Assembly (NCBI RefSeq): GCF_035083965.1
Contig: NC_089729.1
Span: 16,790,964-16,854,963 of the forward strand
Length of the DNA: 64,000 bases
DNA from: Branchiostoma lanceolatum
Lineage: Eukaryota > Chordata > Leptocardii > Amphioxiformes > Branchiostomatidae
Reading direction: 5' to 3'
Shown here: in pieces, positions 1-64,000 of the stretch
How the letters are laid out: each line of letters begins with the position of its first letter
Numbering within the stretch: position 1 is the stretch's first letter
Program-made: the position numbers and the translations under genes
The notes under the pieces: model-generated
Told to the model about the DNA's origin: nothing
The model's input: only the letters and a program-made list of their open reading frames with translations
Databases searched by the model: none

Positions 1-374
1 TAGACCTGATTTTATTGGTCCCGAGTGGTCTTCTGTTGCAGTTTTGACTATCAATGGTTTTGTACAACAGCTAAATTTTCATGAACCTGTTTCTTCTTGT
101 GACATGGCTAGCCAAATCATGTTGCTTTCTTCATTCTGAAGAATATACCAGTAGTCACAATATCTGTTTGTCATTGTATCGGTAATGTCTAAACTCAGAA
201 AGACTATTGCACCACCTAGCATCTTTGAGGTGAAGTGCATTTGCAGCCCTTGAATAATTTTGCAGTGATATTTTATTTTGGCCAATGGTTGAACTCGTTA
301 CAGTTTCATTGGCTGGAATGAACTATAACAAGCTTTCTGATTGAACAACTGCCTTTTGTTTTTCCTTCTCCCAG
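1..374 (+). other. Intron of RAB40 (upstream part)
   Basis: This is non-coding sequence ahead of the first recognisable RAB40 exon. It ends in a pyrimidine-rich tract and a CAG acceptor at 372-374. The exons for the N-terminal GTPase motifs (P-loop, switch regions) are not in this stretch, so they lie outside the window to the left. Confidence 0.6.
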
Positions 375-597
375 CATGCACCAGGAGTACCCAAGATCCT
401 GGTGGGCAACCGCCTCCATCTTGCCTTCAAGCGGCAGGTGAGCATCCCGGCAGCTGAGCAGTACGCCATGAAGAACGACATGGCCTTCTTCGAAGTCAGC
501 CCGCTGTGCGACTTCAACATCACAGAGTCCTTCTTAGAACTGTCCAGAATAGCCTTGAAAAGACATGGCATCGACAGATTTCTCAAGTGTAACAAAG
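375..597 (+). CDS. RAB40: RAB40 small GTPase, penultimate coding exon
   Basis: This exon encodes the C-terminal part of the GTPase domain of a Rab40 protein. It starts in frame right after a CAG acceptor with [20 protein letters not shown], the characteristic Rab40 G4 region in which the usual NKxD is replaced by GNRLHL. It continues through [16 protein letters not shown] to [12 protein letters not shown]. It holds 74 codons plus one base (phase 1) and is followed by the strong donor GTACGT at 598. Rab40 proteins are substrate receptors for Cullin5 ubiquitin ligases and are membrane-attached by prenylation. The 681-bp intron 598-1278 separates it from the final exon, with matching phase. Start codon and upstream exons are outside the window. 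The match to vertebrate RAB40B/C is from recall of family motifs. Assignment to a specific paralogue is not possible. Confidence 0.93.
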
Positions 598-1278
598 GTA
601 CGTGGCAAGTCCTCTCATTGGAATTTAGGCTCATCGATTGCCGTTCAACGAAGCAAATGGTGACGTTAGATTCAGATTGATGTTTCCAGACTCCAGAACT
701 ACATTGTGTCTGCATTTTATAGAATTATTGATAGAAGCGTTTTAGTTTCTTTTCCCATCAAATTGATGCAAAAAATATCATGCTAAACTTAGCAATAATA
801 ATTGTATGATTGAAGCATATCTTTAGGTACAAACATTTAGTACAAGCAGTGTTCTCACCAGGATTTTTTCACAGCGTAGGGGTCACAGAAGGCCAACTTT
901 GGATGGTGCAAGTCACTCGCGGAGTGCCAAAGCCATGATAACGGTTGGGAGTTTGGCATCTTCCTGCACAAAATATTGAAATTCATAGCCAAAAAAAACA
1001 CTATTTCCTGCATTTTGAGGGACACATTTTGCGAAGTTAAGTTTTTCCTCTGTCACATCCTCATTCTAAAGCCAAATATGACCTTTTAATAAGATTTATG
1101 AAGGTTGTTCCCAGAAAGAAACACCCCTATGCTCATTGAAACACAGCATCAGGGTTTAGATCACAACATCGGGGGTCCAGATCACAGCATCGGGGGCCCC
1201 TACGCTGAAAAGGCCAGGCGAGAACACTGACAAGGCTTTAGTAAGTTTATTATAATATCCCCTTTGTCCTGTCCGCAG

Positions 1279-1508
1279 TGTTGAGTCTACAGGACCTGTG
1301 CTCCAGAGTGATTGTCCAGTACACCCACCCTCACCACATCGAGAAGCTTCCCTTGCCCACGTCTCTACGTTCCAGACTTCGATCATTCTCCAACACCAGC
1401 ATGTGTGCCCACCCCATGCCCTCCCCCTACCCCAGCAAGAGGACAAAGATCATCCGTCCAGACTCCCCCTCCCACACCAGCGTTCGGAAAAGCTGCTGCA
1501 TTTCCTAG
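1279..1508 (+). CDS. RAB40: RAB40 terminal exon: SOCS box and prenylation tail
   Basis: This is the last coding exon. It follows a CAG acceptor at 1276-1278, and its first two bases complete a Val codon with the G left by the previous exon. It begins [13 protein letters not shown] and contains [17 protein letters not shown], the SOCS box typical of Rab40 (BC box with LxxLC, Cul5-type LPLP). This binds Elongin B/C and Cullin5. A Pro/Ser-rich, basic linker with SKRTKIIRP follows. The protein ends CCIS, a C-terminal cysteine motif suited to geranylgeranylation, before TAG at 1506-1508. Length and order fit the family. The Pro/Ser linker differs from vertebrates, as expected for a fast-evolving segment. 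Confidence 0.93.
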
Positions 1509-4060
1509 CAGTACGGCCCTGTAGCATACTGTATATAGATGATGAACAACTTTTTATTGTATTGAATGTTGTCGTATTTGTCTTGTGTATAGAGTATCTA
1601 TGAATTACGGCTGCTTTTGCACTTTTTTCGAGGAGGCACTATTTCGAGCAACTGAAAATGACACGAATACCTGCTATGTCAACAGTGTAGCAAGGGACTG
1701 GATAAAACCCAAAGGTTAGAAGAAAGCAAGGGTCTGGAAGAAGTTTTAGCTGGAAGAAGTCTTAGGCTGTACTGTCTGTAAAATGTTAGAATGAGTACTT
1801 AAAGGAAAACAGTTTTATTGGACATAGCAAGGTTTGACAGTCAGCTGATGTAAAATTCACCATCACACTGTTCACATCTTCTAACAGTTCCCTCAAAGCA
1901 TTTGCAACCATCACTAGTGATAATTGAGGGCCCGCCTCAGTGAAAAGACCGAAAAGCGGCGGAGATTAGCGAGCGAGTGAGTGAGTGTGATAATTTGTCT
2001 GATGCATTATGGTTGCGGTTCTGTCCTGATGAGTTATTTGGGCATTCAATGTCCAGTCTACATAGCTGCATTTCCACGCAACATCTTGACGCTTCTCTCA
2101 GCTACAAATGCTTTTTGGCCAACGATAGAAGTTAAGGGCTGTTTACAAAAAGTCCTGTATGCTGGCACATAAAAATGTAGCCTGATAAAATCATGCTCCT
2201 AGCAGCTCTTCTGCTAAGAGCCTCTTGTCATTTTGTGTCTGGACAATAAGGTATGTGTAGCACATTCACAGTGTTTCAATCCACAGTGCATCCAACAACA
2301 CTACAGATATATATACAGTAGTTGTGTCCCTGCACTACAAATGTACGTAACCTGGTTACCACTGTTTTATACCAAAGGCAGCAGTGTAAAGAATCATGAA
2401 TAAGAGTTGGATTTCCATGTACAGTAAACTGTTCCTTTTTGTACAGATGCATGTTGTAGGCATCACAAGTCACATAAAGGCATAAAACGTATACCAGATA
2501 GAAGAAAAAAAACGTAAAGGGAAAAAGTAACTACCTGCAATGTGAACTCACTAAACATAAAGACAGTGACTTAAGAAGGCATTGCTCTTGTAATCTGACA
2601 TGTAAATCAAACTTAGATACCATGAACTTCAATGATGAAAGTGTACAGACAATATCATGCAAACAGAATAGCTCTTCTTTAGAGTGATACTACTGATGAT
2701 AAGGAATTTCTTGGCAGCTGTTTTTGTATTTTGGACAACTACAGTGAGGTTTAATTTCCTAATTCCAGTCTGTACTGTAAGTATACTGTCACATGCAGTA
2801 GCCAGGGCCAGTGTAGGGCCAACTGAGGCCAGTTTGATAGTTAAGAAAAGTTTGGTTACGATTAATTCAAAGTCTTATACATGAAGTTATTTTTTTAATG
2901 TTGGCTTTAAAAACTTGCCTTTGACTTGAAACCTTGGTACTTCATTTACTTAGATATACTTAAATGAATTATGTATGTGAAACTTTTTGGAATTCTAATG
3001 TTTCTTTCCACATATCATCAGACACCCCACTATTGTATAATTGTGTTTATAGCAAAAGGGTTGTCCATGTGTGGTCATTTTCAGATGAGATGTAAATAAT
3101 TTGACAGAATGACCACAACCTGGCTACAATGTTTTTTTTTAAACTATACAAACAACTGGCTACAATGGCAAAAGCTCATCTCTACCAAATTAAAATGGCA
3201 AGCTAAGCAGAATGGTTTTCATTACTGTCAAAAGTTGTATTAATGTCTATCAATGTCTGTTGTTGGCATACATTAATAGGCTTTTCACAAATCTTTGAGT
3301 AAATGAATGTCTCCAGACCTGAGGCATCGCCAAAATAAGCCATTCATCTTTTATCTTCAGCATGATACTTAATCAGAGTTATAAAGGCTATGAGTCTGCC
3401 CCACAGTCCGTAAAACTTCTCTACAACAGGTGAAAACAGTAATTCTTCAACTTCAGCACTAACACAAAGAATTCTAAGGCCACACCAATTTAATTTCTGG
3501 GTTAACGAATTTTTATTGTCAAAAAAAAAAAAATTTTGAAAAAATTTTTTTTCTTCTAAAATATGTTTTTTTCGGAAGATAAAAATCCGTTAACCAAGAA
3601 ATTAAATTGGTGTGGCCTAAATGTATGCTTTCAAGTCTTACAAAGTACAGATACTTATTTTTGCCCCTCTTGTTCAATTTTCTACTTATCAAAGCCTGAG
3701 GAGACATTTTTGTAATTTTGAGTCAAACATGTAATTTACTCTGATGTGTTTGCCACTTCCTTGGACCCTTTTTTGTAAATATGGTACAATGATATTATGT
3801 ATATTTGTATACACTTTTAGGTAAGATCTAGGTAGGAGATACTTGTATATCTATGTGTAAACATGACATGTAATTAGCATGTTTTCTTACTGAATGTCAA
3901 TATAAACTTCCATGGAAGGATGGAGTATAGGTGGACTTTGTCGTGGTACCAGGGTAGGTGCCAGTCACGTGAATGCAAGTTATGTAATAAGTTTCTATTT
4001 TGGTGTATAAAAATGCGTTGTACTTGTGAATGTTGGTGAAGACTTGAGCAGTGAAATAAA
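1509..4060 (+). other. Presumed RAB40 3' UTR and flank
   Basis: No coding feature is recognisable after the RAB40 stop. The sequence is AT-rich. A candidate polyadenylation signal AATAAA lies at 4055-4060, followed by T/G-rich sequence, which would imply a 3' UTR of about 2.5 kb that includes the foldback MITE at 3478-3617. The true cleavage site is not determined. Confidence 0.4.
3478..3617. mobile_element. Harbinger-type foldback MITE, copy A
   Basis: A 140-bp, nearly fully palindromic element begins GGCCACACCAATTTAATTTC and ends with the inverse. Its inner part is A/T homopolymer. It is flanked by TAA at 3475-3477 and 3618-3620, a 3-bp target duplication of the TWA type used by PIF/Harbinger transposons. 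Six further copies lie between 40.5 and 57.6 kb. Confidence 0.85.
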
Positions 4061-4899
4061 GATGCTATTACAAGCTTGCTGCATTGTGTTTTTATCTAGT
4101 AGAATATGCCAGGGGTTTCTAGAATTTGCATATTGTAGTCCAGACAATCTTGATGAGGATCTAAGCATACATGGCATTATTAATTTGACTTTTGAAATGA
4201 AACAAAATCTTGGTTCTTCTCACAGATTGACATAATGATTTAGCAATGTGTCCAGATAAGGCCTGATTTGATAATATGGATGACATCCTCTGGGCATTCT
4301 GAAAACGATGCATAAAAAAAGTTTGGTAAACAATTTGCCTTTATTATGAAATGGTCAGGAAGGTTGAACAAATGATTGAAGACAACTTGATATACCAAAC
4401 AATACATTCTATATTTTGATTTAGGAAAACTTCAATCATGGCTCGAAATACATTTTTCAGCTAAGTTGTACTGATGCACATGGCAAGAAAAAAATGGCAT
4501 TCTTTGACATTGATATCTGTTTTTCTATATTTTTTTGCAAAGACCACTACAAAGCTTTGAGTTTTTTTATGAAGCTACCAGGTATAGTATACATGTAACA
4601 TGACTTGTCATCTGACAAAGGGCATATTTAAATGTAGCCAAAGATGAACATTGTGGTTACTCTCCAAGCTGAGGTTAGTGGAGAAGATCGTGACCTTTTT
4701 ATCTGCCCGTTGTATAGTGTAGAGTTGCTGTGGTGACTCTTGGAGGGTCTGTGACTGAGGGCTAAATATACATGTAAAATATACATGTATGTACAAGCAA
4801 AATATGATCTTCAAGATTCACGCAGATAAACATTACGGCAGTCCAATGTTGGAAAAAAATAGATAGATTATTTTTTATCCTCCCGATCAATCAAATGTC
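4061..4899. other. Intergenic, nothing recognised
   Basis: AT-rich sequence between RAB40 and the first zinc-finger gene. I see no convincing ORF, RNA gene or transposon end. Confidence 0.5.
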
Positions 4900-5134
4900 A
4901 CCGGAAGCTCATGAACATGCTTTGGGTAATCAGGTCATGAGTGTTGACCTCCAGCTGAGTAATAATTCCGGGTCACAGGATTGCACCTTTCTGTGAGCGT
5001 GCGTGGACACTCGGACACTGCACTGACAGCGGGTGTTTGGAGCAGTTTTTCTCGTCCTTGGAGAAGGAGTCCACATTCATTGTGCATGGAATTCTAGTGA
5101 CTCAACTGGTGACTGCGTATCAATAAAGTTTCAG
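4900..5134 (+). promoter_or_regulatory. Probable promoter and 5' noncoding exon of the 12-finger gene
   Basis: This block has more mixed composition than its AT-rich surroundings and ends in TTTCAG followed by the strong donor GTAAGA at 5135. It has no useful ATG reading frame. The acceptor at 6151-6153 of the zinc-finger exon sits directly upstream of that gene's first good ATG, so this segment is a sensible untranslated first exon. The transcription start is not visible. This is an inference from splice signals only. Confidence 0.4.
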
Positions 5135-6153
5135 GTAAGAAGAGCTGACATGTAAAGGTTTGGAGAACAAATTGTGAAAGAAGAAGTTTCATGAAGGGGC
5201 CTCGCGATCGCGGGGAGGCATCATAATTTTTCGCATTGTCCGTCCGTAAGCTAAACTACAAGCAGATATATCGTAGAGTGAATAATGAAAAATGATATCA
5301 TATATTTTGGACTAGGTTGTACTTGGTTGTACCGTTTGGGTCTCGAATTGATGTTCTTTGACGGGAAAGTAGAAAATGTAAACAAAGTGAGGATCGTTAT
5401 GGGTTATTTAATTATGTTGGAGTGTTGATATTATATTAAACGGGCCCAAAAATTTAGCTTTGTTGCACTGTATTGAGAACGCCAATATACAGTGTCTGGA
5501 GCCAACATGTTATGATCAGGTTCACAGACACTGATATTGAAAGGACCGAATTGGCCTGTTTTACGTATACTGCAAACCCCTACATGCGCCCGATCTTCCC
5601 GCCAAAAACTCACATCTGGGTTCCATTCCCGCCATGAGGCCAGATGGGGAGAGTATGAAGACCAGGGGACAGTGCACTAACTGCTGCAGTGTTACTTTCA
5701 AAACACCTTCATACATGCAGCTCACTATTTCTCAGTCTTTGTACATTTTCCAATTGGACTCAGTGTTGTGTATTGTTTTACCAAGGATAGAGAAGGATTT
5801 AAACCTCCTTGGTTTTACTGAAAATGAACATTTGTTTACACTAACAATCTATGTGTATGGTGGGACATGCACATCCCCACCGGTCTGGTGAAATCCTGAT
5901 GCTGACCTCGGAAATTAGACGCCCAGGTTACTCTCCAGCTTGTTGACTGTCTGGTATTATGAATGTACATATGCTCAGAGAGGAAAGTCATTGACCCCTT
6001 ATGATTGTCAACAATTTACAGTGAAATTTTTCATTACATAACTCATGAGCGTAAAAGTAAACATATCAAACAATACAGATAGAGAGGACCTTAAGTATGT
6101 CAAAGAGAGGATTAAGTATGTCAATTGCCTGATGCTTTGTCTTGTTTTTTCAG
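5135..6153 (+). other. Probable intron 1 of the 12-finger gene
   Basis: The segment runs from GTAAGA at 5135 to a T-rich tract and TTTTTTCAG at 6145-6153. Open reading frames inside it, including the 44 codons upstream of and in frame with the finger ORF, show no family resemblance and would be spliced out. Confidence 0.45.
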
Positions 6154-6176
6154 AAGTTGATCCAGATATTGTTGAC

Positions 6177-7331
6177 ATGGCAAAAACAGGCAGCATGCAA
6201 GGTTTGGATGACGTCAGGAGAGGAGCAGCAGGGGGCTCTGCCAACAGTGTTTCCACCTGGCAAGGAGAAAGATGTGAAGAGTTTGGGGAAGAGTCCAGAC
6301 AGGGCAAAGGTGTGAAAGTGTACAGGTGTGAAGAATGTAGCAGGCAGTTCAGTCAGCTGGGTAACCTGAAGACTCACATGCATACTCACACTGCTGAGAA
6401 ACCCTACAAGTGTGAGGAATGCAGCAAGCACTTCAGCATGCGAGGTGACCTGAAAAAACACATGCGTACTCACACAGGAGAGAAACCTTACAGGTGTGAG
6501 GAGTGTAGCAGGCAGTTCAGTAACTTGGGTCATCTAAAGACTCACATGCATACTCATACTGGTGAGAAACCCTACAGGTGTGAGGAGTGCAGCAGGCAGT
6601 TCAGTAAGCTGAGTAATCTGAAGAGACACATGCACACTCACACAGGAGAGAAACCCTACAAGTGCGAGGAATGCAGCAAGCTTTTCAGCATGCGAGATGA
6701 CCTGAAGAAACACATGCGTACTCACACAGGAGAGAAACCCTACAGGTGTGAGGAGTGTAGCAAGCAGTTCAGTCAGCTGGATAATCTGAAGACTCACATG
6801 CGGACTCACACTGGTGAGAAACCTTACAGGTGTGAGGAGTGTGGCAGGCAGTTCAGTGGACTAGGTCATCTGAAGGAACACATGCATACTCACACAGGGG
6901 AGAAACCTTACAGGTGTGAGGAGTGTAGCAGGCAGTTCAGTCTGCTGGGTCATCTGAAGACTCACATGCGTACTCACACAGGGGAGAAACCTTACAGGTG
7001 TGAGGAGTGTACCAGGCAGTTCAGTCGACTAAGTCATCTGAAGGAACACATGCGTACTCACACAGGGGAGAAGCCCTACAGGTGTGAGAAGTGTAGCAAG
7101 CAGTTCAGTCAGCTGGGTCATCTGAAGACTCACATGCGAACTCACACAGGGGAGAAACCTTACAGGTGTGAGGAGTGCAGCAGGCAGTTCAGTCGACTAG
7201 GTCATCTGAGGGAACACATGCGTACTCACACAGGGGAGAAACCTTACAGGTGTGAGGAGTGTAGCAGGCAGTTCAGTCAGCTGGGTAATCTGAAGAAACA
7301 CATGCGGACCCACAAGGGAGAAACCATATAG
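6177..7331 (+). CDS. C2H2 zinc-finger protein, 12 tandem fingers
   Basis: This encodes a 384-residue probable sequence-specific DNA-binding nuclear protein. A short N-terminal leader of about 45 residues has no KRAB, BTB or SCAN domain. Twelve consecutive C2H2 fingers of exactly 28 residues follow, each CxxC-x12-HxxxH, joined by TGEKPY linkers (TAEKP after finger 1). The last finger ends HKGETI before TAG. Helix residues at -1, 2, 3 and 6 read QGNT, MGDK, NGHT, KSNR, MDDK, QDNT, GGHE, LGHT, RSHE, QGHT, RGHE, QGNK. I chose ATG 6177 because a CAG acceptor lies at 6151-6153. The in-frame ATG at 6045 sits in the likely intron. Finger frameworks are almost identical, so the array grew by recent duplication. 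No orthologue can be named; this is a lineage-type ZNF. Confidence 0.88.
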   Translation: MAKTGSMQGLDDVRRGAAGGSANSVSTWQGERCEEFGEESRQGKGVKVYRCEECSRQFSQLGNLKTHMHTHTAEKPYKCEECSKHFSMRGDLKKHMRTHTGEKPYRCEECSRQFSNLGHLKTHMHTHTGEKPYRCEECSRQFSKLSNLKRHMHTHTGEKPYKCEECSKLFSMRDDLKKHMRTHTGEKPYRCEECSKQFSQLDNLKTHMRTHTGEKPYRCEECGRQFSGLGHLKEHMHTHTGEKPYRCEECSRQFSLLGHLKTHMRTHTGEKPYRCEECTRQFSRLSHLKEHMRTHTGEKPYRCEKCSKQFSQLGHLKTHMRTHTGEKPYRCEECSRQFSRLGHLREHMRTHTGEKPYRCEECSRQFSQLGNLKKHMRTHKGETI

Positions 7332-7590
7332 AAGTGGCAGCCATAGCGAGCAGTTTTAGTGCAACATGCAGATTCATAGTTCTTTTGTGGAGGTACAACT
7401 TGAGAAAAATGACAGTAGTGGAAGTATCTAGTATTTGAAGAAAATTAGTGCAGTAATAAGTACTCTTACGTATTTCAATACCGTGAAGTCATTAAAATGA
7501 GAAAGCTTGCAGGTTTGATGTATAGAGATCAGTTATTGATCAGTTTAAGTGGTTATAACATTCCCAAGATTAGAAATCCACTCTGTATCT

Positions 7591-8836
7591 TTATTATCTC
7601 CATGAAAAAAGGCTTTTTCATGGATATACTGTTTTGCTTGCGTTTGGTGTTTGTGTGTATGTATGTGTCACCGGATGCTTAAAGTCACCATAACTGTAGA
7701 ACCTGTACATGGATTGTGATGATTTTTGGTATGTGGGTGGGTGTTAAGTGGAGGTAGGTCAAGGTCGATTTTGGGCCCCCTGGCATGTGTGACTAGAACT
7801 GCAATGGCGTATTTGTAAAAATCTTCAATGTAGAAGAACTGAAGAGAGGATCGACAGATCGTCATGTTATTTGGTACAAAGACAGGTTAGACCAAGATGT
7901 ACACACTTAAGTGCAAACTATGCAAATGAGACCAAATTTGCATTAGTAAGGAGGTAAATCGTTTGCATGTGTGTCGCTGGATGCTTAAAGTCAGCATAAC
8001 TGTAGAACGTGTTGATGGATTGTAATGATATTTGGTATGTGGGTATGCGCTGGGAGGAGAATGATCAAGGTCGATTTTGGGCCCCCTGGTTAGTGTCCCT
8101 GGAACTACAATGGCCTATTTGTAAAAATGTTCTAAAGGGGTATAACTGAAGAAAGGAACAACAGATTTTCATGATATTTGGTACGCAGGTAGGTTGGACA
8201 GAGATGTACACACTGAAGTGCAAATCATGCAAAGTTAGTGTGTTTGCGCGTGTGTGCGCGTGTGTGTATGTTTGTGTCACCGTGTGTGTATGTATGTGTC
8301 ACCGGATGCGTAAAATCAGCATAACTATAGAACGTGTAGATGGATTGTAAAGATATTTGGTTTGTGGGTAGGTGCTGGGAGGAGAAACGTCAAGGTCGAT
8401 TTTGGGCCCCCTGGTATGTGCCATTGGAACTGCAATGGCGTATTTGTAAAAATATTCAAAGGAGAATAACTGAAGAAAGGAGCGACAGATTTTCATGATA
8501 TTTGGTACGCAGGTGGGTTGGACAGAGATGTACAAATTAAAGTGGTAATTATGCAAATTCGGACTGAATTTGCATAAATAATGAGAAATATCTACTCTAT
8601 TGTGGGCTTTGAGGTCGCACCATCTGTTGGTCTCTTTATCTAGGTCAACTATTCCCAACAGGTCCCAACAGCTGGTGGTCAAACCACAAATGGGAACACT
8701 ACCAAACCTGTATGTGGATACCCTTTGGCACATAAAATAAAACAACCAGCGGCAAAAACAAACAACTAGGGCAAATAAAACACATCATATATAAAAACAA
8801 ATTTCATGGAGATTTTGGGTCTTCGGACTCTTGTTA
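7591..8836 (-). mobile_element. Helentron/Pearl-like non-autonomous element with three core repeats
   Basis: Read on the minus strand, the element starts AACAAGAGTCC next to ATCTCCATGAA and ends in a hairpin around 7594-7628 whose arms repeat the 5' subterminal ATCTCCATGAA. A sequence shared between the 5' subterminus and the 3' stem-loop, with tandem core repeats between, is the layout of Helentron-derived DINE-1/Pearl elements. The core is a repeat of about 310 bp starting near 7663, 7967 and 8290. Each copy carries GTCACCGGATGC-like sequence, a GGTATGTGGGT block and GGTCGATTTTGGGCCCCCTG. No transposase is present. Family assignment is by architecture only. Confidence 0.6.
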
Positions 8837-9699
8837 ATTGTTGAAGTTGATCATAATCATATTTGTATATTTTTTGCATTGTTCAGCTGGTATACGACTT
8901 TTCTGCATAACACTCCAGGAAAATGACTGTAAAGGAGAGATCCAGCGAAAATGGTAATTGTAATTACACCATTTGTTATTTTTAAAAATTTATTTTTTCC
9001 ATGTTTGTTCCTGATTGAGTAGTTGGTAGGTGGGAAGTTTTGTTATTTTATGAAGTTAACACGCATACATAGTTGTTCTTCCCTATCATATTACTAATTT
9101 TGAACTAGCTGACTAATTACTGTAGTAGCAACTTTCTTTAGTTCGTTCGCCGTTAATGTTGATATGCAGCATTAGTTCAAGTATTGTTAGCTTAAGATGG
9201 CTGTAGTTCTGTGACAACATGCATATGACTGATATTTTATATTTTGTCTGACTGAAATATGTTGTAGCATTTTTTATCAAATAAAATGAAATGCAGATGT
9301 CTGCTTTTGTACATCGTGGAGCAGACAAGGAAGGATAGTATAGGCCTAGGGCATGTACATACATGTCATTGCAATTTTAATTGCCTGATGACGTTCACAA
9401 AGACGAAAAGTTGCTATTCCAAAGTAACAGGTTGTTAGTTTTAAAGGACACCTGTGCAGCAAAAATACAATATCTATTTGATCATGATTGACCAACACTA
9501 TTTGCATATGAATGATTGTAAATACCATCCAGTTTCTCTAGTATTCTTTCAACACAAATTTCACCAAAAGCACCTATCTTACAGAGGTCATCAGGAGTCT
9601 GTAGGCTTGTGAAACAGTCAATCTAGCAAAGTAACCCAAACATAATGATAGCCAATTTTCTGCAAGTACTGCATTTTAAGTCAATTCATTAATTTTTCC
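8837..9699. other. Intergenic, nothing recognised
   Basis: AT-rich sequence without a convincing ORF, splice pair, RNA gene or repeat terminus. Confidence 0.5.
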
Positions 9700-9710
9700 A
9701 TAACTACCTT

Positions 9711-9827
9711 AACCTGAGTACCATACTCCGTAGTAACCGCTGGCTCAATCATTTTGCCTGCTAACCACAGATTTTAGCAAGCGAAACGATTGAGTCAGCG
9801 GTTACTGCAGAGGACGGTACCCAGGCT
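9711..9827. mobile_element. 117-bp foldback element with 11-bp target duplication
   Basis: Two arms of about 50 bp (TACC...AGTAACCGCTG, then CAGCGGTTACTGC...GGTACCC) form a long imperfect hairpin. The element is bracketed by the perfect direct repeat ATAACTACCTT at 9700-9710 and 9828-9838. Long arms with a 9-11 bp duplication suggest a Mutator-like (MULE) MITE. A related element is at 34760-34853. Confidence 0.7.
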
Positions 9828-10069
9828 ATAACTACCTTGCATCAGTGGCAAAGCTACAGAACACCATGAGTCAAGATGTACAATGTAGTTGTCCTAGTGC
9901 CCCACCTATCCATCTTCTTTGGTACTGCAACATAGTGTAAATTTATCCTTCACAAGGAATGATTTGTGATGTAGAAATTGATAATGACAAACATGATACA
10001 AGCATATGCATGTGTACTAGTAGTCCCTGCTACATGTAGACAGGATTAAAGAGTAAACTCAAAATGACA

Positions 10070-10145
10070 TACAGTCAAACTTGCCTAAGAAGACCACTCA
10101 TGGGACTGGTCTATGTGGAGAGGTGGTCTGGTCACCATAGTCAAG
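10070..10145. repeat. Degenerate CAGTCAAAC-type repeat end
   Basis: ACAGTCAAACTTGCC is followed by GACCACTCATGGGACTGGTC and GTGGTCTGGTCACC. Similar wording recurs inverted at about 12700-12865 (ACCACCAAAGAGTGGTC then GGTTAGACTGTA) and at 37466-37590. These look like decayed ends of one TIR transposon family. Boundaries are uncertain. Confidence 0.35.
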
Positions 10146-10282
10146 TTAATGCTTGTGTCAACGGGAAAATTATCTATATCTGTAGAGTCACTTGTACAGG
10201 TTTGTATACTCCTACTGTTACTGCTTCTTGATAAGTGAGTCAACAAGCAAATAATTTCCAAATTGGTTCTGTATTATGTTTA

Positions 10283-10491
10283 CTGTAAATGCAGAAATGT
10301 TTGTGGGGATTTGATTTTGCGGTAGGGAGAAAATGGAGTCTTCCCGGTGGTTTTGAGTTCGCGTTTGAAACAATAGTAACACTTCAGTCATATAATGGAA
10401 AGGCTTCTCATGCTGGTTTTAAGTTGATGGTAAAGAGTTCACCGCGAAAACCCCGAACATAAAACCACCGCGAACATTTCTGCATTTATAG
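10283..10491. mobile_element. 209-bp TIR MITE with TA duplication, copy 1
   Basis: Inverted ends CTGTAAATGCAGAAATGTTT and CGAACATTTCTGCATTTATAG are flanked by TA on both sides (10281-10282 and 10492-10493), as in Tc1/mariner insertions. The interior has CG-rich blocks such as CACCGCGAA. A second copy of exactly 209 bp is at 63239-63447. Confidence 0.75.
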
Positions 10492-10660
10492 TATATATGT
10501 TGACTCATTATAGTTATACATGTACAATCACATACACACAATGTCACATGCTTCCATCCAGCATCCCAAATCAGATGATATTTGGTATGTGGGTAGGCTT
10601 GGGAACACCTGATTTGAATAATTAATGCAAAAATGCTATGCTTTGTTAGCTGTAACTATT

Positions 10661-11415
10661 ATCTCCATGAAAAATGGAGATATTGTTTTTGGCGTGTCTG
10701 TCTGTGTGTTGTGTTTCCGGACTATTGTAGTCAGCATAACTCAAGAACCTATTGATGGATTACGATGATATTTGGTATGTGGGTAGGTGTTGTGAAGCCG
10801 AAATTCAAGGTCGATTTTGGGCCCCCTGGTATGTGACCTTGGTACTGCATCAGAACTTCAATTTTTGTATATTTTGACCTGGAAGTGCTGTGGTCTTGAT
10901 TTTTGGGTGGCAGATAGCTTGTGATGTAATAAAGAAGTGGTGTAGGGCCCCCTAGCAGCTTGCTCAGGAACTGCAGGGGCATTATTTTGAAAATCTTATA
11001 AGGAGAATAACTGAACAAAGCAACAACGGATTTCCATGATATTTAGTATGCAGGTTGTTTAGACAGAGATATACACAATGAAGTGCAAATTATGCTAATT
11101 GGGACTTAATTTGCATAGCTAATGAGGAAAATCTATATTTGCAGTGCTTTCCGTTATAAGACTCAAATACATGTAACATATGTAGTTTATGGAAAGTGGA
11201 GCATCAACAGATACCATTTACGCAAATAAATTCCCAATTTGCATAATTGATGCAAAAACACCGAAATTCATCAAATTGGAAAATTATAGGACTGTCAATA
11301 TTGCAACATGTGTAAGTAAGATAAAGGTGTTTATGATTAAGCATATATTATGTAAATGTCTAAGTCATTTGCATAAATAGAATTCATGGAAATATGAGGT
11401 CGCGGAACTCTTGTT
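10661..11415 (-). mobile_element. Helentron/Pearl-like element, single core
   Basis: The minus-strand 3' end is a clean hairpin at 10661-10681 (ATCTCCAT, 5-nt loop, ATGGAGAT). The minus-strand 5' end is near 11415 with AAGAGTTCCGCGACCTCA. The core shares GGTATGTGGGTAGGTG and GGTCGATTTTGGGCCCCCTG with the element at 7591-8836, plus AT-rich blocks with TTTGCATA and TAATGAG. The copy at 29266-30034 is nearly collinear with it. Confidence 0.65.
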
Positions 11416-11725
11416 TATACATGTGCGAATAAATAAAACAAATCCAGGATAAGGAGACCTAGGCCCTGGTGACTGTCAATCAGTGATGTACTGTACAAGT
11501 TTGCAATGATGCAATTTTGTATTAGAGGGAAAAAGGAGTGTTTGCAGAGTTTTAAGTTCGCCGTAGCGATGTAGTCACATGCTGTACAGCAACGGAAACA
11601 CCGGTTTTAAGTTCGCAGTGAGGCAATCACTTAAAAAGACAGAGTAATTTATAGGATATGCAAAACCTACCGAAGAATTCCAGTGTCTGATATCTGATAT
11701 ATATCACTTGTAATGTTGAAACAGC
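11416..11725. other. Intergenic with a degenerate MITE fragment
   Basis: Around 11500-11630 wording such as TTTTAAGTTCGC resembles the interior of the 209-bp TIR MITE family, but the ends have decayed. Nothing else is recognised. Confidence 0.35.
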
Positions 11726-11729
11726 TTAA

Positions 11730-12655
11730 CCCTATCTAGACCGGGGGGGGGGGGGGCTAAAAGTGCCCGCGCCAACTTTGACATCGTATAACTGCCAAAC
11801 GACGTATGGTAGGACAACCAAACTTGGTGACTTTTCCTGAAATTTAGTTGGCAACAATATTATGATAAAAGTATAAGTTTATCATTTTTCGTGTTGCCAT
11901 GGCAACCGGTTTCTGAAGAGGCATTTTCTGCAAATTTCACTAATTTCGATTTAAACATAGTTGTTTCCAATGTTTTTTTGCTCAACCACACTAGTATCTT
12001 AAATGTACAACATCATATGTAATTCAATGTAACTGTCATGATTAAATATTCATAAATTATGCTAATTTGATGACGTCATCGCTCAAAATCCAAGATGGCG
12101 GACAAGATCATTAAATTCGGTATAAACAGGCTTTTTCGCCTTTAGATTCGTCATAACCTGGAATTTTCTTAACCAGAAACATTCAGATTAATGTTTTATG
12201 TCTATTATGATTGTTATTTGGGGTCATAAATGGGAAAAAAGTATTTTTGAAAATTTCAAAATGGCCGATCCAAGATGGCGGATCCCAGGGGGTCGCTAAA
12301 AACACATGACGTCATCGTTCGACGTCATTTTGACGTCAACTTCGTCACCACTGACGTCAAATGTCTTGGCATACCTTTAAATCAATAATACGCAGTATTT
12401 TGTCTAATACGTTTAGATATTATGGGAATTCCCTATTTAGCCAATAAAATCACATCGATGACGTCATAATTACGTTATATTACGTCATAACGTCACAAAA
12501 ATTGCAGGAATTATAAAACTTTACGTGAACATCACTCCCTGCAAATTTGGTGATGATACGGCACACCGTTCGGAAGTTATGATGGTAGGGTCGAAAGAGC
12601 CCCCCCCCCCCCCCCCCCGTCCAAGAAGTCTAAAAAAAGCCCGGTCTAGATAGGG
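11730..12655. mobile_element. piggyBac-like non-autonomous element, 926 bp
   Basis: Terminal inverted repeats start CCCTATCTAGACCGGG at 11730 and are mirrored up to 12655. The element is flanked by TTAA at 11726-11729 and 12656-12659. TTAA duplication with CCC termini is the piggyBac signature. Just inside the ends are a run of 14 G (11743-11756) and a run of 19 C (12600-12618). The interior has no ORF. It contains five perfect TGACGTCA sites (12071, 12307, 12331, 12352, 12459) and two CAAGATGGCGG motifs (12091, 12271). Confidence 0.8.
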
Positions 12656-13314
12656 TTAAGCGCCACGCTCAACACAAAACCCACTGATTGCAACCTGTTT
12701 CTTTGCAAGATAAATGTCACAAAAATGGTAGCAGTAGACTGGCGGTCACTATAGACAGGATTCGGTATGCCTGTGTCAATGAGATGATTATCTAAGGGAC
12801 CACCAAAGAGTGGTCAAAATGGCGGTGCTTTAAGAAAGATGGACACTAGTACAGGTTAGACTGTACGAGGGGTGATCAATAAGTCCTCTGCCTCACCCAG
12901 AAATAAGGTCCACATCTAAAATTTCGGGTTATGATTATGTAGCATGACATGTTTTAGCAATATCCACCAAACTTCAAAGTATTGCGGTCAATATTTTTTA
13001 GTCGACGTCCATTTAAAAACTAGTAGGTAAGTGATGAGAAAAACAATGTTGAAACTCTGAGATGTGTGGGTCGAGTTCCTCGGGCCAAGAATTGCCATAA
13101 AATCTCCGAAGACATTGTCAAAATGTTTGATGAAGATCCCCTTCTTATTTCAACTAAAAAGTAGTGGGTATCCGACTTTCAGCAGAGCAAGTTGGCCAGC
13201 ACACCTCAGGTCGCAGCTCAATTGTCCATGTTTGTATCCTTCTACCTCACCTAATGTTACGGAGTGCCGTCTGCAAAGTAATGATCACAACGATTTGAAA
13301 CTTGGTAGACATAC

Positions 13315-13475
13315 TGTGGTGAACCCACTATGACCCCTTTGGGGAAGTGGTACAGCCCAGAGGGCAGAGGGCACTCAGAGTCGAGAGTCCTGGAAAACAA
13401 GCAGAATAAACTGAGCTCTCCCAACTTACCGATGTGCTTGTGATGACTTTGGTTATAAGAACCTAGTATCTAACA
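13315..13475 (+). repeat. 5' LTR
   Basis: 161 bp, starting TGTGGTGAACCC and ending ATCTAACA. It carries an AATAAA polyadenylation signal at 13405-13410. It is unusually short, and it matches the 3' LTR base for base on reading. Confidence 0.93.
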
Positions 13476-14156
13476 TTGGCGTCACGGACTATACCTGAAC
13501 CTACTGTCATCACCTCGAAGAGGAACGGAACTGTTTCCACCACTCCATCCTACTGTGCCGCGGACTGCAAGCTGAAGACGCTCATCCGTCAAGTAAGAGG
13601 AGAAGGAACTTTCCCCCTTCAATTCAACACATCTTCCTGGGAAGCCACGGACCTCTGCACCGTTTCCAGCAACACTTCAACCTACATCTTTTGGACATTC
13701 CGGTTCCAGAAAGTTACCATTTCTCCACTTCTACCCTGCCACATGCCAAGGAAGGTCAGTGCATCTAGGCCTCTAACCAGTTCCAGATGTTGAGGGAGAC
13801 AGAAGTCTGGGCCTGCTGACGGGCCGTCTGAAGACAATCTCCTGTTTCTCAGGCCGGACTCATTGCATTGTATTGTATTTCCTGATAGGATTGAAATCCA
13901 GTTCCTTTTCCTTATTTTATTGTCACCTGTGGCTCTGTTAGACCTCCTAACTGTATCTTAGGCCTACCCTCTGTGCCATTTGTTTTTGTACTCAAGCCAC
14001 ATTCTCGCTAATTTAGACATTCCTCAGTGTGTGCTAGCCTACGTTTTCTGGTTTTAACCAGACGGGCGTTTCCAAAGCCGTTCGTTGTATCGCATATATT
14101 TTTGTCATTGTAAACTTATATCTGCAATCCCAAGCCTGTTGAGCTGTCCGCGTGCC
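13476..14156 (+). other. Retrotransposon leader
   Basis: About 680 bp of untranslated leader between the 5' LTR and the gag-pol ATG. It opens with TTGGCGTCACGG, a likely primer-binding site from 13477. A 105-codon open frame here lacks an ATG and is not taken as a gene. Confidence 0.6.
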
Positions 14157-17100
14157 ATGGCGCCTCCGAAATTCAGTCAAATGTCAGTAGCAAGTCTCCG
14201 GAAAGCCTGTGGGGAGCGGGGAATCGACCCCTCTGCCATGGACAAAGAGGACATGCTGGCTTCTTTGTACAGCCACGAACATAAGCAGCAGGCCGACGAG
14301 GCGAGCGCTGTCAAATTGAAGGAGCTGGAGCTCGAGAAGCTGAAGCTGGAGCTTGAGACAGCAAAAGTGCGTCATAACGCAGAACATCAGTTGTTGGTCG
14401 AAGAACGGCGCCTCTTAGAAACGAAACTGGAACTTGAAGGACATAAACTCACCCCAGCCACAACAGAATCTACAAAGGGCCCCAAGATCCCACAGTTCTA
14501 TGAAGGGGAAGACGTCGAGGTGTACCTCACCACCTTTGAACGCCTCGCAACTGCCAACGGATGGCCTAAGTCTCGGTGGGCGCCAAAGCTGGCGGCTTTG
14601 CTCTCGGGTAAGGCGCGAGAGGCATTTGTGCAGTTGTCCGAGATCGATAGCATGGATTACGATAAAGTTAAACTAGCCATCTATGCCAAGTATGAGCTGA
14701 CGGCGGAGGAGTACAGACACCGATTTCGGACCTCCCGTAAACAACCCTCGGATAGCTACAAGGAGTGGCTTTGTAAACTCCATGTTGGTCTGGGTCGTTG
14801 GGCAGACGCAGCAGAGCGTGAACGTCAGAAGAAGGATGACACTAAGGAGCAGTTCCTTACAAAGCTCATAATAAGGGAGCAGTTCCTAGAGGGCTGTCCG
14901 CCCGACCTCGCGGATAAGTTACAAGAACAGGATATATGGGAGCCAAAAGACTTGGCCACAGCAGCTGATAGAATCACAAACAAACACAAATTCGCTAACT
15001 CGGGCGCCAGTTCATCGTCGCCCCAGCTAACCTGTTCCTACTGCAAGAACCCTGGACATGACATCAGGAGCTGCAAGAAGCTGAAGGCCAAACCACAGAA
15101 CAGCATGTTCTGCGATGGCCGTTACCAGTTCTGGGATTCCGACCAACCCATCCCAGACAACAAGTGGAGCATGGAAGGTGCGATCGATGGCCGACGGGTG
15201 CACATCTACAGAGATACTGGCAGTACAATGACATTTGTTAATGGCAAATATGTATCCCAGAAGTCTTACCTCGGAGACTTCATTCGAGTCAGGATGGCCA
15301 ACGGCACTGTGGACGAGATCCCCACTGCCCTGGTCTCTCTCAATGTGGCGGGCGAACAGAAACAGATTGAGGTCGGCGTCATGAATACCCCCTTCCCTGT
15401 CCTGCTGGGCAACGACTATCACACTGCCTGCGTCGTAACCCGTGCACAGGCCCACCGAGCCCACGCAGCGGAGGAGAAGATTGCAGATGAGGCATCCACA
15501 TCCGACGTTCATCCTACCCCTCTCTACACGTTGGACGACACAACCAGGGAAAACTCAGACGACCCTGCCATTGCTGATCCCCTTGGAACCGCCGATGAAG
15601 ACGAAGGCGACATCGCAGCTCCCCTAGGCGTCCCACACCACGCACCTACCTTGACAACCTCCTTAGACGCCGCTGATGACGCCTCAGTGTTCGATGTCAC
15701 ACCACAACGCCTTCTCGCCCAGCAGTCTGCTGACCAGTCCTTGCAATCAGCATGGAGGGATGCTATCCCAGAGCTGGAGAGCAGGCATCTGCAAACATGT
15801 TATGTCAAGAGACATGGATATCTGATGAGGAAATGGACCCCTACCCAGCGACAGGGTGAGGATGGTGCAGCTCCGGGTATGTCACCGGTGTTTCAGGTGG
15901 TCGTCCCAGCAGAGCATAGAATCCAAGTTCTCCGTCTCGCCCACACTATTCCACTCGCCGGACACCTCGGAATCACCCGCACCAGAGAGCGTATTCTCCA
16001 GCATTTCTACTGGCCGGGATTATTCAGGGACGTCAAACGATTCTGCAAGGGTTGCCCTGAATGCCAAAGGTCCGCCACACGGCGCGCCGGGGAAAAACAC
16101 ACAATGGTGGCCCCGCCAATCATCGGCAAACCTTTTCGGAGGATCGGAATCGACATCGTCGGCCCCCTCCAACGCTCTAACTCGGGCAACAAATTCATCC
16201 TCACCATGGTGGACCATGCAACACGCTACCCGGAGGCTATACCCCTCCCGTCCACAGAGGCTGAACGTGTCGCTAAGGCCCTCATGACATTCTTCTCCAG
16301 GGTTGGAATCCCGGAAGAGATCCTCACCGACCAGGGTGCCAACTTCCTGTCCACAGTTCTCACCCAAATGTGTGAGAAGCTCGGCATCCACAAGCTCCGC
16401 ACTTCACCCTACCACCCCCAGACCAACGGAGTATGTGAGCGCTTCAACGGAACTCTGAAAGCCATGCTCCGCAAGCTCGTCAGCGAGGATGCCAAAGACT
16501 GGGATGACTACCTCCCATTCGTATGTTTCGCCTACCGGGAAACTCCATGTGCATCGACCGGCTTCTCGCCCTTTGAACTCACCTTCGGCCGGCAAGTAAG
16601 GGGTCCACTGATGGTCCTCCGCGAAACATGGCTGGACGAGGAAGAGCAGGAAGACAGCCTTGCCGACTACATCACCGACTTGAAAACTAAGCTAGAATGG
16701 ATGCAAGAGTGGTCCCTTCAACAGCAAGAAACGACACAGAAGAAGTCAAAGGCCTGGTACGACAAAACAGCCAGAGACAGGGAATTCAGCGTAGGGGATC
16801 AGGTTCTGGTGCTCCTTCCCTCCGCTACCTCGAAACTACAACGACAATGGAGAGGACCCTACACAATCATGCAGAAGATGAACTCCGTAGACTACAAGGT
16901 GGACACGGGACGTCGGACAAAACGAATTCGAATCTACCACGTGAACCTGCTACGCCCATGGGAGCAACCCATGCAGGTGGCAGGCTCCACCACACTGGAA
17001 GAGGACCTTCCCGGCCTTGACACGGCTGTTTCTGAAAGCGCAGAGCTATCAGAAATTACCTATGGCCCGGACCTCTCGGACATGCAGCTAGCAGAACTTC

Positions 17101-18458
17101 ACCGCCTAGTCCGCAAACACTCAGCAGTCATCTCCGGCAACCCAGGGAAAACCACAGCTGCCGAGTTTGACATTCTCACTCACAACGACCAGCCGACTCA
17201 TCAAATGGCATACCCCATCCCTCACAAAGTGAGACCCGAACTGCAACGAGAAATCCACAATCTACAGAAGCTGGGCATCATCCAGGAATCCGAAAGCCCA
17301 TACAATGCCCCAATAGTACTAGTTAACAAGAAGGATGGCGGTGTCCGCATGTGTGTTGACTACAGAAAACTAAACAATGAGACCATCGCTGATAGGTATC
17401 CGATGCCCAGGATAGACGAAATTATCGACGGAGTAGGCGCATCACGTTACATCTCAGTCATCGACTTGACGAAGGGTTTCTACCAGATACCACTATCATC
17501 CAGGGCCAGGAGTAAATCAGCATTTCAGACGTTTCTCGGCCATTTCGAGTTCACCAGGATGCCCTTCGGGATGAAAAATGCGCCTGCCTGTTTCCAGCGT
17601 ATGATGGATAAGATACTCAGAGGAGCGGAAGAATATGCAAGAGCAGTGATGGACGACATTGTGGTCAGCAGCCTCACATGGGAAGACCACCTAAACCATC
17701 TCGATGACATCTTCGCGCGCCTGGCAAAAGCCTGCCTGACTGTAAAACCGTCAAAATGCAGACTGGCTATGCCAAGGGCGGACTACCTGGGTAAGGTGGT
17801 CGGACAAGGCGAGGTATGCCCCATGTCCAGCAAGGTGGCCGCCATCCAAAACACACCAGCTCCTAAAACCAAAAAAGGAGTCAGAGCGTTCATTGGATTG
17901 GTGAACTACTATAAGGATTTCATCGCCAACATGGCCAATGTCGCAGCCCCCCTTACAGATCTCCTGAAGAAGAACCAGCCAAATCACATCAACTGGACGC
18001 CGCAATGCGCCGCTGCATTCAACAAGTTGAAGGAAGCTCTCTGCCACGAACCGGTGCTCAAGATAGCCAACCACGACAAGCCCTTCATCGTCCAGGTTGA
18101 CGCGTGTGACAACGGTATTGGAGCTGTCCTCAGCCAAAGAGATGCTGCAGGTTGTGACCACCCCATAGCCTACAGAAGCCGGAAGCTTACAGACCGCCAA
18201 CGCAAGTGGTCCACCATAGAGAAGGAATGTTACGCCATTCTCTTCGCCACCGAACAGTTTCGGTACTACATCTATGGCCGTCCCTTCACGGTGCAGTCTG
18301 ACCACAAGCCGCTGACATGGCTCGGGCAGCTACGAGACAAGAACAGGCGTCTCATGAGGTGGAGCTTCCTGCTCCAGGAGCATGACATTGTGTTTGAGCA
18401 CAAAAAAGGCGTCCAAAACGGTAACGCGGACGGCCTCAGCAGGGCTTGGGACATATAA
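14157..18458 (+). CDS. Gag-Pol polyprotein of Gmr1-like retrotransposon (PR-INT-RT-RNase H)
   Basis: This single 1433-residue frame starts at GCCATGG (14157). The frame is open upstream but has no other ATG. Domains in order: a SAP-like N-terminus (about 8-40); a Glu/Lys/Leu-rich coiled coil (45-98); a capsid region (about 110-240) of the type related to SCAN domains; a CCHC knuckle CSYCKNPGHDIRSC near 292; an aspartic protease with DTG at 353. Integrase follows with an HHCC zinc motif (about 596-633), catalytic D666, D725 and E761, and a GPY module. Reverse transcriptase follows (about 1020-1230) with VMDD at 1164-1167. RNase H has D1315 and E1355. Gag and Pol are fused without a frameshift. 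No stop interrupts any domain, so the protein may be functional. Confidence 0.95.
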   Translation: MAPPKFSQMSVASLRKACGERGIDPSAMDKEDMLASLYSHEHKQQADEASAVKLKELELEKLKLELETAKVRHNAEHQLLVEERRLLETKLELEGHKLTPATTESTKGPKIPQFYEGEDVEVYLTTFERLATANGWPKSRWAPKLAALLSGKAREAFVQLSEIDSMDYDKVKLAIYAKYELTAEEYRHRFRTSRKQPSDSYKEWLCKLHVGLGRWADAAERERQKKDDTKEQFLTKLIIREQFLEGCPPDLADKLQEQDIWEPKDLATAADRITNKHKFANSGASSSSPQLTCSYCKNPGHDIRSCKKLKAKPQNSMFCDGRYQFWDSDQPIPDNKWSMEGAIDGRRVHIYRDTGSTMTFVNGKYVSQKSYLGDFIRVRMANGTVDEIPTALVSLNVAGEQKQIEVGVMNTPFPVLLGNDYHTACVVTRAQAHRAHAAEEKIADEASTSDVHPTPLYTLDDTTRENSDDPAIADPLGTADEDEGDIAAPLGVPHHAPTLTTSLDAADDASVFDVTPQRLLAQQSADQSLQSAWRDAIPELESRHLQTCYVKRHGYLMRKWTPTQRQGEDGAAPGMSPVFQVVVPAEHRIQVLRLAHTIPLAGHLGITRTRERILQHFYWPGLFRDVKRFCKGCPECQRSATRRAGEKHTMVAPPIIGKPFRRIGIDIVGPLQRSNSGNKFILTMVDHATRYPEAIPLPSTEAERVAKALMTFFSRVGIPEEILTDQGANFLSTVLTQMCEKLGIHKLRTSPYHPQTNGVCERFNGTLKAMLRKLVSEDAKDWDDYLPFVCFAYRETPCASTGFSPFELTFGRQVRGPLMVLRETWLDEEEQEDSLADYITDLKTKLEWMQEWSLQQQETTQKKSKAWYDKTARDREFSVGDQVLVLLPSATSKLQRQWRGPYTIMQKMNSVDYKVDTGRRTKRIRIYHVNLLRPWEQPMQVAGSTTLEEDLPGLDTAVSESAELSEITYGPDLSDMQLAELHRLVRKHSAVISGNPGKTTAAEFDILTHNDQPTHQMAYPIPHKVRPELQREIHNLQKLGIIQESESPYNAPIVLVNKKDGGVRMCVDYRKLNNETIADRYPMPRIDEIIDGVGASRYISVIDLTKGFYQIPLSSRARSKSAFQTFLGHFEFTRMPFGMKNAPACFQRMMDKILRGAEEYARAVMDDIVVSSLTWEDHLNHLDDIFARLAKACLTVKPSKCRLAMPRADYLGKVVGQGEVCPMSSKVAAIQNTPAPKTKKGVRAFIGLVNYYKDFIANMANVAAPLTDLLKKNQPNHINWTPQCAAAFNKLKEALCHEPVLKIANHDKPFIVQVDACDNGIGAVLSQRDAAGCDHPIAYRSRKLTDRQRKWSTIEKECYAILFATEQFRYYIYGRPFTVQSDHKPLTWLGQLRDKNRRLMRWSFLLQEHDIVFEHKKGVQNGNADGLSRAWDI

Positions 18459-18628
18459 GTCAGTTACTAGTTATAGTGAACCTTTTGTTCAGTTCAGTCC
18501 AGGACCTTTTAAACCTGTTTAGTCACGTTGTAAACTAGCTTTAGTAGTAACTTGTAGTAAGTAGCAGCCTAGTGGACCCACATGTATCATCAGATTGACC
18601 CCGTAAACCTTCTTAAAGTGGGAAGGCA

Positions 18629-18789
18629 TGTGGTGAACCCACTATGACCCCTTTGGGGAAGTGGTACAGCCCAGAGGGCAGAGGGCACTCAGAGTCGAGA
18701 GTCCTGGAAAACAAGCAGAATAAACTGAGCTCTCCCAACTTACCGATGTGCTTGTGATGACTTTGGTTATAAGAACCTAGTATCTAACA
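18629..18789 (+). repeat. 3' LTR
   Basis: 161 bp, matching the 5' LTR throughout, with AATAAA at 18719-18724. It is followed by CATAC, the second copy of the target duplication. Confidence 0.93.
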
Positions 18790-19103
18790 CATACATAAAA
18801 GACTTCATACTACATAATTATTTCCCAAAAATTTGAGCTGTGCACCTTATTTCTGGGTGAGGCTGAGGACTTATTTATCACCCCTCGTACATATATTTTG
18901 TATATTGATACATCTTATGTTTGCTTATGACGGAATAAAATGTTGAATCAGCAACACTCAAAGCTCCTAGTCATCATTGTTGTTTTTGACCGAGCAGACA
19001 GAGTAGATATCTGTGAACAAAATAAAATACAGTACTTTTCAGCTCCAGGAAGCTAAACCAGCACCATGGTCGGAGCCAATTGCTTCACCGTAAACATCTG
19101 TTA

Positions 19104-19473
19104 GGCTACACCAAGTAATTTGGTCTGTTCCCAGAAAAAAACCCCAGAAATTCTGCTTCCTGTCACTATGACCAAAGAGTTACGACAGTGCCGCAAATCA
19201 ATGGGATGTGGAAAGAAACAGGACAGGACAACAACTGCTGTTCAACTTCAACTGATTTATTAAAATTATTGCTGTTTTCATGATGAATAAAATTATCGTT
19301 AGTTGTTACACTGTGTTCTCTCATTCAATTTGTGTCCTAACATGTGTCGTTGACTATCATATTTCAAATCTAGGCATCTTGTTTTTTTCGGCCCTTCTTG
19401 TTTTTTTTCGCGCTCTCGCATTAGATTTAGGGTCTCCAAAGGACGTCATCCATAAAAATTACTTGGTGCAGCC
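19104..19473. mobile_element. Harbinger-type MITE, long family, copy 1
   Basis: This 370-bp element begins GGCTACACCAAGTAATTT and ends with the inverse including GGACGTCATCCATAAAAATT. It is flanked by TTA at 19101-19103 and 19474-19476. Compared with the copy at 26091 its left TIR has lost about 30 bp. The first bases GGCYACACCAA are shared with the foldback MITE family, suggesting one transposase served both. Confidence 0.8.
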
Positions 19474-19476
19474 TTA

Positions 19477-21700
19477 ACTGCTAAACAGTATCTAGTCCTG
19501 GCTGGACGTCGAAATGTCGACAGATAAAATTCATCATTTTAGGAAACTATGAACACATCATATATCTGTATGTATCTGGCGTTTTGAATTATTTATAACT
19601 CGTATTTGTACCTGCATTTCGAGGGGCAAATCTTGCTGGCAGACTTATGCTAAGGTATTGCTAAAAAAAAGTTCCTTGGCCCTTCCCCCAAGCCAATTCT
19701 TTTTTCCATGGCCCTCCCCCAGGAATTTTTTCCCCTTAGCCCTCTCCCCCCTACGCCCCCCCGGTAAATTTCGTACTGTCCCTTATTAGATTATGTTTTA
19801 ATTGGGTTTAAGGACATTGTGCATTTTTTTAAAATCTAAGCCCTCCGATCTATCGTTGACGTTAAACCTTGAAAACAACATCTTTTTAAAACCAAATAGA
19901 ATGAAAAGCTATTTTCCTGTCCGTAAACATGCGGTACTCTGCGAGCGGATTTGCCACGTTTTATGTTTGTTTTTGCCTGGCCAGAGACAACAGATAGTGT
20001 CTGTTTGTGTTTTGCTTTGTGTACAAAATAAGCTTTCCCACAACAACTTTACCCAGCGCTTCCTTTCGTAAGAATCGGGTCCCTAGTGGCTGTATTGTGT
20101 GGCTATCTCTAGTTAGAAGCCACAGTTAGGACACCGCACGTGGGGCGTCTTCATCAACGAGCCAGGTAAAACTCCTTACAAGTGAGTGGGTCAGTTCTAT
20201 GTCTCGGGAACATGTGTTACAATGACACCTTGAATTGTTTATTACTGCATAATGGTCCAAGTAAGACATATAAGGGTTGGTGGTGTGTTTTCTCAAGGGC
20301 TTGCGCAATCTGTAGGTGAGGCGCCTCACATGGAACTTGGGCGTGTTGTAGATTGAACAGGGGCCGAGTTAGGAACCTAGATGTGTTTTACAGACCGAAA
20401 TGTGAGTTAGTTGACTGTTGTAGCTCCTTTAATTACTAGACCGGCTAAGATACCTTACAGGTGAGGTTTATTGTTTATTGTTAAAACGACATCCATTAGT
20501 GAATTACACAGATGCACTTCACTACAGCTTCCTGGAGTCATAAACATGATAACATATACATACATACATTGCATTGCATAACATAACATTACATAGTATA
20601 TACATATTTACTTCAATTTCAATTTACTACCAGTTCAGAATGTTTGAGTCCGTTTTAGTCTGTCTTTGATGAGTAGTTTGAAGGAGGATGGAACAGATGA
20701 TCTGATGTGATGTGGAAGGTAGGTATGTTCCGTTTGACTAGGGACCAGGTAAACTACCTTACAGGTGAGGTAGGTGTGTTTCGTCCATAGTTGATGCTGT
20801 GGTGGAATCTTTGCTTTCCGGTTCAAATCCAACCTTTGACTGTTCAAGGCACATATACCATGTGGACGCTGTGTGTTGCGTGTCAACAATTGTACTCAAA
20901 CAATTAAGGGCCATTGAGATTTTTGATGTAGGAAATGGCATGAAAGCGGCTAGCCTCAGTTGCAGACTCCATGCGGTTGTTTCCTTTCATAGGTTTTTAG
21001 GCATTGTGATGCAATCAAAACCACATGTGAACGAGCATGGCCCTTTTCATAACACTCCCCCACCCGTTTCTAGAGATGGTTTCTTCCGCATAGAGACGTA
21101 TCGATGTTGATGGAAGGTACCATTGTTGGAGGGGTAAGGGTGGTCACGCCAGGCACTGCCTTTTTATGGTGTTTCAAGCAGTGTTTGGGTGTATAATTAA
21201 AGGGTCAATGACCCGCCTATTCCTCGGTTAATATGCTGCCATAAGACCTGGTCATTTGCTATAACCACCGAATAGAATTACCCAGTGAGCAACGCGAAGG
21301 GAGCACAGAAGGGAAACATGTTGTTTTTGCTTCGTTTCTTCCTCTTCTTCTTCTTCTCCAAACACATTAGGTCAATGAGGGCTGTAACCATGGTTACTGG
21401 GAAAATGACAGACACAGGGGTGTTGGATTGCATTTTGTAACAAATCGGCAAGACAGAGCTGGAGGGCTGCTCACCACGTATATGAATTAGTCTGTATAAC
21501 CAATAATGTCCTTGGTATAACGAAAACTCCAGCTGTCCGGGGGTTTCTCTCCCCTCCCTATTGGGTTGGGAGCCGATTACAGGACGGCGAGCGGTCACAG
21601 GAGGCTTGATTGAATTCAGGCTAGTATATGAATGTGTAAAATAAACATAGCAGCAGCTAGTAAAGCTAGACCACGTGAAGGTAAACATTAATATGTATTT
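19477..21700. other. Intergenic with a thrice-repeated short motif
   Basis: No gene is recognised. A motif close to CCAGGTAAACTACCTTACAG followed by GTGAGG occurs at 20162-20186, in shortened form at about 20449-20466, and at 20745-20770. The copies are roughly 285-300 bp apart, which suggests a decayed long-period repeat. The rest is AT-rich and without evident structure. Confidence 0.35.
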
Positions 21701-22265
21701 GCTTGCAAACGTTTCCTTTCTAGTTAACGTAATTCTCAATGATTGGCCAATCAAAGCTGACCCATATAAGACACATGTAAGAGATACGAATTCCTGTATG
21801 ACGCATAGATCAACCAATAATATACATGTAAATTCATTTGTCCGATGTGTAAAGAAATGCATGTGTTTTGTCCAGACGGTCACAGATTTCATGTTGAAAC
21901 CAAACTTCCCAGAGACAATATTTCGAAACGATTTTTTCTTCAAATCTACTCAATTCCTTCCCCTCTGGTGGGAGATCTCCCCGTGAGATTAGTCAGAGAA
22001 AGTGTCCCTCCTTCTGATTGGTCAATGTCATATGTATCTCTCTCTGATTGGTTAACATCATCTGGCCATATACGGGCTGTGAGCGATTCCACTTACTTTA
22101 CAACGGGGCCGCCAACTAGTCGTGGGTCCAGTGAGATAGGGGCTCCCCCATGCGTGCCACTTACGCAGCGTACCATCGTGTACACAACAAGTGCCGTGTT
22201 GTGGGACATTTCCTGGTGCATGGTGCAGTGTAACATAGAGCTGAAAGTAGATTAAAGATGTGTTT
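21700..22265 (+). promoter_or_regulatory. Possible promoter and 5' noncoding exon of the second zinc-finger gene
   Basis: Several CCAAT-box motifs occur here: ATTGGCCAAT at 21742-21751, and ATTGG at 22017-22021 and 22047-22051, each in a CTGATTGGT context suited to NF-Y. A donor GTAAGT lies at 22266, and the next good acceptor ahead of a coding ATG is at 23431-23432. The exon assignment is inferred from splice signals only. Confidence 0.35.
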
Positions 22266-22334
22266 GTAAGTGTCCCTGAATTACACTTCAGTGGGAGATA
22301 CTTCAGATATTTCATGTTTTGCTTTTCCTTGGCA

Positions 22335-23390
22335 AACATGTTACACAGTAAGGTTCTTGTGCTGTGGCAAATACGCTACACAGTCGGGTTCTTGTGTTGT
22401 GGTAAACATGTTACACAGTAAGGTTCTTGTGTGGTGGCAAACATGTTACACAGTAAGGTCCTTGTGTTGTTGCAAACATGTTACACACTAAGGTTCTTGT
22501 GTTGTGGCAAACATGTTACACATGTAAGGTTCTTGTGTTATGGCAAACATGTTAATACACAGTAAGGTTCTTGTGTTGTGGCAAACATGTTACACAGTAA
22601 GGTTCTTGTGTTGTGGCAAACATGTTACACAGTAAGGTTCTTGTGTTGTGGCAAACATGTTAATACACAGTAAGGTTCTTGTGTGGTGGCAAACATTTTA
22701 CACAGTAAGGTTCTTGTGTTGTGGCAAACATGTTAGACAGTAAGGTTCTTGTGTGGTAGCAAACATGTTAGACAGTAAGGTTCTTGTGTGGTAGCAAACA
22801 TGTTAATACACAGTAAGGTTCTTGTGTGGTGGCAAACATGTTACACAGTAAGGTTCTTGTGTTGTGGCAAACATGTTACACAGTAAGGTTCTTGTGTTGT
22901 GGCAAACATGTTAATACACAGTAAGGTTCTTGTGTGGTGGCAAACATTTTACACAGTAAGGTTCTTGTGTTGTGGCAAACATGTTACACAGTAAGGTTCT
23001 TGTGTGGTAGCAAACATGTTAGACAGTAAGGTTCTTGTGTGGTAGCAAACATGTTAATACACAGTAAGGTTCTTGTGTGGTGGCAAACATGTTACACAGT
23101 AAGGTTCTTGTGTTGTGGCAAACATGTTACACAGTAAGGTTCTTGTGTTGTGGCAAACATGTTAATACACAGTAAGGTTCTTGTGTGGTGGCAAACATTT
23201 TACACAGTAAGGTTCTTGTGTTGTGGCAAACATGTTAGACAGTAAGGTTCTTGTGTGGTAGCAAACATGTTAATACACAGTAAGGTTCTTGTGTGGTGGC
23301 AAACATGTTACACAGTAAGGTTTTTGTGTTGTGGCAAACACGTTAGACAGTAAGGTTCTTGTGTGGTAGCAAACATGTTGCACTGCATAG
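22335..23390 (+). repeat. 35-bp minisatellite with higher-order structure
   Basis: About 30 tandem units of GTAAGGTTCTTGTG followed by TGGCAAACATGTTACACA (35 bp). Variants include TTAATACACA (3 bp longer), CATTTTACAC, and GGTAGC with TTAGACA. The combination of the longer variant with CATTTT recurs at 22666, 22911 and 23162, about 245-251 bp apart. This indicates a seven-unit block was itself duplicated. It lies in the presumed intron before the finger exon. Confidence 0.9.
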
Positions 23391-23432
23391 ATTCTTGTGT
23401 TTTTTACGTCTAAGTTTCTTTCCCCCTATTAG

Positions 23433-24871
23433 ATGGAAGAAGCAGCAGAAGATCTGCATGAACAGACAGAAGAGAAACGGCCTTGTCCAGAAACAGACCA
23501 TGGAGGGACAAGGAAACAGAGCCGCAAGACTCACAGTGCTGATAGACCACATCGATGCCGGGAATGCGAGTTCTCCGCATCCAAGATGTCCGCCATGAAA
23601 CGGCACGTTAGGACGTCGCACGCCGCAGGTAAAGGTAAACAAACGAAGAAAGATCACCTTGTGAAGCATCTCAGGGCAACTCACGGTGCCGGTGAGAGAC
23701 CTTTTCAGTGCGATGTCTGCGACTATTCCGCTGCACGAAAGGTTCACATGAAACTTCACATCATGGCCAAACACAGTAACTACCGGCCGTACAGCTGCGC
23801 AAAGTGCAACTACTCTGCAGTCAGCAAAAACCTGTTAAAGGTTCATATGATGTCACACACTGGTGAGAAGCCCTACAGCTGTGAGCGGTGTGCTTTTGCC
23901 ACTGCCCAGAAGAGCAAATTGAAGCGTCACATGGCCATCCACACCGGGGAGAAACCTTACAGGTGTGATGAATGCGGTTATTCTACAGCACGAAAGTATG
24001 ATTTGAAGAGTCACATGGCTACCCACATGGAGGGGGGGGGGGGGGGGCTTACAGGTGTGATGTATGTGGTTATTCTACAGCACAGATGTCTCATTTGAAG
24101 CAGCACATCGCTACCCACACTGGTGAGAAACCTTACAGGTGTGATGTATGTGGTTATTCTACAGCACAGATGTCTCATTTGAAGCAGCACATCGCTACCC
24201 ACACTGGTGAGAAACCTTACAGGTGTGATGTATGTGGTTATTCTACAGCACAGATGTCTCATTTGAAGCAGCACATCGCTACCCACACTGGTGAGAAACC
24301 TTACAGGTGTGATGTATGTGGTTATTCTACAGCACAGATGTCTCATTTGAAGCGTCACATCGCTACCCACACTGGGGAGAAACCTTACAGGTGTGATGTA
24401 TGTGGTTATTCTACAGCACATATGTCTCATTTGAAGCGTCACATCGCTACCCACACTGGTGAGAAACCTTACAGGTGTGATGTATGTGGTTATTCTACGG
24501 CACGAAATTATGATTTGAAGAGTCACATGGCCACCCACACTGGAGAGAAACCTTTCAAGTGTAATATATGCGGTTATTCTACAGCACGAATGTCTCGTTT
24601 GAAGCAGCACATCACTACCCACACTGGAGAGAAACCTTTCAAGTGTGATATATGCGGTTATTCTACAGCACGAATGTCTCGTTTCAAGCAGCACATCACT
24701 ACCCACACTGGGGAGAAACCTTTCAAGTGTGAGGTTTGCAGCTATTCTACGGCTCAAAAGTCTCAATTAAAGAATCACATGACCAGCCACACTGGGGAGA
24801 AACCTGTCGCGTGTGTTACGCAGAAGGATGGTTATACCGGCTTTACAAGTACAATTGCCCACACAGTCTAA
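23433..24871 (+). pseudogene. C2H2 zinc-finger gene with 14 fingers, frame broken at a G16 run
   Basis: The coding exon opens with ATG directly after a CTATTAG acceptor (23426-23432). An acidic leader is followed by finger 1, a partial finger lacking its CxxC (KKDHLVKHLRATH), then fingers 2-5 of CxxC-x12-HxxxxH or HxxxH type with YSTA cores. At 24032-24047 a run of 16 G replaces the expected TGEKP linker and adds 8 bp. The frame shifts and would stop at 24098. Nine more fingers (YRCDVCGYSTA, later FKCDICGYSTA) continue cleanly in another frame to TAA at 24871. Fingers 6-10 are nearly identical at DNA level (84-bp unit). The intact second half argues that the break is a sequencing or assembly error or very recent. 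If the break is an error, this is a working probable DNA-binding protein. No orthologue is recognised. Confidence 0.75.
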
Positions 24872-26087
24872 TGTTAGACCATGAATTTTTGACGATTGTA
24901 GCTATTTTTTTTTTCCTTTCCTTGGAAGCAGACACAATCAAAGGACACAGAGTCCATGAGACAAACTGGAAAAGTCAGATTATGTCATACCTAAAGATTG
25001 TTATTCTTGGAATACGCGTACTTTCTGTTAGTGTTCTTCATATCCTGTATTTGTTTTGATACAAGCTTAAGTTTTATTCAAATTATTGGAGAAAGAAATG
25101 AATAGAAATTATTATATAAGGATGAAAATGAGGTGATCCTGAAGGTGAAGAGAAGAATGAGCTAAGAATGCACACATCAAAGTTATTACTTTATATATTC
25201 AATTATTTAGTTACGTTGTTACTTTCATTAATTTGATACGCTTTATTTCAGTCATATGTTATTTATGTTACGCTTGTTCAGAAATTTGCTGAAGTTTGTC
25301 ATAGTCTCTGTCTAATCTTTTCTAGCTTTTTTTGTGGCGCTGTGAAATAATACATACTGTGTTTCATGTTTTTCCGGTAAGCACACTTTTTGGGGTGCCT
25401 TAATCTATCTCATTTCTATGATTTACTGGTACCGAGTAGTTGTTCTGTTTGAAAAAAAAAAACAACACAAAACTACATGAAGTAGAATCATTCCAGCTTT
25501 ATTGAATGAACTTAATCGACCCTGGATTAAAGTTGACATTATCTGCTATCATGGCTTGGATGCTTCTCAGTAAAAGTAGAGATCTTACAATTTGGGCTCC
25601 CCTTCTTAAAATGATTCTGTAGAATAGTTTACATGTAGGATTGCCTGACTTATATGTGTACACTAAAATCACAAGCACATGTCCCTAAACCTGCAACAAT
25701 CGCACCTTTATCATTAAATACATATATACAAGGTAACATATACTATTAGAATGAAATTTATTATGTTTTACTTTGTGGGATGATGTATATTTCAACTTAT
25801 GGATTTAAGTATGGCAACCTCATATTGAGGGCTACATCATGACAAAATACCATAAATGTATATTTCATAAGAATGATGATGGCTAGTACATCACAGTATA
25901 TGTACATGTACCAGTACATGTATATTTGAGATGACATTTCAGATATGTATTTATTGTCTCTCTGGTAGGTCATTTTATAAAAAAGGATAGTCATTTAAGT
26001 GAGACTGTTTTTTGTCGCGTTCAAGAAGTTAAGATACACAGATAGAGAGATAGAAAAACTTTATTGCTGAACAATTGTATGATATTG
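24872..26087. other. 3' flank of the second zinc-finger gene, otherwise empty
   Basis: AT-rich sequence probably including the 3' UTR. No further coding exon or transposon is recognised. Confidence 0.45.
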
Positions 26088-26090
26088 TAA

Positions 26091-26481
26091 GGCTACACCA
26101 AGTAATTTTTATGGATGACGTCCGCGCGCGCATTGATTTTGGTCTGTTCCCAGAAAAAAACAAGAAATTCCGCTTCCTGTAACTATGATCAAAGAGTTAC
26201 GACAGTGCTGCAAATCGAAAGAAACAGGACAGGACAACAACTGCTTTTCAACTTCAACTGATTTATTCAAATTATTGCTTTTTCATGATGAATAAAAGAA
26301 TTGTTAGTTGTTACACTGTGTTCTCTCATTCAATTTGTGTCCTAACATGTGTCGTCGACTATTATATTTCAAATCTAGGCATCTTATTTTTTTCGGCCCT
26401 TCTTGTTTTTTTTTTTCGCGCTCTCGCATTAGATTTAGGGTCTCCAAAGGACGTCATCCATAAAAATTACTTTGTGTAGCC
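26091..26481. mobile_element. Harbinger-type MITE, long family, copy 2
   Basis: This 391-bp copy has both TIRs intact (GGCTACACCAAGTAATTTTT, then ATGGATGACGTCC, and its inverse). It is flanked by TAA at 26088-26090 and 26482-26484. The interior is about 90% alike by eye to the element at 19104-19473 in the same orientation. Confidence 0.85.
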
Positions 26482-26484
26482 TAA

Positions 26485-27541
26485 CATACTGTAGCTCAGT
26501 TGAGGCAGTTAATATAACTGGCTATGGGAAACAAACAAGCAAAAAAACTACTTTTTTTCTAATAACGTTTATTCTACCCACTTGAATGAATTATGACTTG
26601 GAGTAATATGTCATGTGCAATGAATATGGATTATTAATGTTAGATATGTTAGATGTTTGAACTGAACACTGATGGTTGTCAGAGTGTGATCAAAGTGTGT
26701 TTAGACATAGCAGCAGCACACAAGGTGTGGTGAAATGCATGATGAAGAAGTCACAAAATCTATAATACATTGCCATCATGTTAAATGTGATATAAAAATA
26801 TATTCAAAAAACTGTAGTCCAGTATACAACTAGAAAACTAGATGATGTGACAGTTCTACAAGAACTTTGTGAAAATTATCAATTCAAAGATTTATTCAAA
26901 AATGTTTTGTGATAAGAAAAAAATCACTGTTCCCAAGGTGATGTTGTGTTGTGCAATACTGTCTTAAGATGCGTGTTTGAAGATTGCCGCGATTGCGTAT
27001 AAAATGTCAATCTAGTTTATGAAATAACTTAAATCTTAATTGTACTTCTCATCATGAGGGTGGAAGGAAATGTAAAAATGTACTTAAATTGAAAACAGTA
27101 AGTGTATGAAAGTTGTATAATGACAATGTGTATAATCTACATAGAGAGTAAAATATATACTTGTGAAGATACATGTACCTCTGTCAGTGATTGTCAATTC
27201 TTAAGGAACAAATCAGGTTAAGATTTCAAAATTATTTCTTTCTGGTTGAGAAATACATTTCTAATGACTTTAAAGTTTGTTATTTTACATGGCCATTATG
27301 GTTGGTAGAAGCTGAATATGTAATCTGGATAGAAAATATGATTTTAACTAAGGAAAGGAGTATGTATTATTAGTTCCCAACAATATACAAGCTTTCCATC
27401 ACATTTGACAGTTCAACAAATAGAATGGCAACTTCAACCACCTCAGTCAACTATTTTCATTGTATGTTTTTAAGTCTACTTTACACTATGACAGAAGTAA
27501 GGCTATAGGATAGCTTTATTGTTACTATCATGCGGTTGATT
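26485..27541. other. Intergenic, nothing recognised
   Basis: Very AT-rich. No credible coding or repeat boundary was found. Confidence 0.5.
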
Positions 27542-28540
27542 ACCTTCGCCGAGAAGGTTATGCAGAGGGTAGCTTTTGTATGTGTGTGTGTGTGTAATGT
27601 ACAGCATAACTCGAGAAGGCTTCGATGGATCGTCTTGATATTTGGTAGGTGGGTAGGTCTTGATGAGACTTGGAAATGATTAGATTTTGGGTCCCCTATC
27701 GACTTGTTACGGTACTGCAGCGGAACTTCCTGTTTTGATATCTCGTGTTCTAGACATGCTATGGAACTGATTTTTGAGTGGTAGATAGCTCTTTGGACAG
27801 AGAGTAAGTGGTATGGGTTTGGGCCCCCTAGCGGCTTTTTTGGAACTGCAGGAGCAGGTTTTGCATCTGACTTTGAAAGGGAATAACTCAAGAAGGGCTT
27901 GATGGATGGCAATGATTTTTGGTTAGTAGATAGCTTGAGTGATGATGAACATGATTAGATACTTTTTATGCAAATCAGTATCTAATTTGCATAATTAACG
28001 AGGGAAGTTTATACATCCGCCAAATTCCATGATAGGACTCTGAAACATGTGACATATGTAAGTGAGGAAGAGAGAAATATTAATTGATATGAACTAAGCA
28101 AATGAAGACCTCATTTGCATAATTAATGAGAAAATACTATAACTGAAGATGGCCTTGATGGATGGTCATGATTTTTGGTATGTAGATAGCTTGTGTGATG
28201 CTTAGAATGATTGGCCGATAATTATGCAAATCAGATTGTAATTAGCATAATTAATGAGGCAACTTTAAACATCTGCTTTGTGTCATGATATGACTATTCA
28301 AATTGTAACTGAGGAACAGAAGAATGTTGAAGATAGCAAATATGCAAATGTGGACCTAATTTGCATACTTAAATGAGAAACTACTATGATTCCATACTGG
28401 TGAATGACGGAAATTTCCTGCATTTAATACTTTTTTTTGGCATCGGGAAGTTATGTGAATGTGAACACCGTTGAATCAAATTATGCTAATATGGGCCTCA
28501 TTTGCATAATTGATGATCAATATTAGCATAACCTCTTTTG
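27542..28540 (-). mobile_element. Helentron/Pearl-like element, CTTCGCC subfamily
   Basis: The minus-strand 3' hairpin is at 27542-27558 (ACCTTC, loop, GAAGGT). The core shares CAGCATAACTCGAGAAGG, GATATTTGGTAGGTGGGTAG and GGGCCCCCTAGCGGCTT with copies at 47344 and 52425. It passes into repeated AT-rich blocks with TTTGCATAATTAATGAG. The far (5') end is not seen clearly, so the right boundary is approximate. Confidence 0.5.
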
Positions 28541-29265
28541 TTAAGCTCATTTACCAATGAGATGCAGTAAGGTTCGCAGTTGTTGCTAGTGTATATGAAA
28601 CGCTAAATATGCTGTTCTGTCCGCTATCAGCTTCCAAATATTACTCCATAGGTCTTCAACTAGTGACTTACAGACAAGAGCGACAGTAACCGCTTTCTTA
28701 ATGTATGTTTGACAATGAGAATACTACCTAATGTGGTAGATCAATAAAAGATTCAGAAAAGAATTCTTGAATGTGTCTTCCACATATTTTTATCCATCTT
28801 GTTTTTCAAACTCCTGCATATTTTTGTGTTGGCTGGAGGATACATACTTTAAGTCTTTATCAATCTAACTTACTGTGATGTTGTCGAACTTGTTGCACTC
28901 TAGCTTTTAGACTTTTTCCCATTTTATCAATCACAGAATTATGACAGTCACCCTATTTCCTTTGTCCACACTGACTCGATTTTGTGGATGACACTCCAAA
29001 ATCGATGTGAGCGCACACACAACAAAGATAAGGCACAAAAGTTGTCGAATTTTAGATTTTGTCCCTGCCAATAATTCAATTGCTTAATATTCTTCTTTGC
29101 AATCTCCAGATCCGTATTCGACCTTAGTTATACCTTTGTTCGTTTTTCATCTTATCACACTTGTATCATAATTTGTCAAGTTAAATGGAAGAGGGTTTTT
29201 ATAAGCCTTGCAGGCTTCTTATCTCCTCCTGCACGTTCTTTTAGATTCTTTCAATTACTTCACTC
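28541..29265. other. Intergenic, nothing recognised
   Basis: No ORF or repeat boundary is supported. Confidence 0.45.
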
Positions 29266-30034
29266 CATGAAAAATAGAGATATTGTTTTTTGGCGTGTCT
29301 GTGTGTCTGTGTGTGTATTTCCGGACTATTGTAGTCGGCATAACTCAAGAACCTATTAGTATTGATGGATTACGATGATATTTGGTATGTGGGCAGGTGT
29401 TGTGAAGCCGAAATTCAAGGTCGATTTTGGGCCCCCTGGTATGTGACCTTGGTACTGCATCAGAACTTCAATTTTTGTATATTTTGACCTGGAAGTGCTA
29501 TGGTCTTGATTTTTGGGTGGCAGATAGCTTGTGATGTAATAAAGAAGTGGTGTAGGTTTGGGCCCCCTAGCAGCTTGCTCAGGAACTGCAGGGGCGTTAT
29601 TGTGAAAATCTTCTACGGCGAATAACTAAACAAAGCAACAACGGATTTCCATGATATTTAGTATGCAGGTAGCTTAGACAGAGATATACACAATGAAGTG
29701 CAAATTATGCTAATTGGGACTTAATTTGCATAGCTAATGAGGAAAATCTATATTTGCAGTGCTTTCCATTATAAGACTCAAATACATGTAACATGTAGTT
29801 TATGGAAAGTGGGGCATCAACGGATACCAATTATGCAAATAAATTCCTAATTTGCATAATTAATGCAAAAACACCGAAATTCATCAAATTGGAAAATTAT
29901 AGGACTATCAATATTGCAACATGTGTAAGTAAGATAAAGGTGCTTATGATTAAGCATATATTATGTAAATGTGTAAGTCATTTGCATAAATAGAATTGTT
30001 CATGGAGATATGAGGTCGCGGAACTCTTGTTAAA
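29266..30034 (-). mobile_element. Helentron/Pearl-like element, near-twin of 10661-11415
   Basis: It is collinear with the 10.7-kb copy almost throughout. On the minus strand it runs from TTAACAAGAGTTCCGCGACC (near 30034) to a slightly degraded ATCTCCAT-type hairpin at about 29269-29282. A TATTAGTATTG insertion and a few substitutions distinguish it. The right end abuts a LINE fragment. Confidence 0.65.
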
Positions 30035-31060
30035 TAGGAATTTCATCCTTCCGCAGGGAACAAAGTTGGGACCACTTGTGTTCCTTACACTCATCAATGA
30101 TGCGTCTCCGGTGAGTGAAGATTCGGCCGAGGCTTGGAAGTACGTGGATGATATGTCCCTGTCGGAGGCGAGACCCGTTACGCATGATTCCACGCTACAA
30201 ACTGACGTCGATAGCCTCGTACGTTGGACTGAGGACAACCACATGCAACTCAACCCTTAAGTGTATGGTAATGATGATATTCTTCATGCGGAACCCCCCT
30301 CCCCCACCTGTATTGACTATTAAAACATCAACACTTCAAGTCGTACAGTTCGCTAAGATCCTGGGGGTAATCTTCCAAGCAAACCTGAAATGGGATGCCC
30401 ACGTCAACATGATGGTCAACAAGGGGAGCCGCAGACTGTACTCGTTGCGGGTACTTAAGAGACATGGCCTTGACACTACAGACTTGACACTAGTCTTTGT
30501 TGGCTTTATACGGCCAACTCTGGAATATGCATGCCCTGTGTGGCACCCAGGTATTACTAATGCCCAATCTCGAGCGATTGAGAATGCACAAAGAAGAGCC
30601 TGTCGTATAATTCTCGGCCCCAACTTTGTTAGCTACAGCATGTCACTGAATCAATTGTCACTGCCATCTCTATGTAACAGACGACATGAACTTAGTTTGC
30701 TACTTCCTTGTTGAGCTCCACGACGTTCTCCAATTGGTTGCCTCCAAACCGTGTGAGTCTCCATGGCAAGAACCTTAGGTCTCAATACCAGTTAAGGCAA
30801 TTCAAATGTAGAACCGGTAGATATAGAATTTAGACTACACTACCGTACCTGGTTGACCTTCTCAATAACAAAGCACTACAGATAAGCACTTAGTAAGTAG
30901 ATATTTTAAATTGAGTCTTGTTAATTAAGATATGTGATGTTTTAATGTAGGTATATCTGTTTGCTTTTAAACTGATTGTAAGACATACCTCAGTTCAACC
31001 AATAGGCTGCCTTTGTATGTTTGTGTCATGGAATGACAATAATAAACCATTCATTCATTC
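30035..31060 (+). pseudogene. 5'-truncated, frameshifted non-LTR retrotransposon (reverse transcriptase end)
   Basis: The first frame (to about 30258) encodes the RT palm: PQGTKLGPLVFLTLINDA, WKYVDDMSL (the YVDD catalytic box) and WTEDNHMQLNP. The next frame (about 30262-30714) continues the thumb: KILGVIFQANLKWDAHV, RRLYSLRVLKRHGL, GFIRPTLEYACPVWHPGI, then NAQRRACRIILG. The two join at a frameshift near 30258, where a KCMVM motif is expected. A 3' tail of CATT repeats ends the element at about 31060. Family is CR1/jockey-like on general look. The 5' part is missing. Confidence 0.85.
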
Positions 31061-31788
31061 TTGTGACATAGGTAAGTTAGTTCATAAATAGATTATAATA
31101 TAAATGTCATTTGCACAGTTAATGCCTAAATGTTCAAATAGTATTCTGCCAAAAGAATAAGACTTTCAAACTTACAATACATAATTTGGGTAGTTTGACA
31201 TTGTGTTACCAACCTACTTTGGTGAGCATGACCCAAAGAGGCAAGGATAAATTGTGACAATTTTGACATGTTGGTAGGTCTAGTTCTTCAGTGTAGGACT
31301 CATATATCTATTTCATCAGAGGAACATACTTGTAACTCACCTAACCTTCTCAGCACAAAGGATTCAAATGAAATTCTATCTTACATCTGATTCATTTTGT
31401 TTCAGCCCTTTCGTTAAACCCTATCAACCAAACAATATATTTCAATTATCTGGTCTTACAATAAGTTACATGGAACCACCAGATTGATCACAGATTTGTC
31501 TACACATGACATGATATAGGATTCCCAATCTACCACATTTTTCCACATCCAGATGTTCTATCTGCAAAGTGACAGTAGTTGTATATCAGCCCGAGGCATA
31601 CATTGCAAATAAGCCAGTCATTGTCTCCAAATTCCTATAAACTGTCTACAACAACAAACTGGGATCCTCCAAATTGCACACTTGGGTTTCGTTTGACATT
31701 GACAAATTTGAGCAAAAGCCTGCAGGTATAATAAATCAAACTAAAGCTAATTAAGAAGTTTATGTAATACCTTGTGGAATTATACATT
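31061..31788. other. Intergenic, nothing recognised
   Basis: AT-rich sequence between the LINE tail and the MITE beside MPG. Confidence 0.45.
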
Positions 31789-31791
31789 ATA

Positions 31792-32176
31792 CCGTAAAAT
31801 CCCTAGTTACGTACGCACTTTTTAAACTTTTCAAATTGCAAGCAGGTGCTCCAGGCTGACGCCAAAGTTGGGGTGCGTACGTTAGGAGGGGTTCTTCCTC
31901 GGAAAAATCGCATATCAGCATGAGAGTATGGTACATCTTCATGCAAATGAAGTGTGGAATGCTACCACACAATCAATCAGTAATAAAGAATGAATGATAC
32001 ATATATCTAAATTGTTTGATATTTTCTACCCAGAAACATTTTCTCAGTAACCCTTTAAGTCGGTTAACATCATTGTAAGGATGATCATGTCAACCTCTTA
32101 ACTATCCACAGAAATCGTCCCCAAATCAGGGGTGCGTACATTAGGAGGGTTGCGTACGTAAATAGGAATTTTACAG
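31792..32176. mobile_element. 385-bp TIR MITE abutting the MPG stop codon
   Basis: The left end CCGTAAAATCCCTAGTTACG and the inverse of its near-match (ending ATTTTACAG) form TIRs of about 27 bp. TA is duplicated at 31790-31791 and 32177-32178. GCGTACGT motifs recur inside. The element begins 5 bp beyond the MPG stop codon, so it supplies the start of that gene's 3' UTR. Confidence 0.75.
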
Positions 32177-32182
32177 TAAGTT

Positions 32183-32456
32183 TTATGTTTCCTTCTCGGC
32201 TTTTTTGTCCCGTTTGCTGACACTCTTGTTCCCTTGATGTAAAATCTTTTCTGTTTCCTTCTCGGCTTTTTTGTCCCGTTTGCTGACACTCATGTTCCCC
32301 CTGATGTAAAATCTCCAGGGTTTTTTTGCCCACTCGTCCCCAGCTGAGGCTATGCCAATCCTTGTGGAGTGAATGATGTCAGAGTCTTTCACATCCTCTC
32401 CTGACTCCAACCATATAAAGGGACATGTTGTCAGGTCCTGCTGGTTCACTGTGTCC
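32183..32456 (-). CDS. MPG: MPG terminal exon
   Basis: On the minus strand a TTTCTAG acceptor (ending 32457) is followed by one base completing Lys, then DTVNQQDLTTCPFIWLESGE. The exon includes STRIGIASAGDEWAKKPWRF, matching the conserved RVGVGHAGEWARKPLRFYV region at the end of alkyladenine glycosylases. After RFYIRGN the sequence has a basic tail with a perfect-looking 66-bp tandem repeat (start-to-start 32191 and 32257). It writes SVSKRDKKAEKETE twice before TAA. Phase agrees with the exon at 33277-33439. Confidence 0.92.
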
Positions 32457-32939
32457 CTAGAAACAGGAGGTAAAAAATAGGCAAATTTATTACAATTCTC
32501 TCCATACCACCAGTATGAAATATATTTTCATTCACTGAAGAACATGGCACAATTTCCCATCAGCAGAATCTAAGACCTGATTCAGATCAGGACTTGTAAA
32601 TCGGGATTCACCCAGGCATAGGTTTGATCTGTGAATCCTGGTATGATAGGTCCGAATCCGGCTCTGAGGGGGAGTTAATCCGGATCTCCTAAAGTAGATT
32701 CAGCGAATCCAGTCAGGATCAATCCCTTGCCTGGGTGAAACCAGATTCTCAAAGCCTGGTATGAACGGGGTCTGGGATAAGATGGCTGGGGAGAACAATT
32801 GCTCACTACCACTTCCCGCATTATTCAGTGCAAAAGAAAGGAAAGTGATCTCAAACCAGTTTAGCTCAAATGAACTCAATGAACAGATGAGCTAATCTTC
32901 CACTGGTCGTGACAGAGAAGACAGACGCTATGTACAGTA

Positions 32940-33125
32940 TTTACAGGTTCATTGTACGGGGAAATTCCCCTAGCTCTTTTCGACAAGCACAATGAACAGT
33001 GGAGCACGGCTTAACATCCAGTCCTAAGGACTGCGACCCTTTCCAATAGCGTGCATGTCGGGTGAGCGACACAGCCGGGATCAAACTCGAGGCTTCTAGT
33101 TCCAGAGGCAAGATTGGTAACGCAC
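32940..33125 (-). repeat. tRNA-derived SINE, partial, in MPG intron
   Basis: The minus strand has a tRNA-like head with a B-box-like GAGTTTGATCCC (33079-33090). Its body, CTCTTTTCGACAAGCAC on the plus strand, matches CTCTTCTCGATAAGTGT in the copy at 33530-33841. It is a degenerate copy. Confidence 0.5.
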
Positions 33126-33245
33126 ATGTGCAGTGGGAACCATGAATGGGTTTATAGTATGATGTGTAATAGTATTATTCCTTAGCAATGATGGCTATAC
33201 TTTAACTTTAATCATATTTTCTATGTACATCTTGGAAGTGCACAC
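33124..33245 (+). repeat. Direct duplication flanking an MPG exon, copy 1
   Basis: About 115 bp starting CATGTGCAGTGGGAACCATG and ending CATCTTGGAAG recurs at 33973-34085 at roughly 90% identity by eye. The copies sit in the two introns on either side of the exon at 33277-33439 and each abuts a SINE. Confidence 0.75.
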
Positions 33246-33276
33246 TTTATCATTCTAATATGAAAATTCTACATAC

Positions 33277-33439
33277 TTGTCTATGTGCAGAGCTTGGCAC
33301 AGTTTGGAGGGACCATTGCCCAGCTGTTCTGTCTTCAGGCCTGCCCCCTTGTCTCCTCTTCGCTTCCCTCTCTGTACTTTCATCTTGTCCACCCCAGTCA
33401 GCGGCTGTACAGCACGGATCAGAACAGCTGCTCCTTCTC
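33277..33439 (-). CDS. MPG: MPG middle exon
   Basis: The minus-strand acceptor CTATAG precedes GA, which with the leftover G makes Gly. Then comes EGAAVLIRAVQPLTGVDKMK, matching the vertebrate GACVLLRALEPLEG segment with its conserved Arg. NGPSKLCQALHIDK follows, the conserved GPSKLCQAL motif. The donor GTATGT begins at 33276. The exon is 163 bp, with phases matching both neighbours. It lies between two SINE copies and between two copies of a direct repeat. Confidence 0.94.
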
Positions 33440-33529
33440 CTATAGCCCAAAATATCAAGTACAAGATACTAGTATACAGATAAAGCAGTCCTCAATTGAG
33501 GTGAAGCAGAATGCTTTTTCAAGTAGCTA

Positions 33530-33841
33530 GTGATAGTGCAGTGCGGCTTTGCCACGGCTCGTGTTTTTAACCAATTACACCGGGTCACCCCTACTCTTCT
33601 CGATAAGTGTGTTGGGTTCTTTTATGTGCAGAGGTTTGTTGCTCAGGCTTATGCCCAGAGCTCCCTCATACATGGGGCTGCCGGCTTTATGTCACCATCC
33701 GAAATGACGAATGCAATCCCTTACAACATGTCCGAGCTGGAGTCGACTCTAGGATCAAACTCGGGCCCCAGGATCCGCAGAATTTGATCCAGATGGCGAA
33801 GCAGCGGGGTTGTATTGCCAACTGTGCATGCCCAGTGAGAT
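33530..33841 (-). repeat. tRNA-derived SINE in MPG intron
   Basis: The minus-strand head holds a B-box-like GAGTTTGATCC (about 33753-33763). The body contains CTACTCTTCTCGATAAGTGT and GGGTTCTTTTATGTGC (plus-strand wording), a block I recognise as recurring in marine invertebrate SINE-like repeats. The element has no coding content. An ORF across it is fortuitous. Confidence 0.55.
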
Positions 33842-33972
33842 AGATTGTAAGTAATCTGTGAAAGATGAAGGCCCATAACTTGTTAACAGTTCTCTTCTTG
33901 ACAGTGTGCAGATATGTTCTGTTTATGCATCAGGGGCCTTCACCTTTGACACATTACTACTGTAGTAGAACT

Positions 33973-34085
33973 TCACATGTGCAGTGGGAACCATGAGCAG
34001 GTATGATGTGTAATAGTAATTCCTTAGCAATGATGGCTATACTTTAACTTTAATCATATTTTCTTTGTACATCTTGGAAGCACGG
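33973..34085 (+). repeat. Direct duplication flanking an MPG exon, copy 2
   Basis: Second copy of the 33124-33245 repeat, sharing GCAGTGGGAACCATGA, GATGTGTAATAGTA, and CTTAGCAATGATGGC through CATCTTGGAAG. Confidence 0.75.
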
Positions 34086-34236
34086 TGTCAGGGACCCCGG
34101 CAGCAGTAAAATCGAATAATGGATAGTAATACTAGTACATCACTGGAAAAGGGCCACCAAACAGAATGTACACAAAATACACATGTTCAAGAAACACTGA
34201 GATCCATGTATGATGTAGCATATATATTCTCCCCAC

Positions 34237-34698
34237 CTTGACTGGATATGTTGAAGCAGTGGTACATCCCGTAGATGATGTACACATACGCCGTTCCTGG
34301 CTCCATGAACATTGCCGAGTTCCTCTCCGTTTTCTTACTTCCGGAGGAATGCGATGCCTTGTCGTCCCTACCACAGTACGCTTCCGTTTCCACGACCATC
34401 CCGGAAACCGTTGAGTTATCATCGAGTTTCCTGACTATGACTTTTCCCAACAATGCTTTTGCAAGGTCCAGACACTTTTGATCATAGAAGCTATAGGACA
34501 GCCTAGCTTTACACAAACTTGTTGTATCATTGGAAAAATAAGGACTCGTAGTTGTGGCATCAGGTAGAGCAGGTGTTTCTGTTTTGAATTTAGCCTTGAC
34601 TGGACAGTCTGAAGTTTCAGATAGTTTGTGTTTCTTGGGTTTTGTTGGTGGCATCTTCTTTGGAGCTACCGTGCCGTTCTGAAGAGGTTTGTCTCCAA
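34237..34698 (-). CDS. MPG: MPG, alkyladenine (N-methylpurine) DNA glycosylase, core exon
   Basis: MPG excises alkylated and deaminated purines (3-methyladenine, hypoxanthine, ethenoadenine) to start base excision repair in nucleus and mitochondria. This exon gives a Lys/Pro-rich N-terminal tail, then the catalytic fold: LSYSFYDQKCLDLAKALLGK, the active-site VETEAY (catalytic Glu and the intercalating-region Tyr), the His of KASHS, MFMEPGTAYVYIIYGMY and FNISSQ, all at expected spacing. The 3' donor is G/GTGGGG at 34236. The 5' end follows a CTTACAG acceptor, so at least one upstream exon exists that I could not place. An in-frame ATG (MPPTKPKK) lies inside this exon. Three exons total about 300 residues, the usual catalytic length. 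No key residue is missing. Confidence 0.95.
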
Positions 34699-34759
34699 CT
34701 GTAAGAAATATGAACATGTTAATCACAGCATTCATACTTATTAAATGGCAGTATTCTAA

Positions 34760-34853
34760 GTTAGCCTGGTACCAAACCTCAATTATAGCTTCCTAGTCCT
34801 TTCGTTCTATTTAATTGTGGGAGAATGAAAGGACTTGATTTGGATACCTGGCT
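34760..34853. mobile_element. Foldback element related to 9711-9827
   Basis: About 94 bp with inverted arms (AGCCTGGTACC and GGATACCTGGCT; TCCTTTCGTTCT and AGAATGAAAGGA). It is flanked by near-identical 10-mers AGTATTCTAA and AGTATGATAA. The ends resemble those of the 9.7-kb foldback. Confidence 0.5.
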
Positions 34854-34863
34854 AGTATGATAA

Positions 34864-35559
34864 AACTCAGACGTGACATTTGGTCTGGATGTCTGTAAGG
34901 CATATTCCTACATCCTACTACAGACCTGAACGTCACCTCCTAATCAGTCCTATATATATAAAGCATTTCTGAACAATGTCTATATAGAATAACATCCTTG
35001 ATCTGACACATTTTCAAAAGAGTGTAATCTTATGACAACAGTATACCAATACCACCATGATACACAAGGATATAGACAAAGTACTAGATCTAAAATCTAA
35101 ACCAACTTATCAACTCAGCCTGGCCTAGTCTACAGTGCAATCCAGACTGGTGCAATCAAGGAGGTTTTGGTGCAATGTTTGTTTATGGTTTTACCTGCCC
35201 AGACATGTTCACTCACTCCACCTACCGGACCCTTAGCGACCTGCACCACCTTACACCTGTTCAGCCAGATGTACTTGTTGTCTACAAAACATTCCAGTTC
35301 ATAAATTTCTCTTGTTTCCCTGCCACAAACTGTCAACAACAACAAACAACGTGCACACCTACCCTCTGTTCGGTCAAAGGTCAAAAACAAGATATTTAGA
35401 GGGCCACGAAATGTTTTTCTAAACAGTTCGATTTCAATGCAGCCAAGATACCAATCCGTCAGAGTAAATTTTAGATTCAGTACATTTATATTCTAAGTAG
35501 GAAAAAGCTTTAAAGGAGGATGAAAAGCGTGGATTGGGGGTTTTATATGTTTTTAAATT
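34864..35559. other. Upstream flank or first intron of MPG
   Basis: No certain exon is seen. On the minus strand an open stretch ends at GTCTGGGCAG followed by GTAAAAC (about 35198), in a phase that would join the MPG core exon. It has no ATG and no family match, so I do not call it. Confidence 0.3.
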
Positions 35560-35719
35560 TTATTTTCGTTTTGCGTATCATCGCCCTCTCACTTCCGCCT
35601 TCCTGAGTTGACCCCTGACCTGCGGAATCGAACTCCCCGATCAGCGGCAGATCTGCCTTGTCCGGACAACAATAACGTCTTGTTGCTTCCTTCCCTTGCC
35701 GCTCCAGTCTGGCCGCCGA
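35560..35719 (+). promoter_or_regulatory. Candidate promoter with first-exon donor
   Basis: This GC-richer block contains ACTTCCG (35591-35597, an ETS-type site common in housekeeping promoters). On the plus strand it ends ...CCAAATG followed by the strong donor GTAAGTGAG. It could be a bidirectional promoter serving MPG (minus) and an unknown plus-strand transcript. There is no coding support. Confidence 0.3.
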
Positions 35720-38700
35720 CTCCAAATGGTAAGTGAGACATCGCTCATTGCGTGTGTAAGAACACCAAGACGCTTTAGAACGCCTTAAGGTCAGAAATCT
35801 TAGCGAAAGAAGGAGGAGAGAGAGTGATCTTTACGAAAGTAGGTGTAGTGGGAGGAAGTGTCAAACCAGGTATTACACATCGTGATGTGAGGCCGGGCTA
35901 GCTCGGGCATGCTCCCCCGAGGGCATAGCTCGCTATTCAGGCCTTCCTGTTCCCTAAACAACTAACCAGCTGTGTTAGAGAAGAAGCGATCGCTGTGAGA
36001 GTGTTTTATATCTAATTTGTGACTGCCGTGACGTGGGAAAAAGTAGTTGGGTGTGCACAGCTGAGCCTGACTCACCCCCCTCCCCACAGTGTTTTTCCGA
36101 GTGTCGCATTCCGGTAAACTCCGAGCAGATGTTGGGGCGGAAAATGGTTACGTTTTCTAGCTTCTCCGCCCGCCATCCACCCCTGTCAAAGGAACCCAGC
36201 AGTAAGAAATACGCTATTACCACCCTCATTACATCTGCTTGGAGATTCGCATTCCTGTGGGTTTCAAATGGCGCGCTTCAGAACTAAAGAGGAAGCGACC
36301 AGCCCTGGGCCTGCCCCGTGTGCCTCCAGTGATGTAACGTTCACTACATACCATCCCTATTACTTACACTAACAGCAGTGTATTGATAGTGAAAATGATT
36401 GTTGAAGAAAAGATAATATATCGGGATTGAAAATATTGAGTATGGCTGTCCTGAGCTAGGTCTAAAATATCATAAATTGATTTGAAACTTATCAATTCAA
36501 GGTAGTCAAAAACCTTGCCGTCTCTTTCAGTTTCAATTTCCGAAGAGATATCAACCTCACTAGTTTTAAGGGATCTCTTAAAAGAGTGTGATTCAATGTT
36601 GATGAATCATTTACGTCACAATGGATGATAATTCAAAGAAGGTGTGAATTGTTTAATGATATGAACAGGTGGAACAAAATGTAGAAAGCAAAGTTGTTAA
36701 ACTTGTTTTGTTGCAACTTAAACAGATCACGATAAAATTACCTAGAAAATGTATGTATTCTTGATCAACAGATAGATTGATTTGTACAGGATACATCAGA
36801 TCGACAATTTTATTTTTTAATCTTGAGCACTAAAAAAATGCACTGATGATTTAGAACAATATCCCCCCATGGAGACCCTCCCACTCCACCCCCACATGCA
36901 CACATTTAGGGTGGTCTATTACTGCAATTACTTGAATTAGTACAAATATGTTGCTATTGTTGTTGTGGTCGCCACATGTTGATAATATCCCGGTGAGTCA
37001 TAAATGTGTCATGAACCACCCACGATATGTCAAAGGTCAGAGTTTGATCTTGTGATCGTGACTCTTTGGTATCAAAACCCAGGTCATGTTATCTTTGAGG
37101 AAACATTAATGTAAACATGCACGTTTTCCTGGTCTGTGCACAGGAAAACAGATTTGGTTGATGTCATTCCAGAAATAAAGGTTTGAAAAATGTTATCAAA
37201 ATGTAGAAATAACTAGCCTGGCTTTCTTCTTAGTTTGTTCACTGTGACTCCCATAGTTGCCTCTTCATTAACTAGGATTGCTCCTGGGCTAGAAAATGAA
37301 TTAAGCAATAGTTATAAAGATACTATCATAGTACTCATAACATTTTAGAGGTAGTGGCAAATGAGTGAGTAAACATATAGATTATGGTTAGAAATGCCTG
37401 GGCAAATTATGATACAGAATAATCAGCAACAGAAAATGTTAGGTTATATATATCTACATGTAATTCAGTCAAACCTCTAAGTCTAAGCAAGGAGGTTTTA
37501 CATGTATACCTCCTTGCTCTAATCCAGTGATCTTTACATACGGACCACCTGGCCAATGTGACCACTTTTTGGTGGTGACTCTTAATCCCTAAAGTGCCCA
37601 GATTTTATCGGTCTCCTGAGTCATCTTCTTGGGCAGTTTTGACCGTACAATATAGATCATAATCTTCAGGAAAACAAAAGGTAGGGAAAAAAGAACATCC
37701 ATTTAAACCTAAAAAGTTAATACAGTAGCTATGAGTTTGCATTTTTGTATGTACATCTAACTAACAGAGGAAGTAGAATGTACTGTTGGTAAATACTGGA
37801 ACTAAGTAACAAAAGGGGCTTATCTGGCCTTATCACTAAGGTACTGCCGGAGTAAACAAACAAACAATGGTAACAGATAAGAGATGTCTGACCCCTTTTT
37901 ATTAAGCAGATGTGCCGTGGTAGGATTACATAGAAATTCAATAGTCTCATTTATCATAGCGGCCTTCAAGGTCATTATTTCATTCCATATCGTAGCCATA
38001 TTTCATCCACGCTTATAGGTCGGCTAGCGGTCAATATATCCATTATCGACTTTGCAGGCAAGAAGTGATATGTCAGCTTTGGTTATAATCACAATGAGGA
38101 GACATGTTTAGTATGGGAACATGTAACAGGTGAACCAATAGTCATATCTAAGCTCAGACAATGGAAGGGATTCTTTTATGTGATTTTCAATATATTCAGC
38201 AGTCTTTGCAGGTGTATAGTATTATAATGTGGTAAAAACATACATGATATAGTCTCGGTTAAGCTTACGGAAGTTCCTCACAATAGAAAGTGATTTGATA
38301 AAGATCTTATCTGGGGTTAGTAGTACTTATTACTGTTAATTGTATCGATGTGGTAACAGGTGTCTTCCATCATCACAAAGCAATGTTTCAATAACATACA
38401 TTTTCTGAGGGAAAGGAATATTTACATAGCATAGAAACTCCCTGTAGCTTTTAGTAGTTTGTTATAAGTAGCCAGTAGTATTTTATTGTTTGCCTTACAT
38501 TGTACCTGTTAAACTTTGACTAAAATGACTTTTACTGACTATTAGTATTTGAGATTTAATAATATTATTGATATTTGTGTGACTCAGCTAGGCAAACTTT
38601 AGTTCATACATGTAGTTGGAATAAATCAGTTGGTAAACATGCCTATTCTTTGTAACCAGGCAAAAATTGTAGAAATGTCACATGTTTCGGAAATTTCTTA

Positions 38701-39349
38701 CATACCTGTCTATGTACTATCTATTATCAGCAGTAAACATATTTGTACAGTAACTTAGATAGCTAACATATGCATCATCAATTGACTGAAATTTGACAAA
38801 ATAAGAAACCGACTCATACAAACAGGAGGTCACAGTACACAATCTATACTCATCAGCGAATATGACTTGATGCTCGGATAGTTTTTCGATGTGGCAACCA
38901 AGCAGACAATTGTCTTTTATTCTCTCCACAGATCTAACCATATCGCATATGTTCAGCTTTATGGAAGCACTTACCCATTCAACGGATATCCGCTGTTGGA
39001 AAATCAATGCTAAGATGCCCGCCGTTAAAATCTGTTGCATAAAGTATATGCTTTCCTATGTAGACAAAAGGGGCTATCGCTGATATACAACTAGATGGCA
39101 GCCAGATATTGAGGGAACCGAAAGAAATTTGCTGGATTGTTTTAAGGCCTTAGGCCTAGAAATGAAAAAACAAACATGAGGATTTTGTGATTATTCCATC
39201 ATACATGTAGAAGTGGGGAATAGACGATAAAAGGATCCCCCTTCTAACATGTTCCTCCATATATGGTATTATTTAGAGAAAAACACCTGTAGTCCTGTAC
39301 ACCTGTATCGATGTATGACTTGTAAATTTGAGCTGTCTATCAGACACGC
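35720..39349. other. Intergenic, mostly featureless
   Basis: A GC-richer stretch to about 36300 has no recognisable protein. At 37466-37590 a degenerate repeat (CAGTCAAACCTCTAAG, then GACCACTTTTTGGTGGT) resembles the one at 10070. The remainder is AT-rich and I see nothing in it. Confidence 0.4.
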
Positions 39350-39850
39350 ACCCCGGCCTAGCTTCCAATCTCATCCCAGTGCTGAGTTATAGATTTCAGG
39401 AGAGGATGCATTATCATCCTAAGTACGCCGCCGCTGTAATGTCCCTGGCTCGTGCTTAATGTCTGACATTGACCGTGAAGGCTTAAGCCTGGCAGGCTGC
39501 CGTCTGAACTTGGACCCGCGTATGTAAATAGGACGGCGCCTTCGCACTTTTCATCTGCTCCGAATGCATTACGTTAAAGAGTTTCGATGCCAGGCGTGTT
39601 TAGTCCGACGTGATTCCCAGCAGTTTAATCTGCCATTGTCCTTGTATATGACCTTTTCCACGGCCGTCCTCTAATGAAGGATGGGACGGCTCCATTAACT
39701 GCATTTAGGCGGGCCGTTCTTTTCATTTTGCCGCACGCCTACGGGACACGAGCACTGGTAATTGAATTTGAGGGCCGAGAGGTGAGCTGCGATCTGGCTT
39801 TGCACTTACGGTGTATCGTTATGTGCGAGGAGGACCATACAAGGTAGCTA
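39350..39850. promoter_or_regulatory. GC-richer non-repetitive block, candidate regulatory element
   Basis: About 500 bp of complex sequence stands out from AT-rich flanks. It has several TAAT-type homeodomain cores (for example GGTAATTGAATTTGAGG near 39757 and TTAATCTGCC near 39627), no repeat termini and no ORF. Candidate enhancer by composition only. Confidence 0.3.
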
Positions 39851-40522
39851 GACGTCATTTATTATGGGAAATCTGTGTGATTCCCCTCGGGTAGGTCTGG
39901 AATATACATGTGTCCTCTGCTGGACCGTGGTATTTGTTATATGGACTTATCATACTGACGTTCTTATAGCCAGAGGTCATTGGATTGCATAAAGTAAGAC
40001 GTTGGAAAGAATTTGATGAGAGTAGACCTTTGTAGGGGCACAAACTAAAGTAATTGATCACTGCGAAGTTTTGTTGCACGCTACGGTAATTTTCATTCAA
40101 CAGGAATATTGGCAGCAGTTTAGTAGAATGCCGTGCACAGGGATCCCATTTTCTGTGCAATATTCTCGTAACAGTCTAAAGTGGGGATGACATTTCCAAC
40201 ATGTTCGGGATGACATTGTAACAGTCAGCTCGCTGTCTGTTACAATATTGTTCACGTGTCTCGTTTTCATTACATGTCGTCTCTTCGCAAGCCGTATATT
40301 GCAAGACATGTTGGCTTCATTTTGTGCTCCCATATGAAGTTAACTTGCTGTCTACACTAATGCTCTCTTGTGATATTTGAACTGATAAACATTTCCACAA
40401 GAATCAATGACTTGGGGATTGTAGGGTTCAGTCTATTTATCAGTTAAAGGTGTATTGTTAGGAAATAGAGTGGTGATACTTACCAGATTTTACTACATGA
40501 TGTAGAGTACTATAGCTGATAA
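39851..40522. other. Intergenic, nothing recognised
   Basis: No supported feature. Confidence 0.4.
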
Positions 40523-40705
40523 GGCCACGCCAATTTAATTTGTTGGTTAACAGATTTTTATTTTCCAAAAACAAAAATTAAAGAAAAAAAAAATCATGAA
40601 AACAGAAGGCTTACCCAGCCTTCTGTTTTCATGAGTTTTTTTTTCTAAAATTTTCTTTTTTGGAAAATAAAAATCTGTTAACCAAGAAATTAAATTGGTG
40701 TGGCC
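40523..40705. mobile_element. Harbinger-type foldback MITE, copy B
   Basis: 183 bp from GGCCACGCCAATTTAATTTG to TTGGTGTGGCC. TAA flanks at 40520-40522 and 40706-40708. The centre is a palindrome built on ATGAAAACAGAAGGCT and AGCCTTCTGTTTTCAT. Confidence 0.88.
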
Positions 40706-40708
40706 TAA

Positions 40709-42999
40709 AGGTACTTTAGAGCTGCTGAAGGCCTTTGGGGCCTCAACCCTATACAAGATAACCGTACTACTACTAGTATATTGGCAGGGATATTGAAATG
40801 TTACAGTTGCAATTTTAGGCAAGTAAATTGTATAATAAAACCTGGTTATAGTAATTCAGGATTCGTAATAATGTTTCGTCTATAAGCGTATCAGGGATAA
40901 GGAAATGGGAGATAGGTGTAGCACTTCCCCCTGCTGAATGTTTTATTGCTGAGGTGGTCACAGGGGAAATGTCATGAGAAGGGCAGGGTTTTGTCTCAGT
41001 TAAGGAGGGAATTGTAGCAATCGTGTTCCAGCAAAGGTTAAAGTTCTGACTTGATGTTAGACATGGTTGTGATACGCTGGCGTGGTGCCAGAGCCTTAAC
41101 CATGCTGCAGCTGGATAATGGTGGAGGAAATGTGAACACAATAGCATTGGGCAGATCTAGAAGAGGAAGGATTCACTGGGGTTGCAACCCTGCCTTTTCA
41201 TGCCCAAATATGTATTTGGCAAAGGTTTATAAAGCTGTAGATGTACATGTATATCTTGCAGATAGTAGTCTAGGGCCTGGACATGGCATATTGATGGAGT
41301 GACTGTGGCTGTGATGTACAAGTCTTCAGTCTGTCTTAGACCACGAAGTTGGACGTCTGAGTAGAAACAGTTCATGTCTTAATTATATTTCAAACACATT
41401 TCTTAAGTTCTTGACTCTTGGGAAAAAATAGCTCAATAGAATCGAAATATCAGCAATTTTTGTGGTCATAGAATTAGTGTATGAAGGATTTATAATAGTT
41501 AAAGCAGAAAAAACAATATTTTTCTGGCCTAAATGTCAAGTGCTTCCTACAACAAGGGAAAAAAGGACGGATGTGCCCTTTCCTTCTACATAGAGGTCAA
41601 AGTCTTGTAGGGAGGATGATCAGTTGTTAGCATGTCAATCGCCTGAAGGACCATGCAGCCCCTGGCACTCCTGATAACACACACTACATGCCACACAGCC
41701 ATTGGCACCGCATCAACAGGACAAGAGCCACAATGCACTCAGAATCATAAAGAACCTGCCAAGCTCGTGGAGACAACCTAAGTAATTAGTACCACTGGTG
41801 TATCAGTGTAGTTATTGCTTTGGCTGAGTAATCTTTGCCAAGAAAGGGCGCACGTTGACCGTAGTACGATTTATCAACGTTTGTTCTCTAAACTACTTGC
41901 GACATCAACGTACATAAAGTTGCGTTGTCAACGTGCAATAGCGTCGTAAAAGTAAAAGTGTTGAATGAGGTCAGCCTTTGAAATAGGATATCTGTGTGAT
42001 AGCCATTAAGTTACTCTTTGTAGATATATGTTCCATTTGTAGTTAACCCTCTCCCTGCTGCCTAAGTCTGTAACCAGAACCAAGTAGCTACTTCAGCAAG
42101 GAAAGGCCTAGGGTTAATGCAATTTAGCACAGTAAAAGGTGAACATAATTTAAAAGAACCTAAGCAAAAGTCAATATCATACACGCATGCATGTTGATGC
42201 ATAACTTAAAGATCAGATTCTGAAGACAAAATGAAAAATTACAAGCTTTAAAGTTGGAAGGATTTTCCACGCATAGAATGCTGTCATTATGCATATGAAC
42301 TTGAATAACTCAGACAGTCAAAGTCAGGCTGAAATAATGTTTTAATCAAAGCTAGCAGGAGTAGCAAATTGCTTGAATCTGTTGGTTTCTTACTTAATAA
42401 TCCCAGAGCTGTTGAGGTAACGGAAGAACGATGGCATTTAACTGTAGACAAACTCTGCTAATCGATTTGCCGGAGGCGTCAATGACAAATGAAGCAATGA
42501 ACTTATCTGGGGTAATTGCAAATCAGTATTTTCCATCAACCTAGGGGTGGGCAATTATTTGCTTCTTAGGGGGGCCTTTGAAAGTTATTAAAATGATGGT
42601 TAATTTATTACTGTGAGTGAATCTGATATGTGACATTTCTTAGGTATTATTTCAAGGAGCAAGTTTTCCTTATGATAATTAAGACAAAGGACTCATCAAA
42701 TATAGCGTAATGGAACAGTCTTTGTAAATGGTTGTTACCCCATGAGCAGAATGGTATGTTCCTCATGTTACTGTCATTAAGTCGATCTTGACAGATGGAA
42801 TCCTTGGATTATCTTCTGATTATTCTAAAGATTACAGGAAGTATGGAGTGATATGTTTTGGCCTTTATTGGATTCTGGGAGAAAATGATGGGGTGTGTGC
42901 GTTGGCAGCGGAATTGGTATTGTAGGAGGGAAGGTGTGTTCATTTGTCATGGCCTATGGTCACTGCACCGAACAGCGGTATCACTCCATTATTCATCGA
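40709..42999. other. Intergenic, nothing recognised
   Basis: No gene or transposon terminus is supported. A mixed-composition block at about 42400-42550 might be regulatory. Confidence 0.4.
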
Positions 43000-43504
43000 G
43001 TGACATTACCCGGGGTATCGGAATGCCGCTGAAAAATTATCGGTATGCATGAATTCTGGGGGCGCAATTTTCAGAGGTATGGACATTCGTGTCCATAACA
43101 GCAGAAGTCATTGATTGGTCATTACTCAGAATTCCCCGACGGCCGCGAGGTCGTTAAACCCCTCACAGACCCCTCCCCCTCCCGGTTCACATTACACTCC
43201 TCAGTTTTACACAGAGTGCTGTCTAATTACAATGGTTGGGTCGGGGGTATGCAGATGAGCAAACAGCGCGTACTTGAGTGGTGAGGACGCGTGTTTGCTC
43301 TCGTGGTCCCGTCGACACGGATTCCCCGGGCAGGGTCACCTCGTTTCATCATGATCCATGTTCAAACCGCCGGCAAAAATTGCTCGGCTCAAGTGCCCGG
43401 TCCTCATATGTGTGCTTCTTAAGGGTCCCCTAACGCTAAGGTACATATATTGAGCCGGCAGAGATCTCCAAGCCACCTGCTTGCAGTGGTTGTTCAGTCA
43501 ACTG
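43000..43504 (+). promoter_or_regulatory. GC-richer block ending in a strong donor; candidate promoter or enhancer
   Basis: Complex, CpG-containing sequence between AT-rich flanks. A TATA-like ACATATATTG at about 43442-43451 is followed about 55 bp later by CAACTG and the donor GTAAGT at 43505. This would suit an untranslated first exon on the plus strand. It also has TCTAATTACAATGG (homeodomain-like). There is no coding evidence. Confidence 0.3.
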
Positions 43505-46325
43505 GTAAGTCGGATTTTGTCTTTCATTATCTTACCAAGGTGGTTTGATATTACATTCATATGGGAGAAATTATGGATTACAGCTTTAATAGGTAACATT
43601 GAAACAGGTATTTACATATTTTATGACAATTGGGAATGCTGTAACAAGAGGTTGTATTAAATGGGAAAGAGAGCATTTTCATAGGGAATAGTCTTTGCCG
43701 ATTTTGGAGTGAAATTTGCCTTATGCAGACTGTTTAAAAAGAAACAACAATGTTTATTTGTAATTTTTTTCATTCTGTCAGTTGTTCTGAACCTAATGTA
43801 GTTTTTCTCTCCTTGTCTCAAATTCAGCTTTTTTCAGTCAGCTTCAAAGTAAACCTCAATAAAATGTGCCGTAAAAAATGCAGTTGCAATCAATGTATCA
43901 AATTGCCCTCATAAACATACCCTCTCAGTATTTAGAATAAACATTATTATCTCAGTAATTCAGATTATGCTCGAATTCAGAAGTTGAATTTTATTTCCAT
44001 AGGAAAACAATGAAAGCCCTGAAATCATCATTCGTTCATAATTCAATAAAGATATCAAACCTGTATCCCAGGTCGATATGATAACAGTATTACTTCTCAA
44101 TTAGCAGTCTTGATATAGCAGGAATTTCCTATTCTGCAAGCGTACTCTATTCCTCGTCGTTTGTTCCTATCTTATCTCTAAAACTGGTAGTCTAAATCTC
44201 CTAGGGAGTTCTGTTTTATCTAAATCCCCAAAGCGGGACATCTCTGCAGACAGAGATTGGAACGTGCCAGTGTTGCTTATCTACAAATTATAGAAATGCA
44301 GCAGTCGATCCTAATCAGGTGGTGAGAGTGAAGAGGTCATAGGTCAGCTGGAGCTGTTGCTCCCTGCAGCCCATCACTGCTGATGGTGGCTCGAGCCTAT
44401 CATCTCTATGGGCCCAATAATCAATACAGTTACTTTCTATCGCACCCCCTCTAAGGATCAATGGTATACTGGGTTTGAAAAGAGTGTATGGCATTTAGTT
44501 ATTCAAGCTGATGCTAAATATTTAGAGCTGCTAAAACGTAGGATGGAAATACCTTGTACCAAGTTGGTAGTTCAGTATCACATGTCACTGAGGCCACAAT
44601 TCAGCTGGAATTCAATGATGAATTATTTAGTTGGGAAAATGTATAAGGGATTACGGGGATACTTCTATTTTTATCAGAACCTGGCATGGTCCCTTCCGGT
44701 AGAACAATGGCCTAAACTTGTTTTCCGACTGTACAAAAATGGATGTGTGTGCGAGACCTTTCTTGATATATCTTCTTTGTTCAGATGATCCACCTGACAG
44801 GTTGTTGGAAACAGAACCCTTGGACTAGATGACCAGTTTGTTATCTGTTGCCAATCAATAAAGGAAGGGTGCATGCATATGACTGAGTTTTGTTTCAAGG
44901 AAGGATATGATAAAAGAAAACAAACCGGAAAGACAACCAATCACTTATCTTTTTTTCCCTTTTGGGAAAAGCATAATGAAAGGGTACATGCACCTACATT
45001 GTAAATGATATATATTGATGGGCAGATCAATCTTCTAAATGTTCCACAATTAGCTATATCTCCATTTCCTAGAATAGAATAGAACAATTATGATGATAAA
45101 TGTGTTGATAGTCGATGTGGGATTTCCATACAGGTAAGCTTAATATAGCGTTGTCCTTTAGGATATATGTATGTTCTCAGACAATGACATATAACTGAAC
45201 AACAGTATACTATACATGTAGCTATATAGTATATGTGTTATGAGTACAGTGCAATAATATCATAATCATATAAAATCTTACACAGTTTGGTGTTTGGACC
45301 AAGGACCAAGAATGGTCATTTATAACATTATAACACCAGTCCGTCCTATTCAATACATTCAACACATCCGATGGAGTCATGATCCTTTTCTTTTAGTTTG
45401 ATTTCCTAGTAGATTTCTTAAGTTTTGAAAGCCTTGTGCATTACCAACTACATGTATAAGAATGCATCTCACATGTCTGTTGAGTACAAGAATAGCAGCA
45501 GATAAGACGCTCTAAAGCCCCTACACCAATGTATCTAAGAACTGCTAAGAGCAATTTCAATTTCTTTCCTGAGTTGAGACCCTCAGGCAAGAGTTGGATT
45601 ACTTCCCCAGCCACAATTGAGTCTGATTTGGAGTGAACTGGGGTTTCTGGCTGGCCTTGAAAGTGTCCACAAGGGATGGCTATCTGATTCAGGAACTAGA
45701 AAAGCTCTCAGAGAAAACCAACCTGTGGGAGGCCAGCATGGACTTCTCATCAGTTAGGATTTGCAATTTCGCATTCAAACTGGAAATATTCTAGTTGCTG
45801 TAATCTTTATGAAATTGACATTTAGTGCCACTGTTAACCACATTTGCGTGCGGATTTCTTATCAAAAGTGCTCAAAAGCGGCACAAAAATAAGCTACATT
45901 GTGATCTTTTAGTTTTACGCGCCTACTGTAAATAGACCGATATCATAGCCCCACCCACCTCCATCAAAACGTAGAAATGCAAAATCAAAACATAAAAATG
46001 CAACTATTTGACAGACATCCAGTCACTCTCTCATTGGTCGAACCGCTAATTGTGATGGACAGTCAGGATGAGTTTATTAGGGCTTGGATTTTCTATCAGT
46101 TCTCACCACTACGACATTGTATCTTTGCTCCTTTAATGTCGATATGTAATGGTATGTTGTCATTGAAACTTACTATATGTGTAGGAATGACTAGAAATTT
46201 GATTTTTTTGTATTCAACTTCAAGTTTCAAGCCTCATAAAATGCTTTGGATGCCTTTAAGAAGAACCTGCAGTTGTTAAGAAAGCTGCTAGGGGCCCCTC
46301 ACATTTTGACGCTTTTTTCTGAGAC
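43505..46325. other. Intergenic, nothing recognised
   Basis: AT-rich. A 126-codon open frame at 44408-44788 has no family resemblance or splice support and is not called. Confidence 0.4.
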
Positions 46326-46328
46326 TAA

Positions 46329-46564
46329 GGCCACACCAATTTAATTTCTTGGTTAACGGATTAATTTTTTTTAAATCTTAGCATGAGGACATCATTATAA
46401 CAGAAGGCTGGGGTGAAAACTTGCACCTGACCCTGTTCACTCCCTGAAACTGTGTGCACCAAAGTACAAAGTTAACTTTCCTGTGAGATCCTGTTTTCAT
46501 GTTGATGATCCAATCTAGCTTTTTTTTAAAATTCCGTTAACCAAGAAATAAAATTGGTGTGGCC
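46329..46564. mobile_element. Harbinger-type foldback MITE, copy C (long form)
   Basis: 236 bp with the family TIRs and TAA flanks (46326-46328 and 46565-46567). Unlike the short copies, it has a non-palindromic centre with GGTGAAAACTTGCACCTGAC. Copy G at 57391 carries the same centre in the opposite orientation. Confidence 0.85.
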
Positions 46565-46649
46565 TAAGCCCTACAAGCAAACTAAAAATCATGAAAAGCC
46601 TTTAAGAAAAGCCCTTTCCTAACTTTTTTTGTCAAATTCTTATCCACTT

Positions 46650-46792
46650 ACTAACCAAAATTAACCATCCAACCAATTGCAACTAACCAACCAACCACCC
46701 ATCCACTCAACCAACCAACCAACCAACCACTCAACCAACCAACCAACCAACCAACCAACCAACCAACCGACCAACCGACCAACCGACTAACC
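46650..46792 (+). repeat. CCAA microsatellite
   Basis: Imperfect run of (CCAA) units with CGAC and ACTC interruptions. Confidence 0.95.
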
Positions 46793-46924
46793 ACAATTAC
46801 ACACTGTACAGTCATATATCTATATTTCTATTTGCCATCTCTGACACAACTGAACTATGATACATGTGCATGTTGGTACATTAGGTATAATGAGACAAAC
46901 ATGATTTTCATACTTTCTTAGACT

Positions 46925-46981
46925 AAAAAAAGAGGAAAACGTCATCTTTGACTAAGTCCAAGATGACTTTTCCTCTTTTTT
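46925..46981. repeat. Short perfect hairpin
   Basis: Arms AAAAAAAGAGGAAAA, C, GTCATCTT and AAGATGAC, TTTTCCTC, TTTTTTT pair over about 23 bp around an 11-nt loop (TGACTAAGTCC). It is either a tiny foldback or a precursor-like RNA hairpin. Confidence 0.7.
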
Positions 46982-47343
46982 TCAGGCAAGATGACACTTT
47001 ACTTTAGGGAGTTACAATTAGTCCCATGCTGTGCTCTAATCTTTAGCTGATGATTGAAATGACTACAGGCATACTGTATCACAATGTTCCACAAGTTTTT
47101 ATCTACCGTCATGCATACCTCAGGTTACAAGATCATTTAGAACAAGCTCCACTGCACTCTAATACTGTTTCAGGTAAAGTGATCAAAATACAGTCTGGCA
47201 AGAAGGCAATAAAAATGCAAATTACGGATTTCTGTCAATTTCAGCAAGCTGTCTTTTCGTCGCTTTGTAAATGGTTTTTCAAGAGTAGTCCCACTGATGA
47301 TATCGATTATTTGGGTTTTGTTAACTTTGTTTTTGGCTATTTT

Positions 47344-48823
47344 ATTATCTTCGTCGAGTACTATAGTACTCGGGGTAGATTATGTTTTCGGTTGAGCCAG
47401 CTGTTTGGTGGGTCTGTATGTATGTCAAGAGCATAACTCAAGAAACCTTTGATGAATCTTTATGATTTTTGGTAGGTGTGTAGTGGTTGTGCAAAGGAAG
47501 GTCAAGTTCAAAAATGGTTCACCATGCGTTTTTCAACAGTACTGCAGCGGACTTTTAATTTTCGTGCGTTTGTATGTAGGCAAAAAAAGTGACGGAAACG
47601 TTGATGGATCTTCATGATTTTTTGCAAGTCTGTAGATGTTGTAGAAACGGAGGTCAAGTTCAAAAATGGTTCTCCTGGCATTTTCCGTCGGTACTGCAGC
47701 GGGCTTTGTGTGGATGTGTATTTTCTTGTGGACAACATAACTCAAGGAGCTGTTGATGGATCTGTATGATATTTAGTGGATGGGTAGGGTTTACGGAAAG
47801 AAAGGTCAAGTTCGATAATCGGCCTTCTAGCGAGTACCTAAGGTACTGCAGCGGAGCTTCAAAATTTACTGGCATATTTTCTGAAAGTGCTATGGTCATG
47901 ATATTTGTGTGGTAGATAGTTCATGCCACAAGAAGTAAGTTCTGTAAGTTTGGGCCCCCTAGCGGCTTGTTCAGGACTGCAGTGGGTGTTTTTGTTTTGA
48001 CATTCGGACACGTATTACTTGAGAAGGGGTGAAGAGATTGTCGTGAAGTTTTGTATGTAGAGAGCTCAGATGGTGCTTTGCACAACCGATGTCTAATCAT
48101 AGAAAACAGGGGCTAATCTGCATAATTAGTAAGGATAATTGTAAATCCATTACATTCTATAATGGGGTATGTGACAGGGTTCCCGAAACAGGCCAGCAGA
48201 AGGCCTTGCCTAGAAGCATAAATAAACAGATGGGGTACATAAGTAAACAAATGGGGCAGTCTCACTACAATTCAAGCAGATGTCTGGGTCCGGTTGGTTT
48301 TTAAAGTGTTCAGTTTCGGCATTTTTGTCCAACACACGGGTTGAGACATAACGGAAAGGGAACAAAATAGAAAGCCTTACAAAACACCTAAAAACATGTG
48401 AATAACCAGCCGGACCCACTCCTCTGCTCAGAGAGTACACTGCACCAAAACTGCACCACTGCTAGGTATTACCTAGCACAGTATGGAAAAGTAACATGTA
48501 CTATGTCTTGCAAAATGTGTATGATATGGAATAAAGATTTATTCTATTCATATATATTGACTGTACCATTTAATTATAACTTTCAATTTTTTTGATGACC
48601 AGTTATAACATATATCAGCACACTATACACATATACTAGTCCTGTACCACCAAATGATTTTTATCCCTATCTATACTGGCCTCATTCTCCCCAAATCGTA
48701 ACTTTCAAACGGTATGGTGTATGATCAAGTTTGCAGGGGGTGATAAGCATGGAAATATTAATCACTCTCCACAATAAGCCTTGATTATTTGGCGAAGATA
48801 ATGTGTTCGTGGAACTCTAGTTT
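47344..48823 (-). mobile_element. Helentron/Pearl-like element, long copy
   Basis: Minus strand: the 5' end has ACTAGAGTTCCACGAACAC next to ATCTTCGCC (about 48788-48823). The 3' end has the perfect palindrome CGAGTACTATAGTACTCG at 47355-47372 followed by GACGAAGATAAT, which repeats the 5' subterminal ATCTTCG motif inverted. The core has at least three divergent repeats, each with GATG, a TTTGGTAGG-like block and GTACTGCAGCGG (about 47540, 47695, 47850). A smaller TIR element seems nested at about 48271-48436. Confidence 0.6.
48271..48436. mobile_element. Nested degenerate TIR element
   Basis: Inverted wording CTGGGTCCGGTTGGTTTTT and AACCAGCCGGACCCACTCCT, with an interior GCCTTACAAAACACCTAAAA, is related to the element at 54506-54686. 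No clear target duplication. Confidence 0.4.
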
Positions 48824-49860
48824 TAAAAGCTTACAGAATGAGTGAGCTAGTTACAATCGGCCATTCAGCATCTCCAGTGACCTCAATACAACATAATTGC
48901 CAAAGTGCAGCAAGGGGTTCCTTTGTCTACTCACAGGTATTTACCCACTGTTTTCGCTCCTCTAATACTGAACATGACGACGTTTTCCAAAATTTCTCTC
49001 TGAGGCTGCGAGCTGTCTCCAGGATCCGTCCAGGAATGGATGTTTGCCTCTTGGGGCAGAAAAAATGTCACCACATCCATCAAAAAGGTCTGAACTTCAT
49101 GACATAGAATCCATTAAAATGTATTTTTGCAAGCTTAAAATGGCAGACTTAACAACGAAAATTAACAACATGGGCTCCCAAACAGTGAGCGGGATGAAAA
49201 AAAAATGAAAGCTGGAGTCAGACCTGCTTAAGCCGGCGTCACAATTCATGCGAGCGTCGGCTGACTTTGTAGATCCCCCGAAGCTCGCCGAATTTCAAAA
49301 TCAACCAAGCGTTGACCGTATTTTCCAATGAAAATCTCGGGCCACGTCCGTCGAACACTAAAAACTAAAAATCCCCCATGAGATGGTACCATCTCTTGGA
49401 CATGGACGAAGTCAGTATCGACTAACCTGGTAAAAGGCCAATATTTGGATCAACTTTTATTTCTAAAAATCGCCCGAAGCCTGCATAGTCGACAGGACAT
49501 CGGCCGTACTTCGGCCAAAAATGCACATTTGAAGCTCGCCAACACGTCGGCCGAGCTGAATTTCTTATTTGTGACGGGGGCTTAAGGGGATTTCTTTCAG
49601 AGAACATGAATGAAGTGCAGGTAATTCATCATTACATCAAATGCAGCAAAACTAAGGAGTATTTATGTAATCTTTATATTATGCACTGTTGATGTATGAT
49701 CATTACATACATGAAATGATGCCCAACAGTTTGGAAACCTGTTTGTATAGAAATACTTTTGTATAGAAAGTAAGATCATATTTTTTTCAGTGTAGAAATG
49801 TTTTCCCAAACCCATTGTGTAAATGCTCCTTTTCAAAATGACAGAATTACACAAATTTTG
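48824..49860. other. Intergenic, nothing recognised
   Basis: A segment around 49220-49590 is rich in CGGC and TCGGC words but shows no ORF or repeat ends. Confidence 0.35.
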
Positions 49861-50625
49861 ATGGATTTATACAAAGATGCCCTGTCATACCATTAACAGA
49901 TGTGTTGTGGAGGCCCCCCATCTTCTAATCATTTATAGCGATCAGCGCACAGGGGGTAAAGACTCCAACGTACAACTAATTTCACAGTTACGTTACCCCA
50001 TCACACAGGTGCACCTTCCTAAGATGTCTATGACAGATGACACACTCTTCACACTTGGCCATGTCCAATTTCCGCGGCCCGCTGAACTTCTCCCTGTTGA
50101 CAAATTAGTCTTCACTTTCAGTCATCTCAAACTACCTAAGTAGCCCTGTTTGCTAAGGTTGGGGATTTGATCAAAATGCCAACTTGAGTGTGAAGGAATC
50201 TACGGAAAAGTGAGAATCGAAATCCAGGTGTTGCCGAGATAGCTTTTTATCTACGGGCCGGTTGCCAATCACGATGCCAGACTGTCGCGACCCATGAACG
50301 CCCAGGAAGGTTTCACGCGTAGATGGAATATCGAGCCGTCGCTGTCGCTGATGAAACGCAAATTGCTGATGTAGAAATGGAGGAGTAATCCCCGTAATGG
50401 GACGGGTGACAAACTCCAATGCTCTTAAAGAAGTGTACTTCATTTTGTCTCAGTCTCGGCCCGCTTTCCCTCGCGGGAAATGCAGCAACAAGAAATTCAA
50501 TCTTGGAGTAGAAGCCAATTCGGTGGGTAGCCGTAATGCGTCTGTTCCACCATTTCAGCTGGGATTGGTCTTTCCAAATGAATTAGGGGTGGCACCCGGA
50601 CCGAGAAGGCAGGTTCATTTCAACC
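49861..50625. other. Non-repetitive block beside the duplicated element
   Basis: Mixed-composition sequence lies immediately left of the duplicated noncoding element at 50626. No ORF with family resemblance. It may belong to the same regulatory block. Confidence 0.3.
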
Positions 50626-50816
50626 TACGATATTTGATTTTCGATGCGGATCTCTGCCATTTGCCCGGACACGGCGGACAGCTTAGCACAGCGCCATCAT
50701 ATCTTATTCGTTCCGAAGATTGGATTATTGGTGAGGGAGAGTGTCTGATGTTGCTCATTATCAGGTAAAGCGCCAAAGCAATTTAGCTGATAAGTTATTG
50801 TCTGTGACATTGGATC
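50626..50816 (+). promoter_or_regulatory. Duplicated noncoding element, copy 1 (candidate enhancer)
   Basis: This stretch aligns collinearly with 53527-53704, about 2.9 kb away. The shared part runs from ATTTGCC and TCATATCTT through GATTAT..GTGAG and TCTGATG to a 47-bp core at 50770-50816. In that core 42 positions agree and the last 27 are identical (ATAAGTTATTGTC, TGTGACATTGGATC). There are no TIRs, target duplications or ORF shared by the two, so it does not look like a transposon. Duplicated and locally constrained noncoding DNA in a gene-poor stretch suggests a cis-regulatory element. Confidence 0.5.
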
Positions 50817-52424
50817 CCACTGAAGTGTTTGAGCTTTTCCAATCATGTTGTGTAATAGCGATGTCGGGGACTATCCACAATGCATCTTTATTTAAAGACA
50901 ATCGTGTCACTAAAGATACGCTATTAGTCTTGTCAAAAGCAGTTTGAGACGGGTCATATTACTGTACTACTAGCTAACACACTTACATGTAACTTATGAC
51001 TAATTTCCCATTTGGTACATACTGGCTAGCTCACTTAATTAATGACAAATTTTATATTTGGGCTCCTCAAAATGGCAGTTGACTTGTGCAAGTGCAATTC
51101 TGTCAAGAATTGTTTCGCTTGTGTTTTATCAGTAGAGAAGGTCAGAAATAGGCCTCCTTGATGAATGTCTATTCAACTGTAACTTGGTTATGTCCTACGT
51201 CTAGCTGTCTATGCCTGTTAAGTGCACACTTTGTTTTTGCAGCCAGCACGTTCAAGTTTGGTTATGATTATATGACAGGCAATTTAAGAGCAGTCTATGC
51301 AAATATGAATCCTCACAAAACGGTTGCGTCGTACATACAGTGTTTGAACTTAAATAACCATTTGATAATTTAGATCTTTAAATTTGATGAAATGTGGATT
51401 TGCATGTGCTTCAGTCAAGATTGCTCAGGGAACAGCCAGCATTGATGTGGCAGTTACATGCATCTGAATATATTAACGGTAATCGTAAAGTATACAAAGT
51501 TGGTAATTTCAATTTCTTACAATTCATGTCTGGAATGGAACTACCCTTGGCAAGTGCATGTGCGTCGTGATGTTGGATATTAAGAAAATGACTAATTGCA
51601 TGTAGCTTTGTGACTTAACCTATAATTTAGTGTGATTATGTGACATGCATATGTTACCATGACAAATTCTTGGAAAGTCTTGGACTTGTCACAAATTCTC
51701 CTGGAAAATCATACATGTAGGCTAGAAGTTGACTTGAAAATTGTTACATTGTGCTCATGTGCTGACTCTTTTCTTGATAAATGATTGACTTGATATACTG
51801 TAATTCTTGATTTGTTAACTGTAACTTAATTTTAGCTGATTTAACTGTCACTAGTCAACAACATAAATTTTATCATCGCTAATATTTCATCACTAATATT
51901 TAAGCCAGTAATGTTTGTTCCCACCGTTGAAATTAAGTGCCGTGACCTACTCCATTTTCCCCAACTGCTATATTTTCCTGCCGCTATATTAAATTGATTT
52001 ACAGTACAGTATACTCATATTATTTTTAACAGCTTCAAAAATAAGGTACTGTCATACCCCAAAGATAGCACAAGATGCCATGGTTATCCTGCAGTGCAAA
52101 ATCAATGTGAAATCCAGTAAAGTCATCTTTTTGTGCTCAAAATTTGGTTGAATGAACTGTTCTTATGATTATGATAACAGGCAGCATGATTTTCTTCTGA
52201 ATTATGACAGGTCTCAACGTAAGACCATCTCCAAGAGTTTGGAATATGATTACAGCAATTCATATCAGCCCCCTGGGTGTGTGCTCGTCCTAGATAAAAG
52301 TGTGTGTGATTAACTATTATTACTGTTAGTCTGTAGGAGTAAGACATAAGACATTGCATAATGGATAGCACTGCATCAGATTCTACTAACCCCAGGTATG
52401 CTACAGTACTGTACATGTATATTT
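50817..52424. other. Intergenic, nothing recognised
   Basis: AT-rich. No supported feature. Confidence 0.45.
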
Positions 52425-52815
52425 ACCTTCGCCAAGAAGGTTATGCATAGGGTAGCGTTTGTGTGTGTGTTTGAAACGACCAGCATAACTCGAGAAGGCT
52501 TGGATGTATTGTCTTGATATTTGGTGGGTGGGTAGGTCTTGATGAGACTTGGAAATGATTAGATTTTGGGTCCCCTAGCGGCTTGTTATGGTACTGCAGC
52601 AGAACTTCCTGTTTTGATATCTCGTGTTCTGGACAAGCTATGGAACTGATTTTTGAGTAGTGGTAGATAGCTCTTTGGACAGAGAGTAAGTGGTATAGGT
52701 TTTGGCCCCCTAGCTGCTTTTTTGAAACTGCAGTAGCAGGTTTTGCTTCAGACCTTGAAAGGGAATAACTCAAGAAGGGCTTGATGGATGGTCATGATTT
52801 TTGGTAGGTAGATAG
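52425..52815 (-). mobile_element. Helentron/Pearl-like element, truncated
   Basis: Hairpin ACCTTC, loop, GAAGGT at 52425-52441 starts a core that is collinear with 27542-27940 (CAGCATAACTCGAGAAGGCT; GGGTCCCCTAGCGGCTTGTT). It is cut off before the AT-rich 5' part. Confidence 0.6.
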
Positions 52816-53296
52816 CTTGAGTGATCATGTACTTGATTATTTAATAATATTTTACAAAACGTTAAGGTGAAGGATTTTACAAATGTCTTTCAACAATGTC
52901 AGCTACGTGTACATTCTAAATTCTACATTCTTGTGTCAATGAAGGACAAGAAATAGTCTCATGCCTTCAAGTATCAGAGTTATCAAACTCAATATTGTCA
53001 TGAGGTGTTCAAAACTTTTTTTCCCTATACTAGAACTATTATGTACATGTAGAGTGAAACTTGTTACCACCAAGTACATGTACAATAGGGGCATCCTCAT
53101 TAGCTAGCCGTAAACAACGCTCGCAGCTAGATGTGCAAAGGTTAGGTGTGACAGGTCGTTCTGCCTAACATAACCAGCTGCTGCCACGCCGTGTGCCTGT
53201 GAAGCTGGCAAACATTTGTGTACTACTACTAGTAACTGTTAAGCCGAAGGGCGGTCAAACCAGCTATACTCACTCACTCACTCTCTCCCATATAGC

Positions 53297-53467
53297 TTAG
53301 TCAGCCGTCGGGGCAGCAAAGCTCTCAGTGAAAGCTCTCCACTGCTGGCGGTCTTCCGCCAGTCTGGTCATCTGGTTGGCTGAGCGATCGGTCCACTCCT
53401 TTAGCTCTGTGATCCACGACCAACGGGGACGTCCTTGCGGCCGCGCACCCTCCGCTTTTCCCTCCAG
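53297..53467 (-). pseudogene. C-terminal fragment of a non-LTR retrotransposon ORF
   Basis: The minus strand reads GRPRWSWITELKEWTDRSAN, then RLAEDRQQWRAF, and ends AAPTAD with TAA at 53297-53299. This RPRxxW...W...A..RxxWR tail is characteristic of the C-terminus of many non-LTR retrotransposon polymerases. It is followed (minus-strand 3' side) by GAGT repeats at about 53268-53285, a microsatellite-like tail. Only 56 codons remain, so it is a severely 5'-truncated insertion. Confidence 0.75.
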
Positions 53468-53526
53468 CTATACAGACCCACATATACAATAACTGCCATA
53501 ACACAATCCCTAAAACTGTTCACTGC

Positions 53527-53704
53527 AGTGATTTTGACGCTGATTTTTTAAATCTATTTGCCGAGCCTTGTTGTCATATCTTGTTTGTGCTGGGAATTTG
53601 ATTATCCGTGAGAGAAAGCATCTGATGATCCTCTTTATTAGTCTATCCTTGAAGCCAGCGCCAAAGTAATCTGGGTAATAAGTTATTGTCTGTGACATTG
53701 GATC
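53527..53704 (+). promoter_or_regulatory. Duplicated noncoding element, copy 2 (candidate enhancer)
   Basis: Partner of 50626-50816 in the same orientation. Its core is at 53658-53704. It carries an extra 10 or so bases (about 53642-53657) between the GATTAT block and the core. Confidence 0.5.
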
Positions 53705-54079
53705 TTTTATGAGCCTCTTAGGAGACAGACATTTGGCTGCAGAAGAATCTAATCATTATAAAGCATGGATTTCTTCCAATGGCATCTGCTAATAATGCAA
53801 AAGACGATCTAGTATTAGTGACTTACCAATGTTAATGGCAGTTAAGTTACTAAGCTCTTAAACCTTACAATAATACTAATGAGTTTAAATTACGTTGCAC
53901 AAAACAGCTCCCCCCTTTAGCTCGTAACTTAAAATCTTTGAATTGAACCAGAATAAAATCTCTTTAACATTTTGCTACATTGTATTAACAATTCATAAAA
54001 GAATATTTAAAGGATTTAATTCTGCAACATACATGTTAGTTAAAGTTAGTTAAAATCCTCCCACACCCTAAGGTGTATA
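53705..54079. other. Intergenic, nothing recognised
   Basis: AT-rich. No supported feature. Confidence 0.4.
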
Positions 54080-54330
54080 GAGCGGTGCCCATCCCCTTTT
54101 CATAGCTGTGGTGCAATCACTGCAGCAAGGGGCTACTCCACTGGCAGTGGAGTGTGTTTAACTTCCATACTGTTTCAGAAGTATGTACCATTTTTATAAA
54201 GTCTTTGGTATGACTCAATGTGCCTCATGTCCAGAGGTGTCCTACCCAGGGCTTGAACCGGGGCCTTCTGGTCCAAGTAATTTGAACCAGATGTGGCTAG
54301 TAACAGAAGCGCAGACCACTCTCCACAGGG
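54080..54330 (-). repeat. tRNA-derived SINE
   Basis: The minus-strand head begins near 54328 with an A-box-like GAGAGTGGTCTGCGC (54309-54325) and a B-box CCGGTTCAAGCCC (54249-54261) at tRNA spacing, resembling a Leu/Ser-type tRNA. The tail continues to about 54080. Confidence 0.6.
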
Positions 54331-54505
54331 ATACCCCGCAACATACATGTAGGTGAAGAAAATTCAGACAGGGAACTTTGTGAAATCATACTAGAGTTTG
54401 TTGACATTACAAGATTTGAGTCAATTTTCCGCATCTTGATTTTAAGCGGTAAAAGTTAGAATGGCTGCCATCTGAAAAGGAAAATTCAGAATGTACAACT
54501 TGTAA

Positions 54506-54686
54506 TACTTTCCAAGCAGAGGACGGGTTTCGGCAGTTTTTTTACATTTTTTTAGGCGGGCTTTCTACTTTTTCATTTTTTTTGGGGGTTTATAGAGACA
54601 AAAAATATGAAAAAGTAGAAAGCCAGACAAAAACGCCTAAAAACATGTAAAAAACCTGCCGGAACCCGTCCTCTGCTTGGAGAGTA
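54506..54686. mobile_element. 181-bp TIR MITE with 9-bp target duplication
   Basis: Inverted ends TACTTTCCAAGCAGAGGACG and the inverse (ending GAGAGTA) extend through GGCAG..TTTTTTACAT and CTTTCTACTTTTTCAT. It is flanked by AACTTGTAA at 54497-54505 and 54687-54695. A 9-bp duplication suggests Mutator-like origin. Confidence 0.75.
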
Positions 54687-54695
54687 AACTTGTAA

Positions 54696-55085
54696 AAGGT
54701 TTACAACTCAATTTGACCATACAATCTTACGATTGCACAAACAGTCAGGCCAATAAGACAGCATAAAAGCATAGCCACTAATAGCCCACTATACTATAGC
54801 ACTAATACTAATAGCCATGGCCTGTCCTTAATTTCTAAAAAAAGATAGATTAGCTGCTTGGAAAAAAAGACTTTCACAAGTTACTGGTGCCAGTGGTGCA
54901 ACAAACTCATTAGACTCTGATTCCATCAAGCCAAGCAGCCATTCTGGTGCTAACAATCCATCTGTAAACTGTTGAAGTGTGTGAAGCAATGCCTTCCACA
55001 GGCCACTGGGGCTAGTCCAGAAAGCTAAAGCCTTTCAATTTGCCCTGGAAGAGCAAGCAAGTTACTTGTACAGGTCTCTCCCTAA
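54696..55085. other. Intergenic, nothing recognised
   Basis: No supported feature. Confidence 0.4.
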
Positions 55086-55266
55086 GGCCACACCAATTTA
55101 ATTTCTTGGTCAACGGATTTTTGTTTTCCCCCAAAAAAAATTTAGAAAAAAAAATCATGAAAACAGAAGGCTGGCCGAGCCTTCTGTTTTCATGATTTTT
55201 TTTTCTAAATTTTTTTTTTTTTGGAAAATAAAAATCCGTTAACCAAAAAATTGAATTGGTGTGGCC
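55086..55266. mobile_element. Harbinger-type foldback MITE, copy D
   Basis: 181 bp, TAA flanks (55083-55085 and 55267-55269), same ATGAAAACAGAAGGCT palindromic centre as copy B. Confidence 0.88.
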
Positions 55267-55447
55267 TAAGCAATGGAATAATAGTGCTGTGCCGTCTTGT
55301 AACGATCTTAACAGAACCCAATTTACGTAAGTCAATTTATGGAGCTTATTATAGCCTTTAGCATACTGAAGTAGCTGCTTGGCTGCCAGTTCGCTATTGC
55401 TCATAGGCAGCAGGGAGGTTAAATTTGTTCCGCCCTTCAGTACCTAA

Positions 55448-55639
55448 GGCCACACTAATTTAGTTTCTTGGTTAAGGGATTTTTATTTTCCTAAAAATTT
55501 TAGAAAAAGAAAAATTTAGAAAAAGAAAATTCCTTTTTTTTTAGAAAAAAAAATTTTTTAGAAAAATTTTTTGATTTTTTTTCTAGAATTTTTTAGGAAA
55601 ATAAAAACCCATTAACCAAGAAATTAAATTGATGAGGCC
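55448..55639. mobile_element. Harbinger-type foldback MITE, copy E
   Basis: 192 bp, TAA flanks (55445-55447 and 55640-55642). The right end has diverged (GATGAGGCC). The interior is expanded A/T homopolymer with TTTAGAAAAA units. Confidence 0.8.
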
Positions 55640-55874
55640 TAAGATGCCACCTAGCTGAAGAGCCATGGACCTGATGAAGTAGGGTTAGAAATAATGCATG
55701 ATGTTGCAAGTTCCGCATATCCATGTACGAAAGTCCTGCTTTGTGTGGCATTGTCACTCAGCGGAATGTTGGCGGCAACCCACAACCCGCCTCAGCACAG
55801 TCAGCAGCAGCAACAAATGTCAAAGTGTACTGTTGGGAAAGGTGGGTGGATGTGGCTTTTGACTTTATTTCCAA

Positions 55875-56065
55875 TTCAAGGGACACAGCTATGCAATAGG
55901 AAACATTGAGATAGGACCCGGAGTTTGGATTTTGGGGTGGTGACGGGCATATTCAGGAAAAGATATTGACTATAGGACTTATTTTTCAATCTCAACTCCT
56001 TGGTTGGGGTACGGTAGTTTGGGTCAAAATTGTATATTACGAAAATGTTCTCCATTTTTTCTGTC
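55875..56065 (+). repeat. Local tandem duplication, uninterrupted copy
   Basis: It shares TTCAAGGGACWC, ATTTTGGGGTGRTGAC, TTGACTA..GACTYATTTTTCAATCTCA and ATGTTCTCC with 56102-56440. The second copy is interrupted by MITE copy F. Confidence 0.75.
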
Positions 56066-56101
56066 CCAACCACCAAATTTCCGTCCTCTGAGACAGCCCT
56101 G

Positions 56102-56440
56102 ATTTCAAGGGACTCTCAGCTACATGTATGCAAAATGAAGCATTGAGGGCCCTGAGTTCGAATTTTGGGGTGATGACTATGTGCAGAAAAAGCTATTGAC
56201 TACAGAACTCATTTTTCAATCTCAGGTTGGGCCACACCAATTTAATTTCTTGGTTAAAAGATTTTTATTTAAAAGAAGAAAAATTCTGTTTTCGTCACAT
56301 CAATTCGTTATTTTTTTTTTCGAAAAATTTTTTTTTTTGAAAATAAAAATCCGTTAACCAAGAAATTAAATTGGTGTGGCCTTGGGGTTAGTTTTGGTCA
56401 AATTTTACATTACCGCAACGGAATGTTCTCCCCAGCTACC
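56102..56440 (+). repeat. Local tandem duplication, copy split by a MITE
   Basis: Second copy of 55875-56065. The duplicate-derived parts are about 56102-56229 and 56382-56440. Confidence 0.7.
56230..56381. mobile_element. Harbinger-type foldback MITE, copy F
   Basis: 152 bp, flanked by TTG (56227-56229 and 56382-56384). The adjacent duplicate lacks the element, so the pre-insertion state can be read next door. Confidence 0.88.
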
Positions 56441-57387
56441 TCAAGCCACGGTTAAGGTCAGTTAAGCAAGAAATCTGTTTTGCAGAAGTGAAGTTGGCAG
56501 AACTAACAGGCTGGCTGGCAAGCTGCATGGCCTGTGGACATCTTTCAACCTGGAGGGGAAAATCAGTTTGGAATTTTACCGATTTTCCCCCTCGGAGTGC
56601 CCCAGAATAACTCTTACATGTACGTTTCCCCGCAGTGCACTTGTAATCATGCCCAAGGACAATCATAGCCATTTAAGTCAACCAAGTTTACCCCATTCGC
56701 TTGTAATATTCACATCGTTGAAATACATGAGCTTAAAGTACCGACGTCATTTCTTTCAAGGACAGGTTCCTCCTGGGAAAAGCTTGTTTACAGCGTAGTC
56801 GAGAAATTTAAAGTGTTATCAACTCTAACAGGTGAGCCTTAATAGATAGGCATCTCGTTTTCTGACCGATCAATTTTCAGATTTACTGGTATTGCCTTGG
56901 TTGATTTTTCAAAGCACACCTGCCAAAATTGGACCATCTGGCTTGAGAAATATAAGCAATTAGGGCACGAGCAAAAGAACTGATTGTTTTACATGACATT
57001 TGTGAAACTTATTGGGTAGTTTAAAGGAAATCTTTGTTGTGTTTAGCGCAATTTTTTCTAAGATATATGTTTAACATAACACTTATTTCTGACTCTTCTT
57101 ACCCAAATTTCATTGTGATTTCATAGCAAACCTGTAAATCGCAGATCTAGAATACTTCCGAGTTCCTTCGGTACACATTGTCGAACATTTTAAGACGTAT
57201 ATGGCCCAGAAGCAGTGACTGATGCTGCATGTATGTTTTATTGCAACTGTGTGTCACTTTCCTGTAAGAGTTACTGGTATTTTGGCAAAGACACATGTGT
57301 TGTGAAAGAACATTTAACTTTGCATAGAATCTTCAAATTAAGCCAGAAAAAAAACTCTTAAACATTGCTACGTTGTATTCATGAGAA
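56441..57387. other. Intergenic, nothing recognised
   Basis: No supported feature. Confidence 0.4.
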
Positions 57388-57390
57388 TTA

Positions 57391-57630
57391 GGCCACACCA
57401 ATTTATTTTCTTGGTTAACGGAATAAAAATTTTTAAAAAAAAAATGCTAGATTGGAAAAACAACATGAAAACAAAATCTCAGAGGAATATGTTTTTACAT
57501 TGGTGCACACAGTATCAGGGAGTGAACAGGGTCAGGTGCAAGTTTTCACCCCAGCCTTCTGTTTCCTTTTTTTGTTGTTGCTAAAATTAAAAATAAAATC
57601 TGTTAACCAAGAAATTAAATTGGTGTGGCC
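57391..57630. mobile_element. Harbinger-type foldback MITE, copy G (long form, inverted)
   Basis: 240 bp, TTA flanks (57388-57390 and 57631-57633). The centre GGTCAGGTGCAAGTTTTCAC is the reverse complement of copy C's, so the two lie in opposite orientations. Confidence 0.88.
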
Positions 57631-57633
57631 TTA

Positions 57634-58799
57634 TATGAAGAAATGAAGAATGTAGAAGACCTAATGTAGAAGACCTAAATACAACTTCAGATTGTGAACT
57701 TGGGAAATTTTATACCTCAGTTCCTCTGGGTACACACTGTTCAACATGTCAGTACCATGTGGCTTAGTTGCAGTGACTGCCGCTATATTTTATCCCGACT
57801 GCGTGTCACTATTTTGGCAAAGACATATCGGTTACGAAAGAGCCTTATGGCAAAAACACCTGGCACTTAGCTCCTTCAATCTTGAGACACTGACATCTTT
57901 TTTCCACGAACCTCTGATGGAGTGTCTCCCAAAAGTTCCATAAATATATTTTGACACATAAGCCACCTCTGGTGTTCCATAAGCTAGATCCATGTTCCTT
58001 AGATCTGTAAGATGACAATTCTGATATTCTGGCTCTAGCGCCCACAACGTTCTGCTACGAGCTGTCTTATTTGTATGCATTACACGCACGCAGTCGTGCT
58101 GTTGGCAGACTCTCAGCACAGGAGGATCACTTATTTATTGAAGAGTAGATTAAGTGCTGTAAAAGACTGCATAACAGCTGGCCCCTCCAGTGCTCATTAC
58201 ATGGTGATCACAGCCAAACTTGGCTCTTATAGTTGGTCTTAGAGTCAACAAAAGGAGGGCTTAGGTCTCGTATACTGCGAGTTAGCACTTGACTGTAATT
58301 CACATGTGAAGTAGTATAAGATTAAGACATGATTACGTATACAGTATTGGTAGGAATAAAGTTGAAACTTTTGTTACCTAAAGTTTAGGAACAGTGATTG
58401 GTTTGTATGATCTTGGTACTTCAATTATTCATTTTGTATCTCAACTTTTCCTGCATAGTTGTCTACCGGTATCCCCCCTTCCACACACTCACATTTAGCT
58501 CAATGGTAAAATACATGCAACCACGATATATGTTTGGCTTGCTGAGCCCCTATATATCCTCAATGCCATGGTAATGCAAGACTTGCACACATACTACAGC
58601 TTGGTATTCACAGAGCCTATGTGATATGTTTCTGTTATTAGTTATTTGTGTTTGATAAGACTTCAGTACTATATATGTGTATTAGCTGTACTGCATGTAT
58701 GCGGTAGTACCATCGCTCATTTTCCACAGTTCTCAAGCAAAAATACATGTAACTAGAAAGGCAACATTTGCGAGCAAATACAGCATGTTTAGCCATACT
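57634..58799. other. Intergenic, nothing recognised
   Basis: No supported gene. At 58785-58800 ATGTTTAGCCATACT matches the stem-loop region at about 62994-63008 and may be a decayed end of the same element family. Confidence 0.35.
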
Positions 58800-59220
58800 C
58801 CTCGCCATGCAAAAAATGGACTGTCCCAAAATAACAATGGACCATTCTAAAATACTTCCACTAAAAAAATGGATCACCCCAGTCCAAAATTGAGTTTAAA
58901 AACAATTAGTCTCTCCAAACAGGAATGGAGTCTTCCAGTAGCACCTCAACACAATATGGACCAGTCCACAACCATATCCACATAAACAAATACACTACTG
59001 CTAACAAATGGACTTTTTCATAATCACTCCAGCTCAAAATTGCAATAAATAATTAAAGAATCCTCCCCTTGCAAGAATGGGATATTCCGTGCCATCTCTA
59101 TGTAAACTAGACCAGTCGACAAATATCCGCTCAAAATTACACTCTCGCGCATAATCAACCCAGTTCAAATTTGAATTTAAAAAAATTAACCCCAGGAAAG
59201 AATTAAGTTCTCCATAGTAT
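58800..59220 (+). repeat. Degenerate tandem repeat, about 131-148 bp unit
   Basis: Unit starts at about 58879, 59027 and 59158 share CCAGTYCAAAATTGAAT, GACCAGTCSACAA.ATATCC and CATAATCA, with a partial unit before 58879. Confidence 0.6.
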
Positions 59221-59759
59221 ACATAATGATATATATGAGGATTTGACAGGAGAAGAAGGAAATTACCAAAAACAACATATTGCAGCGATAGTATGGGTGA
59301 AATATAGAAATGTGACACCCCTTTGTTTGAATGCATGATTCAATAGTATACATTTGGGTTGAAAAAAACGAAACGAAAAAATTGTTTATTTCAAAAATTG
59401 TTTTGAAAGGCTGTATGCCAAACATTTAAATGAGGGCCTGTGTACATGACCAAGGCAGACACATGTCAAATTTTGCATCATTTTGGTTTAATACGAGTCA
59501 GTTCCAAGTCACCGAGAGGGTTTTAATATAATATTTGTAATATGTTTGAACTATTTTGATTAAAAGAATGTCTAAGTCACAATAGTTCTAAACTGTTCAA
59601 ACAATAAGAATTAAAACTTATAACATGTTTGAACTTATTTAACATATGTTGGAAACATTTCGAACGTAACTTCACAAAAATCTCTTTATTTAGAACAGTT
59701 TCAAACCATCTATCCAAAGGTTTCAATGTTCGAACAATTTGTAACAAAAGATTTTCACA

Positions 59760-61500
59760 ATTGCCCCGTAAACGAAGGTGCTAAGTCCTCCTGTGTGTTT
59801 CCGTCTATTTTCGGTGGCCACGCTAGACCACCAGCGGATTTGTTTTGACGGAGCGTCACCCGCGCGCGACGATGTACACTGTTCGGCACCGCTAATATCC
59901 GGCATTTTCCCGCTCCAAAACACTCCACTAGACCCACGTTTTTAATGTTTTGCCTCGTGTGTAACACGATTCGATTTGCATTACTGACGGGACGAAAATG
60001 TTATGATAGAAAAAATTCACCCCGTCCCGGCGTCCGTCCCAAAAACATGAACGACATGAAAATATATTTTCTTACAGATTCAATCACGAAAATCAACAGC
60101 ATGGGATTCCAAATTTTCACAAAGGCCGACCATTTATCATGGTTGAACTTCCTTCCAAGGCGTGCGATAGATAAACATTCCCGGCACATAATAGTACCAG
60201 ACTAACTACGCAAGCTCATGATAAAAATAGGGAGAATGTTTGTCAGTGAAGTTTGACCACCAGAGGGTAAATTCATTTAACGTTACAAGCGCAAACGGGC
60301 GAATCATTGACCTTACCGGGGACTGACTCTACTGGCCTAATCATTCCTTTTTTGCCGAATTCTACGATCCATACGCCCGTACGCAGGAAAGCCTGGTGGA
60401 CGCTACACATCACGGGAGACGCGTGTTGGTCCGAGACAGACAGCGGCGTGCTTTCGATCGCGTAGCGGCGACAACGTGCGGGACCAAAACGCCTGTCCCC
60501 AGTGAGACCGTGTGTTTTGCGCGGCATGCCCCGAATCCGTCTACCATTGCTGAATGTGGCCCGATTCATAGAGGTCTATTTTGTAAGCATTATTTCATGT
60601 ACCCCTCAGCGTGAGAATTCCTTGTGCAACAACTTCGCCACATTATATATTCAAGTTCCCTGCGCACCGCCCTCCGCCCGCCTTTGATGTCTTTGATCAT
60701 GTATGAAGTCGGCGGCAGAGAGATCATCAATCAATTTTGTCAGGAGTTGCGCGCCAGTCTGAGGAGAATCGATCTCCCGTGTAGTGTTGAAGAATTTGGA
60801 GTTTCAAAATATCTGGAATAACTAATGCTGAAATAAACATTCACAAAATCATTGATTTAAGTTCATTTCTGTTATAAAATTTCCTAAACTGCAGTTTAAC
60901 CACCCAGTTCAACGGAACATGGTGTTTTCCCGATAATCACGTAAAATGTTTATGTCCGGTCTTTCCTCCTCGTAAGCAAACTTCCAGCTTGTCGCCAAAC
61001 TTTGCCGAGGCGATAAGTACAGAAGCTGAGCGCGCTCGTTGTTTTGTTGTGCTAGCCATGCAGTGACGAGTCTTCGATTATCTGTAGTTGTTGAAGGACA
61101 CACAGAAATCTTCGGACTGTAGTTTACCGCTTCGAAGGGCGTGACAGTCAACGGTAGTAAGGTTTGAACGAGCGTTGTGTTTCTCAGCTCACCTCTTCCA
61201 AACGTAAACAACGGGTGCGGGTTAACGTGAGCGGCGGGGAATTTGTTCGGCTGGCGACACCCCCGTACCGTGCCGGTAGCGTAGTGTGTGTCGTGTTTCC
61301 TTGAAACGGATTTTTAACAATAGAAAACTAGATCTATTCAAGATTTCTAACAAATTTAATGGAAACCTTTCTGTCCGGCGTAGTAGGATTTTGGGAGTAC
61401 CCAACCGCGTTCTTCACGTGGAAATTTTTGATACCGCGAAAGTAAACAAAACACCTACGATCGCCTGCCAGGCTTCTCGCGGTGGGGCGTCTTTATTGGT
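59760..61500. promoter_or_regulatory. CpG-rich region, candidate promoter(s)
   Basis: CpG density is visibly higher than in the rest of the right half (for example CACCCGCGCGCGACG near 59860 and GATCGCGTAGCGGCG near 60457). On the minus strand an ATG frame of about 90 codons (from 60569) runs to GTCCCCG and donor GTAAGG at about 60319. It has no family resemblance but could be a first coding exon. The product is unknown. Confidence 0.3.
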
Positions 61501-61672
61501 CTATCATTAGGTGCTATCAGCTACTTAGCAGGGACGTGTAAATTGCTTTCGTATGGCTCATTTAACCAATGTTCGAAACTGTACGAACAAAAGATGAATC
61601 TATATGTTGTGATAGTTTCGAAACTTATATCAATATTGTACCCGCCGATTTAAATGTTTCTAACATGCTGGA

Positions 61673-62140
61673 ACACAACAAAACGTAACATACGAAATGT
61701 GACCACGAAAAGAAATATATTTTATTTATTTATTTATTTAATAAAAGGTAACCATTATTTACTAAAAATGTAAACAAATTCCAGGGTAAGGCCCAAAAGT
61801 GTCTTCGGATTGGGGGTTTATTCCAAAAACGATGGTATAGCACTTGCCTGCGGTCACTTGTCACGTGAATGGAAAATTCCGTCGTCTGCAGCGGGCGAAC
61901 GTGCTAATTATGAAAACAACAAAATGTAATACGCACATATAAAACGTGACTACAAAAAGAAATCAAATTTATCAATGTATTCATCAATTAAATGTCAAGT
62001 AACTATTACTTACTGGAAATGTAAAGATTTTCTGGGTGGCGGTTGTTTTAAAGGGAGAACGGTAATTATTTTATTCCGAAAACACTGCGACGCCGGTGTA
62101 GCACTTGCCTGCGGTCCCATGAATGGAAAATTACAGAGCG
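61673..62140 (+). repeat. Diverged tandem duplication, about 240-bp unit
   Basis: Two units (61673-61888 and 61915-62140) share ACAACAAAAYGTAA, ACGTGACYAC, TATTTACT..AAATGTAAA, TTATTCC.AAAAC, GTAGCACTTGCCTGCGGTC and GAATGGAAAATT. Confidence 0.7.
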
Positions 62141-62659
62141 GGCATTTTCAAATGTGTTTACTAAACGAAAGCGACACAAAATATTTAGAGTTCTCAATTA
62201 CCAAAAATATCTCTATACGTAAGATAACAATGTAAGGAAGGAATTCGGGATATTTAAGCCCTTCTTAACTGGTAACGTTAGTACTGTCTGCTATCTGACG
62301 ATAGAAAAATGTTGGTCGTGACGCAGAGTGTCGTCTGCTAGCGTGCTAACTAGTGATGGAAAATTCCGCAGAAGCTTTCCAACCGACATGCATCGGGGGG
62401 ATGTGTATGCAAGTTCGACAGCAAAAGGTGTTGAACCCGGCGTTATATCCTTTTTATCTACATTTCATGATATTATAACTACTTTGACATATTTGTTTAG
62501 GCATACATTCCTATATACCTTGTTCTTACCCTATATCAATAATGATACATTCAACTTACTCCCCCACAGTATCAAAATGGACGCGTCCGCATGCCGCGCG
62601 CCTATTAGTATTGAAAGTGACAGAAGTGGCAAATATTGTCAAAAAAGCCCCAAATAGAT

Positions 62660-63022
62660 CGTTTTGAAGATATGTATGCCAAAAATGGGAATGTAGTCCT
62701 TTAAATATTTGTTCAAGCCACATATACAGCAAATTTCAGGTCATTCGGTTGAAATACCAGGGCGCAGGAGGCCAAGATATGCTAAAAATAGCCTAAAAAC
62801 CTCAATAAAATCACTTTCAAGGTCAATATCAAAAAAAGGAAAAGAACGCACATTGGTTTTTGCCTACATTATCTCTGTACCAAATTTCAGGTCATTTGGT
62901 CAAAAAATGACAGAGATGAATCGATTTAAAGATTTGACAGGAGGAGAAGAAGAAGAAGAAGAAGAAGAAGAAGAAACATGAGTAAAAACAATATGTTTAG
63001 CCATACTAGGTATGGCTCAACA
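62660..63022 (+). mobile_element. 3' end of another Helentron-like element
   Basis: A GAA microsatellite (62942-62975) leads to ATGAGTAAAAACAATATG and the hairpin AGCCATAC, loop TAG, GTATGGCT (62999-63017). The AAACAATAT-plus-hairpin terminus matches the minus-strand ends of the copies at 7.6, 10.7 and 29.3 kb. The interior has repeated CAAATTTCAGGTCATT. The 5' end is not identified. Confidence 0.5.
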
Positions 63023-63238
63023 TAATAACGTCACTCTGGGATCCCTCGGGATAGTCGGGATTTGTGTGCAGTCCCAGCTACAACCAGTTCAGAACCAAGG
63101 ACAGCTCTCATGTGAGCTCCCTCATACTTCACTGGAAGCACTGAGCTGTTTCTCCAAGGTCATCTCAGTACACAAAGGCAGAAAAGTTTCCTTTTCAGCT
63201 CACCTGTTCCATTTGTTTGCCCATCAATGAAATATTTA

Positions 63239-63447
63239 CTGTAAAGGCAGAAATGTTTGTGGTGGTTTCATGTTCGCGGTTTTCGCGGTGAACTCCTCAG
63301 GTCAAACTTAAAACCACCGCGAAAAGCCGTTCCACTGAGCAACTGTAGCGCTACTATTGTTTCAAACGCGAACTCAAAATCACCGCGAGCACTCCATTTT
63401 CTCCCTACCATGAAATTTAATCCCCGCAAACATTTCTACATTTACAG
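63239..63447. mobile_element. 209-bp TIR MITE with TA duplication, copy 2
   Basis: Same length and ends as 10283-10491, TA at 63237-63238 and 63448-63449. CACCGCGA blocks are better preserved here. Confidence 0.8.
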
Positions 63448-63449
63448 TA

Positions 63450-63889
63450 TCTCTACTGCTGTGACCTTTGACCTCCACCTTTTAGCAAAACCAGAATTGT
63501 AATCTTTATAAGTAAGCAAGTGTATTTGATGCTATATTCAGATCAGCTAGATGTAAAGTTACTAGTTACGTAGTTAACATTTATTGCTTTGAAAGATTAG
63601 CTTTTGCGAATTGGATTAAAAACTGCAGTTCTTGAACACGATATTTCCTTGGAGCATTTAACTACTAGTATCGTAATTCTGCTTATAACGAGGCCTCCAT
63701 CAAAGCTTTTACAGGTGTGTTTTGGCATGGTATTTCAAGTAGGAATAAGTCTGGTACTATTAAAGTTTGATATACATCTCTGTTGCTAATGTAGCTAATA
63801 GAAGTTCCGCCCTTTTAACGCCTTGCTACGTCTAGAACAGATGGTTACTTCATGCCCTGTAGATAAATGTTTCTTTTTTGTGTCGTCAG
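63450..63889. other. Intron or intergenic
   Basis: Ends in a T-rich tract and GTCAG acceptor (63885-63889). Nothing else recognised. Confidence 0.35.
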
Positions 63890-63980
63890 ATAACCCGACG
63901 ATGACCTTTCCCGCTTTTTGCCGGCTTGAAATATTGATTCAGGACGTTGAGACAGCAGGAGAATTTACGACGTCCGAGAA
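63890..63980 (+). CDS. Candidate internal exon of an unknown gene
   Basis: This 91-bp stretch lies between a strong acceptor (TTCTTTTTTGTGTCGTCAG) and a strong donor (GTAAGC at 63981). Two frames hit stops at once. The third is fully open, with NPTMTFPAFCRLEILIQDVE followed by TAGEFTTSE. Splice phases would be 1 on entry and 2 on exit. I do not recognise the protein. The rest of the gene would lie right of the window. Confidence 0.35.
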
Positions 63981-64000
63981 GTAAGCTTGTTGCATGCCTA

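Follow-up and report, generated by a model that had tools for sequence, protein, structure and literature searches.

Branchiostoma lanceolatum DNA carries a 5,475-bp element (positions 13315-18789) in which integrase is encoded ahead of reverse transcriptase (RT). Is it a complete and recent Gmr1-like retrotransposon, or is it a defective copy, a gypsy element from outside Gmr1 or a host gene? With a probability of about 95%, we read it as an autonomous Ty3/gypsy retrotransposon of the lancelet that is complete, inserted recently and Gmr1-like, the match to Gmr1 being made through published descriptions. It is a known kind of element, here in a clean and fresh example with a few small oddities in Gag and the polymerase. 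All positions refer to the window, the whole 64-kb stretch that we analysed.

Termini and leader

The element is bounded by two long terminal repeats (LTRs) on the + strand, 161 bp each and 100% identical (13315..13475 and 18629..18789), beginning with TG and ending with CA, with AATAAA at 13405 in the 5' copy. This pair is the sole direct-repeat family of at least 25 bp in 12500-19600, and blastn of the LTRs against the whole window (E ≤ 1) returned only matches of 12-13 bp besides the pair itself. CATAC stands immediately outside both LTRs (13310-13314 and 18790-18794). The matching 161-bp LTRs and the perfect target-site duplication claimed in the first-pass annotation were thus both recovered. 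A probable primer-binding site (TGG...; 13477..13494, + strand) starts one base past the 5' LTR and presumably resembles the 3' end of an animal tRNA-Ser; a tRNA search of the window found none. At the other end, the polypurine-like tract AAAGTGGGAAGG (18615..18626, + strand) ends two bases 5' of the 3' LTR. Several marks of an intact autonomous element are present: the LTR pair, the target-site duplication, the purine tract and an open gag-pol frame with its catalytic acids.

Between the 5' LTR and the first ATG lies a leader of 681 nt (13476..14156, + strand) with two ATG triplets (13743 and 13787) against 9.0 expected from base composition, a count as low in 21 of 5,000 single-base shuffles. 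This scarcity may ease ribosome scanning. We claim no conserved RNA element in the leader because it folds no better than its shuffles (z 0.22; 12 of 20 shuffles fold at least as well). Rfam at gathering scores gave no match anywhere in the window.

Domain organization of Gag-Pol

The reading frame is open from a TTG at 14085 to the stop at 18456-18458, and its first ATG (14157) has G at -3 and +4, a good start context. From this ATG, Gag-Pol runs for 1,433 codons in a single frame, confirming that no stop interrupts it. We performed Pfam profile searches on five overlapping pieces of the ORF in which a SCAN-type capsid came first and the zinc knuckle, protease, integrase, RT and RNase H followed in turn, the same gag-protease-integrase-RT-RNase H arrangement that had been read from the letters. 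All domains below are on the + strand.

The capsid (14478..14987) comprises a first lobe (residues 108-184), which resembles the C-terminal capsid domains of RSV, HIV and PEG10, followed by a SCAN domain (residues 184-277). In the Gag piece, SCAN scored 27.6 bits against a Pfam cut-off of 27 (E = 2.6e-6), and structure comparison of the second lobe agreed, which upholds the proposed SCAN-type gag; in a near-identical whole protein from the databases (P0001, below) the same profile gave 24.2 bits, below the cut-off. Downstream lies a CCHC zinc knuckle (CX2CX4HX4C, 15033..15074), recognized by its motif and matching zinc-finger profiles weakly in Pfam.

The aspartyl protease (15174..15419) has DTGS at 15213, with catalytic acid D353, and scored 27.3 bits against a cut-off of 28.2. 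Integrase consists of a zinc-binding HHCC and DDE core (15903..16439; Pfam and Ty3 match), with zinc ligands H596/H603/C633/C636 and catalytic D666/D725/E761, and a GPY C-terminus (Integrase_p58_C in Pfam, 16854..16958). RT (RVT_1, 17322..17792; acids D1103/D1166/D1167) and RNase H (17994..18431; acids D1315/E1355/D1382/D1425) likewise match both Pfam and Ty3, the RNase H profile match reaching 18380 and its last acid, D1425, lying at 18429. Residue roles were assigned by alignment to Ty3, by invariant or nearly invariant columns among relatives and by known motifs.

Compared with solved structures, Ty3 was the best match for both the RT-RNase H piece (E = 1.6e-83) and the integrase (E = 3.5e-32). 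Neither RVT_2 nor gag_pre-integrs, which we take to be the Ty1/copia family names, appeared at E ≤ 1 in the Pfam scan of the ORF pieces, and NCBIfam returned only transposase models for the integrase piece, all below cut-off. The RT, RNase H and GPY-type integrase are thus of gypsy type, as first described, and place the element in Ty3/gypsy (Metaviridae). Since RT and integrase are both nearest to Ty3, the odd order, judged from these similarities, most likely reflects a rearranged gypsy pol rather than a captured copia integrase.

If the element behaves like known LTR retrotransposons, transcription would start in the LTR, and a single Gag-Pol polyprotein would be translated and then processed by the element's own protease. 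The capsid lobes would then assemble the particle, a tRNA would prime cDNA synthesis, and integrase would insert the cDNA, giving the 5-bp duplication.

Relatives of the element

We searched for relatives with an integrase-RT-RNase H query, admitting proteins of 471-1,500 amino acids only, a size window through which separate Gag frames would be missed. Of 7,967 proteins scored, 4,827 reached E ≤ 0.001, and the best 120 were analysed. Integrase precedes RT in all 120, a count favoured by the query's own layout; 80 have the order protease-integrase-RT-RNase H, and 40 have integrase-RT-RNase H with no protease detected. At least 1,400 amino acids were present in 64 of the 120. From these best relatives we made our own selection of 33 long proteins (1,408-1,499 amino acids), every one of which carries SCAN (E ≤ 1), integrase, RT and RNase H within one protein. 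On these sequences a fused Gag-Pol frame is common within the group, so the fusion without frameshift noted at first holds for this copy but is not unusual.

The closest relatives are lancelet proteins: P0001 from B. lanceolatum (1,433 amino acids, differing at 8 of 1,433 residues and representing the same locus or another copy; its protein cluster has 6 members), P0002 from B. belcheri (84% identity over integrase-RT-RNase H) and P0003 from a B. floridae x B. belcheri record (79%). Named relatives among the best 120 also include echinoderms and sponges, and among the 7 proteins retrieved with a shorter Gag query is a SCAN-bearing one of the shrimp Penaeus vannamei. Gmr1-like elements are described, in the portions of the reports available, from crustaceans (PMC3587641) and an annelid (PMC8220671). 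The sponge relatives and these published cases carry the group beyond deuterostomes, and its earlier description as deuterostome-only has to be abandoned.

Viral contigs gave 16 pattern matches and no relatives, and prokaryote contigs gave 36 pattern matches with 3 relatives, probably eukaryote contamination. A Gmr1-like element with the order protease-integrase-RT-RNase H is also carried by L001, a 5441 bp contig that is assigned to a Candidatus Thiodubiliella genome and is probably contamination from a host animal. Another locus, L002, showed RT and RNase H only, and the control L003, taken from a separate scan, has RT, RNase H and then integrase.

Age and mobility

With no difference across the 161 LTR positions, divergence is at most about 1.8% (95% upper limit). 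Identical LTRs of this length are a weak clock: the insertion is recent, as had been proposed, but its age is bounded rather than closely dated.

The copy might nonetheless be defective, with an intact frame that is immobile through a weakened RT or a promoterless short LTR. The earlier statement that all catalytic residues are present is right for the acids but overlooks the RT box (17646-17657), which reads VMDD, valine replacing the usual tyrosine of YxDD. Nor does the LTR offer a usable TATA box: its one TATAA, at 13454, is by its position probably too close to the LTR end for a promoter role. TATA-less LTR promoters are common, and the frame is open between identical LTRs. Among the best 120 of the 4,827 relatives, the box begins with Y in 115 proteins, with V in 3 and with F and L in one each. 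The V proteins are P0001-P0003, all of them from lancelets, and the window's own RT agrees with them. As VMDD is common to the B. lanceolatum, B. belcheri and B. floridae x B. belcheri records, comparison of these proteins makes a recent disabling change unlikely, and the lineage probably kept spreading with VMDD. We therefore regard immobility as improbable, though a good deal less so than the alternatives considered next, and retain the reading of an autonomous element.

Phylogenetic placement

In an RT tree of 38 rows, a 99/99 branch separated the 35 integrase-first rows from the rest, and the window's element grouped with P0001-P0005 (100/98); the outgroup branches were very long. Without L001 and L002 (36 rows), integrase-first support was 91/79, with a bootstrap that had not settled. 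Approximately unbiased (AU) tests on these 36 rows, with their distant outgroups, rejected neither joining the window lineage to Ty3 (p 0.48) nor joining it to L003 (p 0.398). The element is firmly tied to integrase-first, SCAN-bearing proteins as its close kin; the position of the outgroups is not firm.

Published accounts, so far as their available text goes, mark Gmr1 by integrase-first order, gypsy-type enzymes and a SCAN capsid (PMC8220671, PMC4131045, PMC2774666, PMC4592553). In the lancelet element integrase lies upstream of RT, Gag contains a SCAN-type capsid and the enzymes are of gypsy type; the Gmr1-like identity first proposed therefore agrees with these descriptions, in a comparison made on published marks. 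An independent gain of the integrase-first order by a gypsy element outside Gmr1 would be compatible with the AU tests, which do not fix placement against distant outgroups, but it is very improbable: the nearest rows are all integrase-first, the 33 scanned all have SCAN, and among frog LTR elements SCAN is described from Gmr elements alone, more than half of which carry it (PMC4131045, available portion). The literature we searched, covered in part, yielded no earlier account of the element in lancelet, and the available part of an amphioxus transposon paper (PMC5802833) makes no mention of gypsy.

That the ORF is instead a domesticated host gene, as the name GIN1 ('Gypsy retrotransposon integrase-like protein 1') of the near-identical B. 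lanceolatum protein suggests, is the least credible reading, given an LTR pair, target-site duplication, Gag, protease, RT and RNase H all in one insertion, a protein cluster with 6 members and a name that would fit automatic annotation from the integrase. Two retrotransposon Gag-Pol proteins in B. lanceolatum records, P0001 and P0061, bear this name, likely a misannotation, and we suggest that the near-identical entry be read as a retrotransposon polyprotein, not a host gene.

A SAP-like Gag N-terminus

The Gag N-terminus (14157..14270, + strand) is predicted to form a SAP-like helix-loop-helix: its Pfam SAP match is below cut-off (E 0.0061), and its model lies near SAP and Rho-N structures. 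A long, coiled-coil-like helix is predicted at residues 30-97 (14244..14447, + strand). The first 48 residues of the window's protein, used as a query against 127 proteins, matched 6 at E ≤ 0.01, of which four are from lancelets. Of six N-termini picked by eye among the 33 long relatives and compared with SAP, only that of P0003 gave no match; one of the other five scored above cut-off, and P0002 reached no better than 0.0066.

SAP as a general Gmr1 feature is not supported: Pfam SAP (E ≤ 1) matches 4 of the 33 long relatives, and when relatives are scored for SAP by eye, the tree requires 4 changes. What is possibly new is a SAP-like fold at the start of Gag in this element and a few related ones; a search of titles and abstract openings, with few subscription journals covered, found no report of SAP in a retrotransposon Gag.

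Genomic neighborhood

The retrotransposon is a nested insertion: it interrupts the right arm of an older element, whose inverted repeats (12862-12978 and 13294-13314 + 18795-18891) are imperfect. In the joined empty site these repeats are 118 bp long with 82% identity and start GAGGGGTGAT beside TAC; the older element looks like a mariner-type MITE.

C2H2 zinc-finger arrays (6045-7331 and 23433-24871) flank the retrotransposon on the same, + strand. Vertebrate SCAN-zinc-finger proteins join these two modules, SCAN and C2H2 zinc fingers, in one chain; zinc-finger ORFs on either side of a SCAN-encoding element are probably a coincidence here. A tandem array of 35/38-bp period (22272-23465) lies around the point where the second zinc-finger ORF begins. 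Elsewhere in the window, an ORF at 34187-34735 (- strand) matches methylpurine-DNA glycosylase (E 6.4e-33), and a dispersed family, D6, is scattered over 7690-52825 as 18 copies of a 61-nt unit (at least 60% identity), mostly beginning ATAACT.

Significance and comparison with known systems

The element is a complete copy, in an invertebrate chordate, of a group regarded as the probable source of the SCAN domain, and its intact frame leaves the enzymes and Gag domains open to experimental testing. Only the SAP-like module, the VMDD box and the zinc-finger neighborhood might surprise a specialist. A speculative reading, which we hold to be doubtful, joins the three: a Gmr1-like sub-branch would carry an N-terminal SAP-type nucleic-acid-binding module on its SCAN capsid, holding genomic RNA or tethering particles or cDNA to host chromatin; the same branch would have a VMDD RT in lancelets; and an intact SCAN-encoding copy between C2H2 ORFs would show, in a present-day invertebrate chordate, the type of neighborhood that could have given rise to the SCAN-zinc-finger genes of vertebrates.

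The Gmr1 clade (Gadus morhua Gmr1 and relatives), as far as the available descriptions extend, shares with the lancelet element the integrase upstream of RT, the gypsy-type enzymes and the SCAN-type capsid. VMDD and the SAP-like Gag N-terminus may set the lancelet element apart. Four fish Gmr elements, in the available part of their description (PMC11117352), also encode Gag and Pol as one protein but have LTRs of 337-518 bp, so the earlier remark that the lancelet LTRs, at 161 bp, are unusually short holds relative to those four. P0002 and P0003 share the lineage, VMDD and a similar Gag N-terminus; they come from other species and are known here from proteins alone. A second lancelet lineage, P0061/P0092, is likewise Gmr1-like, with SCAN and integrase first, but has 48% identity over integrase-RT-RNase H and lies on another tree branch. 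The vertebrate SCAN domain (PEG3, ZNF24, MZF1) has the fold of the second capsid lobe but forms part of host zinc-finger proteins without pol. Yeast Ty3, finally, provides the closest solved RT and integrase and differs in placing integrase after RT-RNase H (7q5b residues 624-1009, then 1089-1434).
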